From an uncultured Candidatus Actinomarina sp. (GTDB lineage: Bacteria; Actinomycetota; Acidimicrobiia; Actinomarinales; Actinomarinaceae), in the NCBI GenBank assembly GCA_902595195.1, contig CACJPC010000002.1:106270-167443 (forward strand): a DNA stretch of 61,174 nt. Direction: 5' to 3'. A program made the translations under genes and the position numbers. Positions 1-61,174 of this stretch are shown one piece after another. How positions within the stretch are numbered: position 1 is the stretch's first letter; the number at the start of each line of letters is the position of its first letter. The notes below the pieces were generated by a model. The model had not been told where the DNA came from and made no database searches. It saw only the letters and a program-made list of their open reading frames with translations.

Positions 1-1
1 T

Positions 2-1564
2 TATCCTTGTGCTCCTGATGGTGTAGGAGAAAAATGGGTTGTAAGAAATTATGGAACGTCAATTACAGCGGATAGATACCTTAATAAAATTGACGCTCAA
101 GATAGAGCTATTGAACTTCAATGCTTTGATTTTCACGTTGAAGAAATTAAAAATAAAGATTTTATAAAACAATTCCCTCTCGGTTTAAATCTTGATGAGT
201 TAGAAACTGAGGAAGAAAAAATTATGGAAATTGCAAAAGAATTAGCCCAATATGATTCTGAAGGTAATTTAATAATTTATAGAGAATTAGAAGAAGGAGA
301 AGAAATTCCAGAAGATCAAGTCATAATTTTTGATCCTGAACTGATTGAAAATCAACTAAATCTAACTCAAATTGATATAGAGTCAGAAATTCAATATATT
401 TTTAAACCTTGCCAAGATAAAGCTGAATACAACAGATCTATAAAACTATTAGATACATCAGGAATGATATCTTTGGAAGAAGCAACAAGGAGATCGATAA
501 ATACTGTATTTGCACAGCTTGCATCTGAGCTTGGTGGAGAAAAATTAGCTTCTACTGCAAAAAGAATAGGAATTAATTCATCATTAGATCCTGTTATTTC
601 TTTAACTTTAGGTGCTGGAGCTGCAACACCAATTGAGATGGCTTCTGCATATTCATCATTCGCCACAAATGGTGTTTTAGCACCTACATACTTAATTGAA
701 AAAATTGAGGATGATAAAGGCAATGTTCTTTATCGGCATATTGTATCTCCAAGGACTAGTATCCCTGACCCAGGTGCTGCAGCTGCAGTGCGAAAAACTC
801 TTGAGGTAGCAGCTCAGTATGGAACTGGTACAAGAGCTGTCCTTGATGATAGAGAGATTGCTGGAAAAACAGGAACCCATCAAGGCTTTAGAGAAGCATG
901 GTTTATCGGATTTATACCCCAATATACTTCATCTGTTTGGATTGGTTTTGCCGAAGAACAGTTGCCTCTCACAGATGTAGAAATAAAAGGAGAAGTCATA
1001 AGAAATGTTTCTGGAGGAAGAGTACCTGCTCCTATGTGGAAAGAATTTATGACTGAAGTAGTTAAAGACTTACCTGTTGTTAACTGGCCATTAGATCCAA
1101 GTGATATAGATAAATATTATGAAATACCAACAATAGAAATTCCGCAATTAGTTGGTTTAAATATTCTAGATGCAGAAGAAATTGCCTTTTCATCTTATAT
1201 TTTACCAACAATAAATTTAGTAGAATCTGATGAGGCTCCTGGTCTAGTGTTAACTCAGGATATTGAAAATGGTGAAGAATTACCAGAAGGAACAGAGGTA
1301 ATCCTAGAAGTTTCAGGTAATAAATTTTCAGCTGCTATTCCAAGTATTACACCATGTACTTTGACACCTGAAGAAGGTGAAAGTCTAATAAGAGATTTCA
1401 TGAGAGATAATAATGTTATTCTTTTCCTCAAAGAAGAGTTCGAAGAAAATGAGCTAGATAATTGTAATGGAAAAATCATTGGAACAAATGTTGCTCAAGG
1501 TGCAGTTATGACAACTGGTGATACTTTAGTTTTTGTTATAAGTAAATTTACTGAGGATTCTTAG
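2..1564 (+). CDS. Class A penicillin-binding protein, C-terminal part (transpeptidase plus PASTA-like C-terminus); truncated by window start
   Basis: Frame stays open upstream of the listed ATG to the window edge (YPCAPDGVGEKWVVRNYGTS...). Transpeptidase motifs RRSINTVFAQLA and AGKTGTHQG; PASTA-like repeats follow (PQLVGLNILDAEEIA). Confidence 0.88.
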   Translation, partial: YPCAPDGVGEKWVVRNYGTSITADRYLNKIDAQDRAIELQCFDFHVEEIKNKDFIKQFPLGLNLDELETEEEKIMEIAKELAQYDSEGNLIIYRELEEGEEIPEDQVIIFDPELIENQLNLTQIDIESEIQYIFKPCQDKAEYNRSIKLLDTSGMISLEEATRRSINTVFAQLASELGGEKLASTAKRIGINSSLDPVISLTLGAGAATPIEMASAYSSFATNGVLAPTYLIEKIEDDKGNVLYRHIVSPRTSIPDPGAAAAVRKTLEVAAQYGTGTRAVLDDREIAGKTGTHQGFREAWFIGFIPQYTSSVWIGFAEEQLPLTDVEIKGEVIRNVSGGRVPAPMWKEFMTEVVKDLPVVNWPLDPSDIDKYYEIPTIEIPQLVGLNILDAEEIAFSSYILPTINLVESDEAPGLVLTQDIENGEELPEGTEVILEVSGNKFSAAIPSITPCTLTPEEGESLIRDFMRDNNVILFLKEEFEENELDNCNGKIIGTNVAQGAVMTTGDTLVFVISKFTEDS

Positions 1565-2930
1565 ACAATAGCTTAAAGAAATTTACCAAACCAATAACAC
1601 CAAATCCAGTGCCACCCTCTGGGTTTAAAGCGGAACTACTTCTGGCTCTCGCTGGGCCTGCTATATCTAAGTGAACCCAAGGAATTTCATCAACAAACTC
1701 TTCGAGTATTAATGCAGCGGTAATTGCACCTCCAAATCTTCCACCCGTGTTTTTCATATCAGCAATGCTAGATTTTATTAAAGATTTATAACCTTGAAAT
1801 AAAGGAAGTTCGTGATAAGACTCAACCTGATTTTTATTAGATTTTATGAATTCAGCTGCATACTTTTCTGAATTGGAAATAACTGCACCTATATCAACAC
1901 CCAAAGCAACATACGAAGCTCCAGTCAATGTTGCTACGTCACATATTAAATCTGGCTTTTTTTCAGCAGCAAAAGCTAAAGCGTCTGCCATAATTAATCT
2001 TCCCTCAGCATCAGTGTTTAAAACTTCTACAGTTTTTCCATTTCTCATTTTTAAAACATCACCCGGCCTAATTGCAGTACTGCTTGGCATGTTTTCTACC
2101 AAAGGCGTATAAACTTTTACGCCAACATTTAGCCCTAGTGAAGCAACAAGTTTTATAACAGCCCAAGCAGTTGCAGCACCTGCCATATCTGTTTTCATGG
2201 TTTCCATTCCAGATGGAGATTTTAACGAAAGTCCACCTGAATCAAACAGTACGCCTTTACCAATTAGTGCTATTTGAAAATCAGCACCAGTGTTATATTC
2301 ACCAACAAGAAAGTAGGGGTCTTTTGAGGAACCTTGCGAGACACCAATTACACCACCAAAATTTTCTTTCAACAACCATTTCTTATCAAATATTGTTAAT
2401 TTGATTTTTTCATTATCAATAAGTTGCTTAACTTCATTAATAAAATAATCTGGAGTTTTATCAAGTGCTGGTAAATTAACTAGGTCTCTAACAAAATAGA
2501 TTGAATCTTTTATAAATTTTTGCTCATCGATGTTTATTGACTCATCAAATTGAATATTGATTTCTTTGGAGTCAGTTTCAACGTATTTTTCAAATTTGTA
2601 ACCTGATAAGATTAATCCAAGTGTAAATTCCTGAAGATCTACTTCAGTCTCCAGATTCAAAAGATAACTTATATTGCAATCAAAAGGGATTTTATTTCTT
2701 ACTTTTGAGCCAAGCTCACATAATTCATTCTTATTTAAAGAATCATCTATAGACACTAGAATTGTATCTTTTTCATTTTTTAAATATAGTTTTGGTACAA
2801 GCAACATCTCTTTTTTGCTTGCTTTAAATTTATTTATTTCAAAATAATCTTTGATTTGCTCTTCGTCTTTAAAATTATTTAATAGACTATCATTCACAGA
2901 ATCTACAAATAAAATAGACAGTTCTTTCAT
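1548..2930 (-). CDS. pepA: Leucyl aminopeptidase (M17)
   Basis: M17 signature NTDAEGRLIMADAL; metal/active-site segment GKGVLFDSGGLSLK. Confidence 0.95.
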   Translation of the reverse strand: MKELSILFVDSVNDSLLNNFKDEEQIKDYFEINKFKASKKEMLLVPKLYLKNEKDTILVSIDDSLNKNELCELGSKVRNKIPFDCNISYLLNLETEVDLQEFTLGLILSGYKFEKYVETDSKEINIQFDESINIDEQKFIKDSIYFVRDLVNLPALDKTPDYFINEVKQLIDNEKIKLTIFDKKWLLKENFGGVIGVSQGSSKDPYFLVGEYNTGADFQIALIGKGVLFDSGGLSLKSPSGMETMKTDMAGAATAWAVIKLVASLGLNVGVKVYTPLVENMPSSTAIRPGDVLKMRNGKTVEVLNTDAEGRLIMADALAFAAEKKPDLICDVATLTGASYVALGVDIGAVISNSEKYAAEFIKSNKNQVESYHELPLFQGYKSLIKSSIADMKNTGGRFGGAITAALILEEFVDEIPWVHLDIAGPARARSSSALNPEGGTGFGVIGLVNFFKLLSKNPQ

Positions 2931-3472
2931 TAGCTACTTGGTGTCCAATCTTCTTCAAATTCACGTGCCATCATCCAAAGAAAGTCTGACAACCTGTTCA
3001 AGTAGGTTACAACTTTTGTGTCTTCAATTTGTAAAGTTTTATACCATGTAACACATTTTCTTTCAGCTCTTCTGGAAACCACTCTTGCCCAATCAAATTT
3101 TGCCGATATAACATTTTCACCGGGGACAACAAAATATGTAGGAATGCCATTTTTTTCAGTGAGAAAGTCAATATCTTTCTCGAGAGTTTTAATCATAGAT
3201 TCAGTTACCCTTGTTTTGCCATCTTCTAATTTATTTCTTTTTTCTTTGTCAGTCGCTAGTTCTGCACCAACAATAAATAATTCTCTTTGAATTCGGAGAG
3301 TAGTATCTTTTACTTCAATCGGCAATTTATCTTCACACCTTATTAAGCCAAGCGCAGCAACAAGTTCGTCTACTGATCCATATGCTTCTGGTGCTATATT
3401 ATCTTTTGAGACCTGGTCACCATATAAAAGACTGGTATCACCTTTGTCGCCTTTCTTTGTATAAATTTTCAT
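2930..3472 (-). CDS. Cob(I)alamin adenosyltransferase, PduO type
   Basis: N-terminal KIYTKKGDKGDTSLLYGD...YGSVDELVAALG; C-terminal NRLSDFLWMMAR. Confidence 0.92.
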   Translation of the reverse strand: MKIYTKKGDKGDTSLLYGDQVSKDNIAPEAYGSVDELVAALGLIRCEDKLPIEVKDTTLRIQRELFIVGAELATDKEKRNKLEDGKTRVTESMIKTLEKDIDFLTEKNGIPTYFVVPGENVISAKFDWARVVSRRAERKCVTWYKTLQIEDTKVVTYLNRLSDFLWMMAREFEEDWTPSS

Positions 3473-3487
3473 ACTATTAGATTAGTG

Positions 3488-4150
3488 TTAAATGGAAAGT
3501 ATTAATGTTCCTGATGCACCCATTGATACAATTAATGACAAATAACTCAGTCCTGTACTGGCCATTACACCCGTATACGACTTTTCCTGTAAAGATTTAT
3601 ATGAACCAAAAGATAATAGTGCTGCAGAGAGGTATAAAAATATAATTATATTATTTAGCATATTTGTAGAAATTAAATTAAATAAACTTGACGCACTCTC
3701 GTACAAACCGGAAAATACAAGCATTGAGATTCCAATTGATAAATAGGTTGAAAATAAAGCTATATTTTTCATACCCTCTCTACTAATTGTAGGATCTACC
3801 AAAAACCAATGTCCTATCATCATTAAAGAAAATACAGAAGATACCATCATTATTGGTAACGCAGACATAAATAAGGTTTGGCCTACCAAAGTATATGCTC
3901 CTACTGCAAAACTAATAAAACTTAAAAATAAAAGGTAAAGCTTTTCTGATCTTTTAAATAAATTTAAATACATAGCAAGAAAAAATGCTCCAATGTACGA
4001 AAACTGATTCATATATAGAAAAATATTCATTGCAATAACAGCAGAAAATAAAATACTAAAGCCCTTTTTCGGTTCAGTGCTTTTAATGATATAAGCAAAA
4101 AACGGCACACAAAGTGCTAGAAAGATATAGGTAAACTCACTCAATTGCAT
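3488..4150 (-). CDS. Polytopic membrane protein, unknown function (about 8 TM)
   Basis: 220-aa ORF with about eight hydrophobic segments and a MIGHWFLVDP motif; no family recognised with confidence. Confidence 0.65.
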   Translation of the reverse strand: MQLSEFTYIFLALCVPFFAYIIKSTEPKKGFSILFSAVIAMNIFLYMNQFSYIGAFFLAMYLNLFKRSEKLYLLFLSFISFAVGAYTLVGQTLFMSALPIMMVSSVFSLMMIGHWFLVDPTISREGMKNIALFSTYLSIGISMLVFSGLYESASSLFNLISTNMLNNIIIFLYLSAALLSFGSYKSLQEKSYTGVMASTGLSYLSLIVSMGASGTLILSI

Positions 4151-4171
4151 ATATTCTTTACAATAATATAT

Positions 4172-4525
4172 ATGTTTATATTGATATTGAAAAAAAATTT
4201 GAAAAAAGCAATCTTGTTAACCGTCGCTTTTATTGGATTAATTTATTTTCTTGAAGACAATAGTTCAATTAACTTTTTTTCACCTGAATTTTTACTAACT
4301 TTTCTAATGTATTTGATATTATTTGCAATATCACTTGATGCACTTGATAAAAATAAATTCTTGGGATTATTGATGTCTTTTTCTTTATTATTTTTACCAC
4401 CAGCTATTTTTCCAGGTTTTGCAGGAAAATTATTTCCGCTGACTTACGGAATTTTTATCATTTATCTTTTTTTTACTTATGGATTGAATATGTATAGAAA
4501 TTGGAAAAATAATGCTGGATTGTGA
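4172..4525 (+). CDS. Small membrane protein, unknown function
   Basis: Hydrophobic ORF with 3-4 TM segments; start chosen at the internal ATG (MFILILKKN). Confidence 0.5.
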   Translation: MFILILKKNLKKAILLTVAFIGLIYFLEDNSSINFFSPEFLLTFLMYLILFAISLDALDKNKFLGLLMSFSLLFLPPAIFPGFAGKLFPLTYGIFIIYLFFTYGLNMYRNWKNNAGL

Positions 4526-4555
4526 AATATATATCAATTTATCTAAAATGATTAC

Positions 4556-7525
4556 ATGAAACAGGGGTTATTAAAAAAATCTGCTTATATTTTTACGTTT
4601 TTAATAGCTTTCGCATTGCTACTGTCACCAAAAGAAGAAGCTAAAGCACTAGAGATTAAATATGACTCAAATATGTTCTGCGTGGATAATGCAGTGGCTC
4701 CGCTTAATAATCTCTTAGATATTCAAACATTTCTCAGTTGTAATGGGTTTAATCCAGGACCAATTGATGGCTTGAGTGGTTCGAGAACTAATAACGCAAT
4801 TATAACTTTTCAAAAATCAGTTGGTTTGACCCCTGATGGTGTTGTTGGTCCAGCGACAAAACAAGCAATGAGAGGATACAGTACAGTGTCTTTTACTTTC
4901 ACTGGTAGTGGTTGGGGTCATGGTGTTGGACTTAGCCAATATGGTGCCAAAGGTTTAACAGAACTTGGTGCAAGTTTTTGTAGCAATAATAGCTCATGTA
5001 CATCTACTGAGGTTGTGGATTATTACTTCAAAGACACTACCGTAAAAAATCTGTCTGAAATTAGCTTATCATCTCCAGATATTGCCACTGATAATAATGC
5101 TTTGTGGGTTGGACTAGCAAGAAATGCTAAGAGTATAAATCTCACTACACTTCCTTCATCTAGTCCACCTATGCTCTCTATTTGCCAAGATGGACTTTCT
5201 GATGTGGCAGGAGTTCAAGTATTCTTAACTACTAGAGGCTTCGAACCCGGTCCTGTTGACGGTGCTTTTGGTGATAAAACATCAAATGCTTTAAAAAGTT
5301 ACCAAGCATCCGTTGGCCTGAGTCAGTCAGGGAGCATTGATACTGAAACATTAAATAAAATCAAGTCCGAGGCAAGTTCTGATGGCTCATGTGAATCTAT
5401 ATTTGGACCGCTAAAAATAAGTGGTGGGGCAACAATTAATGTAATTTCAAATGGAAATGGATGCTACTTTAATGGCCATCCTCTTGTTAATAGAACAACA
5501 GCTAGTTGTAATATTGGTATCAGTTGGTCTGACGGTGGAAGAATTAGAGTTGGACCTCGTGAACACAAACATGGTGTACTTAAATTACGTTCCCAAAATG
5601 TCTCTTCAGGATTTCATGTTGTTTTATCTGTAAATATAGAAAAGTATTTATATGGACTAGCAGAAATGCCATCTCACTGGAATGTGAAAGCATTAGAAGC
5701 TCAGGCACTTGTTGGTAGAAGTTATGCTGTCTATCAATATTTAAAACAAAATATACCAGCTCAATCTACAGATCTGAACGCGGGCTTATCTACATCTAGG
5801 CAAGCATATTGTTGGTGTCATATTGGTTCAACCGCATCAAGTCAATATTATTATGGGTATTTAAAGGAAATAGCTGGTCCTAATTGGGTTCAAGCTGTAA
5901 ATAACACATCAGGAAAAGTCATAACATACTCTGGTGGTTACACTCAAAGCTCTGTAATTCAAGCGTTCTACTCTTCATCTACTGGTGGAAAAACTAATAA
6001 TAATGCAGTTGGATTTGGGTCTGCTACGGCATGGCCATATCTTCAAACAGTTGATGATCCTTGGTCAGTTGACAACAGAGTAGGGAATCCAAAAGCTGCA
6101 TGGTCTTATGACTTCTCATCTTATCAATTAGCCAAAAACATATTGTGTGGAGATATTCCTTGTTTTGATTCAATCACTGATATATATATTTCATCTGTAG
6201 CGGAATCTGGTGCGGCTATTGAAGTAACAATGAAAGGTTTTAGAAATGGTTCTTCAAAAACTGTTACAAAATCAGGAAGAAATATTAAATCTCAATTAGG
6301 ATTTACTTCTCATTATTTTAAAACATCTAGTCAATCAGATGTGTCTAACCTTTCAATTGGACCAGTAACAGTTAACAATTCACCCACTACTTCTACTAAC
6401 GGTACAAGTGTTACAAGTACTACTGGTGATATTGCTCAGTATGCAACTTCTACAGCAGGATTAAATTATTTATCTGGAGCTGGATTGTTAAATAACTGTA
6501 CTGAAACTTCATCAGCTTGTCAGGCTAAAACTATGACCAGAGAAGAAGCAGCTGCTGTGGTCACAGTTATCGGAGGAATTTCATTAGATGCACCAAATGC
6601 ATACAGTGATGATGATCAAAGCATTTTTCAAAAAGCAATTAATGGCATACCTTATTATGGAATACAAGTGTGTATAGGCAGTCCATTCCAATTTCAACCA
6701 ACAGAGACCATATCTAGAGACCAGTTTGCATGTATGCTTGTCAAAGCCATTACAGCAGGATCTACAACAAATTTATCAGGAGCAATAGATAAATACTCTG
6801 ATGAGGGTGCAAGTAAATGGACAAATGAAATTAATGTTTTGGCTGCAAATGATGTTATTCCAGCTTGTAGTTCTCTTCAAGATAAATTTTGTCCAAGTAG
6901 AAAAATCTCTATTGGTGAAGTTGCATACATAGTGAACCAAATGGTTAGTAAATCTTTAATATCAAGCGATACATTTAATTCAAATCCTTTTCAAGAAGGG
7001 TGGTCTGCAAATGGTTCAGAAGTTGAGGATGCTAGTGCAACTGCAGTTTCCAATCCGAATGCAGGTAACGATGCATGCGTTCCTAAAGACAATTCAGGTT
7101 TGGTTATAAATTCAATATTAGACGTACAACAGTTCTTATCGAATAACGGTTTCAATCCTGGTCCAATTGATGGACAAAGTGGGCCAAAAACTAAAAACGC
7201 TGTTATCGAATTCCAAAAAGAGAGTGGCCTTCTAGCAGATGGTATTGTTGGTAACAAAACCAAAGAAGCTATGCGTGCTTATACAGGTTGTAGAAGTACT
7301 AATGTTTGTAATGCGAGAGATAATACCGGAGCCAAATTGGATTCAGTCGCAGATATCCAAACATATCTTTCAAACAACGGATTTAATCCTGGAATAATTG
7401 ACGGAGAAATGGGTTCTTATACAAAAGAAGCCATAAAAGCATTTCAAAGAAAAGTTGGTTTAATACCTGATGGTGTGGTTGGAAATAGAACGAAATCCGC
7501 TATGCGCGCTTATACAGGTTGTTAA
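4556..7525 (+). CDS. Secreted SpoIID/LytB-domain protein with four peptidoglycan-binding repeats and SLH-like region
   Basis: N-terminal signal peptide; GHGVGLSQYGAKG and EKYLYGLAEMPSHWNVKALEAQALVGRSYA (SpoIID); four repeats of the type GFNPGPIDG..G..T..AI..FQ..VGL..DGVVG..T; SLH-like segments. Confidence 0.9.
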   Translation: MKQGLLKKSAYIFTFLIAFALLLSPKEEAKALEIKYDSNMFCVDNAVAPLNNLLDIQTFLSCNGFNPGPIDGLSGSRTNNAIITFQKSVGLTPDGVVGPATKQAMRGYSTVSFTFTGSGWGHGVGLSQYGAKGLTELGASFCSNNSSCTSTEVVDYYFKDTTVKNLSEISLSSPDIATDNNALWVGLARNAKSINLTTLPSSSPPMLSICQDGLSDVAGVQVFLTTRGFEPGPVDGAFGDKTSNALKSYQASVGLSQSGSIDTETLNKIKSEASSDGSCESIFGPLKISGGATINVISNGNGCYFNGHPLVNRTTASCNIGISWSDGGRIRVGPREHKHGVLKLRSQNVSSGFHVVLSVNIEKYLYGLAEMPSHWNVKALEAQALVGRSYAVYQYLKQNIPAQSTDLNAGLSTSRQAYCWCHIGSTASSQYYYGYLKEIAGPNWVQAVNNTSGKVITYSGGYTQSSVIQAFYSSSTGGKTNNNAVGFGSATAWPYLQTVDDPWSVDNRVGNPKAAWSYDFSSYQLAKNILCGDIPCFDSITDIYISSVAESGAAIEVTMKGFRNGSSKTVTKSGRNIKSQLGFTSHYFKTSSQSDVSNLSIGPVTVNNSPTTSTNGTSVTSTTGDIAQYATSTAGLNYLSGAGLLNNCTETSSACQAKTMTREEAAAVVTVIGGISLDAPNAYSDDDQSIFQKAINGIPYYGIQVCIGSPFQFQPTETISRDQFACMLVKAITAGSTTNLSGAIDKYSDEGASKWTNEINVLAANDVIPACSSLQDKFCPSRKISIGEVAYIVNQMVSKSLISSDTFNSNPFQEGWSANGSEVEDASATAVSNPNAGNDACVPKDNSGLVINSILDVQQFLSNNGFNPGPIDGQSGPKTKNAVIEFQKESGLLADGIVGNKTKEAMRAYTGCRSTNVCNARDNTGAKLDSVADIQTYLSNNGFNPGIIDGEMGSYTKEAIKAFQRKVGLIPDGVVGNRTKSAMRAYTGC

Positions 7526-7526
7526 T

Positions 7527-9437
7527 TTACAATAGATCTAAAATCTGCTGAGATATTTTTTTGGCTTTCATATTGAAATTATCTTCTAACTGATCAATTG
7601 GTGCTGAAGCCCCAAAGGAATCTATGCTAAAACTTTTTGTTACTGGTCCTACATAGTCTTGCCAGCCTATCGATCTTCCTAACTCAATAGTGAAAACTTT
7701 ATTATTAATATCTAAAGAGTCAATTAACTCTGGCTTCAATTTATTAAGTATTGGGGTACTAATTATCTGTATTGATTTTCCTTTTAACAACTTACTAACT
7801 TCCATAGCAAGATTAACTTCTGACCCCGAAGCAAAAATTGTTGCATCAGTTCCATGAGCTAATTCATAGTACCCTTTTTTAAAATCTTCATAAGAAGTGT
7901 TGGTCTCTAAATAGTCAATATTTTGCCTCGTTAAAACTAAAGCTTTTGGATTATTTGTTTTTGAAAATATGTATTGATATGAATACACTATTTCTTCACT
8001 GTTAGAAGGTCTTATCACGTCAACACCAGGTATAAGTCTTAGTGACATAAGATGCTCTATTGGTTGGTGTGTCGGTCCATCTTCTCCCAGATAAATAGAA
8101 TCATGCGTAAATATAAAAACAGAGTTTAATTCCATTAATGCAGCAAGCCTTATACTTGGCCTCATATAATCTGAAAATACCAAAAATGTTGATCCAAACC
8201 CAATTAGTGAGCTGTGGAGGGTTATGCCGTTAGTAATTGCAGCCATAGCATGTTCCCTGACTCCATATTCAAGAACTTGTCCAGTTTGATTTTCAGATGA
8301 ATAAACTTCATCCGAAATAATCTGCTTTGTTGATGCTGCTAAGTCTGCTGATCCACCTAGTATAAATTTATTAAACTTACCAATATCTTTTAGAACTTCA
8401 CTACCAGCTACACGTGTTGCTTTCTTTTCACTAATGGCTGTATTTATATTTACTATGTTTTTTTCGTTAAATTGATCCCATAAAAGTTTAAATTCTGAAT
8501 CTTCCAATAATTTTTTTTCAAGTTCTTGTTTCCACTTTTTATATTCTTCATTATCTATTTGTCTTTTCTCATCAAAATATTCATATACTTCTTTGGGATG
8601 TTCAAAAAGATCAGTCGACCAATCTAAGTTTTCTAAAAATTGTTTCATTTCTTCTTCACCAAGTGGTGAACCGTGTACACCACTTGTATTTTCTTTATTT
8701 GGTGAGAATTTACCAATTGTGGACTTGGCAATAATTAAAGAAGGTTGAGATGTATTGGCTTTTGCATTGTTTACTGCCTTGATTATTTCATTCTCATTAT
8801 GACCATCTATAGATTGAACATCCCAGCCAAAAGATTCAAATTTTGTTTTCTGATTAGTTACTGACACCTTGTCTACATTGCCATCAATTGAAATATTGTT
8901 ATCGTCAAATATATAAATTAATTTTCCTAATCCCCATAAAGCAGCGAGTTCTGCTGCCTCCTGAGACAATCCTTCCATTAAGTCTCCATCAGATACAATT
9001 CCATAAGTAAAGTGATTAATAATTTTATCTCCGAATGTATTTGCAAGATATGATTCTGCTAAAGCTAGTCCAACTCCAGTTGCAAAACCTTGTCCTAGTG
9101 GACCTGTTGTTATGTCAATTCCTAATTTTGTGTCTAACTCAGGATGTCCAGGTGTTTTTGAATTCAATTGTCTAAAGTTTTTCATGTCATCTATTGATAT
9201 ATCAAATCCATTAAAGTGCAATAGGCTATATAACAATGCAGAACCATGTCCGGCACTTAAAACAAATCTATCTCTGTTAATCCAGTCTGGGCAATCGTTT
9301 GAGACTTTTAAAAAATTTTTGTATAAAACTGTACCTACATCCGCCATTCCTAAAGGCATGCCCGGATGACCAGAATTTGCTTTTTCTACACTACCTGCAG
9401 AAAGAACTCTTATAGATTTAGTTACATTATCGAACAC
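7527..9437 (-). CDS. tkt: Transketolase
   Basis: ANSGHPGMPLGMADV, TTGPLGQGFATGVGLALAE, EDGPTHQPIEHL. Confidence 0.96.
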   Translation of the reverse strand: MFDNVTKSIRVLSAGSVEKANSGHPGMPLGMADVGTVLYKNFLKVSNDCPDWINRDRFVLSAGHGSALLYSLLHFNGFDISIDDMKNFRQLNSKTPGHPELDTKLGIDITTGPLGQGFATGVGLALAESYLANTFGDKIINHFTYGIVSDGDLMEGLSQEAAELAALWGLGKLIYIFDDNNISIDGNVDKVSVTNQKTKFESFGWDVQSIDGHNENEIIKAVNNAKANTSQPSLIIAKSTIGKFSPNKENTSGVHGSPLGEEEMKQFLENLDWSTDLFEHPKEVYEYFDEKRQIDNEEYKKWKQELEKKLLEDSEFKLLWDQFNEKNIVNINTAISEKKATRVAGSEVLKDIGKFNKFILGGSADLAASTKQIISDEVYSSENQTGQVLEYGVREHAMAAITNGITLHSSLIGFGSTFLVFSDYMRPSIRLAALMELNSVFIFTHDSIYLGEDGPTHQPIEHLMSLRLIPGVDVIRPSNSEEIVYSYQYIFSKTNNPKALVLTRQNIDYLETNTSYEDFKKGYYELAHGTDATIFASGSEVNLAMEVSKLLKGKSIQIISTPILNKLKPELIDSLDINNKVFTIELGRSIGWQDYVGPVTKSFSIDSFGASAPIDQLEDNFNMKAKKISQQILDLL

Positions 9438-9456
9438 AGATTAAGTATAAAAGAAT

Positions 9457-11085
9457 CTAAGCAGAGGCAAAAGAATCTTTTGCATGATATGAAGATCTAA
9501 CAAGCGGACCAGATTCAACATGTGGAATGCCATAAGATTCACCAATGATTTTATAATCTTCAAATTCTTCAATTGTTGCATATCTATCAATTGGTCTATG
9601 TTTTGCAGTTGGTCTTAGGTATTGACCAATAGTGACAATATCCACTTCAATTTTTGATAAATCTTTTAATACTGATATGACTTCTTCTTTGGTCTCTCCC
9701 ATACCAACAATTAAACCAGTTTTAGTTTTACCCATAAATCCTTGTTTTTTTACATACCCAAGCAAAGAAAGGGACCTTCCATAAGAAGCAGCCGTTCTAA
9801 TCTCTCTTTGAAGTCTTGGTACAGTTTCTAAATTATGATTAAAAACTTCTGGGGATGCATCAATTATATTCTGTATTGCAGATCTTAAACCTTTGAAATC
9901 AGGAACTAATACTTCAACATCACAATGACTGTTTTTATCTTTAACAGCTCTAATCGTATCAGCAAAGAACATAGACCCTCCATCTTCAAGGTCATCACGA
10001 TTAACTGAAGTAATAACTGCATGAGTTAAATTCATTGCCTGGACGCTTTCTGCTACTCTAAGTGGTTCTCCTAAATCAAGTTCACCAGGCCTTCCAGTTT
10101 TTACATCACAAAAACCACAAGCACGAGTACAAACATCGCCCATAATCATAAAAGTTGCAGTTCCCATTGACCAGCATTCATATATATTTGGGCATGAAGC
10201 TTCTTCGCATACGGTATTTAATTTTTTTTCACTTAATAAATTTTTTAGTGAAACATAATCACTGCCTAGATTTGCCTTAACCTTCATCCATTCAGGCCTT
10301 TTAGGTTCACTTGGCAAAACACCTCTTACAGTTACTGGAATTTTATTTTGGTTTATTTTAAATACTCCGTCTTTCACCATTTGATCAATATTGAATTCTT
10401 TAGTTCTCTTTAACTGCCTAGGGGTAAATTGAGAAAACTGTCTATCAGTATTGGTATAACCAAATACTTTTGCAAAGTTATCTGATATTTCACTTGCAAC
10501 TTCCTCAAATGATATATCTGGGTTAAATTGGTGAATGGATGTAATTTGTTCTGATTGGTTTCCACAAGGATTAATTAATTGATATCCATCCAATGAATCA
10601 AAAATATTTAATGAAAAACCATGGTAGGTTGTCCATTTGCTGACTTTAATTCCTACAGAAGCAATTTTACCTTTTGCTGTCCAAACACCTGTGTCATCTT
10701 CTTTTGTAAATGAATCAATTTTAAATTTTCTTAAGGAATCAATTATTACATTTTCTAGGTTGCGAACGAATGGAATGACTTTTTTTGGATCAGAAAGTCG
10801 TATTATTGGATATCCAATTAATTGTCCATCACCATGATAAGTTATATCACCACCTCTATCGGTTTCAAAATACTCAATACCAAGTTCATGTAATTGGCCT
10901 TTTGAAACCAGTAAATTGTTTTCTTTGCTAGATCTGCCGGATGTAATTACATTGTTGTGCTCTAATAGTAAAAGATAGTCATCTTTCGAATCTTCCTGTG
11001 AGACTGATCTGTGTAATCCAAGTTGTAAATCGTATGCTTCAGAATAAGGTAATTTACCCAACCAACGTATATTTAGATCTCTCAA
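9457..11085 (-). CDS. LipB-LipA fusion: octanoyltransferase domain joined to lipoyl synthase domain
   Basis: N-terminal LipB motifs RGGDITYHGDGQLIGYPI, KIASVGIKVSKWTTYHGFSLN, INPCGNQSEQITS; C-terminal LipA motifs CEEASCPNIYEC, CTRACGFCDV, RSSYHA. TTG start overlaps the E2 stop (TTGA). Confidence 0.93.
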   Translation of the reverse strand: MRDLNIRWLGKLPYSEAYDLQLGLHRSVSQEDSKDDYLLLLEHNNVITSGRSSKENNLLVSKGQLHELGIEYFETDRGGDITYHGDGQLIGYPIIRLSDPKKVIPFVRNLENVIIDSLRKFKIDSFTKEDDTGVWTAKGKIASVGIKVSKWTTYHGFSLNIFDSLDGYQLINPCGNQSEQITSIHQFNPDISFEEVASEISDNFAKVFGYTNTDRQFSQFTPRQLKRTKEFNIDQMVKDGVFKINQNKIPVTVRGVLPSEPKRPEWMKVKANLGSDYVSLKNLLSEKKLNTVCEEASCPNIYECWSMGTATFMIMGDVCTRACGFCDVKTGRPGELDLGEPLRVAESVQAMNLTHAVITSVNRDDLEDGGSMFFADTIRAVKDKNSHCDVEVLVPDFKGLRSAIQNIIDASPEVFNHNLETVPRLQREIRTAASYGRSLSLLGYVKKQGFMGKTKTGLIVGMGETKEEVISVLKDLSKIEVDIVTIGQYLRPTAKHRPIDRYATIEEFEDYKIIGESYGIPHVESGPLVRSSYHAKDSFASA

Positions 11086-12359
11086 TCTAATCCCTGTGAC
11101 CAATCAGGGTTTTCTAATTTATCCTTTATATGATTTAAGAATAATAAAGCAATAGAGCCATCGAATACTCGATGATCCCAAGTTAAACTTAGAACTCCTG
11201 TATGCCTTATAGCTATTGAATCAGTACCGTCCTGGGATTGTATTACTACAGGTCTCTTCTTAACAGATTCCGTTGATAAAATAGCTACATTTGGTTGATT
11301 GATTATTGGCGATGTAATGAAAGAGTTAAATGAGCCATTGTTTGATATTGTAAAAGTACTTCCAGTTACATCCTCTAGACCATACTTACCATCTCTTAAT
11401 AGCTTTGAAATTTCTGAAATTTTTCTTGCTAGCCCTTTCAAATTAAAGGAATCTGCTTCAGCTATAGTACCAACTAACAGCCCCTCTTGATTTAAATCAA
11501 CGGCAATACCAAGGTTTACATGACTATGAACATCATGAATGCCTTTTTCTAAGTCAAATGAGCTATTAACAGTTGGAAACTCCCTTAATGCAGAAATTGT
11601 CGCTAATGAAATGAATGGTAAATAGGTTAGCGAAAAACCGTTTTCATCTTTAAATTTAGCTTTTTGTTTTGATCTAATTGTTTCTACATTTTCATAATCT
11701 ACTTCAACAGAGGTCATGACGTGTGCAGATGTTTGTTTTGATAAAACCATATTTTCTGCGATTCTTTTTCTCAATCTAGATATTGATTTATTTGTATCAG
11801 CAGATTTAGTAGTTTCTTTTTTAATTGAATCCTCTGATTTAGTTGATGTAGCAGAGTCTTGATTTCCTAATGAAATGTAATTTTCAATATCTTCTCTTTT
11901 TATTCTTCCATTTTGACCAGTACCAACTACATTATTCAAATCAATATTATTTTCAGAAGCAAGTCTTCTTACAACTGGAGAAAGCTTTAAGTTTTTTGTA
12001 TTTCTGACATTATCAGTTTTTGGCAAAAAATCTTCTTTTGGTGTATCTTCTTTGACAATCTCTTCAGCAGTTTCTTGCACTTCTTCAACTGTCTCTGATG
12101 TATCATTATTAGATTCTTTTGCGCTTCCATCAAGCTCAAGAAGTGAAGCTCCAACCTCTACAGTTTCACCCTCTTCAACAAGAAGTGATGTTACTTTTCC
12201 ATTAAATGGTGAAGGAACTTCAGTATCAACTTTATCAGTAGAAATTTCAAGAATTGGATCATCTTCTTTAACTTCGTCACCAACTTTTACAAGCCATCTT
12301 AGGATTGTGCCCTCAGTGACTGTCTCTCCGAGCTGAGGCATGGTTATTATGTTGCTCAT
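11082..12359 (-). CDS. 2-oxoacid dehydrogenase E2 (dihydrolipoamide acyltransferase)
   Basis: One lipoyl domain (EISTDKVDTEVPSP), peripheral subunit-binding domain (LSPVVRRLASENNIDLNNVVGTGQNGRIKREDI), catalytic HRVFDGS. Confidence 0.95.
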   Translation of the reverse strand: MSNIITMPQLGETVTEGTILRWLVKVGDEVKEDDPILEISTDKVDTEVPSPFNGKVTSLLVEEGETVEVGASLLELDGSAKESNNDTSETVEEVQETAEEIVKEDTPKEDFLPKTDNVRNTKNLKLSPVVRRLASENNIDLNNVVGTGQNGRIKREDIENYISLGNQDSATSTKSEDSIKKETTKSADTNKSISRLRKRIAENMVLSKQTSAHVMTSVEVDYENVETIRSKQKAKFKDENGFSLTYLPFISLATISALREFPTVNSSFDLEKGIHDVHSHVNLGIAVDLNQEGLLVGTIAEADSFNLKGLARKISEISKLLRDGKYGLEDVTGSTFTISNNGSFNSFITSPIINQPNVAILSTESVKKRPVVIQSQDGTDSIAIRHTGVLSLTWDHRVFDGSIALLFLNHIKDKLENPDWSQGLD

Positions 12360-12363
12360 TTGC

Positions 12364-14370
12364 TTATTGTAATTCTTTCACGGCTTTAACAACTTTTTCA
12401 ACACTAGGAATAAAAGCATCCTCAAGAACTGGTGCAAAAGGAATATGTGTATTAGGTGGAGTAACTTTCACAATTGGATTATCTAAATTCCAAAATCCTT
12501 TTTCAGCAACTACTGAAGATATCTCAGAGGCTACTGATGAAAAAGGGACATCTTCTTGTAGGATGCACAAATTAGATGTTTTTTCAACTGATGTAAGAAT
12601 TATCTCCTCGTCAAGAGGGACTATTGTTCTTATGTCAACAATTTCAACATTGATACCATCACTTTCAAGCTGCTTGGCTGCTTCAGTCGCAACAGAAACC
12701 ATGCCAGACCAGGTAACAATTGTAAGATCACTACCTTCTTTAACAATTTTTCCTTTTCCTATTTCAACTTCATAGAGACCCAATGGAACTTCCATTTTGA
12801 TATCAGGTTTTCTATAGAGTTTTTTGTGTTCAAGATACATTACTGGATTTGGATCATTTACTGCAGCGACTAAAAGTCCCTTAGCATCATAAGGATTAGA
12901 CGGTGCAACGACTTTAATACCAGGATGGTGAGCTAGCAGAGATTCTGGGCTTATTGAATGAAAAGGTCCAGATCTTGTTCCAGCACCAGTAGGACCTCGA
13001 ACAACCATTGGTACGGCCTTTCCTGCTTTCCAATGGTATTTTGCGGCTTCAGTAGTAATTTGATCTAAAGCTGGATAAACAAAATCATAAAACTGTAATT
13101 CCACGATAGGTTTTTTTCCTGCAAGAGCTGCTCCAACTGCAGCTCCAGTGAAACCTCCCTCTGAAATTGAAGTATCAATTACTCGAAATGGTCCGTATTT
13201 ATTAAATAACCCCTTTGTAGCTTTAAATGCTCCTTCAAACACACCTATGTCTTCACCCATCATGAAAACATTTTCATCATCTTCCATTAATTCATCTAAA
13301 CCGTTTGTAATTGCTTCAATAAAGTTCATAGTTTCTTTTGAGCTTCCATCATTTTGTATTGCTGGTTTAGTTCTTTCAGCAAACATATCAGGAACTTCAT
13401 TTTGCGGTTCAGGATCTTTTTGATTCTTTGCCCAATCTAATGTCTCTTTAATTTCAGCATCTAGCTCTTCATTAAGGCTTACGAACTGCTCAGTAGTGAA
13501 TAAACCCTCTTCAACCAATGAGTCTTCAAAGCGTGCAATAGGATCGCGTTTCATCCAGAATTCTCTTACTTCATCATTAACGTATTCGGCAGGATCGTGC
13601 CCAGCATGTCCATGATGTCTAAATGTAACAAGTTCAATTAGAGAAGGCCCATTACCATTTCTTGCATTTTCACATGCTTCGTGCATTACATCAATTACTT
13701 CATAAATATCATTACCATCAATAATTTTTGCTGGAATTCCATATCCAGCTGCACGATCTGCAACGTTTGGAGTCCCAAACTCTGTTTCGTTTGGAGATGA
13801 ATAGGCAAATTGATTATTTTGCACTGTGAATACTACTGGAAGATTGAGCACTCCGGCCATGTTGATGCTTTCATGCCAAGTACCAGTTGCAGTGGCTCCC
13901 TCACCACAATTTGCAACAGCGACAACCCCGGACCCACTTTGTTGAGAAGCTAGAGCCCAACCAACAGCTACAGGTGCGGAATCTGGCAACGGAGATACAA
14001 CCATCAATGTTCCCTTGTCTACTACTCCAAAATGACTATTACCATCTCGACCTTTAGATGGTCCATCATGTTTTCCAAAAAAATTAAGTGCAATCTCTTT
14101 AAGTGTCACACCTTTTTTGATTTGCACACCGAGATCTCTGTGTGTACCACCAAATATATCTGTGTCCGCCATTCCAGCCGCTATACCAGCCATAGATGCT
14201 TCTTGACCAATTCCAGGATATACTGCACCACTTAATTGTCCACCCTTATACAATTTTAAGAGCCTATCTTCCAAAAGCCTCTGGGTTTTCATAGACTTAT
14301 ATACATCCCAAAGTTGCTCTTTAGAAAGAGTTGACGAATACCCTTTTCTGGTAATTTTTTCGATCTTCAT
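12364..14370 (-). CDS. 2-oxoacid dehydrogenase E1, fused alpha and beta subunits
   Basis: 668 aa; alpha-type TPP region then beta-type region (GEDIGVFEGAFKATKGL...DTSISEGGFTGAAVGAA). Confidence 0.93.
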   Translation of the reverse strand: MKIEKITRKGYSSTLSKEQLWDVYKSMKTQRLLEDRLLKLYKGGQLSGAVYPGIGQEASMAGIAAGMADTDIFGGTHRDLGVQIKKGVTLKEIALNFFGKHDGPSKGRDGNSHFGVVDKGTLMVVSPLPDSAPVAVGWALASQQSGSGVVAVANCGEGATATGTWHESINMAGVLNLPVVFTVQNNQFAYSSPNETEFGTPNVADRAAGYGIPAKIIDGNDIYEVIDVMHEACENARNGNGPSLIELVTFRHHGHAGHDPAEYVNDEVREFWMKRDPIARFEDSLVEEGLFTTEQFVSLNEELDAEIKETLDWAKNQKDPEPQNEVPDMFAERTKPAIQNDGSSKETMNFIEAITNGLDELMEDDENVFMMGEDIGVFEGAFKATKGLFNKYGPFRVIDTSISEGGFTGAAVGAALAGKKPIVELQFYDFVYPALDQITTEAAKYHWKAGKAVPMVVRGPTGAGTRSGPFHSISPESLLAHHPGIKVVAPSNPYDAKGLLVAAVNDPNPVMYLEHKKLYRKPDIKMEVPLGLYEVEIGKGKIVKEGSDLTIVTWSGMVSVATEAAKQLESDGINVEIVDIRTIVPLDEEIILTSVEKTSNLCILQEDVPFSSVASEISSVVAEKGFWNLDNPIVKVTPPNTHIPFAPVLEDAFIPSVEKVVKAVKELQ

Positions 14371-14371
14371 A

Positions 14372-15736
14372 TTAATGTAACCCCCTACCGTTCAAACTTA
14401 ACAAAGACTCTCCTATAGCCTCACTCAGTGTTGGATGAGCATGTATAAATTCAGATGCTTCACTAGGTAAAGCTTCCCAACCTACCATGTACATAAGCTC
14501 ATGTATCATCTCTCCTGCTGCAGGTCCACAAACACTTGCACCTACTATTGGACCATCCTCTTCTGAGTAAACTTTTACAATTCCTTTATTTTGATTTTGA
14601 AGTAATGCCCTTCCGATGCCAGCAAAACTATGTTGTGCTTGATTAAGCTTAATTCCAATTTCCTTTGCTTTTTCAGAGTTCAATCCAACCTCTGCAAGTT
14701 CTGGTCTTGTGTAAACAACATACGGAATAGCTTTATAGTTAACAGGGCTAATCTCACCTGTTGCGATATGTGTTATCGCACTAATTGCTTCAGCAAATGC
14801 AACATGAGCTAATTGAGGAGTGTCATAAACAATGTCTCCTAAGGCATAAATATTTTCAACACCTGTTTGCATTGTTTTTAAATCTACTTCAACAAATCCT
14901 TTGTTAACATTTACCCCAATTTCTTCAAGACCAATATTTTCAGTTAAAGGTGCTCTTCCGACTGCAACAAGAACACAATCAAAACTATCACTGGTATCAT
15001 CTGAAAAATTAACAACTTTGTCACTAATATTTGTAACTGATGTAGATAATTTAAAATCAACACCTCTAGAAGATAACTGTTTCCTAAGTTCTCCTGATGT
15101 TCTTTTATCCAATCCAGGTAAAATTTCTTTATCAAGCTCCACAACAGTGACTTCTGAGCCCAAATCGTTTAACAAACTTGCAAACTCACAACCAATTGCG
15201 CCAGCACCAATAACACAAACTTTTTTTGGAGGCTCCTCCCAGCTAAGCGCGGTGTCTGATGTTATAACAAACTCTCCATCAACATTTACGTTTGGGATCT
15301 CTCTTGGTTTTGACCCAGTTGCTAAAAGAATGTAGTCTGTAGATACCTCTTCTTCTTTGCCATCAGAAGTCTTAACAATAACTTTATTGCTATCTTTAAT
15401 AGTTCCCCAGCCTTCAATAACATTAACTTTTTTTGACTTTAATAGCATGCCGATACCACCAACTAGTTTGTTAACAGTATCTAGTCTTTTTTGTGCAGTT
15501 GCTTTCCAATCAATTTTTTTACCTGTTATTTCAATTCCAAAATCTTTTGAATTATCAATTTCATGATTTAGCTCTGCAACATGAAGCCAGTATTTTGCAG
15601 GTATACATCCGCGGTTTAAACAGGTCCCACCTAAGGTATCAGATTCAATTAAAGTTATTTCAAGTTCAAAATTGCTTGCGTACAATGCTGCAGCATATCC
15701 TGCAGGACCTCCGCCTATAATGGTTAATTTTTTCAA
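14372..15736 (-). CDS. lpdA: Dihydrolipoyl dehydrogenase (E3)
   Basis: GGGPAGYAAA, GGTCLNRGCIPAK redox cysteines, C-terminal HAHPTLSEAI. Confidence 0.96.
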   Translation of the reverse strand: MKKLTIIGGGPAGYAAALYASNFELEITLIESDTLGGTCLNRGCIPAKYWLHVAELNHEIDNSKDFGIEITGKKIDWKATAQKRLDTVNKLVGGIGMLLKSKKVNVIEGWGTIKDSNKVIVKTSDGKEEEVSTDYILLATGSKPREIPNVNVDGEFVITSDTALSWEEPPKKVCVIGAGAIGCEFASLLNDLGSEVTVVELDKEILPGLDKRTSGELRKQLSSRGVDFKLSTSVTNISDKVVNFSDDTSDSFDCVLVAVGRAPLTENIGLEEIGVNVNKGFVEVDLKTMQTGVENIYALGDIVYDTPQLAHVAFAEAISAITHIATGEISPVNYKAIPYVVYTRPELAEVGLNSEKAKEIGIKLNQAQHSFAGIGRALLQNQNKGIVKVYSEEDGPIVGASVCGPAAGEMIHELMYMVGWEALPSEASEFIHAHPTLSEAIGESLLSLNGRGLH

Positions 15737-15899
15737 ATTACCTCTTTCTAGATAGGATCGCTATCTAATCGAGATAATAACTACATTCTTTAATGGGGTT
15801 CCCAATAAAAATGATTATTGTTATTTTCACCTTTAAATTTACTAAACTTTGGAGAATGTTCAAAATTAAGATTATCTTTAAAAACATTACAATGTAACT

Positions 15900-15986
15900 A
15901 TGCAAACAAGACATTTAATTATTGCCTCACTTATCACTGGTTTATTCATACTGGTAGCATTTGGTGTATGGCTATATACTTTTTGA
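15900..15986 (+). CDS. Putative 28-aa single-TM small protein (MQTRHLIIASLITGLFILVAFGVWLYTF)
   Basis: Read directly: ATG 15900, TGA 15984-15986; one hydrophobic helix; stop lies 1 nt before the likely TTG start of the MBL-fold gene. Confidence 0.35.
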   Translation: MQTRHLIIASLITGLFILVAFGVWLYTF

Positions 15987-15987
15987 A

Positions 15988-16947
15988 TTGAAGAGTTTTA
16001 ATTTAAAAAACGGAATCCATCATATACCTCTTGAGCTCCCTTGGTCGTCTCCTGGCTTTGTTAATGTTTATTTAATTGAAGACAAAGATGGATTTATCAT
16101 GGTAGATTGTGGCGTCAATGGTGATAGCTATTACTCCTTACTGCTTGAATATCTTCAAAAATTAGAAATTCATATTAGTAATATTAATTTGTTAATCGGA
16201 ACACATATGCATTCTGATCATATTGGTTTATCTACAAAAATAAGAGAATCTGGTGTTCCATTTGCACTTTTTAAAAATTCAGTGGATTTCATAGATGATT
16301 ATAATGACTGGTCTTTAAGATTCAAAAATCTAAAAGATTATGCAGAAAAACATAATGCTCCAAATAGCTTCTTGAATGATATAGCATCTATAGAAACTCC
16401 CTCATATGCTGGAAAAATTTCAAAGCCTGACATTCTTCTTGATGAAGGGAAAATAAAAGATGTAAAAAGAAATTTAACTACTATTTTTACTCCGGGGCAT
16501 GATCGTACAGAGATTTCTTTGTTTGATGAAAGTACAAAAATAATATTTTCAGGCGATCATATATTGCCAAAAATTACTCCCTTTATTCCAACTGATAATG
16601 AAAATGAAGACATGCTTGCAAATTACACTCAGTCTTTGGATAAAATTTATGAAATTGACCATGAAATAATTGCACCAGGTCATGGAGATATAATTAGCAA
16701 ACCACACAGCAGGATTGAGCAAATGAAACTTCATCATAAAAGGAGGACTGAAAAAATTTTGAACTTTCTTAAAGAGAGCGACTTTACTGGTTGGGAAATG
16801 GTGGAAAATTTATTTCCTAGAAAACTAGATGCATTAAATCTGAGACTTGCTTTTCAAGAGACTATGGCTCATTTAATTTATTTAGAAAATAAGGGAAGAA
16901 TTAAGCAAGAAAATAAAAATAATTCTATATATTGGAAAATTATTTAA
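15988..16947 (+). CDS. MBL-fold metallo-hydrolase, LACTB2-like
   Basis: GTHMHSDHIGL metal site, GHD and SGDHIL motifs, C-terminal winged-helix-like region. TTG 15988 preferred over the listed start. Confidence 0.88.
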   Translation: MKSFNLKNGIHHIPLELPWSSPGFVNVYLIEDKDGFIMVDCGVNGDSYYSLLLEYLQKLEIHISNINLLIGTHMHSDHIGLSTKIRESGVPFALFKNSVDFIDDYNDWSLRFKNLKDYAEKHNAPNSFLNDIASIETPSYAGKISKPDILLDEGKIKDVKRNLTTIFTPGHDRTEISLFDESTKIIFSGDHILPKITPFIPTDNENEDMLANYTQSLDKIYEIDHEIIAPGHGDIISKPHSRIEQMKLHHKRRTEKILNFLKESDFTGWEMVENLFPRKLDALNLRLAFQETMAHLIYLENKGRIKQENKNNSIYWKII

Positions 16948-17146
16948 TAGGTCTAAAACCTCTATTTTTAGCTTCATCAATATTGTCTGGTGAAAATGAC
17001 TGGACTAGATTTAAACTAACGTAATCGTAATTTTTTAAATACTCATTCAATGATTCAAACTGTTTTTCATCATCACAGTCGTAAACCTTCATGTTTTTTC
17101 TAATACCAACATACCTATGATGTTCAAAACGATTTAATCTATTCAA
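16940..17146 (-). CDS. Small conserved-looking protein, unknown function
   Basis: 68-aa ORF filling the gap between acyl-CoA dehydrogenase and MBL genes; globular composition (NRFEHHRYVGIRKNMKVYDCDDEKQ). Confidence 0.55.
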   Translation of the reverse strand: MNRLNRFEHHRYVGIRKNMKVYDCDDEKQFESLNEYLKNYDYVSLNLVQSFSPDNIDEAKNRGFRPIK

Positions 17147-17148
17147 AT

Positions 17149-18270
17149 TTATAGGCTCAGTAATTCTGCTATCTTGTCTCTTGCTAATTTAGGAGTACCT
17201 AAAAGTAAAGAATCAGACTTTGCTTTTTTAAAAAATAAATGCGCTGGATGCTCCCAAGTAAAACCAATTCCCCCATGAACTTGAATATTGTCTCCAGCGA
17301 TTTTGTTAAAAACCTCAGAACAGTATGATTTTGCTAGCATTGCACTCATCTCAACTTCTAAATCGTCTGAAGTATCTGTTCTCACAGCACTATAAGCAAC
17401 AGACTTTGCACTTTCTAGCTGTACAAGCATATTTGCACAAATATGTTGAATTGCTTGAAATGAACCTATCGGCCTTCCGAATTGAATTCTTTCTTTTGCA
17501 TATTGTGTTGACATATCTAAACATGCTTGAGCACCACCAACTTGTTCCATAGCTAAATAGCCGAGTGAAATATTTTTTACTTTTTCCCATGTATTGATGC
17601 ATGAATCGGTACCTATCATAATTTCATCATCAGAAATTAAAATGTCTTTCATATTTATTTCACACATAGGTCGCGTTTGGTCAAGTGAAGAAGTTTGATT
17701 AATTTCAAGACCCTCGGAATCTTTATTTACCAAAACAAACATTAACCCCTCATTACTATTCGCCAAAATTGCAAAATAATCAGAGACGTCGCCAAACATA
17801 ACGTATTTTTTTTGTCCATTAAGAATGTAACCATTCTTATCTTTTGTCAAAGTTGTTGAAATTTCATCAACACTAGTTAGGTATTTATCATTTTCATAAA
17901 CACAATAGGTACCAATTTTTTCACCACTAATTATTTCTGGCAAAATAGTATTTTTTATATTTTCATTTGAAAGTAAAGCTAAATTCTTGAATACCACTCC
18001 AGAACTAAAAAGAGGAATGATTGGCATGTAATAGCCTAAGACCTCTGAGAGAATTGCTGTGTCAGTATTCGAAAATCCCAAACCTCCATCTGATTCCGGT
18101 ACATCAAGTGCTAACCACCCTTGTTCAATGACTAATTTCCAAATATTTTCATCTAACCTACAATTTTCATCAACTTTTTGTATTGTTTCTAATAAATCGA
18201 TATTATCTTTTAAAAGTTTGGTTGAATTCTCTTTTATTTCTTTTTGAATTTCATTTAAAGTAAATTGCAT
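17149..18270 (-). CDS. Acyl-CoA dehydrogenase family protein
   Basis: GGLGFSNTDTAILSEVLG, RIQFGRPIGSFQAIQH, IQVHGGIGFTWEHPAHLFFKKA. Confidence 0.92.
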   Translation of the reverse strand: MQFTLNEIQKEIKENSTKLLKDNIDLLETIQKVDENCRLDENIWKLVIEQGWLALDVPESDGGLGFSNTDTAILSEVLGYYMPIIPLFSSGVVFKNLALLSNENIKNTILPEIISGEKIGTYCVYENDKYLTSVDEISTTLTKDKNGYILNGQKKYVMFGDVSDYFAILANSNEGLMFVLVNKDSEGLEINQTSSLDQTRPMCEINMKDILISDDEIMIGTDSCINTWEKVKNISLGYLAMEQVGGAQACLDMSTQYAKERIQFGRPIGSFQAIQHICANMLVQLESAKSVAYSAVRTDTSDDLEVEMSAMLAKSYCSEVFNKIAGDNIQVHGGIGFTWEHPAHLFFKKAKSDSLLLGTPKLARDKIAELLSL

Positions 18271-18346
18271 TATCTAATTGTAATTTTTATTTTTTATTTC
18301 GCTAATCATATTTAAGTTGTTTCAAATCATAATTAACATAGAGGTT

Positions 18347-19072
18347 ATGTTAGAACTTAAAAATTTACATGCAGAGGTAGACGGAACTGAAATTTTAAAG
18401 GGTGTTGACTTAAAAATCCAACCTGGTGAAGTACATGCCATTATGGGCCCGAATGGTTCCGGTAAATCTACCTTGGCAAATGTGGTTATGGGTAATCCAG
18501 TTTATGAGGTTACTAAAGGATCTGTGATATTTGAAGGAGAGGATATCACTGAAGAACCAGTAGATAACAGAGCAAAATTAGGAATGTTTCTTGCATTTCA
18601 ATATCCAGAATCAATTCCAGGAGTCACAATTGTAAATATGCTTAAAACTGCTTTAACTAATATTGACGAAACCGAGTACACGACACTTGAACTTAGGTTA
18701 AAAGTTGCAGAAGCAATGGAACAGTTAGGCTTATCTGCAGATTTTGCTGATAGATATTTAAATGAAGGCTTCTCGGGTGGAGAAAGAAAAAGGAATGAAA
18801 TTCTTCAACTTGCAGTGTTGAATCCTAAGCTTGCAGTTTTAGATGAAACTGATTCAGGATTGGATGTAGACGGATTAAAAGTTGTAGGTGAGGGTGTTAG
18901 TAAATTGAAGACTGCTGATAAAGGATACTTAGTTGTAACTCACTATCAGAGGCTTTTGGAATATATAAAACCTGACTTTGTACATGTTTTTGTTGATGGA
19001 GCAATTGTTGAATCCGGTGGTGTAGAGTTGTCTGAAAAACTTGAAAAAGAAGGATATGAATCATACCTATGA
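18347..19072 (+). CDS. sufC: Fe-S cluster assembly ATPase SufC (copy 1)
   Basis: MGPNGSGKSTLANVVMGNP, FSGGERKRNEILQLA, LDETDSGLDVD; ATG 18347 preferred. Confidence 0.94.
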   Translation: MLELKNLHAEVDGTEILKGVDLKIQPGEVHAIMGPNGSGKSTLANVVMGNPVYEVTKGSVIFEGEDITEEPVDNRAKLGMFLAFQYPESIPGVTIVNMLKTALTNIDETEYTTLELRLKVAEAMEQLGLSADFADRYLNEGFSGGERKRNEILQLAVLNPKLAVLDETDSGLDVDGLKVVGEGVSKLKTADKGYLVVTHYQRLLEYIKPDFVHVFVDGAIVESGGVELSEKLEKEGYESYL

Positions 19073-20289
19073 TAAAAGTAAGTGATCTAAAAAAAGATTT
19101 TCCAATATTTGATAGAGAAATAAATGGAAAAAGACTGACTTATTTAGACTCTGGTGCAACCTCACAAAAACCAAATTCAGTAATTAATGAAATGACAAAT
19201 GTTTATACAAACATGAATGCAAACGTTCACAGGGGCACATATGTGTTATCTTCTGAAACCACTGCAAAGTATGAAGAAGTTAGAAATAAATTAAAAAACT
19301 TCATAAATGCATATTCTTCAGATGAAATAATTTTTACTAAAGGATGTACCGAGGGATTTAATTTCTTAGCAAATTCTATTTGTAAAGATTTAAATTCAGG
19401 AGATGAAATAATACTTTCAGAAATTGAGCATCATGCGAATATAATTCCATGGCAAATGGCTGCCGCAAAATACAATTTGAAAATTAATTATGTAAATATA
19501 TCCGAATCATTTGAATTAGATTTTGAACATCTTGAAAGCCTTTTAAATAAAAACACAAAAGTTGTCTCAATAGTAGGTGAATCAAACATATCAGGAATGC
19601 TTCCTGATATTAAAAAAATAAATTCCCTTGTAAAAGATAAAACCGATGCGGTTTACATCGTTGATGGTGCTCAACTTGTTCCTCATAGAAAAATTGATGT
19701 ACAAGATCTTGGGATAGATTTTCTGTGTGTATCAGGTCACAAAATGCTCGGACCAACCGGTATCGGAGTTGTTTGGGGTCGAAAAGAGCTTCTAGAAAAT
19801 TTAGATCCTGCTTATGGAGGTGGCGATATGATTGAAGAAGTTTTTTACGATACAGCTACTTGGGCCCCGATTCCACATAAATTTGAAGCCGGTACTCCTC
19901 CATATGTTGAGGCAATAGGTCTTGGAGCAGCAGTTGATTATTTATCCAACCTAGATATGAATAGTGTTCAAAAACATTCTGATGATCTTCGAGAATATGC
20001 AAAGAATAAATTAGAAAACATAGATGGTTTAAATATTATACATACAAACTCTAAACTAGCTGGTTGTACTTTTGCTATGAGTGTAGATGGCGTCCATGCA
20101 ACAGATGTCTCCTTAATGCTAGACACTTTTGGTGTCGCAGTAAGAGCAGGACATCATTGCGTTCAGCCATTTCATAGAAAATTAAATCTTGATGCTACAT
20201 TTAGAGCTACAGGCTATATCTATAATGATGAAGAAGATTTTGACATCTTATCTAATGCTATAGAAGAAAGCATAAAATTATTAACTTAA
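19069..20289 (+). CDS. sufS: Cysteine desulfurase SufS
   Basis: YLDSGATSQKP, SGHKMLGPTGIGVVWG, VRAGHHCVQP. Confidence 0.95.
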   Translation: MIKVSDLKKDFPIFDREINGKRLTYLDSGATSQKPNSVINEMTNVYTNMNANVHRGTYVLSSETTAKYEEVRNKLKNFINAYSSDEIIFTKGCTEGFNFLANSICKDLNSGDEIILSEIEHHANIIPWQMAAAKYNLKINYVNISESFELDFEHLESLLNKNTKVVSIVGESNISGMLPDIKKINSLVKDKTDAVYIVDGAQLVPHRKIDVQDLGIDFLCVSGHKMLGPTGIGVVWGRKELLENLDPAYGGGDMIEEVFYDTATWAPIPHKFEAGTPPYVEAIGLGAAVDYLSNLDMNSVQKHSDDLREYAKNKLENIDGLNIIHTNSKLAGCTFAMSVDGVHATDVSLMLDTFGVAVRAGHHCVQPFHRKLNLDATFRATGYIYNDEEDFDILSNAIEESIKLLT

Positions 20290-20290
20290 A

Positions 20291-20704
20291 ATGAGTATTC
20301 AAGAAAAAGTTGAAGGTTACAAAAAAACTCTTGCATTGTTTCCAAACCCTCAAGAAAAATATCAATATCTAATTGAACAAGCCAAGAAAAGTGAAGAATT
20401 TCCAACAGAATTAAGAATTGATGAATTCAAGGTAAACGGTTGTCAGAGCCAAGTCTGGCTAGTACCAGAAGAAAAAGATAGTAAATTATATTTCAAAAGT
20501 GACTCGGATGCATTGATAGCTAAGGGACTTGTAACCTTAATTGCCTCTATCTATTCAGACGAAACACCCATTGATATAGTAAATTCAGAGATTGATCTAA
20601 TGGAAGAATTTGAATTAGGTGTGATTTTGAGTCCTGCAAGAAGAAATGGTGCATTTAGTATGTTGAAAACTATAAGGGAATTTTCTCAAAAATTAGCTGA
20701 TTGA
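20291..20704 (+). CDS. sufE: Sulfur acceptor SufE
   Basis: VNGCQSQVWL cysteine motif, length and context after sufS. Confidence 0.93.
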   Translation: MSIQEKVEGYKKTLALFPNPQEKYQYLIEQAKKSEEFPTELRIDEFKVNGCQSQVWLVPEEKDSKLYFKSDSDALIAKGLVTLIASIYSDETPIDIVNSEIDLMEEFELGVILSPARRNGAFSMLKTIREFSQKLAD

Positions 20705-21154
20705 ACCTTCCCACCAATTTTCGTGTGGAAAAAATATCCAAACTTTATCAGTATCTTTTGCTAAATCTCTTGTGTAGTAGTGTGGTTCAAAATCACACTC
20801 GTTATTCCACCACAAGGCTGAAAAGCGAACATCACACTCATGATTTATGTTTTCCTTAATATAGTTAGATAATCGCTCAAAAGTTTCACCACTATCACAT
20901 ATATCATCAACAATTAAAACTTTCGAATCATTGGATTTTGGAAGATAATTTTCCCAATGTGGAAAATCTCTTGTTGAAGCATGGACTGGTTTAAAAGGTA
21001 TATTGAGTTTATGAGATATCATAACTCCAGGAATCAATCCTCCTCTACTAATGCCGACAATTACATCTGGGGTAAATGCATCTGCTTGAATTTTTTCACA
21101 AATTAAATTTGTATCTTCAATTTGCTGTTCCCAGGTATAAATTAATCTTTCCAT
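20693..21154 (-). CDS. Purine-type phosphoribosyltransferase (Gpt-like)
   Basis: VLIVDDICDSGETF PRPP motif, VGISRGGLIPGVMI, terminal VWIFFPHENWW. Confidence 0.82.
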   Translation of the reverse strand: MERLIYTWEQQIEDTNLICEKIQADAFTPDVIVGISRGGLIPGVMISHKLNIPFKPVHASTRDFPHWENYLPKSNDSKVLIVDDICDSGETFERLSNYIKENINHECDVRFSALWWNNECDFEPHYYTRDLAKDTDKVWIFFPHENWWEGSIS

Positions 21155-21280
21155 TTTCGTAAGTGTTAATTTTATCAAAGAATAAAAACTGCAGACAGAA
21201 TATTTAATTATTTTTTAACTTCAAAATAAAAGACGTAGCTTGAGCATGTTCTATACTAATCGTATGAAAAGGAGGTAAGG

Positions 21281-22288
21281 ATGCGAAGAAGTTGGGCGGT
21301 AGGCCTACTTATTATCAGTATTCTTGCTATGGCCTGCGGGGGAGCCGCAGACGTAGATGATTACAAAGCTGCATTTGTGTATGTGGGTCCAGCAGACGAT
21401 GGTGGCTGGTCACAAGCACATGATGTAGGTAGACAATATCTTGTAGATCAAACTGGAATCGAAACAGCTTATACAGAGCTTGTTCCAGAAGACGCTACAG
21501 AATTCAGAACAGTTGCTGAAGCTTATATTGAACAAGGTTACAATATAATTTTTGGAACAACTTTCGGTTATTTAGATGCAATGGCTGAAATGGCAGAGGA
21601 ATATCCTGATGTCATTTTCTTACATTGCTCCGGTTATCTTAAAAATGATACAAACTTTGGAAATTATTTTGGAAAAATGTATCAACCAAGATATCTTTCT
21701 GGCTTAGCGGCAGGTGCAATGACAGAATCAAACAAAATAGGTTATGTCGCAGCATTCCCTATACCTGAAGTTATCAGAGGCATTAATGCTTTTGCTACAG
21801 GTGTTAAAGAAGTAAATCCAGATGCAACTGTTGAAGTTGTTTGGACATTTACTTGGTTTGGCCCTGAAGCTGAAACACAAGCTGCAAATGCTTTGCTTGA
21901 AACTGGAGTTGATGTACTTGCACAACACCAAGATTCACCATCAACAGGCATCGCGGCAGAAGCTGCTGGTGCTAAATGGATTTCTTACAATACTGCATAT
22001 GGACAAGATGCTGCTCCTGGAGCCTTCGTAACAGCGCCTGTCTGGGACTGGGGTCCGTACTACGTTGAAGTAGTTGAGTCTATTGTAAATGATGAGTTTG
22101 TTGCAGAAGCATACTGGGGTGGTATGGATACAGGATTAGTCTCTTTATATGAGCTTTCTTCTGATGTCCCATCTGATACTGCTGATTTAATCTCCCAAAG
22201 AACTGATGAGATAATTAGTGGTTCATTTGATCCTCCAATTGTGGAAGATGAATTTATCGATAATGTTATTGGTACCGTAAATCCATAA
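21281..22288 (+). CDS. BMP-family lipoprotein, ABC transporter substrate-binding (nucleoside-type)
   Basis: Lipobox LAMACGG, AFVYVGPADDGGWSQAHDVGR; preceded by AAAGGAGGT ribosome-binding site. Confidence 0.92.
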   Translation: MRRSWAVGLLIISILAMACGGAADVDDYKAAFVYVGPADDGGWSQAHDVGRQYLVDQTGIETAYTELVPEDATEFRTVAEAYIEQGYNIIFGTTFGYLDAMAEMAEEYPDVIFLHCSGYLKNDTNFGNYFGKMYQPRYLSGLAAGAMTESNKIGYVAAFPIPEVIRGINAFATGVKEVNPDATVEVVWTFTWFGPEAETQAANALLETGVDVLAQHQDSPSTGIAAEAAGAKWISYNTAYGQDAAPGAFVTAPVWDWGPYYVEVVESIVNDEFVAEAYWGGMDTGLVSLYELSSDVPSDTADLISQRTDEIISGSFDPPIVEDEFIDNVIGTVNP

Positions 22289-22299
22289 CATGTTTTTTA

Positions 22300-22330
22300 T
22301 TAAGCACTCCGGCAAAGCTGGAGTGCTTAA
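22300..22330 (+). terminator. Intergenic 11-bp hairpin after the substrate-binding gene (terminator or attenuator)
   Basis: TTAAGCACTCC-ggcaaagct-GGAGTGCTTAA, perfect stem, followed by ttatttt. Confidence 0.75.
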
Positions 22331-22342
22331 TTATTTTCAAAT

Positions 22343-23836
22343 ATGAGTTCCCCAATCCTAGAAGTTAAAAGTGTTTCTAAATCTTTTGGAAACATAAAAG
22401 CACTTGATAATGTAGATTTCTATTTGCAAAAAGGAGTTGTGCACGGGCTCCTGGGTGAAAATGGTGCGGGAAAATCTTCGTTAATGAATGTTTTATCTGG
22501 GATCTATTTACCAGAAAGTGGAACTATTAAAATTAAAAACCAAAATATTCACAAAATGAACCCCGATATTGCATCTTCTTTTGGAGTTGGAATGGTACAT
22601 CAAGAATTTAGACTTATAGAAAGTTTCACAATAAAAGATAATCTTACTCTTTCTAAAGCAAATATATTTACTGATAATTTTGAAGAAGCATACGAAAAAT
22701 ATTCAGAAATATTTACTTTAAATTCGAGTTATTTAACTCCTATTAATGAACTTTCTGTAGGTGAAAAACAAAAAGTAGAGATAATGAAATTAATTTTTAA
22801 AAATAGTGAAATTATGCTTCTTGATGAACCTACTGCAGTTCTGACTCCTCAGGAAACATTACAGCTTAAAGAATCTTTGGATCAACTTTCTCAGGAAGAT
22901 GATAAAACCATTGTTTTAATTACTCATAAATTAAAAGAGATAAAAGATTTTACTGAAAGAATATTTGTAATGAAAAACGGAAAAATGGTTGCAAAAAATT
23001 TAGAAACTGAAAAAGTAACTGATCAGGAACTTATTGAATTGATGATGGGTGAAGTTAAAACTTCTAATTTCAAAAAAGATAACAAAAAGGGTGACGTCAA
23101 ATTAGAAGTAAAAGACATATCACTTACAAACAGTGAACAATTTAAATCACTTGACGATATTTCTTTTACAATTCAATCAGGAGAGATTCTGGGTGTTGCT
23201 GGTGTATCTGGTAACGGCCAGGTAGAGCTAGCAAATGTTATTTGTGGAATTGAAAAAGAATTTCAAGGAAGAGTTTTAATTAATTCTCAAGATGTTTCAA
23301 AAAAAGGTGTTAAATCTAGAAAAAAGCTAAGCCTTTCTTATATTCCTGAAAATAGACTTGGTGTGGGTTTAGCTCCGGGTGTGTCAGTTTTGGATAATTC
23401 CGCTATAAAAGAATATTTTAAGGCAAGCTATGGTCCTCATTTATCAAAAGGAAAAATGCTAGGTTATCTAAATGATCTAATCAAGCAGTTTGCGATTAAG
23501 GCACCTGATGTAAAAGCAGAAATATCTACTCTTTCAGGTGGAAATATGCAAAAACTTTTAATGGGTCGAGAATTAATTTCAAATCCTGAAGTAATTGTTG
23601 CTGCCCAGCCAACAAGAGGATTGGATGTTAGTGCAGTTGAAGCAATTCATAAATTGATAATTAATCAAAGAGACAAAGGTTCAGCTGTTCTGTTGATTTC
23701 AGAGGATCTTGATGAGCTTTTTAAACTTAGTGACAGGATTATTGTTCTTTACGAAGGTAGAGTAGTAAAAGAAGTTGGAATCGATTCAGCAACAATTGAG
23801 ACAATTGGCTATGCAATGGCTGGTATAGATGAATAA
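22343..23836 (+). CDS. Nucleoside-type ABC transporter ATP-binding protein (two NBDs)
   Basis: LLGENGAGKSSLMNVLSG and second domain GVSGNGQVELANVICG; LSGGNMQKLLMGREL. Confidence 0.93.
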   Translation: MSSPILEVKSVSKSFGNIKALDNVDFYLQKGVVHGLLGENGAGKSSLMNVLSGIYLPESGTIKIKNQNIHKMNPDIASSFGVGMVHQEFRLIESFTIKDNLTLSKANIFTDNFEEAYEKYSEIFTLNSSYLTPINELSVGEKQKVEIMKLIFKNSEIMLLDEPTAVLTPQETLQLKESLDQLSQEDDKTIVLITHKLKEIKDFTERIFVMKNGKMVAKNLETEKVTDQELIELMMGEVKTSNFKKDNKKGDVKLEVKDISLTNSEQFKSLDDISFTIQSGEILGVAGVSGNGQVELANVICGIEKEFQGRVLINSQDVSKKGVKSRKKLSLSYIPENRLGVGLAPGVSVLDNSAIKEYFKASYGPHLSKGKMLGYLNDLIKQFAIKAPDVKAEISTLSGGNMQKLLMGRELISNPEVIVAAQPTRGLDVSAVEAIHKLIINQRDKGSAVLLISEDLDELFKLSDRIIVLYEGRVVKEVGIDSATIETIGYAMAGIDE

Positions 23837-24890
23837 ATACATTCTTTCTAAAAAACTTTACAGAAATGAACTAGCAACTTTTTATTCTTTTTTAATAGGT
23901 TTTTTGATTGCTCTTGCTGTGGGATCTTTAATATTATTTATTCAGGAAAAAAATCCCTTCGATGTTTTCTCCTTAATGCTTAAATTATCTATTGGCAGTG
24001 TAAATAGTCTCAGCAACTCACTGAATAAGGCGATACCTCTTATATTGGCTGGGCTAGGTATCTCAATAATTAACTCTGTAAAGCTCTGGAACATTGGAGC
24101 TGAAGGCCAAATTTTCATGGGAGCTATTGCTCTAAATTTTGTTTACATAAATACTTCAATAAATAATTCACAAATATATATTTTGCTACTGTTAGTTTCT
24201 GGATTTTTAGGAGGTGCTTTTTGTATTCTCTTCCCAGCAATTACAAAAGTTTTATTTGGAGTGAATGAAATTATTACAACTCTTCTTACGAATTATATTG
24301 TCTTTGGGCTAACTATTTATTTAATAAATGGTGCTTGGAAAGATCCTGCTTCTTTAAATTTTCCTGCAGCAGCCTATGTAAATGAGTCAGTTTATTTACC
24401 AACTGTTTTAGGAAAATTAAGCTCTGGATTTTTAATTTGTATACTTTTCACTCTCATAGCTTATTACATTAAAGACAAATCAGTATTTGGATATGAAATG
24501 AGAATAGCTGGTGGATCAGAATTGACTGCCATATATGCTGGAATTAGTGCAAAGCAAAAAGCCTTTTTTGCAATGTTAATTGGTGGTGGTTTTGCCGGGC
24601 TAGCTGGAGCAATCGAATTATTAAGCCAGACTCACAGAGTATCAACTGGAATTTCTCAGGGATTTGGTTATACAGCTATTATTGTTGCAGCAATCACGGG
24701 AATGAGACCTATTGGTATATTCTTAGTAGGTTGTTTGTTTGGAGCTTTAACTATAGGTGGTTCCGTGATACAAACTATCGGTGTAAGTTCTTATATAGCT
24801 GAAATAATTCAGGCAACTACTCTTTTTGGAGCTTTAATAGCTCAATTCTTTTTTTCATATGAAATTTTAAAAAAGGATGAAAATGATTGA
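23829..24890 (+). CDS. ABC transporter permease (BMP/nucleoside type)
   Basis: LWNIGAEGQIFMGAIALNF motif, polytopic, operon context. Confidence 0.92.
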   Translation: MNKYILSKKLYRNELATFYSFLIGFLIALAVGSLILFIQEKNPFDVFSLMLKLSIGSVNSLSNSLNKAIPLILAGLGISIINSVKLWNIGAEGQIFMGAIALNFVYINTSINNSQIYILLLLVSGFLGGAFCILFPAITKVLFGVNEIITTLLTNYIVFGLTIYLINGAWKDPASLNFPAAAYVNESVYLPTVLGKLSSGFLICILFTLIAYYIKDKSVFGYEMRIAGGSELTAIYAGISAKQKAFFAMLIGGGFAGLAGAIELLSQTHRVSTGISQGFGYTAIIVAAITGMRPIGIFLVGCLFGALTIGGSVIQTIGVSSYIAEIIQATTLFGALIAQFFFSYEILKKDEND

Positions 24891-25806
24891 TGTACAGTTA
24901 ATGGGTTTACTAAATGCTACATTGCAAGCTGCAACATTGTTGTTTATTGCTGCTTTAGGAGAACTTATTACTGAAAAATCCGGAATTTTAAACCTAGGGG
25001 TAGAGGGAATGATTTCAGTTGGAGCTGTTTCAGGTTTCATTACAGCAATTAATACGGAAAGTTTGTTTCTAGCAGTAATTGTTGGTGTTCTAAGTGCATC
25101 AGCATTTTCATCAATTCATGCTTTTGTAACTGTTGTGTTAAAACAAGACCAAACGGTGTCTGGGTTAATTTTAACTATCCTTGGACTATCACTTTCTTCT
25201 CTAATTGGAAAGCCATATGTTGGAAAAAAATTAGAAGTCAAACTTACAAGCCTTATTGATATTGCTGAACCATCAAATATTTTTCAAGTACTGCTTAATC
25301 AAAATTTAATCTTTTACATAGCTATTTTGCTTATGATTTTCACTGCTTATATTTTAAAGAAAACAATGTTCGGTAGAAGAATAGAAGCAATAGGAGAGGA
25401 TTTGAAATCTGCAGATTCTATGGGGCTAAAAATTGCAAAAACACAGTTTATAGCTACTTGTGTAGGTGGAGCTTTTGCTGGTCTTTCTGGTGTCTATCTT
25501 ACACTAAGCTATGTTCCATATTGGACCGATGGAATGACCTCTGGTCGTGGGTGGATTGCATTGGCTTTAGTAATTTTTGGAGGATGGAAGCCATATAGAA
25601 CAGCTTTTGGAGCTTTACTATTTGGTTTTCTTGAAGCACTAGGTCCACGTTTACAAACATATGGATTTGAAATGAGTCCTTACATTGTAAAAATTACACC
25701 CTACATTATTACTATTCTTGTATTAGTTTTCTTAACAATTATAAAAAATGGAAATACTGGTGCTCCTAAAAATATCGGTATTCCATTCTTTAGAGAAAAT
25801 AGGTAA
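24877..25806 (+). CDS. ABC transporter permease (BMP/nucleoside type)
   Basis: GILNLGVEGMISVGAVSGF motif, polytopic, operon context. Confidence 0.92.
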   Translation: MKMIDVQLMGLLNATLQAATLLFIAALGELITEKSGILNLGVEGMISVGAVSGFITAINTESLFLAVIVGVLSASAFSSIHAFVTVVLKQDQTVSGLILTILGLSLSSLIGKPYVGKKLEVKLTSLIDIAEPSNIFQVLLNQNLIFYIAILLMIFTAYILKKTMFGRRIEAIGEDLKSADSMGLKIAKTQFIATCVGGAFAGLSGVYLTLSYVPYWTDGMTSGRGWIALALVIFGGWKPYRTAFGALLFGFLEALGPRLQTYGFEMSPYIVKITPYIITILVLVFLTIIKNGNTGAPKNIGIPFFRENR

Positions 25807-25843
25807 ATCAAATTATTTAAATCAATTTTTTGGTAGTATTAAT

Positions 25844-25887
25844 AAGACTTTAATTGACACCTGTGAGTGTCGAAAGGAAATGTCTTG
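25844..25887 (+). promoter_or_regulatory. Candidate PyrR-binding loop overlapping pyrR SD and start codon
   Basis: Lower stem AAGAC-TTT / AAA-(T)-GTCTT, internal loop AATT/GAAAGG, upper stem GACAC/GTGTC, hexaloop CTGTGA (fits CNGNGA). Confidence 0.75.
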
Positions 25888-26361
25888 GAAATAGATAAAA
25901 TAATTTATCGTCTTAGTAAAGAAATCACTGAATCTGAATTTACTAATCCTCTTTTACTTGGTATCCCAAGAAGAGGCGATTTAATTGCAAAAAGAATTTC
26001 AAAAAACCTTGATGAACTAAATTACGCGCATGATATTGATACTGTTGATTATTTACCATTTAGAGATGATTTAGAAGAAGAAATTGAGAAAACAAAATTA
26101 AAAATAAATCCGCAAGAAAGAGATGTCATTTTGATTGATGATGTCATTTATACAGGAAGAACTTTAAGAGCTTCAATAGAGGCCGTAGTTCATACAGGTA
26201 GGCCAAGATTAATTTCCCTTCTTTGCCTGATTGACAGAGGCCATAGAGAACTTCCCATTAGTCCAAAATTCATTGGAAAAAATATACCTACTAATGAAGA
26301 GGAATATGTTTCAGTATTTCTCAAAGAATTAGATGACGTTGATAAGGTTGAGGTCAAATAG
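25885..26361 (+). CDS. pyrR: Bifunctional pyr regulator / uracil phosphoribosyltransferase PyrR
   Basis: VILIDDVIYTGRTLRASIEAVVHTGRPR, LIDRGHRELPISPKFIGKNIPT. TTG 25885 sits 7 nt downstream of AAAGG. Confidence 0.93.
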   Translation: MEIDKIIYRLSKEITESEFTNPLLLGIPRRGDLIAKRISKNLDELNYAHDIDTVDYLPFRDDLEEEIEKTKLKINPQERDVILIDDVIYTGRTLRASIEAVVHTGRPRLISLLCLIDRGHRELPISPKFIGKNIPTNEEEYVSVFLKELDDVDKVEVK

Positions 26362-26364
26362 CAT

Positions 26365-27243
26365 ATGAAGCATCTTCTAGATTTTCAAAATATAGAAAAA
26401 GAAAATTTAGAAAAGATTATTAATTCAATTTTGAAACTCAATATACAAAAATTAAAAAAAATTGATTCTTTTACCCTTTTGCAATTTAATGAAAGCTCAA
26501 CAAGAACTAGACTTTCATTTTCAATTGCTGCTCAGAAATTGGGGATCAATGTAGTAGAGTCGCAAGACTCAATTTCAGCTAAAGAAAAAGGTGAAAGCTT
26601 AATTCACGAATTGGAAACTTTTAAATCTATGGGAATAGAAGCATTAGTAATAAGAACAAAAGAAAATAATTTAGAGGAATATAAAAATTTCAATGAAATT
26701 TCAGTTATTAGTGGAGGATTTGGTAATACTTCTCACCCAACACAAGCATTAGTTGATGTTGCGACTCTAACAAAACTAAATAAATTTTCCTATGAAGTGC
26801 CAGTAACTTATGTTGGTGACCTCAAGCATTCTAGAGTATTTTCCTCTGGTAGAGAGCTGTTAACCAAATTAGGATTTAAGGTTGGTGTTTTCTCTAATGA
26901 AGAACTTCTTCCTGGTAATTTAGATAATTTATGTGTTTTTAATTCTTGGGAAGAAGTAGTTGAAAATTCAGGATCTGTTGAATTATTAAGAGTTCAAAAA
27001 GAACGCATTGAAAATATTGAAGGTTTTGATTTTAATAATTACAAAAAAAACTTTCAATTAACCAATGAAATACTTGAAAACACTTCTGATGACTTTGTTG
27101 TCTTGCACCCAATGCCGATAAATATTGGAATAGAAATAGACGATAATGCAGCAAATAACAAAAAATTTATTTACCAAGAACAACTAAAAATGGCAATTCC
27201 TTCAAGGGTTGGAAGCTATCAATATGTATTTGGAGTTATATGA
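26365..27243 (+). CDS. pyrB: Aspartate carbamoyltransferase
   Basis: NESSTRTRLSFSIAAQKLG, SHPTQALVDVATL, operon position. Confidence 0.94.
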   Translation: MKHLLDFQNIEKENLEKIINSILKLNIQKLKKIDSFTLLQFNESSTRTRLSFSIAAQKLGINVVESQDSISAKEKGESLIHELETFKSMGIEALVIRTKENNLEEYKNFNEISVISGGFGNTSHPTQALVDVATLTKLNKFSYEVPVTYVGDLKHSRVFSSGRELLTKLGFKVGVFSNEELLPGNLDNLCVFNSWEEVVENSGSVELLRVQKERIENIEGFDFNNYKKNFQLTNEILENTSDDFVVLHPMPINIGIEIDDNAANNKKFIYQEQLKMAIPSRVGSYQYVFGVI

Positions 27244-28298
27244 TTGAAATACCATCATTTATTGATCTTCATACTCATACACGTTATCCAGATAAAAATA
27301 ATTTCCCTATTTTCGAAATTGAAAAAGCAGCACTGAACGGTGGATATTCAGAAGTTTTAGCAATGGCAAATTCTGAAATAACAATTGATTCAATAGAAAA
27401 TCTTAAACTAGCAAGGTCCTTTGATAAAAAGTTAAACATACTAGTTCATCGAGTTGGAGCATTGTCAAAAAACCTTGATGGAAAAGAACTTGTAAATTTT
27501 AATGAATTTGTTGATGAAGGAGTAACAATTTTTTCAGATGATGGAAAAACACTTATTGATGATGATCTTTCGGAAATTGCTTTTAAAGAAATTGCTAAGT
27601 TAAATGGTGCAATTTTTCAACATTGTGAAAAAAACTGCCACACAAATCCCGGTGATATAGCACCTCCTTACAACGCTTCAGAACTAATTACTATTCATGA
27701 AAATGAAGAGTTTGAAATTATAAAAAGAGATTTAGATTTAGTAGACAAATATAAAACTAGATATCATGTACAACACGTTTCTTCTAAAAAGAGTGTCGAA
27801 CTAATAAAAGATGCAAAAGAAAATGGCCTTCCAGTAACTGCTGAAGTAACCCCTCATCACTTATTAAAAAATAACTTAGATATAAATATGAATAATGGAA
27901 GCCTAAAAATGTATCCCCCATTAAGATCAGAAGAAGATAGACAAGCATTAATTACTGGTCTAAAAAATGGAATTATCGATGTAATTGCTACTGATCACGC
28001 GCCACATCCAAAAGAAACTAAAGAAATAAGTTTCAAGAAATCTGCAAGAGGCGTGGTTGGATTAGAGTCAGCATTTGTTGTCTTATTTTCTTCAAATCTA
28101 TTTAGTTTGGAAGAATTAATAAGATTTATGTCGATAAATCCAATGAATATTCTGGTTAGTCTTGGATATGCTAGCTCAAACACCAAAATAAATAATTGGA
28201 CTAAAAGTAACAGCACTTTTATTACAAAATCATTTTACAAAAATTCAGCCTTTGAAAACTTCCAAGTAAGCATTCAGAAAGAAATAAATCATGTATAA
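27240..28298 (+). CDS. pyrC: Dihydroorotase
   Basis: DLHTHTRYPDK, VTAEVTPHHLL, ATDHAPHPKETK. Confidence 0.92.
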   Translation: MIEIPSFIDLHTHTRYPDKNNFPIFEIEKAALNGGYSEVLAMANSEITIDSIENLKLARSFDKKLNILVHRVGALSKNLDGKELVNFNEFVDEGVTIFSDDGKTLIDDDLSEIAFKEIAKLNGAIFQHCEKNCHTNPGDIAPPYNASELITIHENEEFEIIKRDLDLVDKYKTRYHVQHVSSKKSVELIKDAKENGLPVTAEVTPHHLLKNNLDINMNNGSLKMYPPLRSEEDRQALITGLKNGIIDVIATDHAPHPKETKEISFKKSARGVVGLESAFVVLFSSNLFSLEELIRFMSINPMNILVSLGYASSNTKINNWTKSNSTFITKSFYKNSAFENFQVSIQKEINHV

Positions 28299-29388
28299 AA
28301 AAACTTTGCTTGTTAATCAAAATGGAGATGAGTTTATAGGATGGTCAGATAACGAATTTAATCCTACAACTGGTGAACTAATATTTAACACAGCAATGAC
28401 AGGTTTTGTTGAGATACTAAGTGACCCCTCCTATATAAATCAAATAATTACGTTTACTTCTTCTCATGTTGGAAATTATGGAATGTCACAAGATGATTAT
28501 GAGTCTAATGAACCAAAAATTGAGGCTGCTATAGGTAACTCATTTACATATAATCCATCATCTTGGAGATCAGAAAAATCTGTAACTTCCTGGTTAAAAG
28601 AATATGAAATACCCTTTAGTGGCGGTTTTGATGTCAGGTCAATAACAAAACATCTTAGAGACCGTGGGTCCAGTATGTTTGCAATAGGGCAAGAGATTGA
28701 TAAAGACTCACTTATTAATTTAGTTAAAGATGCTAAGGACATAATTGGTGATAATTCAGCACTAACGGCTGGTAGTTTGAATTTGGGTAATGATACTGTT
28801 GGTAAAGTTGGGATTTTAGATCTTGGAGCTAAACAAAGCATTGTAAATGTATTGAAAAAGTTAAATTTTCAAGCTGTTGCAATTTCTCCAAATGAATCAG
28901 CAGAAAATATACTTTCAATGAATCTAAAAGGTATTTTAATATCTAATGGCCCTGGAGATCCAAGATCTCTCAAAGGTGTAATTGATACTGTTCAAAAACT
29001 GATTGGTAACATTCCTATATTTGGAATCTGTTTAGGTCATCAAATTTTAAGCCTTGCATGTGGTCTGACTGTTAGAAAATTAGAATTTGGACATCATGGC
29101 TCAAATCACCCAGTAGAAATAAAAGGGATTAAGAAAGCATTGATTACTGCTCAGAATCATGGATTTGCAGTAGATGATTTTGAATCTGATCTTGTGCATG
29201 AAAAATTTGGAAAAATTGAATGTTATGCAAGTAATTTAAATGATGGAAGTAATGAAGGTATAAGTATTTGGGAGTCAATGGCTTATTCAGTACAATTTCA
29301 TCCAGAATCTGGTCCAGGCACATCTGATGGACTACAAATTTTTGATCCATTTATGAAACTTATGGAAAGTAACTATGCCAAAAAATAA
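28291..29388 (+). CDS. carA: Carbamoyl phosphate synthase small subunit
   Basis: [14 protein letters not shown] glutaminase nucleophile, [15 protein letters not shown]. Confidence 0.96.
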
Positions 29389-32300
29389 AGATATAAATAG
29401 CATTTTAATAATTGGATCAGGACCAATTGTAATTGGGCAAGCATGTGAGTTTGATTATTCAGGATCACAGGCTGCAAAAGCTCTTAAACAAGAAGGTTAT
29501 AGAGTTATTCTTGTTAACTCAAACCCAGCAACTATTATGACTGATCCAGAAATGGCAGACGCTACATATATTGAACCACTAACTGTAAATTATTTGAAAA
29601 AGATAATTGAGATTGAAAAACCTGATGCTGTCCTACCTACATTAGGTGGGCAAACAGCATTAAATTTATCAATGGAATTAGAAAATGACAATGTATTTGA
29701 TAAAAATGATATTTTACTTTTGGGTGCATCTGCAAAATCTATAGAGATTGCAGAAAATAGGTGGCTTTTTAAAAGTGCTATGGAAAGTGCAGGAATCAAA
29801 ACATTACAAGCTCTATATGTTAAGTCCGTCCAAGAGGGTGTAGCTGCAAGTGAAGATATAGGATTTCCATTAATGCTTAGGCCTTCATTTATTTTAGGTG
29901 GAGGTGGTACAAGTCTTGTTGAAAGCAAAGAAGACTTAGAGAAAAAATTAAAAGATGCATTTAAAGCATCCCCAACACAAGAAGTTCTAATAGAAGAATC
30001 TGTTTATGGATGGAAAGAGTATGAACTTGAGGTAATGAGAGACAGTGATGGAAACGGTGTTATTGTCTGTGGAATTGAAAATTTTGATCCAATGGGCGTT
30101 CATACTGGAGATTCCATTACAGTTGCTCCAATTCAAACTTTGTCTGACAAAGAATATCAAATTATGAGAGACGAAGCTCTACTTTGCTTAGACACAATTG
30201 GGATTGCAACTGGTGGTAGTAACGTTCAATTTGCAGTTAATCCAGAAAATGGTGATAGAAGAATTATAGAAATGAATCCTCGAGTGTCGAGATCTTCAGC
30301 ATTAGCATCTAAAGCAACTGGATTTCCTATTGCAAAATTTGCAGCGTTATTAGCTGTTGGTTACAACCTCACAGAATTAAAAAATGATATTACTGGTTCA
30401 ACACCAGCAAGTTTTGAACCAGTTCAGGACTATGTTGTAGTTAAGATTCCAAGATTTGATTTTCCAAAATTTCCCTCAACAGATGACGTTTTAGGAACAT
30501 CTATGCAAAGTGTAGGTGAGGTTATGTCAATAGCTTCAACTTTCACAGAAAGCTTAACTAAAGCAATTAGATCACTTGAAATAGGTAAAACAGGAATAAG
30601 GAATATTGATAACCGATTTATAAACCTACCAAAAAACCAACTTCAAGAAGAAATTAAAATACCAAGACCGAGAAGAATTTTTGCGATTTTAGAAGCTATT
30701 AGAAGAAACTGGCCAATCGAAGATATAGCTTTATTGTCAAAAGTAGATTTGTGGTTCTTGAGAGAGATTGAAAAAAGTTTTAATGTAAACCCAGAGTCAA
30801 CTCCTGTATCAATTTTAAAAATGCTTGGTTGGACTGATGAAGATCTAGATTCTAAAGAAATAAAGGATGAACTTGAAAATAAGAGAGCTTATAAACTTGT
30901 AGACACTTGTTCAGCAGAATTTTTATCAAAAACTCCATATTTGTACTCCACTTTTGGGACGTCAGACGATGACAGTGCATCAAAGAATAAAAAAGTCGTA
31001 GTCATAGGTTCTGGGCCGAACAGAATTGGACAGGGAATAGAGTTTGATTATTGCTGTGTTCATGGTGTTGAGTCGTTAAAAGAAAATAATTATGAAGCTA
31101 TCATGATTAACTCAAATCCAGAAACTGTTTCTACAGATTATGACACTGCTGACAAATTATATTTTGAACCACTTTCTTGGGATGAAGTTAAAGCAGTATT
31201 AGCAAGAGAAAAACCAGATTCAGTAATTATTCAACTTGGAGGACAAACTCCCCTAAAGCTTGCTAATAAAATCTCTTCAGCAGGTTATAAAATTGCTGGA
31301 TCGTCTCTAGATGTTATAGATGCAACTGAGGATAGAGATTTATTTCAAAAACTTTGCCTATCTTTAAATATTGATCAACCAAAATCAAAAATTTCATTTA
31401 ATGAGGATGAGTTAATCAGTGCAGTGAAAGAAATTACTTATCCTGTGCTGTTAAGACCGAGCTATGTTTTGGGAGGTAGAGCTATGCGTGTTGTTAAAAA
31501 TGATACTGAGTTAAAAAACTATCTATCAATATTGGCAACTGCAGATGATGATGGGAATCCTTTTAGTTCTGGTCCACTGCTTGTTGATCAGTTTCTAACC
31601 GAAACTATTGAAATAGATGTTGATTTAATATCAGATGGAAAAGATGTCTTTATTGCAGGAATTTTAGAGCATTTAGAACCTGCAGGAGTTCATAGTGGAG
31701 ACTCTACTGCTGTTCTTCCACCTTTTAGTATTGCGGATAGCATGATAAAGGAAATTGAAGACAAGAGTACTACACTTGCAAAAGCCCTTGGTGTAAAAGG
31801 GTTATTAAATATTCAATTTGCTATCAAAGATGATACATTATTTATTCTTGAGGCAAATCCAAGAGCTTCTAGAACTATGCCTTTTGTGTCAAAAGTGACA
31901 GGAAACCAAATAATTAAAGCTGGAACCCTTTTGATGCTTGGACATAGTTTGGATTCAATCAAAAAAACTACCAATTATTTGAATAGTTCAACAAATAAAG
32001 TAGCTATTAAAAAAGCTATTTTTCCTTGGTCAAGATTTCCAGCTGAAGATACAATGCTTGGCCCTGAAATGAAAGCAACAGGAGAAGTATTGGGAATTGG
32101 AAAAAGTTTTGGAGTTGCTTTAAATAAAGCTTATGCAGCTGCAGGAGTTGAAATAAATGAAAATGAAAAAGGTATTTTTGTGTCTCTTAGCGATCAAGAA
32201 AAACCTAATTTTATAAAAATTGTAAAAACTTATTCCGACTTAGGATTCAAAATTTATTCAACATACGGGACAGGAGAATACTTAAAAAATAACGATATTC

Positions 32301-32557
32301 ACTCAACTATTGTTGGAAGGGCTGATGAAACCTTTCCAACTTCTTTGACTATTCTTCAAGATAAACTAATTTCACTTGTTATCAATACGCCTACATTTGC
32401 AAACGAATATACAGATGGATGGAAAATTAGGCGACTCTCACATGAAACTGGTGTAGCAGTAGTTTCATCTGTCAGAGAAGCTGAGGCTTTTTTAAAGGCA
32501 TTTTTAGAAACTACAAAGTCTTTTGAGGATATGGAGGCAATACAAAATGTCAGTTAA
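29375..32557 (+). CDS. carB: Carbamoyl phosphate synthase large subunit
   Basis: 1060 aa; [17 protein letters not shown] and [19 protein letters not shown] duplicated ATP-grasp halves. Confidence 0.97.
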
Positions 32558-33185
32558 ACCAATATTCTTTGCACTAGATGGAAAATCATTATCTGAATTT
32601 GAATTTGAACTAAAGATATTAAAAGATCATATATACGGAGTAAAAGTAGGCCTTGAACTCTTTGTTTCTGAAGGGCCATCTGTTGTAGAAAAGTTAAAAA
32701 AACAAGGGTGGCAAGTTTTTTTAGACCTAAAACTTCATGATATACCAAATACTGTTAAGGAAGCTACAAGAAGTGCAGCGAACCTTGGAGCAGATTTTTT
32801 AACAATTCATATTTCTTCTACTAGCGATGCCTTGATTGAAGCATCAAGTACTAAAGGTAACACTCTCCAAATTCTTGGTGTTAGTAGTGCATTAACTAGT
32901 AGGGCTATGAGTAACTCAGTAAGTGAAGAGGTAAACAAAGAGTTTAAAGAAGCAAAGGAATGTGGTGTTGACGGAGTAATTTGTCCAGCTTCAGAAATAT
33001 CTAAAACAAAAGAGATATTTGATTTAATTGTAACTCCTGGAATACGTCTTAAAAATGATGACAAAAATGACCAAAAAAATTTTGCAACACCTAATTTTGC
33101 AATTAATGAAGGTGCAAAATATATAGTTATGGGAAGATCTATAAGAAATAATCTCGACTACATTATCAATGATTTAGAGTTATGA
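32547..33185 (+). CDS. pyrF: Orotidine 5'-phosphate decarboxylase
   Basis: [34 protein letters not shown]. Start ATG 32547 overlaps carB end. Confidence 0.92.
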
Positions 33186-33859
33186 AAACATTTATTGCAG
33201 CACCATTTGGAAATTATATTAAAACTTCAAATACAATCTCCGTTACTGGAAGCTGGACTATAGAAAAACGTAAAGGTCGTATAAAGCAAATTGTAAAAAC
33301 ACTGAGATACACCAAAAGAGGGTGGGTTAACAAAATAGGCTTAAGAAATCCGGGATTTGAACATGGTATAAAAAATCATAAAAAAAATGAGGTATTTTCA
33401 ATAGCTGGAATTGAGGAAGATGATTGGAAAATTTTTGCTGAATTGATTCCTAGTGATACAAATCTAGAAGTAAATATGTCATGCCCAAATATTGAAAGCC
33501 ACTTTACTTCAGGAATTGAAAACTTCAGTTATGAGTCTCGCCAATGGTATATTGGAAAGATTTCTCCATTAACAACTTTTGATGAGTTAGAAAAATATAT
33601 AAATGAATTTAATTTTAAACAAATCCATGCTTGTAATACTTTGCCCATTGAAAAAGGTGGTTTAAGCGGAAAAGAACTTATCCCATATACTTCTAAATTT
33701 ATTGAGCATATAAAGCAGTACTATCCTCATATTGAGATTATTGCTGGTGGAGGAATATCTGAAAAAAAAGATATTGAGCATTATATTGAGTTAGGCGCAG
33801 ATCATATAAGTCTTGGAACTGTATGTTTCAATCCAGTAAAATTAGGAAGGTTACTATGA
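33182..33859 (+). CDS. pyrD: Compact, divergent dihydroorotate dehydrogenase-like protein
   Basis: 225 aa; VNMSCPN, YIGKISP, HACNTLPIEKGGLSGKEL, IAGGGIS, GADHISLGT; position in pyr operon. Confidence 0.78.
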   Translation: MKTFIAAPFGNYIKTSNTISVTGSWTIEKRKGRIKQIVKTLRYTKRGWVNKIGLRNPGFEHGIKNHKKNEVFSIAGIEEDDWKIFAELIPSDTNLEVNMSCPNIESHFTSGIENFSYESRQWYIGKISPLTTFDELEKYINEFNFKQIHACNTLPIEKGGLSGKELIPYTSKFIEHIKQYYPHIEIIAGGGISEKKDIEHYIELGADHISLGTVCFNPVKLGRLL

Positions 33860-34212
33860 ATTTATTTATTAGAGAAGATTTTATTTCACACGCAGGATTG
33901 CCGTTGACCTGGAAGGTCGAATGTGATGCGTTAAGTGAGGGTGATTACGAAGCGCTTGCAAAAATAGTAAGCGAAAAAATTAAATTTAAAGATGTAGTTG
34001 GTATTCCTCGTGGAGGTATTCCTTTTGAAAATGCCCTTAAACAGTACGCATCTAATGACGAAAATGATCCGTTGTTAATTTGTGACGATGTATATACAAC
34101 TGGTACATCAATGAGAGAGGTTTATCAAGAGGGTGCAATTGGTATTGTGGTTTTTGCAAGGAATGAGATTACAGACGATTGGATTAAAGCAATTTGGCAA
34201 ATGTCAATCTAA
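33856..34212 (+). CDS. pyrE: Compact orotate phosphoribosyltransferase-like protein
   Basis: 118 aa from ATG 33856; PRPP motif PLLICDDVYTTGTSM, VVGIPRGG; ATGA overlap with pyrD. Confidence 0.7.
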   Translation: MNLFIREDFISHAGLPLTWKVECDALSEGDYEALAKIVSEKIKFKDVVGIPRGGIPFENALKQYASNDENDPLLICDDVYTTGTSMREVYQEGAIGIVVFARNEITDDWIKAIWQMSI

Positions 34213-34643
34213 TCTTCTAATTTATTAATTCTCCTTAAATATCTCTCTTCTTGAATTAATGTAGAACCTAAAAAACTTTCAATAATGTCTAAAACATTTT
34301 CTTCATTCATATTATTTGCACCTAAACATAAAACATTTACATCATTATGTTCAACACTTTGTATTGCAGTCTCTTTATCAACTACATTTGAAGCTCTTAT
34401 TCCTTTAATTTTATTAGCGGCAATTGACATGCCTACACCGCTTCCACAAATCAATACTCCTCTAGAGGATTCATTTTTGAGTACAAAGTCACAAGCTTCT
34501 TTTGCAAAGTCTGGAAAGTCACAACTCTCTTCATTATTAGTTCCAAAATCTTTTATGTTAATTTCTCTTTTAAGGTTGTTAACTATATAATTTTTTAATT
34601 TGTATCCAGCATGGTCAGATGCAATTGCTAAATTTTGAATCAT
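34209..34643 (-). CDS. rpiB: Ribose 5-phosphate isomerase B
   Basis: IASDHAGYKLKN, LICGSGVGMSIAANKIKGIRA. Confidence 0.95.
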   Translation of the reverse strand: MIQNLAIASDHAGYKLKNYIVNNLKREINIKDFGTNNEESCDFPDFAKEACDFVLKNESSRGVLICGSGVGMSIAANKIKGIRASNVVDKETAIQSVEHNDVNVLCLGANNMNEENVLDIIESFLGSTLIQEERYLRRINKLED

Positions 34644-36010
34644 TAAATTAATTTTTCTATATTTAAAAGCTCATCAATTTCTTCACTTGAGATCAAGTTT
34701 TTTTCAATTAAAACTTCTTTAATGGTTTTGTTTTGTGACATTGCTTCTTTAGCAACTTCAGCAGATTTGTCATAACCAATTACAGGCACAAGAGCAGTGA
34801 CTAAAATTGAATTTTTTTGAATATTTTCATCAAGTTTTTCTGTATTTGCTTCTAAATCATTAATTAATTTTTTTTCAAATACATCGGTACTAGTAGTCAA
34901 AAGCTCAATACTCTCAAGAAGATTGTGTGCCATAACAGGTAACATTGTATTCAATTCAAAGTTTCCATTTGATGAAGAAAAGGTAATTGTATTGTCATTT
35001 CCTATTACTTGTGCAGAAACTTGCATAACCATTTCAGGTATTACAGGATTAACTTTGCCAGGCATAATTGAAGAGCCTGGCTGCAATGCAGGAATAATTA
35101 GCTCATTCAGTCCAGAGACAGGTCCACTACCCATCCACCTAATGTCATTTGCAATTTTAAACATAGATACAGCAAATGCTTTTAAGCAACCTGACAAATG
35201 AACAACTTCTTCTCTAGATCCCTGGCGAGTAAAATGGTTTTCTACTTCTACAAAATTTATACCTAATGATTTTGAAATCTCTTTTGCAACATCTTTACCA
35301 AAATTATCTGGTGCATTGATTCCTGTACCAACTGCTGTGCCACCAATAGCCAATTTACTGGCATTTACAAGTGACAATTTAATATCTTCAAGTCTCTCTG
35401 ATAAAAGTGCTGCATATCCGCTAAATTCTTGTCCAAGGGAAACAGGCGTTGCATCCATTAGATGGGTGCGTCCATTTTTGTATACTTTTTCCCATTTTTT
35501 AGCTTTATCTTCGAGCGATTGAATTAAACTTTCAACTGCTGGAATCAAATTTTGAACGATTTCTGTTACAGCTGCAACATTAGTAGCTGTTGGAATTACA
35601 TCATTTGATGACTGACTCATGTTTACGTGGTCATTTGGATGAATATTTTCACTTAAACTTTCTGAAGCAATTTTTGAAATTATTTCATTAGCATTCATAT
35701 TTGTTGAGGTGCCTGATCCGGTTTGAAATATATCCACAACAAAATCTTTGTCATAATCACCATCAATTACCTGTTGTGCTGCATCAATAATAGAATCTGC
35801 AAAATTCTTATCTAATAATTTATTATTTTGATTTACTTTTGCACAAGCTTTTTTAATCTCACCTAATGCTTTAATAAAGGATCTAGAAAATCTAAGGTTT
35901 GATATTGGGAAATTATCTACTGCTCTTGCAGTAGAAGCTCCGTATTTAGCATCTATTGGAACTTGAAACTCACCCATTGAGTCTTTTTCAGTTCTAAATT
36001 GTTCTGTCAT
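34643..36010 (-). CDS. fumC: Fumarate hydratase class II
   Basis: GSSIMPGKVNPVIPE signature; FQTGSGTSTNMNANE. Confidence 0.97.
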   Translation of the reverse strand: MTEQFRTEKDSMGEFQVPIDAKYGASTARAVDNFPISNLRFSRSFIKALGEIKKACAKVNQNNKLLDKNFADSIIDAAQQVIDGDYDKDFVVDIFQTGSGTSTNMNANEIISKIASESLSENIHPNDHVNMSQSSNDVIPTATNVAAVTEIVQNLIPAVESLIQSLEDKAKKWEKVYKNGRTHLMDATPVSLGQEFSGYAALLSERLEDIKLSLVNASKLAIGGTAVGTGINAPDNFGKDVAKEISKSLGINFVEVENHFTRQGSREEVVHLSGCLKAFAVSMFKIANDIRWMGSGPVSGLNELIIPALQPGSSIMPGKVNPVIPEMVMQVSAQVIGNDNTITFSSSNGNFELNTMLPVMAHNLLESIELLTTSTDVFEKKLINDLEANTEKLDENIQKNSILVTALVPVIGYDKSAEVAKEAMSQNKTIKEVLIEKNLISSEEIDELLNIEKLI

Positions 36011-36709
36011 TTACTGTTCCTGATATTGAGTGTATCCACCAGAATCGACTTCTTCAATAAGTTCTTTAGATCCTGATTTTACGACATTCCCTTTTACTAC
36101 AATATGAACCCTATCAACATCTAGGTATCTTAAAATTCTTGAGTAATGTGTGACTAATAGATAAGAGGTTTCATCATCTCTGTTTTCATTAATTAAATTA
36201 GCTACTGTCTTAATAGCATCGATATCTAAACCGGAATCAATTTCATCTAATAAAGCTAGTTTTGGTTTTTTTAATGCTAGCTGAAAGAGTTCAGAACGTT
36301 TTTTTTCTCCACCTGACAAATCAACATTGACTTCTCTGTCTAAAAACTTTTCAACGTTAAATTTCTTAGCAACAGAAACTATTTCATCTTCGTTCAATCC
36401 CTCTGTTGAAGCCATAACAAACTCCATTAAAGATACCCCAGGAAGCCCAACGGGATATTGATAGGATTGAAATATTCCATCATCTGATCTTTCAAACTGA
36501 GGTTTTCCTAATATTTCATTGCCATTCAGTGTTGCCTCACCATTAGCTTCAAAATCTGGGTTGCCCATTAAAACATGGCATAAAGTGGATTTACCTGAAC
36601 CATTCGGCCCCATAACTGCGTGAAGCTCTCCTTTACCAATTTCTAAATCCACTCCATTCAAGATTTTTACATCACCAATGTTTGCATATAAATTAGTAAC
36701 CTTAAGCAT
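36011..36709 (-). CDS. sufC: Fe-S cluster assembly ATPase SufC (copy 2)
   Basis: MGPNGSGKSTLCHVLMGNP, LSGGEKKRSELFQLAL, LDEIDSGLDID; downstream of sufB-sufD-Rieske. Confidence 0.92.
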   Translation of the reverse strand: MLKVTNLYANIGDVKILNGVDLEIGKGELHAVMGPNGSGKSTLCHVLMGNPDFEANGEATLNGNEILGKPQFERSDDGIFQSYQYPVGLPGVSLMEFVMASTEGLNEDEIVSVAKKFNVEKFLDREVNVDLSGGEKKRSELFQLALKKPKLALLDEIDSGLDIDAIKTVANLINENRDDETSYLLVTHYSRILRYLDVDRVHIVVKGNVVKSGSKELIEEVDSGGYTQYQEQ

Positions 36710-37016
36710 CTGAATTTTCCTTAATTACTAGAGAGTCTCCTTCAATCTCAGTTGTAAAAACAGTGACTGGTTTTGTAGCTGGTAGCGTTAAGGCTTCACC
36801 AGTTTTCAAATCAAACTCTGCACCATGAAGAGGACACTCTACTTTGCAATCATAAACCTCTCCATCAGCAAGATCTGCTTCAGAATGAGAGCACATGTTT
36901 TGAATAGCGTAATAATCATCATCTACTTTGAATACGGCTACTGTAGTTCCATTTATATCTATTTTTGCAACAGACGTATTTTCAAATTCTGAAAGCTTAA
37001 TTGTATTCACGTTCAC
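36702..37016 (-). CDS. Rieske-type ferredoxin (Suf-associated)
   Basis: CSHSEADL and CPLHGAEFD Rieske cluster motifs. Confidence 0.92.
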   Translation of the reverse strand: MNVNTIKLSEFENTSVAKIDINGTTVAVFKVDDDYYAIQNMCSHSEADLADGEVYDCKVECPLHGAEFDLKTGEALTLPATKPVTVFTTEIEGDSLVIKENSDA

Positions 37017-38170
37017 TTTGCTCTTTCCAGTACATTTATATATTTTTGCATAATTTCTTCAGATACTTTATCAGAGATAGTTTCCCAGCCATCTTCACTG
37101 ATAACTTCATTAAAAAATCCTTTGATTAATAATTTTTCTGCTGAAGTTTTATCAATACCTCTAGACATAACATAATGGTATAAGTTTTCTTCAATAGGTC
37201 CGACAGATGATCCATGCCCACATATAACATCATCACATAGAATTTCCAGATTAGGAACCGACTGAGCACTTGCGGTTTCTGATAGTAATATATTTCTATT
37301 TTCCTGGTGAGATTCTGTTTTTTCAGCACCCTCTGCTATGTGTATTGTTCCTGTAAAAACAGATCTACTTTCATCACCTAGAACTCCCTTGGTTAACATA
37401 TTTGATGTAGTTCTTTTTGCTATATGATTTACAAAAACTCTATTGTCGTGAACTTGAGCTTTCTCTCCAAAATAAACACCGTCTATATTGAATCCTGCTC
37501 CGTCTCCTATTAAGTCGACATCTATCCTATTTCTAGAAAATGAACCACCAGTACTTACAGTATGTATATTGAAAAACCCATCTTTTTCAACCCTTGCAAA
37601 AATCGAATTTATAATATCTATCTCTTTTGGAGTGTCAGCATCAATAATCAATTCCAAATTAGAGTTACTATTTGTTAAAACTTCAATAATTGAATAAACA
37701 TCCGCATTTAAAGAATCTCCGAACTTTATAGATAATTTTGCTGTGACATTATTTTCAACATTTATTCCAATATAGGGAGTTGATAAACCTGTATTTTGTA
37801 GATTGAGTGCAACAAATTCTTGGTTATTTTCTTTAAAGTCAATAATTATTCCACCATTACACTTTTGATATTGTTGCGCCAAAAATCTATCAACAGGTCT
37901 TAAAGCATAATTAGTAATCAATGGCTCAGAAACATCATTCAGATCAGTAACACTAAAAGTCTCATTGTCTTTACAGATAAACTCATTTGAATTAAATACA
38001 ATGTCAAAATCTGTGTTTTCAACTAAATCATTGTTTTCTTCTTCAACTTTGAAATTATTTATTGATTCAGATATGTTTGTGTATTTCCAATCTTCATCTT
38101 TTGTTGATATTTCTTTCAATGAGTCGTAAGGCTCTGAAATTAATTTTTTTGAAAACACTTTATTATTCAA
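37013..38170 (-). CDS. sufD: Fe-S cluster assembly protein SufD
   Basis: C-terminal ICGHGSSVGPIEENLYHYVMSRGI; adjacent to sufB. Confidence 0.92.
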   Translation of the reverse strand: MNNKVFSKKLISEPYDSLKEISTKDEDWKYTNISESINNFKVEEENNDLVENTDFDIVFNSNEFICKDNETFSVTDLNDVSEPLITNYALRPVDRFLAQQYQKCNGGIIIDFKENNQEFVALNLQNTGLSTPYIGINVENNVTAKLSIKFGDSLNADVYSIIEVLTNSNSNLELIIDADTPKEIDIINSIFARVEKDGFFNIHTVSTGGSFSRNRIDVDLIGDGAGFNIDGVYFGEKAQVHDNRVFVNHIAKRTTSNMLTKGVLGDESRSVFTGTIHIAEGAEKTESHQENRNILLSETASAQSVPNLEILCDDVICGHGSSVGPIEENLYHYVMSRGIDKTSAEKLLIKGFFNEVISEDGWETISDKVSEEIMQKYINVLERAK

Positions 38171-38183
38171 TTTTTATGAAACC

Positions 38184-39593
38184 TTAACCTATTGCGCCAG
38201 CTTCTATCATATTAAGTTCTATAAGCTTGTTGAACTCCATTGCATATTCCATAGGCAAGGTTTTGGTAAACTCTTCAACAAAGCCAGCAACAACCATAGA
38301 TGTTGCTTCAGCTTCAGAGAGACCTCTACTCATCAAATAAAATAACTGATCCTCGCCAACTTTTGAAACAGTAGCCTCATGACCAATCTCGGCAGTAGAT
38401 TCTTCAATCTCCATATAAGGATATGTATCGGATCTTGATTTATCATCTAAAATTAACGCATCACATCTTACGAAACTTTTAGCAGTTTCAGACCCATCTT
38501 CTACTCTTACCAAACCTCTGTAAGCACCTCTTCCTCCACCTTTTGAAATAGATTTTGATGTAATTAGTGAAGTAGTGTCTGGAGCCAAATGTACCATCTT
38601 TGCTCCAGTATCTTGATGTTGTCCAGAATTAGCAAAAGCAACAGATAGCACTTCTCCATGAGCACCAGGCTCCATTAGGTAAACTGAAGGATACTTCACA
38701 GTTAATGAAGAACCAATGTTGGCATCAATCCACTCCATTGTTGCATTTGCAAATGCTTGAGCTCGTTTAGTAACTAAATTAAATACATCGTTTGACCAGT
38801 TTTGAATAGTTGTATATCTACATGTTCCAGAAGGTTTTACAATAATTTCAACAACTGCTGAATGTAAAGCATCAGTAGTGTATACAGGAGCAGAACATCC
38901 TTCTATATAGTGTACAGAAGCTCCCTCATCAACAATTATTAGTGTTCTTTCGAACTGACCCATGTTTTCAGCATTAATTCTGAAATAAGCCTGAAGAGGA
39001 TCTTCAATATGTACGCCTTTTGGTACATAAATAAATGATCCTCCTGACCAAACTGCTGAGTTAAGTGCAGCAAATTTATTGTCACCGGGAGGTATTACCG
39101 TTCCAAAATATTCCTGTACAAGCTCTGGATACTCTCTAACAGCAGTGTCCATATCACAAAAAATTACTCCTAATTTTTCAAGATCTTCTCTATTTCTGTG
39201 ATAAACAACTTCACTTTCGTATTGTGCAGTAACGCCAGCAAGATAACTTCTCTCAGCTTCGGGAATGCCAAGTTTTTCATAAGTTTCTTTAATCTCATCA
39301 GGAACCATGTCCCAAGAGTCAGCCTGTTCTTCAGTTGGCTTGATGTAGTAATAAATATCGTCAAAGTTTAAAGAGTCTAATTTTTCTTTAGCTACCCACT
39401 CAGGCATTGGCTTATCTAAAAACCTTTTATATGCTTTCAATCTAAAATCAAGCATCCACTCTGGTTCTTCTTTAATTTCTGACATCTTTCTAATGATGTC
39501 CTCATTAAGACCTTTTTCAGGTTTAAAAACATTTTTCTCAGGGTCAGACCACCCAAGCGAGTATTTTCCTAAATCTATATCAACATTTGCCAT
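38184..39593 (-). CDS. sufB: Fe-S cluster assembly protein SufB
   Basis: [66 protein letters not shown]. Confidence 0.96.
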
Positions 39594-39674
39594 ACTTTTA
39601 TTGTAATAATGTGCTGGTTCAATCATAAAAAGTATTGATTTAATTTATTTCCTTAAGTAGTTATTATTTTTTAT

Positions 39675-40109
39675 ATGCCAGCAATTTTTATAAATCCCAA
39701 TACTGAAGAACACATAAATTTATTGAATCGTCTAAAAGAACAGAACCAAGATTTAAGAGTTTTTATATCAGACAAAATTGAAAAAGAGTTTATAGAAAAA
39801 TTACCTGGAAAAAAAGCAATAGGCGATATTTACGATGATTCACATATATACACAGCCTCTGAAGGAGCATTTTGTGGAATATTTTACGAAGGCTCAGAAA
39901 ATTCTTTAAGAGAAGTGTTTATAAAGTCAATTAAACAGTCATCATTAAAAAGAATTTTATGGATATCTAATCAGAAAGAATTGGATGAAATCACAGAATT
40001 AAACAACTTAACTTATATTTTTTGTAACAAAGATTCAAATTATGAAGATACTGTTTTGGAATTAGAAGAGATTGATGAAGTAAGTGATAAATTTATCGAT
40101 TTATCCTAA
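39675..40109 (+). CDS. Hypothetical protein (possibly degenerate Rossmann-like)
   Basis: 144-aa ORF in an otherwise empty gap; alternating beta/alpha composition; no motif. Confidence 0.55.
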   Translation: MPAIFINPNTEEHINLLNRLKEQNQDLRVFISDKIEKEFIEKLPGKKAIGDIYDDSHIYTASEGAFCGIFYEGSENSLREVFIKSIKQSSLKRILWISNQKELDEITELNNLTYIFCNKDSNYEDTVLELEEIDEVSDKFIDLS

Positions 40110-40157
40110 AAAAATTTGAACTTAGATTACTAGATTGTAAAGTTGTAAAATTCTCTT

Positions 40158-40997
40158 ATGAAGAAAAATTCATTTTTTAAATCTGGTTCAGGAGCTCGAA
40201 AAGCATTTGTTTCTAACTTCCAAGATAAAACAGAATTAAAAGAATTCACAGATGCAAACAATAAATCAAAAATAGTAGATGAAATTTTTCACAAAAGCTC
40301 TGAAAATATGGAGGAGCTTGAAAATAATTCTGTTAGCCTCACAGTCACATCCCCGCCTTACAACATTGGTAAGGATAGCGACCTAGATTTAACTGATGAT
40401 GAGTACTGGTCAATGATGGAAAATATTTTTAAAGAAACATATAGAGTCACTGAATCCGGGGGGAGACTTGTTGTAAATGTTGCTAATTTAGGCAGGAAAC
40501 CTTATATTCCTTTTTCAAAATACTTCACAGAGCTTTTAATTGAGACTGGTTTTATTATGCGTGGTGAAATCATATGGCAAAAGTCCAAAGGAGCTAATGC
40601 AAATTTTGCCTGGGGTAGCTGGTTATCGGCATCCAACCCAGTTATTAGAGATATTCACGAGTATTGTTTAGTATTTTCAAAAGATTCACTTAAAAAATCT
40701 ACTCAAGGTGAATCTTCTCTTGAAAAAGAAGAGTTTATGGAATCCACACTTTCTATATGGAATATAAATCCAGCGAGAGCGAAGAAAATAGGCCATCCTG
40801 CTCCATTTCCATTAGAACTGCCACAAAAATTCATAAATCTTTACACATACAAAAATGATTTAATTCTTGATCCTTTCCTAGGAAGTGGAACAACGGCTAT
40901 AGCAGCAAAATTATTGCAGCGAAATTTTGTTGGTTATGAAATTGAAGAAGAGTACATCGAAATAGCTAAAAATAGATTAAAAAAAGAAGTTAATTAA
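40158..40997 (+). CDS. Beta-class DNA methyltransferase (TSPPYN / DPFLGSGTT)
   Basis: TSPPYNIGKD (motif IV) precedes DPFLGSGTTAIAA (motif I). Confidence 0.92.
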   Translation: MKKNSFFKSGSGARKAFVSNFQDKTELKEFTDANNKSKIVDEIFHKSSENMEELENNSVSLTVTSPPYNIGKDSDLDLTDDEYWSMMENIFKETYRVTESGGRLVVNVANLGRKPYIPFSKYFTELLIETGFIMRGEIIWQKSKGANANFAWGSWLSASNPVIRDIHEYCLVFSKDSLKKSTQGESSLEKEEFMESTLSIWNINPARAKKIGHPAPFPLELPQKFINLYTYKNDLILDPFLGSGTTAIAAKLLQRNFVGYEIEEEYIEIAKNRLKKEVN

Positions 40998-42711
40998 CTA
41001 AATTCCAAGCTGAAAATAGTTGTTGATAAATTTCATTATTTGCAAGTAAAGTTTCATGATTATCAAAACCAACTAATTTACCTTCACTCATTACAAGTAT
41101 CTTTTCTGCATTTAAAATAGTTTCAAGTCTATGAGCAATAACAACAGATGTTTGATAATCAAGTAATGTATCAGTTGCGTCAAGAATGGAACTTTCAGAT
41201 TCAATATCTAAGTTAGCTGTAGCCTCATCGAATACAATAATTTGTCTTTTAGCAAGCACTGCTCTAAGTAAAGCAATAAACTGCCTCTCTCCTGCTGAAA
41301 CATTTGCTCCTCTTTCTCCTACGTCTTGTTCTAGTCCATCTTCATATCTTTCAAACCAATCAATCAAGCCAATATTTTCTAACTCACTTTTTAAATCTAT
41401 TTTTTCAGGATTAGAATAAATTAAATTATCTCGAATTGAACCTCTAAATAGAAAGCTTTCCTGAGGAACGTAGGCAATATTTTTCCTTGCCCATTTTTGT
41501 GATATGTCTTTTGAAGATTCACCATAAAACTTTACATCCCCTTTATTTGGAAGATAAAATCTTAAAATTAATTTTGCAATAGTGCTTTTTCCAGCTCCAG
41601 TTTCTCCAACAATAGCGATTTTTTCTCCTCTATCGATTGAGAAAGAAACATCGTGAAGTACAGTTTCCCTACCATACGAAAATACGACATTTTCGAATTT
41701 AATTACATTATTTGAATCTACTTCTGGCGAAAGAGTTCCTGTTTTACTTAATACAGGTTCTTCATCTAAAATTGAAAAAACTTTCTTCATTGAAGACCCT
41801 GCAGACCTTAAAAGATCATAATTAAAAGAAAGTTGAATTAGAGGATCGAAAAAATAATTTAGATAAAACAGTAATGCAACTAGTTCACCAACTGTTAATG
41901 TACCCTGCTCAATTCTTGCAGCTGCAAACCAAATAACTACCGCAATTGAAGTGACTCTTGTAATCTCCAAAAAAGGAAAATATATTGCAATGTTTTTGGC
42001 TGACTGCATGTTTGCTTTTAGATGCTCATTATTTACTTCTTTAAACCTTTTTAATTGCTTGGATTCATCTGAGTAAGCTTGAATAATTCTTACCCCTGAT
42101 ATTCCCTCTTGAAGAGATGATAAGACTTGTCCTATCCATTCCCTCACTGACCAGTATGTTTTATCGGCATGGTTTCTAAATATTTTGGTTGCAATTCCAA
42201 GTAACGGAAGAATCAAAAAAGACAATAACGAAAGCTGTACATCTACCAAAAATACAGCAATTGTAGCACCAAATATGGTGAGTAAAGAAGTCAAAATACT
42301 ACTAGCTCCTTCTCTTGCAAATTCATTCAAGCTTTGCATGTCAGAAGTCATTCTTGCTACCAGTACTCCTGTTTTATTTTTTTCAAAATAATTAATATCT
42401 AAAGATGACATATGTCTAAATAATTTTTCTCTTATGCTTTTCACATAAGACTCACCAACAAGACCAATAGAAAGAAGTGCTTTACTTGTCACAAAATACA
42501 ACACAACCAGAGTTAAGAAATAAAAGAGGCACTGAATGAGTAAGTACTGATAGTCATACTGCATTACACCATTGTCAATTCCTCTAGATATTAATTGCGG
42601 ACCAATCATCCTCAGCCCAGTTCCAACCATTGCAATCATTGAAGCAAAGAAAAAGGGCCTATGAACTTCTGGTACTAGTTTGAATGATCTTAAGAAAGTG
42701 TTGTCTTTCAT
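40990..42711 (-). CDS. ABC exporter half-transporter (catalytic-type NBD)
   Basis: GETGAGKSTIAKLIL, VSAGERQFIALLRA, IIVFDEATANLD, VIAHRL. Confidence 0.93.
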   Translation of the reverse strand: MKDNTFLRSFKLVPEVHRPFFFASMIAMVGTGLRMIGPQLISRGIDNGVMQYDYQYLLIQCLFYFLTLVVLYFVTSKALLSIGLVGESYVKSIREKLFRHMSSLDINYFEKNKTGVLVARMTSDMQSLNEFAREGASSILTSLLTIFGATIAVFLVDVQLSLLSFLILPLLGIATKIFRNHADKTYWSVREWIGQVLSSLQEGISGVRIIQAYSDESKQLKRFKEVNNEHLKANMQSAKNIAIYFPFLEITRVTSIAVVIWFAAARIEQGTLTVGELVALLFYLNYFFDPLIQLSFNYDLLRSAGSSMKKVFSILDEEPVLSKTGTLSPEVDSNNVIKFENVVFSYGRETVLHDVSFSIDRGEKIAIVGETGAGKSTIAKLILRFYLPNKGDVKFYGESSKDISQKWARKNIAYVPQESFLFRGSIRDNLIYSNPEKIDLKSELENIGLIDWFERYEDGLEQDVGERGANVSAGERQFIALLRAVLAKRQIIVFDEATANLDIESESSILDATDTLLDYQTSVVIAHRLETILNAEKILVMSEGKLVGFDNHETLLANNEIYQQLFSAWNLVN

Positions 42712-42713
42712 AT

Positions 42714-44468
42714 CTATATTTCCGAAGTTTGATTTTCTAGAAACAAAGACTTGTAAGTATCGACGGACTCCATGAGCTCTTGGTGTTTTCCTTGTGCTTT
42801 GACTTTTCCATTTTCGAGAAATACTACTTCATCACACAACTCTATAGTTGGGACTCTATTTGTTATAATTAAAGTCGTCATATTTGACATTACTTGATTT
42901 AATTCATTTCGAATCTCTTCTTCGGTACTAGCATCTACTGCTGAAAGGGCATCGTCAAGAATAAGAACACGTGGCTTTCTTAAGATAGCTCTAGCTAATG
43001 CAATCCTTTGCCTCTGACCTCCAGACAAACCATAACCTCTTTCACCTACCTTTGTTTCGTAAGATTCTGGAAGTTGTGAAATAAAATCATGAGCTCTAGC
43101 AATAAGTGCTGCATCTTCAATCTCTTCTTGTGATGCATCTTCTAATCCAAGCGAGATGTTTTCTCTTGCCGTATTAGAAAATAAAAAACTTTCTTCAAAA
43201 GCAAGGCTTACATTACTTCTTAAATCACTCAATCTTAAGTTCTTGATATCTACTCCATCAATTTCGATAGAGCCGGACTCAATTTCATACAATCTTGGAA
43301 GTAGATACGCTAGTGTAGATTTTCCAGAACCTGTAGAACCTACTATTGCTACAGTCTTTTTTCCCTGAATTTCTAGAGTAAGGTCATCAAATATTTTCTC
43401 ATTTCCATACTTAAAATTCACTTTTGAAAACTTTAATGAACCATCTCCATCTTCAGGTAACTCATTAGGTGATTCATCATCTGTAATTGTTGGTGTTTCA
43501 TTAAGTAGCTCAAGAATTCTATTTCCAGCTGCAACGCTTGAAGGTATTTCGGATAAAAACCAAGCAGTAATTCTTAGAGGCCAAATTAATAAGAATACAT
43601 ATTGTGTAAAAGCAATAAATTCACCAAGAGAGAGAAAATTATTAATTGTTAAATAGCCTCCCAAAAGCAGAACTGCAAGTGTTATTACCATTGGAATAAG
43701 TTCAAATAAAGGAACAAATCTTGTTCTCAGCTTAAGATAACCGAGTGAAGTGTCATAAATTTTTTGGACCGCATCTTCTACTCTATTAGAAGCTTGTTCT
43801 TCATTTCCAAATGCTTTTACAACCCTAATTCCTCCCAACTGTTCTTCAACTTCAGTTGTCATATTTGCTTCTGCCTCTTTTACTTTCAAAGAAACACCCA
43901 TTGCTTTAGAAGAAAAGTTAGATGCTAACCACAAAACAGCTGGAATGGATAGCAGCACTATGCCTCCAAGTGGAAGGCTCAAGCTTAATAATGTCACACT
44001 TAAAATAAGAAGTAGAAATATATTAGCGGATGCAAGTGGGGCAATAGCAAAAGCTAGCCTAACTTGTGATGCATCACTTGAGGCTCTTGCCATTAAATCA
44101 CCTGTAGGTACTTGATCGTGATAATTAAATGCAAGTTTTTGCATATGCGTAAAAATTCGATTCCTAATTCCAGCTTCTACATTGTAAGAAACATCCATAC
44201 TGAAGTATCTTCTTGTACCAATTGAGATTGCTCTTGTATATCCTGCGATAACCATAAAAGAAATAAATACAATCACAGCTCTTTGATTTTCAGCAACAAT
44301 ACCGTCGTCAATAATTCTTTTGATTAAATACGGTTGAACAATTACTAAAAAACACCAAAGAAGAGCTGAAATATTGGAAATATAAAAGCTTTTTTTGTTT
44401 TCTTTTATACCTTCTACAAAAAAAGAAATTGCTTTTTTAAATTCTGGTGTTTTAAAGACTTTAAACAT
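42714..44468 (-). CDS. ABC exporter half-transporter (degenerate NBD)
   Basis: GSTGSGKSTLAYLLPRL, LSGGQRQRIALARA, VLILDDALSAVD, IITNRV; start at MFKVFKTPEFK. Confidence 0.92.
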   Translation of the reverse strand: MFKVFKTPEFKKAISFFVEGIKENKKSFYISNISALLWCFLVIVQPYLIKRIIDDGIVAENQRAVIVFISFMVIAGYTRAISIGTRRYFSMDVSYNVEAGIRNRIFTHMQKLAFNYHDQVPTGDLMARASSDASQVRLAFAIAPLASANIFLLLILSVTLLSLSLPLGGIVLLSIPAVLWLASNFSSKAMGVSLKVKEAEANMTTEVEEQLGGIRVVKAFGNEEQASNRVEDAVQKIYDTSLGYLKLRTRFVPLFELIPMVITLAVLLLGGYLTINNFLSLGEFIAFTQYVFLLIWPLRITAWFLSEIPSSVAAGNRILELLNETPTITDDESPNELPEDGDGSLKFSKVNFKYGNEKIFDDLTLEIQGKKTVAIVGSTGSGKSTLAYLLPRLYEIESGSIEIDGVDIKNLRLSDLRSNVSLAFEESFLFSNTARENISLGLEDASQEEIEDAALIARAHDFISQLPESYETKVGERGYGLSGGQRQRIALARAILRKPRVLILDDALSAVDASTEEEIRNELNQVMSNMTTLIITNRVPTIELCDEVVFLENGKVKAQGKHQELMESVDTYKSLFLENQTSEI

Positions 44469-44555
44469 GTTTACCCATGTTAATTGGATAAAAAATTTAA
44501 AATAATGTACCAAATACTTTGTGCATTATTTCACAAGCGTATTATCGTAATCGTT

Positions 44556-46073
44556 ATGAGTGATGTCTTAGATAAAAAAATTGAGAATGTTTTAGATCAA
44601 GCTGATCGAATGTTTATTGCTACTAGTGTAGGAGGAAATTCTTCTGGAGCTTCTGTATTTTTTAGTAGAGATGGAGAGGATTTAGTTTTCTTTACCTTTC
44701 ACCCCACCCGCAAAGCTGAGCAAATTAGATTAAACCCAAGAGTACACGTTGTAATCTGGCCAAAGGGTCAAGAAGGAATCGAAGGATTACAAATTGATGG
44801 AGAGTGCTACAAGATTAAAGATGAGGATGAAAAGAAAAGAGCTTATGAATTAGTCTTAAATACAACCGAAGCTTTTAAAGAGTTTATGGAAGATGAATTT
44901 TTAATTAAAAATGATGTTGTCGGGTATTACAGAATTAAACCAACAACTATTAAATATGTGAACTTTTATCAAGAAGAAAAGTTTGAGTGGAAGACATATC
45001 CTGCAAACAAGACATCTGCGGTAAAAATGGCTTTCAAACTTGGACTAAAAAGAATTGGACTATGGTTAAGGACTATTCGTGCACCATTTTTAACAGCTAC
45101 TTTTGCCCCAATTTTTATTGGCGCGGCAGTTGCATGGAATGATTTAAAAGAAGCTGGTTTAGATTCAAGTTGGTCGTGGAGAATGTTTTGGCTTGTTCTT
45201 GGTGGAGCATCACTAGCTCAAGTTGCTACAAATGCATCAAATGATTATTTCGATCATACTTCAAATGCTGACGAAATAAACAAGGTAGCAAGTCCATTTA
45301 ATGGTGGTAGTAGGGTTATACAAGTTGGCTTAATGACTCCTGGACAAGTTCTTTTAACTGCATTAGTTAGTATTGCTGGAACTGTAGCTATAGGTCTACA
45401 TTTAAATCAACAAGTTAGTGGAGAGTTTTTTGGAAATACTCCAATTTTATGGACAGGTATAATTGGAACATTTCTAGCCCTTGGTTATACAGGTGATCCA
45501 GTAAGGCTTGGATATAAAGGTTTCGGAGAAATCGCAATTGCACTCGGATTTGGACCAGTTATGGTAATGGGAGCACATTATGTATTGACAGCCTCAATAC
45601 ACAACAATGTAATTTCACAATGGAACTGGGTAGAAGCATTAATTGCATCTGTTCCAATAGCAATACTTGTAATGTTGATTGTGTGGATTAATCAATTCCA
45701 GGACGCTCCATCTGATGCGGCTGTAGGAAAAAACACATGGGTAGTAAGAACTGCAGAAAACGGTGAGTGGATGAAACTTGAAAAACCACTTAGGTTATAT
45801 AAACAGTTTATGATTGAGGCTTTTGTTGCAGTAGCTCTGATTGGAGCGCTTAGTTTCTTTACAGATTACGGCACTTTATATGCCTTCATGGCGCTTATCC
45901 CCCTAGCGCTAGTATGGAAAGCGTTCAAAATGGCTGATGAGTGGATGATTAAGTGGAATAATCCAAATGCTGATCGACAAAAAGTTCCGTATGAACTTTT
46001 GTTAGTCAACGTATCCACAATTGGAATTCATTTCCTAACAGGAATTCTCTTAGCTGTAGCTTACGTTTTGTAA
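44556..46073 (+). CDS. Fusion of PNPOx-like split-barrel domain with UbiA-family (MenA-like) prenyltransferase
   Basis: N-terminal about 150 aa of pyridoxamine-phosphate-oxidase type; then polytopic UbiA with NDYFDHTSNADE and NQFQDAPSDAAVGK. Confidence 0.88.
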   Translation: MSDVLDKKIENVLDQADRMFIATSVGGNSSGASVFFSRDGEDLVFFTFHPTRKAEQIRLNPRVHVVIWPKGQEGIEGLQIDGECYKIKDEDEKKRAYELVLNTTEAFKEFMEDEFLIKNDVVGYYRIKPTTIKYVNFYQEEKFEWKTYPANKTSAVKMAFKLGLKRIGLWLRTIRAPFLTATFAPIFIGAAVAWNDLKEAGLDSSWSWRMFWLVLGGASLAQVATNASNDYFDHTSNADEINKVASPFNGGSRVIQVGLMTPGQVLLTALVSIAGTVAIGLHLNQQVSGEFFGNTPILWTGIIGTFLALGYTGDPVRLGYKGFGEIAIALGFGPVMVMGAHYVLTASIHNNVISQWNWVEALIASVPIAILVMLIVWINQFQDAPSDAAVGKNTWVVRTAENGEWMKLEKPLRLYKQFMIEAFVAVALIGALSFFTDYGTLYAFMALIPLALVWKAFKMADEWMIKWNNPNADRQKVPYELLLVNVSTIGIHFLTGILLAVAYVL

Positions 46074-46697
46074 TTGTCTGAAAAAGCTAACTTTTCAAAC
46101 ATATATAAGTTCTACGATTTAATTAATACTGTTTTAACACTTGGTTTTGATAAATCTTGGAGAGATAAAGCAGTAAGTAATCTTATCGGAAATACAGTTC
46201 TGGATTTAGGAAGCGGCACTGGTGCTGCTTTTGACCAGCTCATAAATTATGAAACTACTGCTATAGATCCAGATAAAAAGATGTTGGAATTAAATTCATT
46301 TGAAAATAAAGTTCTGGGCTCAGCTGAAAACTTGCCTTTTGATGACAATAGTTTTGATAATGTTTTTTGTAGTTTCGTATGGAGAAATGTATCAGACACA
46401 AATAAAGCTCTTGCAGAGGTATATCGAGTCTTAAAGCCTGGCGGAAAGTTTATCCTTTTAGATATGACAAGGCCCAAAAACTCTTTCTTAAGGATGCTAC
46501 ATAAAATTGGAACTTTCAAGGTATTGCATTTAATTGGTCTTTTTACCTTTAATTTAAAAGAGTACAGATTTCTTTATAAGTCTCTAGACTTTTATCCTCA
46601 GCCAGAAGATCATTTAAAAAAAGATACTTTTATAAATCTTAAAATCGAAAGAATGGGTCTATTTAATTTCGTCTACTTAGCAGTTTTTACAAAGTAA
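46074..46697 (+). CDS. UbiE/MenG-type quinone methyltransferase
   Basis: VLDLGSGTGA SAM site, SFVWRNVSDTNKALAEVYRVLKPGG; adjacent to MenA-like gene. Confidence 0.87.
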   Translation: MSEKANFSNIYKFYDLINTVLTLGFDKSWRDKAVSNLIGNTVLDLGSGTGAAFDQLINYETTAIDPDKKMLELNSFENKVLGSAENLPFDDNSFDNVFCSFVWRNVSDTNKALAEVYRVLKPGGKFILLDMTRPKNSFLRMLHKIGTFKVLHLIGLFTFNLKEYRFLYKSLDFYPQPEDHLKKDTFINLKIERMGLFNFVYLAVFTK

Positions 46698-46720
46698 CTT
46701 TTATTTGCGAAACTACAAAA

Positions 46721-47323
46721 TTATTGATTGGCTAAAGCTATAAGTAGCTGTCCTACTTGATCTTGTGGTAAGTTGCCTGTTCTTCTAGCAACTACCTTTA
46801 AATCTTTGTCAAGAAATACCCAGTACGGGAAAGAGTTTACTCCATAAGCTGTGCCTATGTCTCTATCAATATCATAAATCTGTGTTTCAGACCAGCCTTC
46901 TCTCTCAAGCCAGTCATGTGGCGGATAGTTGTCTCTTGATCTATCAATGGATGTTGCTACAGCAATAATTTCTACACCTTGTGGGATACCAATGATATCT
47001 ATATATTCTTGTACAATCGGAACTTCTTTTTGACAGAATCCACACCAGTGAGCTAAAAACAGAAGAACTTTTGCGTTACCATTTTTCTCTAACGAGACAA
47101 TCTCAGAATTTTCATTTGGTCCTGAAAATATTGGAGCATCAAGACCTCTTGCGACATTGTCATCATTGTCTCCAGCATATTCTGGTAAACCTTGTCCAGT
47201 AATTGTTGTCTCACCTTCAGGCAAATTACCATCTAAAGGCTCATCAACTAAAGAAACGCCAATGGCAACAGCTAAACCTACTACTAAAACTACTGCTCCT
47301 GCGATGATAAAGTTTTTATTCAA
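46721..47323 (-). CDS. Membrane-anchored thioredoxin-like (TlpA/ResA type)
   Basis: N-terminal TM, LAHWCGFCQKEVP redox motif. Confidence 0.9.
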   Translation of the reverse strand: MNKNFIIAGAVVLVVGLAVAIGVSLVDEPLDGNLPEGETTITGQGLPEYAGDNDDNVARGLDAPIFSGPNENSEIVSLEKNGNAKVLLFLAHWCGFCQKEVPIVQEYIDIIGIPQGVEIIAVATSIDRSRDNYPPHDWLEREGWSETQIYDIDRDIGTAYGVNSFPYWVFLDKDLKVVARRTGNLPQDQVGQLLIALANQ

Positions 47324-47834
47324 CTGTTTCCTTTCTCGAAATATCATAATACAACAACGACAAGAATATTGTTAAAAATCCTGTAGTTGCCATAACGGGA
47401 ATGCTTATAAATCCAAATATATCTACATATTTTAAATTACATGGAACATCAATCGCACAAGAGCCGCCTCCACCTCCACCATTTTGTAAATATATATGAT
47501 AGATACCAATACCAGCTCCAACAGCGCTTAAGTAACCTGCTTTAATTACTGATTTATTAAATAAACCTATTATTAAAAATAGAGCTATTGGATACATAAG
47601 ATAACGTTGGTACCAGCAAAACTTACATGGAATAAAACCGACAACTTCAGAATATACAAGACTTCCAATTGAACAGAAGAGTGCAACACTGGTTGCAAAA
47701 TTATAAAACTGATCGTTGATTAATTTACTAAATCTTTTTTTAGTAAATATGAAATACAGAATTAGCGCACTTATGGCCCATGCAACGAAAGTGAAGAAGC
47801 CAAATAAAGTATTAAAAAAAACAATTAAGTCCAT
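47316..47834 (-). CDS. Disulfide bond formation protein, DsbB/BdbC type
   Basis: IPCKFCWYQRYLMYPIAL and CAIDVPCNLKYVDIFGFISIPVMA. Confidence 0.9.
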   Translation of the reverse strand: MDLIVFFNTLFGFFTFVAWAISALILYFIFTKKRFSKLINDQFYNFATSVALFCSIGSLVYSEVVGFIPCKFCWYQRYLMYPIALFLIIGLFNKSVIKAGYLSAVGAGIGIYHIYLQNGGGGGGSCAIDVPCNLKYVDIFGFISIPVMATTGFLTIFLSLLYYDISRKETVE

Positions 47835-47849
47835 ATAAAATTTTACCCT

Positions 47850-47884
47850 AAAAAAAATGATAGGCGGACATTGCCGCCTATCAT
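47850..47884 (-). terminator. Rho-independent terminator of the rhodopsin gene
   Basis: ATGATAGGCGG-acattg-CCGCCTATCAT, followed on the minus strand by T7. Confidence 0.92.
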
Positions 47885-47906
47885 AAAATGTCTATTGTAA
47901 AAAGTC

Positions 47907-48566
47907 TTAGACTTTTTCTCCAGATTTGATTCTTGCCATTCCAAGTACCAATACACCAAGACCAACTTTGTTAATAATGTCAGCAATTGTGTAAAGAACT
48001 TCTCTAATAGCATCAAAATCACCTGCTACTGGAGCTAAATAACCTAATGGATAGATTATCCAACCAACAAGTATAAGGTTCTTGATTTTATCAAACTGTT
48101 CTGCTTCTGCAGCTTTAAGCCCAACGCCTTCAGCTTGAAGATTTCTCATCAAGTATGCGTATGCAGCCATTGCTACAACGAAGCCAACCCAGTATGCATC
48201 ACTGCCTGCAGCAGACACTTCACCATAATAACCACCACCGATCATCACGACAGCAGCCAATCCCCAGTTTCTAACTTTCTCGTTATACTCTGCACCTGAA
48301 GATGTTACGGCAAGTACCTCTACGAACATTAATGGTACTGTTAGGATCCAGTCGACATATCTTAAGCCTGTATCAAAATCTCCACCAGCCCATGAGCCAG
48401 TCATTTTGTTGTAATGATACCAAGCTATTCCTGTCACAAGAGCGGAGATATAAACTCCTCTTCTGTGTTTTGGATCTACTTCTCTAGATGATGCAAGTAA
48501 AAATACTGTACCAGCGAGCATACCCACTGTTGCCACCATAAAGAGTCTGTAAGTAAGTTCAGCCAT
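47907..48566 (-). CDS. Proteorhodopsin-like light-driven proton pump (green-type)
   Basis: RYVDWILTVPLMFVE (D-T-E carboxylate motif, M at tuning position), WYHYNKM helix B His, ADIINKVGLG Schiff-base Lys. Confidence 0.96.
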   Translation of the reverse strand: MAELTYRLFMVATVGMLAGTVFLLASSREVDPKHRRGVYISALVTGIAWYHYNKMTGSWAGGDFDTGLRYVDWILTVPLMFVEVLAVTSSGAEYNEKVRNWGLAAVVMIGGGYYGEVSAAGSDAYWVGFVVAMAAYAYLMRNLQAEGVGLKAAEAEQFDKIKNLILVGWIIYPLGYLAPVAGDFDAIREVLYTIADIINKVGLGVLVLGMARIKSGEKV

Positions 48567-48596
48567 TTTAGCCTACTCCTTTGTTTTCAAATACTT

Positions 48597-48612
48597 TGTG
48601 AAATAAATCACA
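48597..48612. promoter_or_regulatory. TGTGA-N6-TCACA palindrome (CRP/GlxR-type operator candidate) in rhodopsin leader
   Basis: TGTGAAATAAATCACA, 30 nt upstream of rhodopsin ATG; extra TGTGA half-sites at 48631 and 48639. Confidence 0.6.
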
Positions 48613-48680
48613 TAATAATTGTATTTAGTTTGTGAATTTGTGATATATTTTTTTAAAATTTTTTCTAAAATTATGTAACT

Positions 48681-50180
48681 TTATTTTATAAAACTACTAC
48701 CTGCAAATTCCTCAGAATTACCCCATTTTTCTAAATATGGCTTTAAATTAAACTTTCTAGCTGCTGAATCTGATGTCATATACCTTATTTTTCCGTATAT
48801 TTTTCTCTCTGGACCCCAGGCTCTGTCATATCTACCCAAAATCCAAAAAACTCCAGAATAAGAGTTAGGATCTCGTCCGTCTAGTGAATATCTATCATTT
48901 AAAGTAATCATATAAGATAATGCAATTTGAGGATTTGGAGACCACTCTAAAATCTTTTTTCCCCATAACATTCTGAGATAATTCTGAATTACACCTTGTT
49001 CTCTGAGTTGATTTTGTGCTGCATTCCAAATTTCATCATGAGTCTGGGAGTAAGTGAGTTGTTCAAGGCTATAGATATGTTCCCTTTCATCGCTTGAATG
49101 TTCATGAAGCGTTTTAATTGCCCACTCTGGCAAACTTGAATATTGATTGTAGTTAGCACGTCTTACGCAAGTATGATATCCAAGTTCACGCCAAGTAATT
49201 AATTCATCTAAAAAGCTTTCAAAATTGAGTGATCCCCCCCACCAACCTTCTCTCCTCCCAACTAAAGTTGGATTAATTTTTTCAGGTGACCATGACTCAT
49301 GTTCAACTAATCTCTCAAATACTTCATGAGTAGAAATTTGCCCAAAATGAAAGTAGGGTGACATTTGACTACTTGCTTTCTTTGATGGGTCACTTCTATA
49401 TTGTGCATAGTCACTGTACCCCTCAGAAAGAAAATCATTAAGTCTTTGTAAAGCATTTGAATATCCACCTTTAATTGAACTGACCTTTACAGACTTATCT
49501 ATTGTCAATTGGTCAAGAAATGAATCTATGTCTGTATTTTTAAAATCAAACGGTTTCCATTTTTTTTCTACTGAAGAAATCATTGAATTATCAAAATTTT
49601 TAATTAACTCATCTAATGGGTTTTCCAGTGGGGTCTCAACTATAAAATCTTCCAAATTTTTATGTAGATATCTTCTAAAATCATGAGCACGTACATACTC
49701 TTTCTCAGATAGCCTTATTGGGACTAGTCCATTTGAATCAACCAACTCATATCTTGATGGTATCTCTCCAGATGCCTTAGCTGTCATTTGTGGAACAAAG
49801 TAGGTTGGGTAGTCATCTGTTACTACTACTGATGCCTGCTTAGAAATCTCCATAAGAAGTCCTTCAGACTGTTTTGGTTCTGTCTCAACAAATGGATAAT
49901 AGTAAGCCTTTGTTTTTGACACAGCTTCAGAAACTTCCTTCATTCCGTCCATCATGAATTTATGGAATCTCAGACTAGACATTGGATAATCAAGAATTAG
50001 TGGTTCTAAAATTACTAAAGGCTGAGATAATTTATTAGCCCATTCGACTGCACGCTGTAGTGCAAAATTATACTTTGTTCTTTTAAATGCGATACACCAA
50101 TAGATAACAAACTTTGAAGAATTCACATCTGGGGTGATATCTTTTAGTGTTGTTACTCTTGAGTAAGGAACTTGAACCAT
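48681..50180 (-). CDS. Class II DNA photolyase family protein
   Basis: YNFALQRAVEWANKLSQPLVIL, RMLWGKKILEWSPNPQIAL, LNDRYSLDGRDPNSYSGVFW, GKIRYM. Confidence 0.9.
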   Translation of the reverse strand: MVQVPYSRVTTLKDITPDVNSSKFVIYWCIAFKRTKYNFALQRAVEWANKLSQPLVILEPLILDYPMSSLRFHKFMMDGMKEVSEAVSKTKAYYYPFVETEPKQSEGLLMEISKQASVVVTDDYPTYFVPQMTAKASGEIPSRYELVDSNGLVPIRLSEKEYVRAHDFRRYLHKNLEDFIVETPLENPLDELIKNFDNSMISSVEKKWKPFDFKNTDIDSFLDQLTIDKSVKVSSIKGGYSNALQRLNDFLSEGYSDYAQYRSDPSKKASSQMSPYFHFGQISTHEVFERLVEHESWSPEKINPTLVGRREGWWGGSLNFESFLDELITWRELGYHTCVRRANYNQYSSLPEWAIKTLHEHSSDEREHIYSLEQLTYSQTHDEIWNAAQNQLREQGVIQNYLRMLWGKKILEWSPNPQIALSYMITLNDRYSLDGRDPNSYSGVFWILGRYDRAWGPERKIYGKIRYMTSDSAARKFNLKPYLEKWGNSEEFAGSSFIK

Positions 50181-50279
50181 AAAAATATTATAAGTCGATT
50201 AGGAAAGAAGTAAAAATAATTAGATTTGAAATAGGTTTTAAATTTATTTTTAATTAGCTACAATATAAAAGATTAAATT

Positions 50280-51455
50280 ATGGGTGCAATAAATATAAAT
50301 AATGTTGGAAAAATTTATCCAAACGGAACTAGGGCTCTTGAAGACGTAAATATAGAAATTAATGACGGTGAATTTGTTGTTTTAGTTGGTCCATCTGGCT
50401 GTGGTAAAACAACACTTCTTCGGATGGTCGCTGGACTTGAAGATATTACTGAGGGTGAGATTTCTATTGCTGATAAAGTTGTAAATGAAATTGCACCTAA
50501 AGATCGTGACATTGCGATGGTATTTCAAAACTACGCACTGTATCCTCATATGTCTGTTTACGACAACATGGCTTTTTCTCTTAAGCTTCGGAAATTACCT
50601 AAAGATGAAATTGACCAAAAAGTTAGAGATGCAGCAAAAACTTTAGAAATAGATGAGTTGTTAGAAAGAAAACCAAAGGCTTTATCTGGTGGTCAGAGAC
50701 AAAGGGTTGCTATGGGAAGAGCAATTGTAAGAAATCCACAAGCATTTTTAATGGATGAGCCTTTGTCCAATTTAGATGCTAAATTACGCGTCCAAATGAG
50801 AGCTGAATTAGGCCAACTTCATTCACAACTTGAAACCACAACCTTATATGTTACACACGACCAAGTTGAGGCAATGACTATGGGTGATCGTGTTGCGGTT
50901 ATAAGAAAAGGTGTTCTCCAACAAATAGATACACCGAGAGAAATTTATTTATATCCAAAAAATATTTTTGTAGCGGGTTTTATAGGAAGTCCAGCTATGA
51001 ACTTTGTATATGCAGACATCAAAACATCCACAAAAGGAATGACATTGATATTTGGTAATGATAAAATTTTGGCTAAAGATGCTCCTGAGGCCTTAAAAGA
51101 GTATGAAGGAAAAGAAATTGTTCTTGGAATAAGACCAGAAGCATTTGAAGATTCCGTGTATGCAAACAAAAAAGAATTTACAGAAGAGATAAATATTGAT
51201 GTATCTCTTTTAGAACAACTTGGTTCAGATACTTACATTCATTTTTTCAAAGATATAAAACCTGTACAAACTGAAGCTATTGAAGAAATTTTAGCTGATG
51301 AAGGTGAAGATATTTCAGTATTAGGAACACAGACAAAATTTATTGCAAGAATTAATCCAAATGCGACTATAGAAGAAGGACAAACCATAAACCTTGCGAT
51401 TGATCCAACAAAATTGCATTATTTTGATCCTGAAACTGGGATGGCTATAACTTAA
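50280..51455 (+). CDS. Carbohydrate ABC transporter ATPase (UgpC/MsmK type)
   Basis: VGPSGCGKTTLLRMVAGLE, LSGGQRQRVAMGRAIVRNP, C-terminal TOBE-like region. Confidence 0.94.
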   Translation: MGAININNVGKIYPNGTRALEDVNIEINDGEFVVLVGPSGCGKTTLLRMVAGLEDITEGEISIADKVVNEIAPKDRDIAMVFQNYALYPHMSVYDNMAFSLKLRKLPKDEIDQKVRDAAKTLEIDELLERKPKALSGGQRQRVAMGRAIVRNPQAFLMDEPLSNLDAKLRVQMRAELGQLHSQLETTTLYVTHDQVEAMTMGDRVAVIRKGVLQQIDTPREIYLYPKNIFVAGFIGSPAMNFVYADIKTSTKGMTLIFGNDKILAKDAPEALKEYEGKEIVLGIRPEAFEDSVYANKKEFTEEINIDVSLLEQLGSDTYIHFFKDIKPVQTEAIEEILADEGEDISVLGTQTKFIARINPNATIEEGQTINLAIDPTKLHYFDPETGMAIT

Positions 51456-52705
51456 ATTTCTCTATCAAGTTCGTTTAGAAGTTTAACTAAGTTTTGAGGA
51501 CCTTCTCTAATATATTCTTTAAAGAGCTCCCACAACAAATTTGAACCAATAGGTCTAGCCATGATTTCTGAAGCATCATATCTGAATAAGTCTTTTTGTA
51601 ATGCATCATGAACAATTGAATACTCATACTTGGTTAATTCATTATTTATTATTAGTTTATTAAAATTTTGATTGGCGGATATAAATTCTGTGTCTTTGTA
51701 AGACGACCAAGTTTCACCAAAATTTTTTGAAAGAATTTTAGAAATGACTTCCTTTGATAATTCATTATCTTTTATCAAAACTATATTGTCTCCAATACCT
51801 ACCACTGAATTTTCAAAATTTATTTTTGGTACGTTAGTTACTGCAAAGTCTTTTAAGTATTGATAATCCTCAGGAATATAATATCTAAAATAATGTCCAC
51901 TCCAAGACATAAAGCACTCTGTTGAATCATCTAACAATACCTTAGGGAGATTTCTAAACTCTTTATTTATTATTGAGCCTGGACCGTTATATATATGGTT
52001 GTCATAAAATATAAAATCTTCAATATGTTTAATTGATAAGAAAATTTTTATATTGGAAGCATTAATTTTTAACTTTGACCATTCATCATATACTTCTGGA
52101 CCGTATTTTGTTAAAAGCACATCTTCCATCCAATTAGTTTGAACCCATCCTGTAGAAGCAGAGCTTTCTGAATTCGCACACCATGGGCTTATACCTTTAT
52201 CTGCAATTTTCTTTGTACCTTTAAGTAAGGTTTCAAAGCTATCAAATTTAACATTATGTTGTTCAAATTTCGAAATGTCATACCAAATTAATGAATTTGG
52301 GAATAACCTTGTCCACCCACCGTAAATACTATCTTCATGAGAAACAATAGAGATAAGGTGGTTTGGATATAGATTGAAAATTGAGTTATTATCTACAAGT
52401 ACATCATCCAGACTGTATATCAACTTTCTTTCAGCAAGATTGACTACTCCTTGAGGGTTTGGAATTATAGCAATCGAACTCGAGCTATTTGGGTTATCTA
52501 TAATAAAAGTCTCAGCATCAGAAACTGATTCATATTTAATTTTTATTCCAAGTTCATCTGCAATAATATTCAGTTCTTCAATAAAATATTCTTGCTCATG
52601 AAACTCAGGTCCAATAATGACAACTTCTGGTGGGTCAAATGCAAGAAATGAAAACGTAATAATAATTAAAACAGTTAAAGAAAAAAATAATATTTTTTTA
52701 TTCAA
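51452..52705 (-). CDS. Divergent extracellular solute-binding protein paralog without lipobox
   Basis: SBP-like segment PWCANSESSASTGWVQTNWMEDVLL resembles PFCFGMYSNGASGWLATDWMEDIML of 56389..57687; N-terminal hydrophobic helix without Cys. Confidence 0.8.
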   Translation of the reverse strand: MNKKILFFSLTVLIIITFSFLAFDPPEVVIIGPEFHEQEYFIEELNIIADELGIKIKYESVSDAETFIIDNPNSSSSIAIIPNPQGVVNLAERKLIYSLDDVLVDNNSIFNLYPNHLISIVSHEDSIYGGWTRLFPNSLIWYDISKFEQHNVKFDSFETLLKGTKKIADKGISPWCANSESSASTGWVQTNWMEDVLLTKYGPEVYDEWSKLKINASNIKIFLSIKHIEDFIFYDNHIYNGPGSIINKEFRNLPKVLLDDSTECFMSWSGHYFRYYIPEDYQYLKDFAVTNVPKINFENSVVGIGDNIVLIKDNELSKEVISKILSKNFGETWSSYKDTEFISANQNFNKLIINNELTKYEYSIVHDALQKDLFRYDASEIMARPIGSNLLWELFKEYIREGPQNLVKLLNELDREI

Positions 52706-52708
52706 GGT

Positions 52709-53602
52709 TTAATCCCATAATAAAGCTGCACCTCTTACACCGCTTGAAGAACCGTGTTTAGATTTTAAAATCGGAGTATTAAAAAAATTAGAAGCAATAT
52801 ATGGAATAATTCTCTTTGGTACCTCTTGATACAGCTCTTCAATATCTGACATCCCTCCGCCACAAACTATTACATCAGGATCTAAGAGATTAACTACAGA
52901 GCTAAATGCACGTGCTGTACGTTCAAAATATTTATCCATGACTTGTTCTGAGTTTTTATCCCCTTCTCTAAAAGCATCAACTATCTCTCTCGAAGGCTTT
53001 TTTTGATTAGTAACAAACGAATAATAATTTTCTAAACCTGGACCAGATAGAAAAACCTCAATTGCTCCTATTCTCCCGCAATGTCTCTGGACTGACTTTT
53101 CATAATCGTCCATTGGTCCTGGGATAGGATTTTGACCCCATTCTCCAGTTAATTTATTTGGTCCTACGACAAGTTGTTTTCTGAAAGTATAACCCGCACC
53201 TACTCCAGTACCCATAATTACTGCAAATACAGAATCATAATTTTGTCCAGCGCCATCTATTGATTCAGACACTGCAAGGCAATCTGCATCGTTTGCAATT
53301 CGTACTTCAAATCCAAGCTTGCTTTCTAAATCTTTCTTAACATCTTGCCCTTCTAATGCTTCAGTATTTGAAACTTGAACTAAACCTGTTTTAGGATGTA
53401 GCGATCCAGGCATTCCAATTCCTACAGTGAATTCTGTAAAATCTGAAGAGATATCAGTAATTAATTTAAATACTGTATTGATTATTTCAACATAATTTTC
53501 TTTGGGTGCATCAACGCGTTTTCTTAAAAGTTCTTTTCCTGTTGATGGATCAAGAACAATGGCTTCGATCTTTGTACCTCCCCAATCTATTCCAACTTTC
53601 AT
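52709..53602 (-). CDS. ROK-family sugar kinase
   Basis: IDWGGTKIEAIVL, GTGVGAG; ROK zinc-site-like RHCGRIGAIEVFLSGPGL. Confidence 0.92.
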   Translation of the reverse strand: MKVGIDWGGTKIEAIVLDPSTGKELLRKRVDAPKENYVEIINTVFKLITDISSDFTEFTVGIGMPGSLHPKTGLVQVSNTEALEGQDVKKDLESKLGFEVRIANDADCLAVSESIDGAGQNYDSVFAVIMGTGVGAGYTFRKQLVVGPNKLTGEWGQNPIPGPMDDYEKSVQRHCGRIGAIEVFLSGPGLENYYSFVTNQKKPSREIVDAFREGDKNSEQVMDKYFERTARAFSSVVNLLDPDVIVCGGGMSDIEELYQEVPKRIIPYIASNFFNTPILKSKHGSSSGVRGAALLWD

Positions 53603-53603
53603 G

Positions 53604-54179
53604 TCAATTACCCAATTCGAAATTTATACTATATTTCTCTATATTACTAGTGCCTATTACTTCTATTTGGTTTAATTTGTTTTGCTTCCAAATATATGGC
53701 GCATCAGGATACTCTCCTGCGTAGTCAGTTGCAACGCCGACTAAATATTTATCTCCATCAATTGTTTGGATGTCTAAAAAACGTAAATAATAAAAATAAC
53801 TATCGCATCTATCATCCTCACTTAGATTTATTTCTCCAATAATTGACTTTTTGAAATTGTTTTTCTTTTCTAGTTCCAAAGAAAACTCACCTGGTCCAAA
53901 TTTCTCCCAACTTGGGCCAATACAAACTCCGGTAAAATCACCTTCATAATCTTCTCTAAATTTCATATCAAATACTAAGTTGTAACTTTCAATATTTGTA
54001 TCTGAAACTGGAAAAGATTGAACAGTAACTTTTACTTTATCTTTCGATAGGTATTCAACATTAATTGAAAGTTGAGATTCAATAATGTTGTTATCATCAG
54101 AGTCAATTGTGTATGAATAAGTAGTTAGGTTAGAACAAAAAATTAATAATGAAAATATTAGTAATTTACCGGGCTTCAA
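53604..54179 (-). CDS. Secreted hypothetical protein in sugar ABC operon
   Basis: 191 aa with N-terminal signal-like helix; 4-nt overlap with permease gene. Confidence 0.65.
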   Translation of the reverse strand: MKPGKLLIFSLLIFCSNLTTYSYTIDSDDNNIIESQLSINVEYLSKDKVKVTVQSFPVSDTNIESYNLVFDMKFREDYEGDFTGVCIGPSWEKFGPGEFSLELEKKNNFKKSIIGEINLSEDDRCDSYFYYLRFLDIQTIDGDKYLVGVATDYAGEYPDAPYIWKQNKLNQIEVIGTSNIEKYSINFELGN

Positions 54180-55078
54180 CCCTTTACGGCTCCGCCGATT
54201 AATCCTCTAATGAAAAATCTTTGCAAACTGAAGAATACTGTTAAAGGAACAATCATAGATATGATTGCCCCTGAGGTTCTAAGATGCCATGCTTCACCGT
54301 AAGCACCTACAGCAAGCTGTGAAACGTGGGATGTTACAACTAGATTTTCAGGTTTATAAACACCTAGAAATACATTGGCTACAAGAAAATCATTATAAAC
54401 CCATAAAAACTGAAATGTTGCAAAAGCTGCAATACCAGCGACTGAAAGAGGCAGAACTAGTTTGAAAAATGTTGTCATATTGCTGGCACCATCAATCTTG
54501 GCAGATTCAATTACACTTCTTGGTAAACTCATCATAAAGTCTCTAAGTAAAAAAGTTGCTAATGGCAAGCCAAAACCTGAATGAGCAAACCACGTTGCCA
54601 CAAATGTTCCGTTAATGTCTAATGCAGGAATTATTGGAAGACCAAACACTTCTACACCACTCTTGAATAGTTGAACTAGTGGAATCAAAGACATTTGCAA
54701 AGGAATAATCATCGATGCGACAACTAAAAGAAACAATGGTTCTTTGCCTCTGAACTCCATAAAAGCAAACGCATATGCAGCAAACGCAGCAATGGTGATT
54801 GGAATGATTGTAGATGGAATCGTTACAGCAAATGAATTATAAAATGACCTATCTAGATTATCAGCAAAGAAAATTTCATTGTAATTTGCCAATGTCAACT
54901 CAGTCCACAATTTACCTGTATATATAGCATCCCACCATGATTCTCTTTTAATTGCCTCACCAGGTCTAAAAGAACTTAATACAAATCCAAATACTGGAAA
55001 TATCCAAGTAAAAGCAATCGTTATTAAAATTATTTTTGTAACAGGTTTGTCATACCACTTTTGAGTATTTCTGTTCAT
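54176..55078 (-). CDS. Carbohydrate ABC transporter permease (AglG/MalG type)
   Basis: Inner-membrane EAA-loop ESAKIDGASNMTTFFKLVLPLS; polytopic. Confidence 0.92.
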   Translation of the reverse strand: MNRNTQKWYDKPVTKIILITIAFTWIFPVFGFVLSSFRPGEAIKRESWWDAIYTGKLWTELTLANYNEIFFADNLDRSFYNSFAVTIPSTIIPITIAAFAAYAFAFMEFRGKEPLFLLVVASMIIPLQMSLIPLVQLFKSGVEVFGLPIIPALDINGTFVATWFAHSGFGLPLATFLLRDFMMSLPRSVIESAKIDGASNMTTFFKLVLPLSVAGIAAFATFQFLWVYNDFLVANVFLGVYKPENLVVTSHVSQLAVGAYGEAWHLRTSGAIISMIVPLTVFFSLQRFFIRGLIGGAVKG

Positions 55079-56310
55079 GATTGTGTATTTTCTCTTTCTC
55101 TAATAGCTGTACCAACGATAATTGGTAGAACGCAAACAAAGATTAAAACTGCAACTGTAGCTGATCTACCAAAATTTCTATACTTTGAAAATTCATCTAA
55201 CATTTTTACAGCAAGTAAATTTGTTTCTAAGTCTCCTCTGGTTGATACGTAAATAATATCGAAGGCTTTCAGGACTGTAACGACCATGTAGGTTCCAACA
55301 ACGATAATTGTACTTTTAATATATGGAATCACTATTGACCTGAATACTCTAAGCTCTGATGCACCATCTATTTGTCCTGCTTCCATAATTTCTGCTGGTA
55401 TTGCTTTAATTCCCGCAGAAAATACAACGGCTGCAAATCCTGTGAACATCCAGATCATAATGACCATTAGCAACATTGTATTTATTGGGAGATTTACCAA
55501 AATGCTACTTATAAAACCATCTGGATTTAAGTTTTGGGCAAATGGTAAGTTTGTCATATCTCTTTGTTGAAGCCATCCAATGGGTTTCAAGCAGTTAGGA
55601 TTATCAAAACCGTTGAATACGCCATCAATAATTCTGTTATTCATACACTGAGTACCAAGACGATCTACAGATACCCTTATTCCATTTATTATTCCAATTT
55701 GAGTTAATGGAGGTGGCCTATATTCGTAAATAAATTTAAATATTGCACTAGCTCCAACAGCAGATATAGCCATTGGCATAAAAACAATTGACTTAAAGAA
55801 TGCTTCACCTTTATTTAACCTGTCAGATAACCAACCCACAACTAATCCAATTAACAAAACAAAGAAAACAACAAAAATTAACCAAATTATTTGATTTCTA
55901 ATAGTTACCAGCATTTCTGGATCAGAAAAAGCCCATCTATAGTTTTCAAAACCAACAAAATCATTACTATATCTGTCTTTAAAGCTAATATAAAAAGTTC
56001 TAATTGCCGGATAAAAAAGAAACAAAGCAATCATAAATAGTGAAGGACCAGCAAACATTCTTGCTTCTAATGATTCTCTATTCTCCTTAGGTGATAATTT
56101 TATGATCTTATCCATACCTAAAAATAATAAAAACACAAAAGTAGAACCAATAATGAGAGCAAAAACAACTAATAAATTTCTAGAAATAATTTCGGTTAGT
56201 TCTCTGAATAGAATTGCTTGAAACAAAAACCAAATTAATGGAAAAAATCCTAATGCAAGCATTGAAATGCCAATCGATTTTAATTTTTCTTGTTGTGTTT
56301 GTTGCTTCAT
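55075..56310 (-). CDS. Carbohydrate ABC transporter permease (AglF/MalF type)
   Basis: EAA-loop EAGQIDGASELRVFRSIVIPYI; polytopic with a large periplasmic insertion. Confidence 0.92.
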   Translation of the reverse strand: MKQQTQQEKLKSIGISMLALGFFPLIWFLFQAILFRELTEIISRNLLVVFALIIGSTFVFLLFLGMDKIIKLSPKENRESLEARMFAGPSLFMIALFLFYPAIRTFYISFKDRYSNDFVGFENYRWAFSDPEMLVTIRNQIIWLIFVVFFVLLIGLVVGWLSDRLNKGEAFFKSIVFMPMAISAVGASAIFKFIYEYRPPPLTQIGIINGIRVSVDRLGTQCMNNRIIDGVFNGFDNPNCLKPIGWLQQRDMTNLPFAQNLNPDGFISSILVNLPINTMLLMVIMIWMFTGFAAVVFSAGIKAIPAEIMEAGQIDGASELRVFRSIVIPYIKSTIIVVGTYMVVTVLKAFDIIYVSTRGDLETNLLAVKMLDEFSKYRNFGRSATVAVLIFVCVLPIIVGTAIRERENTQS

Positions 56311-56338
56311 TCCAATTGTTTTATTTTAGCTTATAAAA

Positions 56339-56365
56339 GATAGCCACCCAAATAGGGTGGCTATC
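56339..56365 (-). terminator. Intergenic hairpin between substrate-binding protein and permease genes
   Basis: GATAGCCACCC-aaata-GGGTGGCTATC perfect 11-bp stem; no clear U-tract. Confidence 0.65.
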
Positions 56366-56388
56366 AATTTACTTAAAAAAGCCCTGGT

Positions 56389-57687
56389 TTATGGCCAAGA
56401 TTTTTCGATAGTGTCTAATGCAGTATCAATATATCCTGGACCTTCAACAGCTAAGTTCATCATTTCTTTCCAGAATGAACCAGCACCAACCTCTGGTGGC
56501 ATTAAGTCAGACGCATCAAATCTGAATGAGTTTGCACTTAATGCTGCAGCGATTGTATCTCCAAGAATTTTGTTGATTGGAGCTGCATACAATGATGTAT
56601 CAAAACCAGTGTGTGCACTTAATCTTGCATTGTCTGGTCTAATAGCTACATTGTTGTAGAATTCTGCACTTAACATGTATTCAGCAACAGCTTTTGTTGC
56701 ATCTCTATCATTAAATGCACCCCACATGTCACCACCACCTAAAGCAGCAGCTGGTAATGATGGGTCAATTGAAGGGAATGGGAATACAGTTGTAATTGTA
56801 CCCGCTCCTTCTTTTTCACCTTCTGGCCAGAATCCTGTAATGAAGGATGCTTGCCTATGCATGAAACAACCTGGGTTGCCATTTGCATCTTTTGAGAACA
56901 TAGGATCTTGCGCGTTACCGAAGTAAGTTGAGACGATAGCATCTGTACCACCTACAACATAACCTTCTGTATGCATGATTGTGCTCAAAAGGGTTGCAGC
57001 GTTTTTAACAATTGGATCATTGAAAGGCATTTCATGACTAACCCACTTATCGTAGGAATCAACACCGTCTCCGGTTCTTAGCATGATGTCTTCCATCCAG
57101 TCAGTTGCTAACCAACCTGATGCACCGTTTGAGTACATACCGAAACAGAATGGATTCATTCCGTCAGCAACAATTTGATCTGCAAGTGCAATCATTTCGT
57201 CCCAAGTAGTTGGAACAGTATATCCTCTTGCATCAAATTCTGCTGGTTGGTACCAAACAATACTCTTGAGGTTAGCTGCATTAGCTCCACCATAGATTAC
57301 ACCATCAACTGTTCCCAATCCTACAAGGTAGGATGAGAAGTCATTTTGATACTGGTCTAAATCAATATCTAGATCAGCCAAAGGTGTTAGGTATCCTCTA
57401 TTAGCGGCATCGACAACAGCACCTGGCTGTGGCCATAATGCGAAGTCAGGTGTATCACCAGACTCCATTTGAATTTGTATTTCTTGCTCAAAGTTGTCAG
57501 AACCTTGGTAGGAAACAATAATTCCAGTTTCCTCTGTGAATGGTTCAAACGCAGCTCTAAATCCGTCTTGATCAGAACCGATCAAAGCACCTGTGATTGT
57601 GACTTCTTCGCCTTCAAGGCTTCCGCCACCACAAGCTCCAAGAATTAGAGTTAAGAGTAAGAAACTAACCAATAATGGTTTCTTCAT
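56389..57687 (-). CDS. Alpha-glucoside-type ABC transporter substrate-binding lipoprotein
   Basis: Lipobox LILGACGGG; extracellular SBP family, followed by two permeases. Confidence 0.93.
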   Translation of the reverse strand: MKKPLLVSFLLLTLILGACGGGSLEGEEVTITGALIGSDQDGFRAAFEPFTEETGIIVSYQGSDNFEQEIQIQMESGDTPDFALWPQPGAVVDAANRGYLTPLADLDIDLDQYQNDFSSYLVGLGTVDGVIYGGANAANLKSIVWYQPAEFDARGYTVPTTWDEMIALADQIVADGMNPFCFGMYSNGASGWLATDWMEDIMLRTGDGVDSYDKWVSHEMPFNDPIVKNAATLLSTIMHTEGYVVGGTDAIVSTYFGNAQDPMFSKDANGNPGCFMHRQASFITGFWPEGEKEGAGTITTVFPFPSIDPSLPAAALGGGDMWGAFNDRDATKAVAEYMLSAEFYNNVAIRPDNARLSAHTGFDTSLYAAPINKILGDTIAAALSANSFRFDASDLMPPEVGAGSFWKEMMNLAVEGPGYIDTALDTIEKSWP

Positions 57688-57700
57688 TTTTCCCCTTTGT

Positions 57701-57737
57701 GTATACGTACGTATGCTAAAAATAAGGAATTTTTAGC
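57701..57737. promoter_or_regulatory. Palindrome GTATACGTACGTATGC plus abutting hairpin GCTAAAAAT-aagga-ATTTTTAGC upstream of the sugar SBP gene
   Basis: Read directly; 16-bp palindrome with one mismatch, 13 nt upstream of the start codon; perfect 9-bp inverted repeat adjoining it. Confidence 0.5.
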
Positions 57738-57827
57738 TTTTTTAATTTTATTGAATTATCGATTATTTTCACATAGAAAATAAAAAAACTTTCAATTCTA
57801 TTTGGTTTTTTTTTTGATTTTGTTATG

Positions 57828-57911
57828 TGCCCGGGGGGGGACTCGAACCCCCACATCCTTTCGAATAACGGATTTTAAGTCCGTCGCGTCTACCAATTCC
57901 GCCACCCGGGC
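57828..57911 (-). tRNA. tRNA-Leu (anticodon UAA)
   Basis: GCCCGGG...CCCGGGC acceptor, ACGGA-CTTAAAA-TCCGT anticodon arm, long variable arm, GGGGG-TTCGAGT-CCCCC T arm; no encoded CCA. Confidence 0.96.
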
Positions 57912-57922
57912 TAATATCTAAT

Positions 57923-58822
57923 CTAGTATTTTTTGAGTATTAGACCCTCTAAAATATCGTTTTTTGAAATTATAATTGCAGAATTACTGTAATTGCTAAG
58001 AATTATTTCTAATAAAAATATACCAGATGTAATAGTTGAAGCTCTTTTAGGATCGATTCCTCTAAATTTTGTGATAATTTCTGCTTCAGTCATTTTTAAT
58101 ATTCTTTTATTTATTGCTTGAATATTATCAATATCAATTTTAATTTCATGCAGCTCTTCTTCATTAAAATTTTGTTGATCTATAAATATTGATGCTAAAG
58201 AAAGTGCTGTGCCTGATACCCCGATCACATTTTTTTTATCTTTTATATCTAACTGAGATAGTTCTGTTTCAATTTTTAGTTTTGCTTCATCAATTAATTC
58301 TTGACCAATAGGAAGATTTGAAAAGTATTTTTCAGATAATGTTACTACACCTAAATTAAGCGACTTTGATATAATTTTATTCTCAAACTCATAAATAAAT
58401 TCAGTGCTTCTTCCACCAATATCAATAATCAAAAAATTTTCAGTATTTTGCATAAAATGCAGTACTCCAATGCTTGTTGTAATTCCCTCTTCATGACCAG
58501 ATAAAACTTCAACTTCAAAGTCATATTTTTTTCTAATATTTTGAATTATTTCGTCAGAATTTTTTGCATCTCTTAATGCAGCTGTACCAATAACAAATAC
58601 ATCATCAACATCGTTTGCAATCAACAATTTTTTAAAATTTCTTAAAGTAGAATTTACTCTTTTAAAAGCCTCCGTTGAGATTACTCCCGTCTGCTCTATG
58701 TTTTCGGACATTTTTGTAACAACATGCTTTCGAATCAATACGTTAAACCCCTGGTCATTAACCTCTGCGATTAAAAGTCTTGTGGAATTTGATCCAAGAT
58801 CAATTGAGGCAAGCTTTACCAT
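57923..58822 (-). CDS. ppx: Ppx/GppA phosphatase family (exopolyphosphatase)
   Basis: IDLGSNSTRLLIAEV, IIDIGGRSTEFIYE, GVSGTALSLASI. Confidence 0.92.
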   Translation of the reverse strand: MVKLASIDLGSNSTRLLIAEVNDQGFNVLIRKHVVTKMSENIEQTGVISTEAFKRVNSTLRNFKKLLIANDVDDVFVIGTAALRDAKNSDEIIQNIRKKYDFEVEVLSGHEEGITTSIGVLHFMQNTENFLIIDIGGRSTEFIYEFENKIISKSLNLGVVTLSEKYFSNLPIGQELIDEAKLKIETELSQLDIKDKKNVIGVSGTALSLASIFIDQQNFNEEELHEIKIDIDNIQAINKRILKMTEAEIITKFRGIDPKRASTITSGIFLLEIILSNYSNSAIIISKNDILEGLILKKY

Positions 58823-59346
58823 TCAACTTTCCATTCGGGGTTTCTTTGAAAATTATTTTCGTCAATGCAGGGTTTTTCACAATTAAACAATCCTATAGAT
58901 TCTATAACAATTTTCCCTATAGGATTTTTTCCTGTTGAGATTTCATCTGCTGTATGAGAATGTAAGCACTTGATTGATTCTGTAGCTCCGCCAACACCTC
59001 CTGTTGGTAAATGTTCATTTGATAAATCATGAGAGTTCTCTCTTTCTTGCTGATAGCTAGTCTGGCGTTCACTCCATGCTGCTTTAAGGTTTGGATTATT
59101 TTCAATTTCGTTATCTAATTCAGCTATTAATCCTTGTGATTCTAATGAACCTATTTTTTTGTTATACATTGGACAAGTTAACCAGTAAGTAGTTGGAAAA
59201 GGCGTACCATCATCTAGGTTGGGAGGAACTTTAATTGCTGCTGGCAAATTTAAATGACATCTTGATGAAACAGTAACATTGCTTCTTAAGCTTCTATCAA
59301 TTTGGGCTTCGACAATCTTTTTGTCTTTATCCACCTTCTTGACCAA
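58816..59346 (-). CDS. DUF501 domain protein
   Basis: FPTTYWLTCPMYNKKIGSLESQG, GGATESIKCLHSHTADEISTGKNPIG; canonical neighbour of ppx and eno in actinobacteria. Confidence 0.88.
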   Translation of the reverse strand: MVKKVDKDKKIVEAQIDRSLRSNVTVSSRCHLNLPAAIKVPPNLDDGTPFPTTYWLTCPMYNKKIGSLESQGLIAELDNEIENNPNLKAAWSERQTSYQQERENSHDLSNEHLPTGGVGGATESIKCLHSHTADEISTGKNPIGKIVIESIGLFNCEKPCIDENNFQRNPEWKVEW

Positions 59347-59719
59347 CTATAAATTCAACAACATATTCAAAAACAGATTTAGATCTATCACTGTTCATTA
59401 CTTCTTCTATTGGAGTGACCGGTTCCGGAATATCGTAAACATAAAGAATCTCACCCTCTTTACCGTAGCCTCTCTCTCTTAAAACAAGTTCTAGCTTGTC
59501 TGGATCGTCTAAATCTGAGATTTGTCTATTCCATTCCTCAATTTGATTTTCAATAATTTGCTTTTCTAACTTATTGTTTTCTATTGCCTTTTCTAAATCT
59601 TTATATGAGTTGTAGGTTGTTTGAACATTATCGAAAAAAAAGATTAGAAAAGAGACAACAAAAGCAATGACTAAAACACGTGTAAGTACGTTATTCCCTG
59701 TTCTTTTTAAAGTTCCCAT
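59327..59719 (-). CDS. FtsB/DivIC septum formation initiator
   Basis: N-terminal TM, coiled coil, ARERGYG-like [16 protein letters not shown]. Confidence 0.87.
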
Positions 59720-60975
59720 TTTTTATTATTAAAATTCTCAAATCCAACTTGTTCTGCGATTCTTAAAAGTTCATTGTATTTTGCAGTTCTCTCTCCTCTT
59801 GCAGGTGCACCCGTTTTGATTTGCCCACTTGAGGTTCCAACTACTAAGTGACTAATAAAAGAGTCCTCCGTTTCTCCAGATCGGTGGGATACCATACTTG
59901 TGTAATGATTCTTATTTGCAAGTTTCATAGTGTTAGTTGTCTCGGTAACACTCCCAACTTGATTAACCTTTATCAAGATTGAATTTGCACATTTTTCATC
60001 AATTCCTTTTTGTAAAATTTTCTCTTGGGTGACAAAAAGATCATCACCAACTAGTTGTACTTTTTCACCAATTTTTGATGTCAAATACTTCCAGCCTTCC
60101 CAGTCGTCTTCAGCTAAACCATCTTCTATAGATACAATCGGATACAAATTAGACAATTCAATTAAATAATCCGACATTTCAGTATTGGATAAGGTATTTC
60201 CTTCAATAATATATTTACCATCTTTAAAAAATTCTGTAGATGCCGCATCAAGAGCAAGAGATATTTGTTCTCCAGGCTTGTACCCTGATTCTGCAATTGA
60301 CATCATTATTTCGTCTAAAACTTCTTTACTTGATGAGAAGTTTGGTGCAAAGCCACCTTCATCCCCGACGTTTGTAGCTAATCCATTATCTTTGAGTCTT
60401 TTTTTAAGTGTATGATAAATTTCAACGCCAGATCTAAGTGCATCATCAAATTTTTCAAAACCATGAGGTACAATCATAAATTCTTGAATATCAACTGAAT
60501 TATCAGCATGTGCACCACCATTTAAAATATTCATAAATGGAACTGGAAGGGATGGATCTCCATAAATATTTGGTATTAATTCATATACATATTTTTGAAC
60601 TGATTTGCTATGAGCAACTATATTTGCCATTGAAACTGCAAGTATTGAATTAGCACCAAGACTACTTTTATTTGGTGTTGCATCAAGTTGAATTAAAGTA
60701 GTGTCTATATTTTCTTGATCTGCAGCGTCTTGCCCAATTAAAGCCTTAAAGATTACTTTATTAACATTTTCTACTGCCTTAGTTACTCCTTTTCCATTAA
60801 AATCTTTTGAATCATCTCTTAATTCATGAGCTTCCAGAGTCCCTGTAGAAGCACCAGAAGGTACAGCAGCTCTTCCCCAAGAACCATCTTCTAAAGTAAT
60901 TTCAACTTCAACTGTAGGATTAGCTCTTGAATCTAGGACATACCTAGCGAAAACATTAGTAATTTTATTATTCAT
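59707..60975 (-). CDS. eno: Enolase
   Basis: [49 protein letters not shown]. Confidence 0.97.
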
Positions 60976-61015
60976 AACCCTGTTACTTAAAATTTAGCAG
61001 AAAAAGGATAATTTG

Positions 61016-61174
61016 TTACTTTAATTGACTTTTCTTGGCTTCTTCCCAGAGTGTTTCTATAGCAATACTCGGATCTATGTTCTTCTCAACATATTTTGCA
61101 CGTTCGATAAATCTCTGAGTTGATTTATTAAGTTGTATTTCTGGATCTGCCTCAAGATATCTACAGATATTTAC
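61016..61174 (-). CDS. mazG: MazG-type nucleotide pyrophosphohydrolase, C-terminal fragment (truncated by window end)
   Basis: Translated by hand: VNICRYLEADPEIQLNKSTQRFIERAKYVEKNIDPSIAIETLWEEAKKSQLK; fits MazG C-terminus and mazG-eno synteny. Confidence 0.75.
   Translation of the reverse strand, partial: VNICRYLEADPEIQLNKSTQRFIERAKYVEKNIDPSIAIETLWEEAKKSQLK

Follow-up and report, generated by a model that had tools for sequence, protein, structure and literature searches.

A predicted PyrR-binding RNA loop at the Shine-Dalgarno sequence of pyrR in Candidatus Actinomarina, with a probable role in translational repression

The pyr operon of an uncultured Candidatus Actinomarina sp. raises the question of what an RNA hairpin lying immediately before its first gene, pyrR, is for, and whether it acts on transcription or on translation. 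We analysed a stretch of 61,174 nt of this genome (hereafter the window), in which a first-pass annotation had pointed to positions 25844-25887 as a PyrR-binding loop; the sequence and coordinates of this 44-mer were as given there. A Bmp-type nucleoside ABC transporter operon (window 21281-25806) lies directly upstream of pyrR, and the permease gene upstream of pyrR takes the same place in the genus loci that were read. The features of the locus are collected in Table 1.

Table 1. Positions in the window of the pyrR leader elements and of the pyr genes, with the basis of each assignment.
Feature	Coordinates	Strand	Basis
Promoter-like extended -10 element TTTGGTAGTAT	25829..25839	+	Conserved motif; promoter role and start site inferred
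Conserved lower stem, 5' strand (CUUU)	25848..25851	+	Invariant in 17 genus leaders; consensus fold
5' bulge AAU	25852..25854	+	AA invariant; consensus fold
Upper stem, 5' strand UGACAC	25855..25860	+	3 of 6 pairs altered on both sides, pairing kept
Hexaloop CUGUGA (CNGNGA consensus)	25861..25866	+	C, G and GA invariant in 17 genus and 12 aligned class leaders
Upper stem, 3' strand GUGUCG	25867..25872	+	Genus covariation counts
Lower stem, 3' strand AAAG, part of Shine-Dalgarno	25873..25876	+	Pair counts and RNAalifold
Shine-Dalgarno AAAGGA	25873..25878	+	AAGGA invariant in 17 leaders
pyrR, TTG start, 158 aa	25885..26361	+	NCBIfam PyrR models E 1e-47; PDB PyrR chains E 3e-31; starts align in relatives
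pyrB, aspartate carbamoyltransferase	26365..27243	+	Family match; 3 nt after pyrR
pyrC, dihydroorotase	27240..28298	+	Family match; overlaps pyrB by 4 nt
carA	28291..29388	+	Family match; overlaps pyrC
carB	29375..32557	+	Named from 1060-aa translation; overlaps carA
pyrF	32547..33185	+	Family match; overlaps carB
pyrD-like, short, 225 aa	33182..33859	+	Family match
pyrE-like short phosphoribosyltransferase, 129 aa	33823..34212	+	Weak matches only

The hairpin was compared with those of its relatives by searching 39 related genomes, which yielded 17 pyrR loci at genus level, counting that of the window. CUUUAA, a hexaloop fitting CNGNGA and AAGGA directly 5' of the start codon are present in 17/17 of these leaders, so the hexaloop first noted in the window is kept in all of them. 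The upper stem has six pairs, one more than the GACAC/GUGUC originally described, and it occurs in the genus as UGACAC/GUGUCG, UGAUAC/GUAUCG, CAAUGU/GCAUUG, CAAUGC/GUAUUG and UGAUGU/GCAUCA. Three of its pairs are changed on both sides with the pairing kept, in 17 such cells compared to 5.2 in shuffles, and 99% of its cells are paired; the closing pair is C-G (or U-G) in 16 leaders, the exception (L011) having an A.G mismatch. RNAalifold, run on the 17 leaders with no structure supplied, returned this upper stem together with a lower stem CUUU/AAAG, paired in 100% of cells, and the 5' bulge AAU. Compensatory changes, which had been looked for in both stems, are thus found within the genus in the upper one. 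In Actinomarina no leader has the two strands of the lower stem changed together, because this stem is also the Shine-Dalgarno, and at this level what argues for it in the alignment is its invariance only; its covariation appears across the class. The genus leaders therefore have a covarying upper stem whose length is within the 5-7 pairs of such loops, a lower stem set off by a purine-rich bulge on the 5' side and a pyrR/pyr neighbourhood, as is characteristic of PyrR loops. Moreover, the window 44-mer is more stable than its shuffled versions (z -2.49; 5 of 200 shuffles), and the genome of the window, which is 79% complete, has one strong loop site. On the sequence comparison, the hairpin can be assigned to the PyrR binding loops with near certainty.

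Upstream of the loop we found a second conserved element, TTTGSTANNAT, which is exact in 16/17 genus leaders (one base is changed in L015) and ends at a fixed distance of 8 nt before CUUU between poorly conserved flanks; it is not common before the other genes of the window. Its form and position suggest that it may be an extended -10 element, which would place the start of transcription at about 25846, at the edge of the loop. When the leaders were folded from this predicted start, the upper stem was firm in most of them, the lower stem was weak and the Shine-Dalgarno was partly free; in the window RNA other pairings were favoured and the Shine-Dalgarno bases were 43-84% unpaired. The free RNA would therefore be a poor lock alone, and PyrR would be needed to close the lower stem.

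The TTG codon at 25885, already proposed as the pyrR start, aligns with the GTG or ATG starts of relatives and stands 6 nt behind the Shine-Dalgarno (spacer AAUGUC; 4-6 nt in relatives). The PyrR proteins of Actinomarina keep the TGRT phosphate loop, R19, H140, R141 and K152 (B. subtilis numbering) and differ at H22 (K), R27 (S or T), T41 (R or K) and R146 (S or T), several of which presumably belong to the RNA-contacting face in Bacillus PyrR. At the other end of the operon, the family profiles are far longer than either of the last two proteins: the PyrD-like one matches DHO_dh in two separate stretches, and the match of the PyrE-like one is weak.

Translational repression of pyrR by PyrR is the best explanation of this arrangement and is strongly supported by the comparison of leaders. 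It is drawn from the observed structure of the loop, its conservation and covariation, its position, in which it contains or adjoins the Shine-Dalgarno of pyrR, the absence of a terminator between loop and gene, and the association with pyrR at the loci examined. Against it weigh the pairings favoured by the folded window RNA, the differences at several probable RNA-facing residues of PyrR and the closing mismatch of L011. Very probably the loop acts in cis on the translation of pyrR as a clamp over the Shine-Dalgarno, with the operon plausibly coupled to it. Transcription would probably begin at the loop's edge and leave a leader that is little more than the loop itself. When UMP or UTP is sufficient, PyrR would bind the hexaloop and the upper stem and clamp the short lower stem, whose 3' strand is the Shine-Dalgarno, and ribosomes would be shut out of pyrR; through the overlapping reading frames, less of pyrBC-carAB-pyrFDE would be made. 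When the ligand is absent, the lower stem would open and translation would proceed. The ligand dependence in this scheme is that generally known for PyrR. Control of the whole operon by translational coupling, as proposed in the first-pass annotation, is plausible from the overlap of the genes, and the PyrR loop controlling translation is the strongly supported part of that proposal; the masking of the start codon, which it also included, is not conserved.

It could also be that pyrR regulates only itself, the downstream genes being largely independently translated and the pathway little affected. We consider this unlikely, since pyrB and the genes behind it follow one another with overlaps or almost no gap, favouring coupling, and the operon is kept behind the loop in most genomes, but it finds support in two genomes (G009 and G020) in which pyrR stands alone. 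Here a single contig (L247, L248) carries the gene for the nucleoside permease, then the loop with pyrR, and rpiB-fumC, and the pyr operon is absent; pyrB, pyrC, pyrF and carA were not found elsewhere in either genome (both ~90% complete). The loop is intact in both (53.8 bits). Both also have a full-length Upp, so that uracil salvage alone does not explain why pyrR was retained. It is possible, if on the doubtful side, that in Actinomarina the loop, as the entire leader, and pyrR make up a self-contained autoregulatory unit that is kept after loss of the de novo pathway despite the separate Upp, with a role of PyrR beyond the pyr genes.

The reverse loss was also observed. In G003 rpiB follows directly after the permease gene and pyrR is gone. 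Three further genomes (G002, G011 and G093) have, between permease and rpiB, a gene for a protein of some 286-307 aa in place of pyrR and the operon. In G011 this ~290-aa gene (L273:207-1067) matches Pfam HMUDK_hel, the helical domain of 5-hmdU DNA kinase (E 4e-18); its counterparts occupy the corresponding positions of L274 and L275, where pyrR and the pyr operon are likewise missing. Searches did not find pyrR in G002, G003 or G011, the one exception being a faint 23% match at another place in G011, and reading of the G093 locus (this genome was outside the genome search) revealed none. Model R2 found no loop at these four loci, and direct reading of those of G003, G011 and G093 showed neither the hexaloop nor TTTGSTANNAT. 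As the loop is kept with pyrR when the operon is missing, and none is found where pyrR was lost, the loop goes with pyrR and not with the pathway genes, in loci that come from draft genomes where misassembly is not fully excludable. These natural deletions separate the control of pyrR from the control of the pathway.

Translational repression by PyrR had initially been linked to a different fold, in which an extended 8-bp lower stem, AAGACUUU/AAAuGUCUU, masks both the Shine-Dalgarno and the start codon. This stem is indeed the minimum-energy fold of the window 44-mer alone, and its outer pairs are possible in L001 and partly in L002. It is not conserved, however: in the 17 leaders just 75% of countable cells are paired; for several pairs the majority of rows show a gap or no pairing, and length differences make pair 7-45 uncountable in most rows. 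Furthermore, if transcription starts at about 25846, the outer pairs would be partly missing. The pair counts thus rule it out as the conserved form, and we regard masking by the extended stem as very improbable. Since CUUU/AAAG is the conserved lower stem, the Shine-Dalgarno AAAGGA is in part its 3' strand, rather than lying in an internal loop AAUU/GAAAGG as formerly drawn, and the start codon is left uncovered, outside the conserved structure.

Attenuation of transcription of the Bacillus type, with a terminator and an antiterminator, has hardly any probability here. The Rfam family RF00515 (PyrR), which is built on attenuators, does align at the loop, but only with a lax threshold: its first hairpin falls exactly on it with 28.8 bits (gathering score 54), and at the gathering level the Rfam search gave no hit at this site. 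The later RF00515 hairpins, which form the attenuator part, align to coding sequence only and with mismatches. No terminator was found in 25700-26100, which led us to reject this reading and is in keeping with the earlier statement that no terminator/antiterminator pair fits. In every genus member the loop ends ~8 nt before the start codon, and the start at about 25846, if correct, makes the leader the loop alone (~40 nt), with no space for an attenuator. A hairpin independent of PyrR, whether a DNA operator or a leader that responds to temperature or stabilises the mRNA, is just as improbable, because the C, G and GA of the hexaloop are invariant though unpaired and no loop was seen at the four loci without pyrR, even if the weak lower stem could open with temperature.

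The comparison was carried to the rest of the class with leaders taken upstream of PyrR, as model R2, fitted to the AT-rich genus, was too narrow to pick up other members of the class. An equivalent loop was present in 67/67 pyrR leaders examined from other genera of the class, and 1.3% of shuffled leaders reached a comparable loop score. Of the 64 leaders classified, 22 have the lower stem CCUUU/AAAGG and 41 one of the CCGU/ACGG type (three were missed by the hexaloop-only detector and one of the 64 was untypable), and the strands match in all 63 typed, with none discordant; the loop finder seeks a lower stem, so these counts lean towards one, the guards being the shuffled control and the stem-type table. 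Two of the 41 were reassigned by eye because AAAGG follows ACGG. In the CCGU/ACGG form the stem comes before the Shine-Dalgarno and does not include it. In these leaders the lower stem covaries across the class, changing as a unit. Joint MAFFT alignments of genus and class (A2 and A3) put the lower stem in the wrong place, and a model derived from A2, R1, covered only the upper stem and was not used.

Outside the class, a pattern scan of named genomes detected the CCUUU/AAAGG form in Mycobacterium, Nocardia, Gordonia, Streptomyces, Amycolatopsis, Cellulomonas and others, and also in Firmicutes. The start codon is close behind the loop in the actinobacteria (median 17 nt), and none of 38 has a terminator in between. 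Firmicutes loops stand farther off (median 121 nt), and 21 of 34 are followed by a terminator-like hairpin before the gene is reached. By this distance the two known ways in which PyrR works can be told apart, and the window belongs with the translational one.

According to PMC7771536, Actinomarina-type genomes have a median gene spacing of 2-3 bp and belong to cells among the smallest free-living ones; this genome paper on the order makes no mention of PyrR. One of the smallest free-living cells would thus keep a dedicated RNA regulator for pyrimidine synthesis. As for its annotation, the Firmicutes controls L088 and L111 pass the RF00515 cut-off, while RF00515 was not detected in three actinobacterial controls (L092, L163 and L139), the mycobacterial loci not reaching E 0.05. 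The family therefore misses the actinobacterial form in these controls, and annotation may overlook such loops. With RF00515, the Bacillus attenuator, the Actinomarina loop shares the design of the first hairpin (lower stem CCUU/AAGG, 5' bulge UAA, upper stem and hexaloop CNGNGA), and it differs in having neither antiterminator nor terminator and in its score of about half the cut-off.

The closest known system is that of Mycobacterium smegmatis, for which PyrR-dependent translational repression of the pyr operon is described (Fields and Switzer 2007, J Bacteriol 189:6236, as cited in PMC13328217 and PMC6455119). Both have a PyrR loop over the first ribosome-binding site and no terminator, and in the mycobacterial loci L092 and L163 we read CCUUUAA...CNGNGA...AAGGAGG directly before the start codon. 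The mechanism is therefore already known in actinobacteria, and what is added here is an Actinomarina member with a revised structure. Compared to M. smegmatis, this member is AT-rich, with the lower stem cut to CUUU/AAAG by loss of the outer C-G pair, weaker start codons (TTG, GTG, ATG), a predicted leader of only some 40 nt and a PyrR carrying lineage-specific changes on its probable RNA face.
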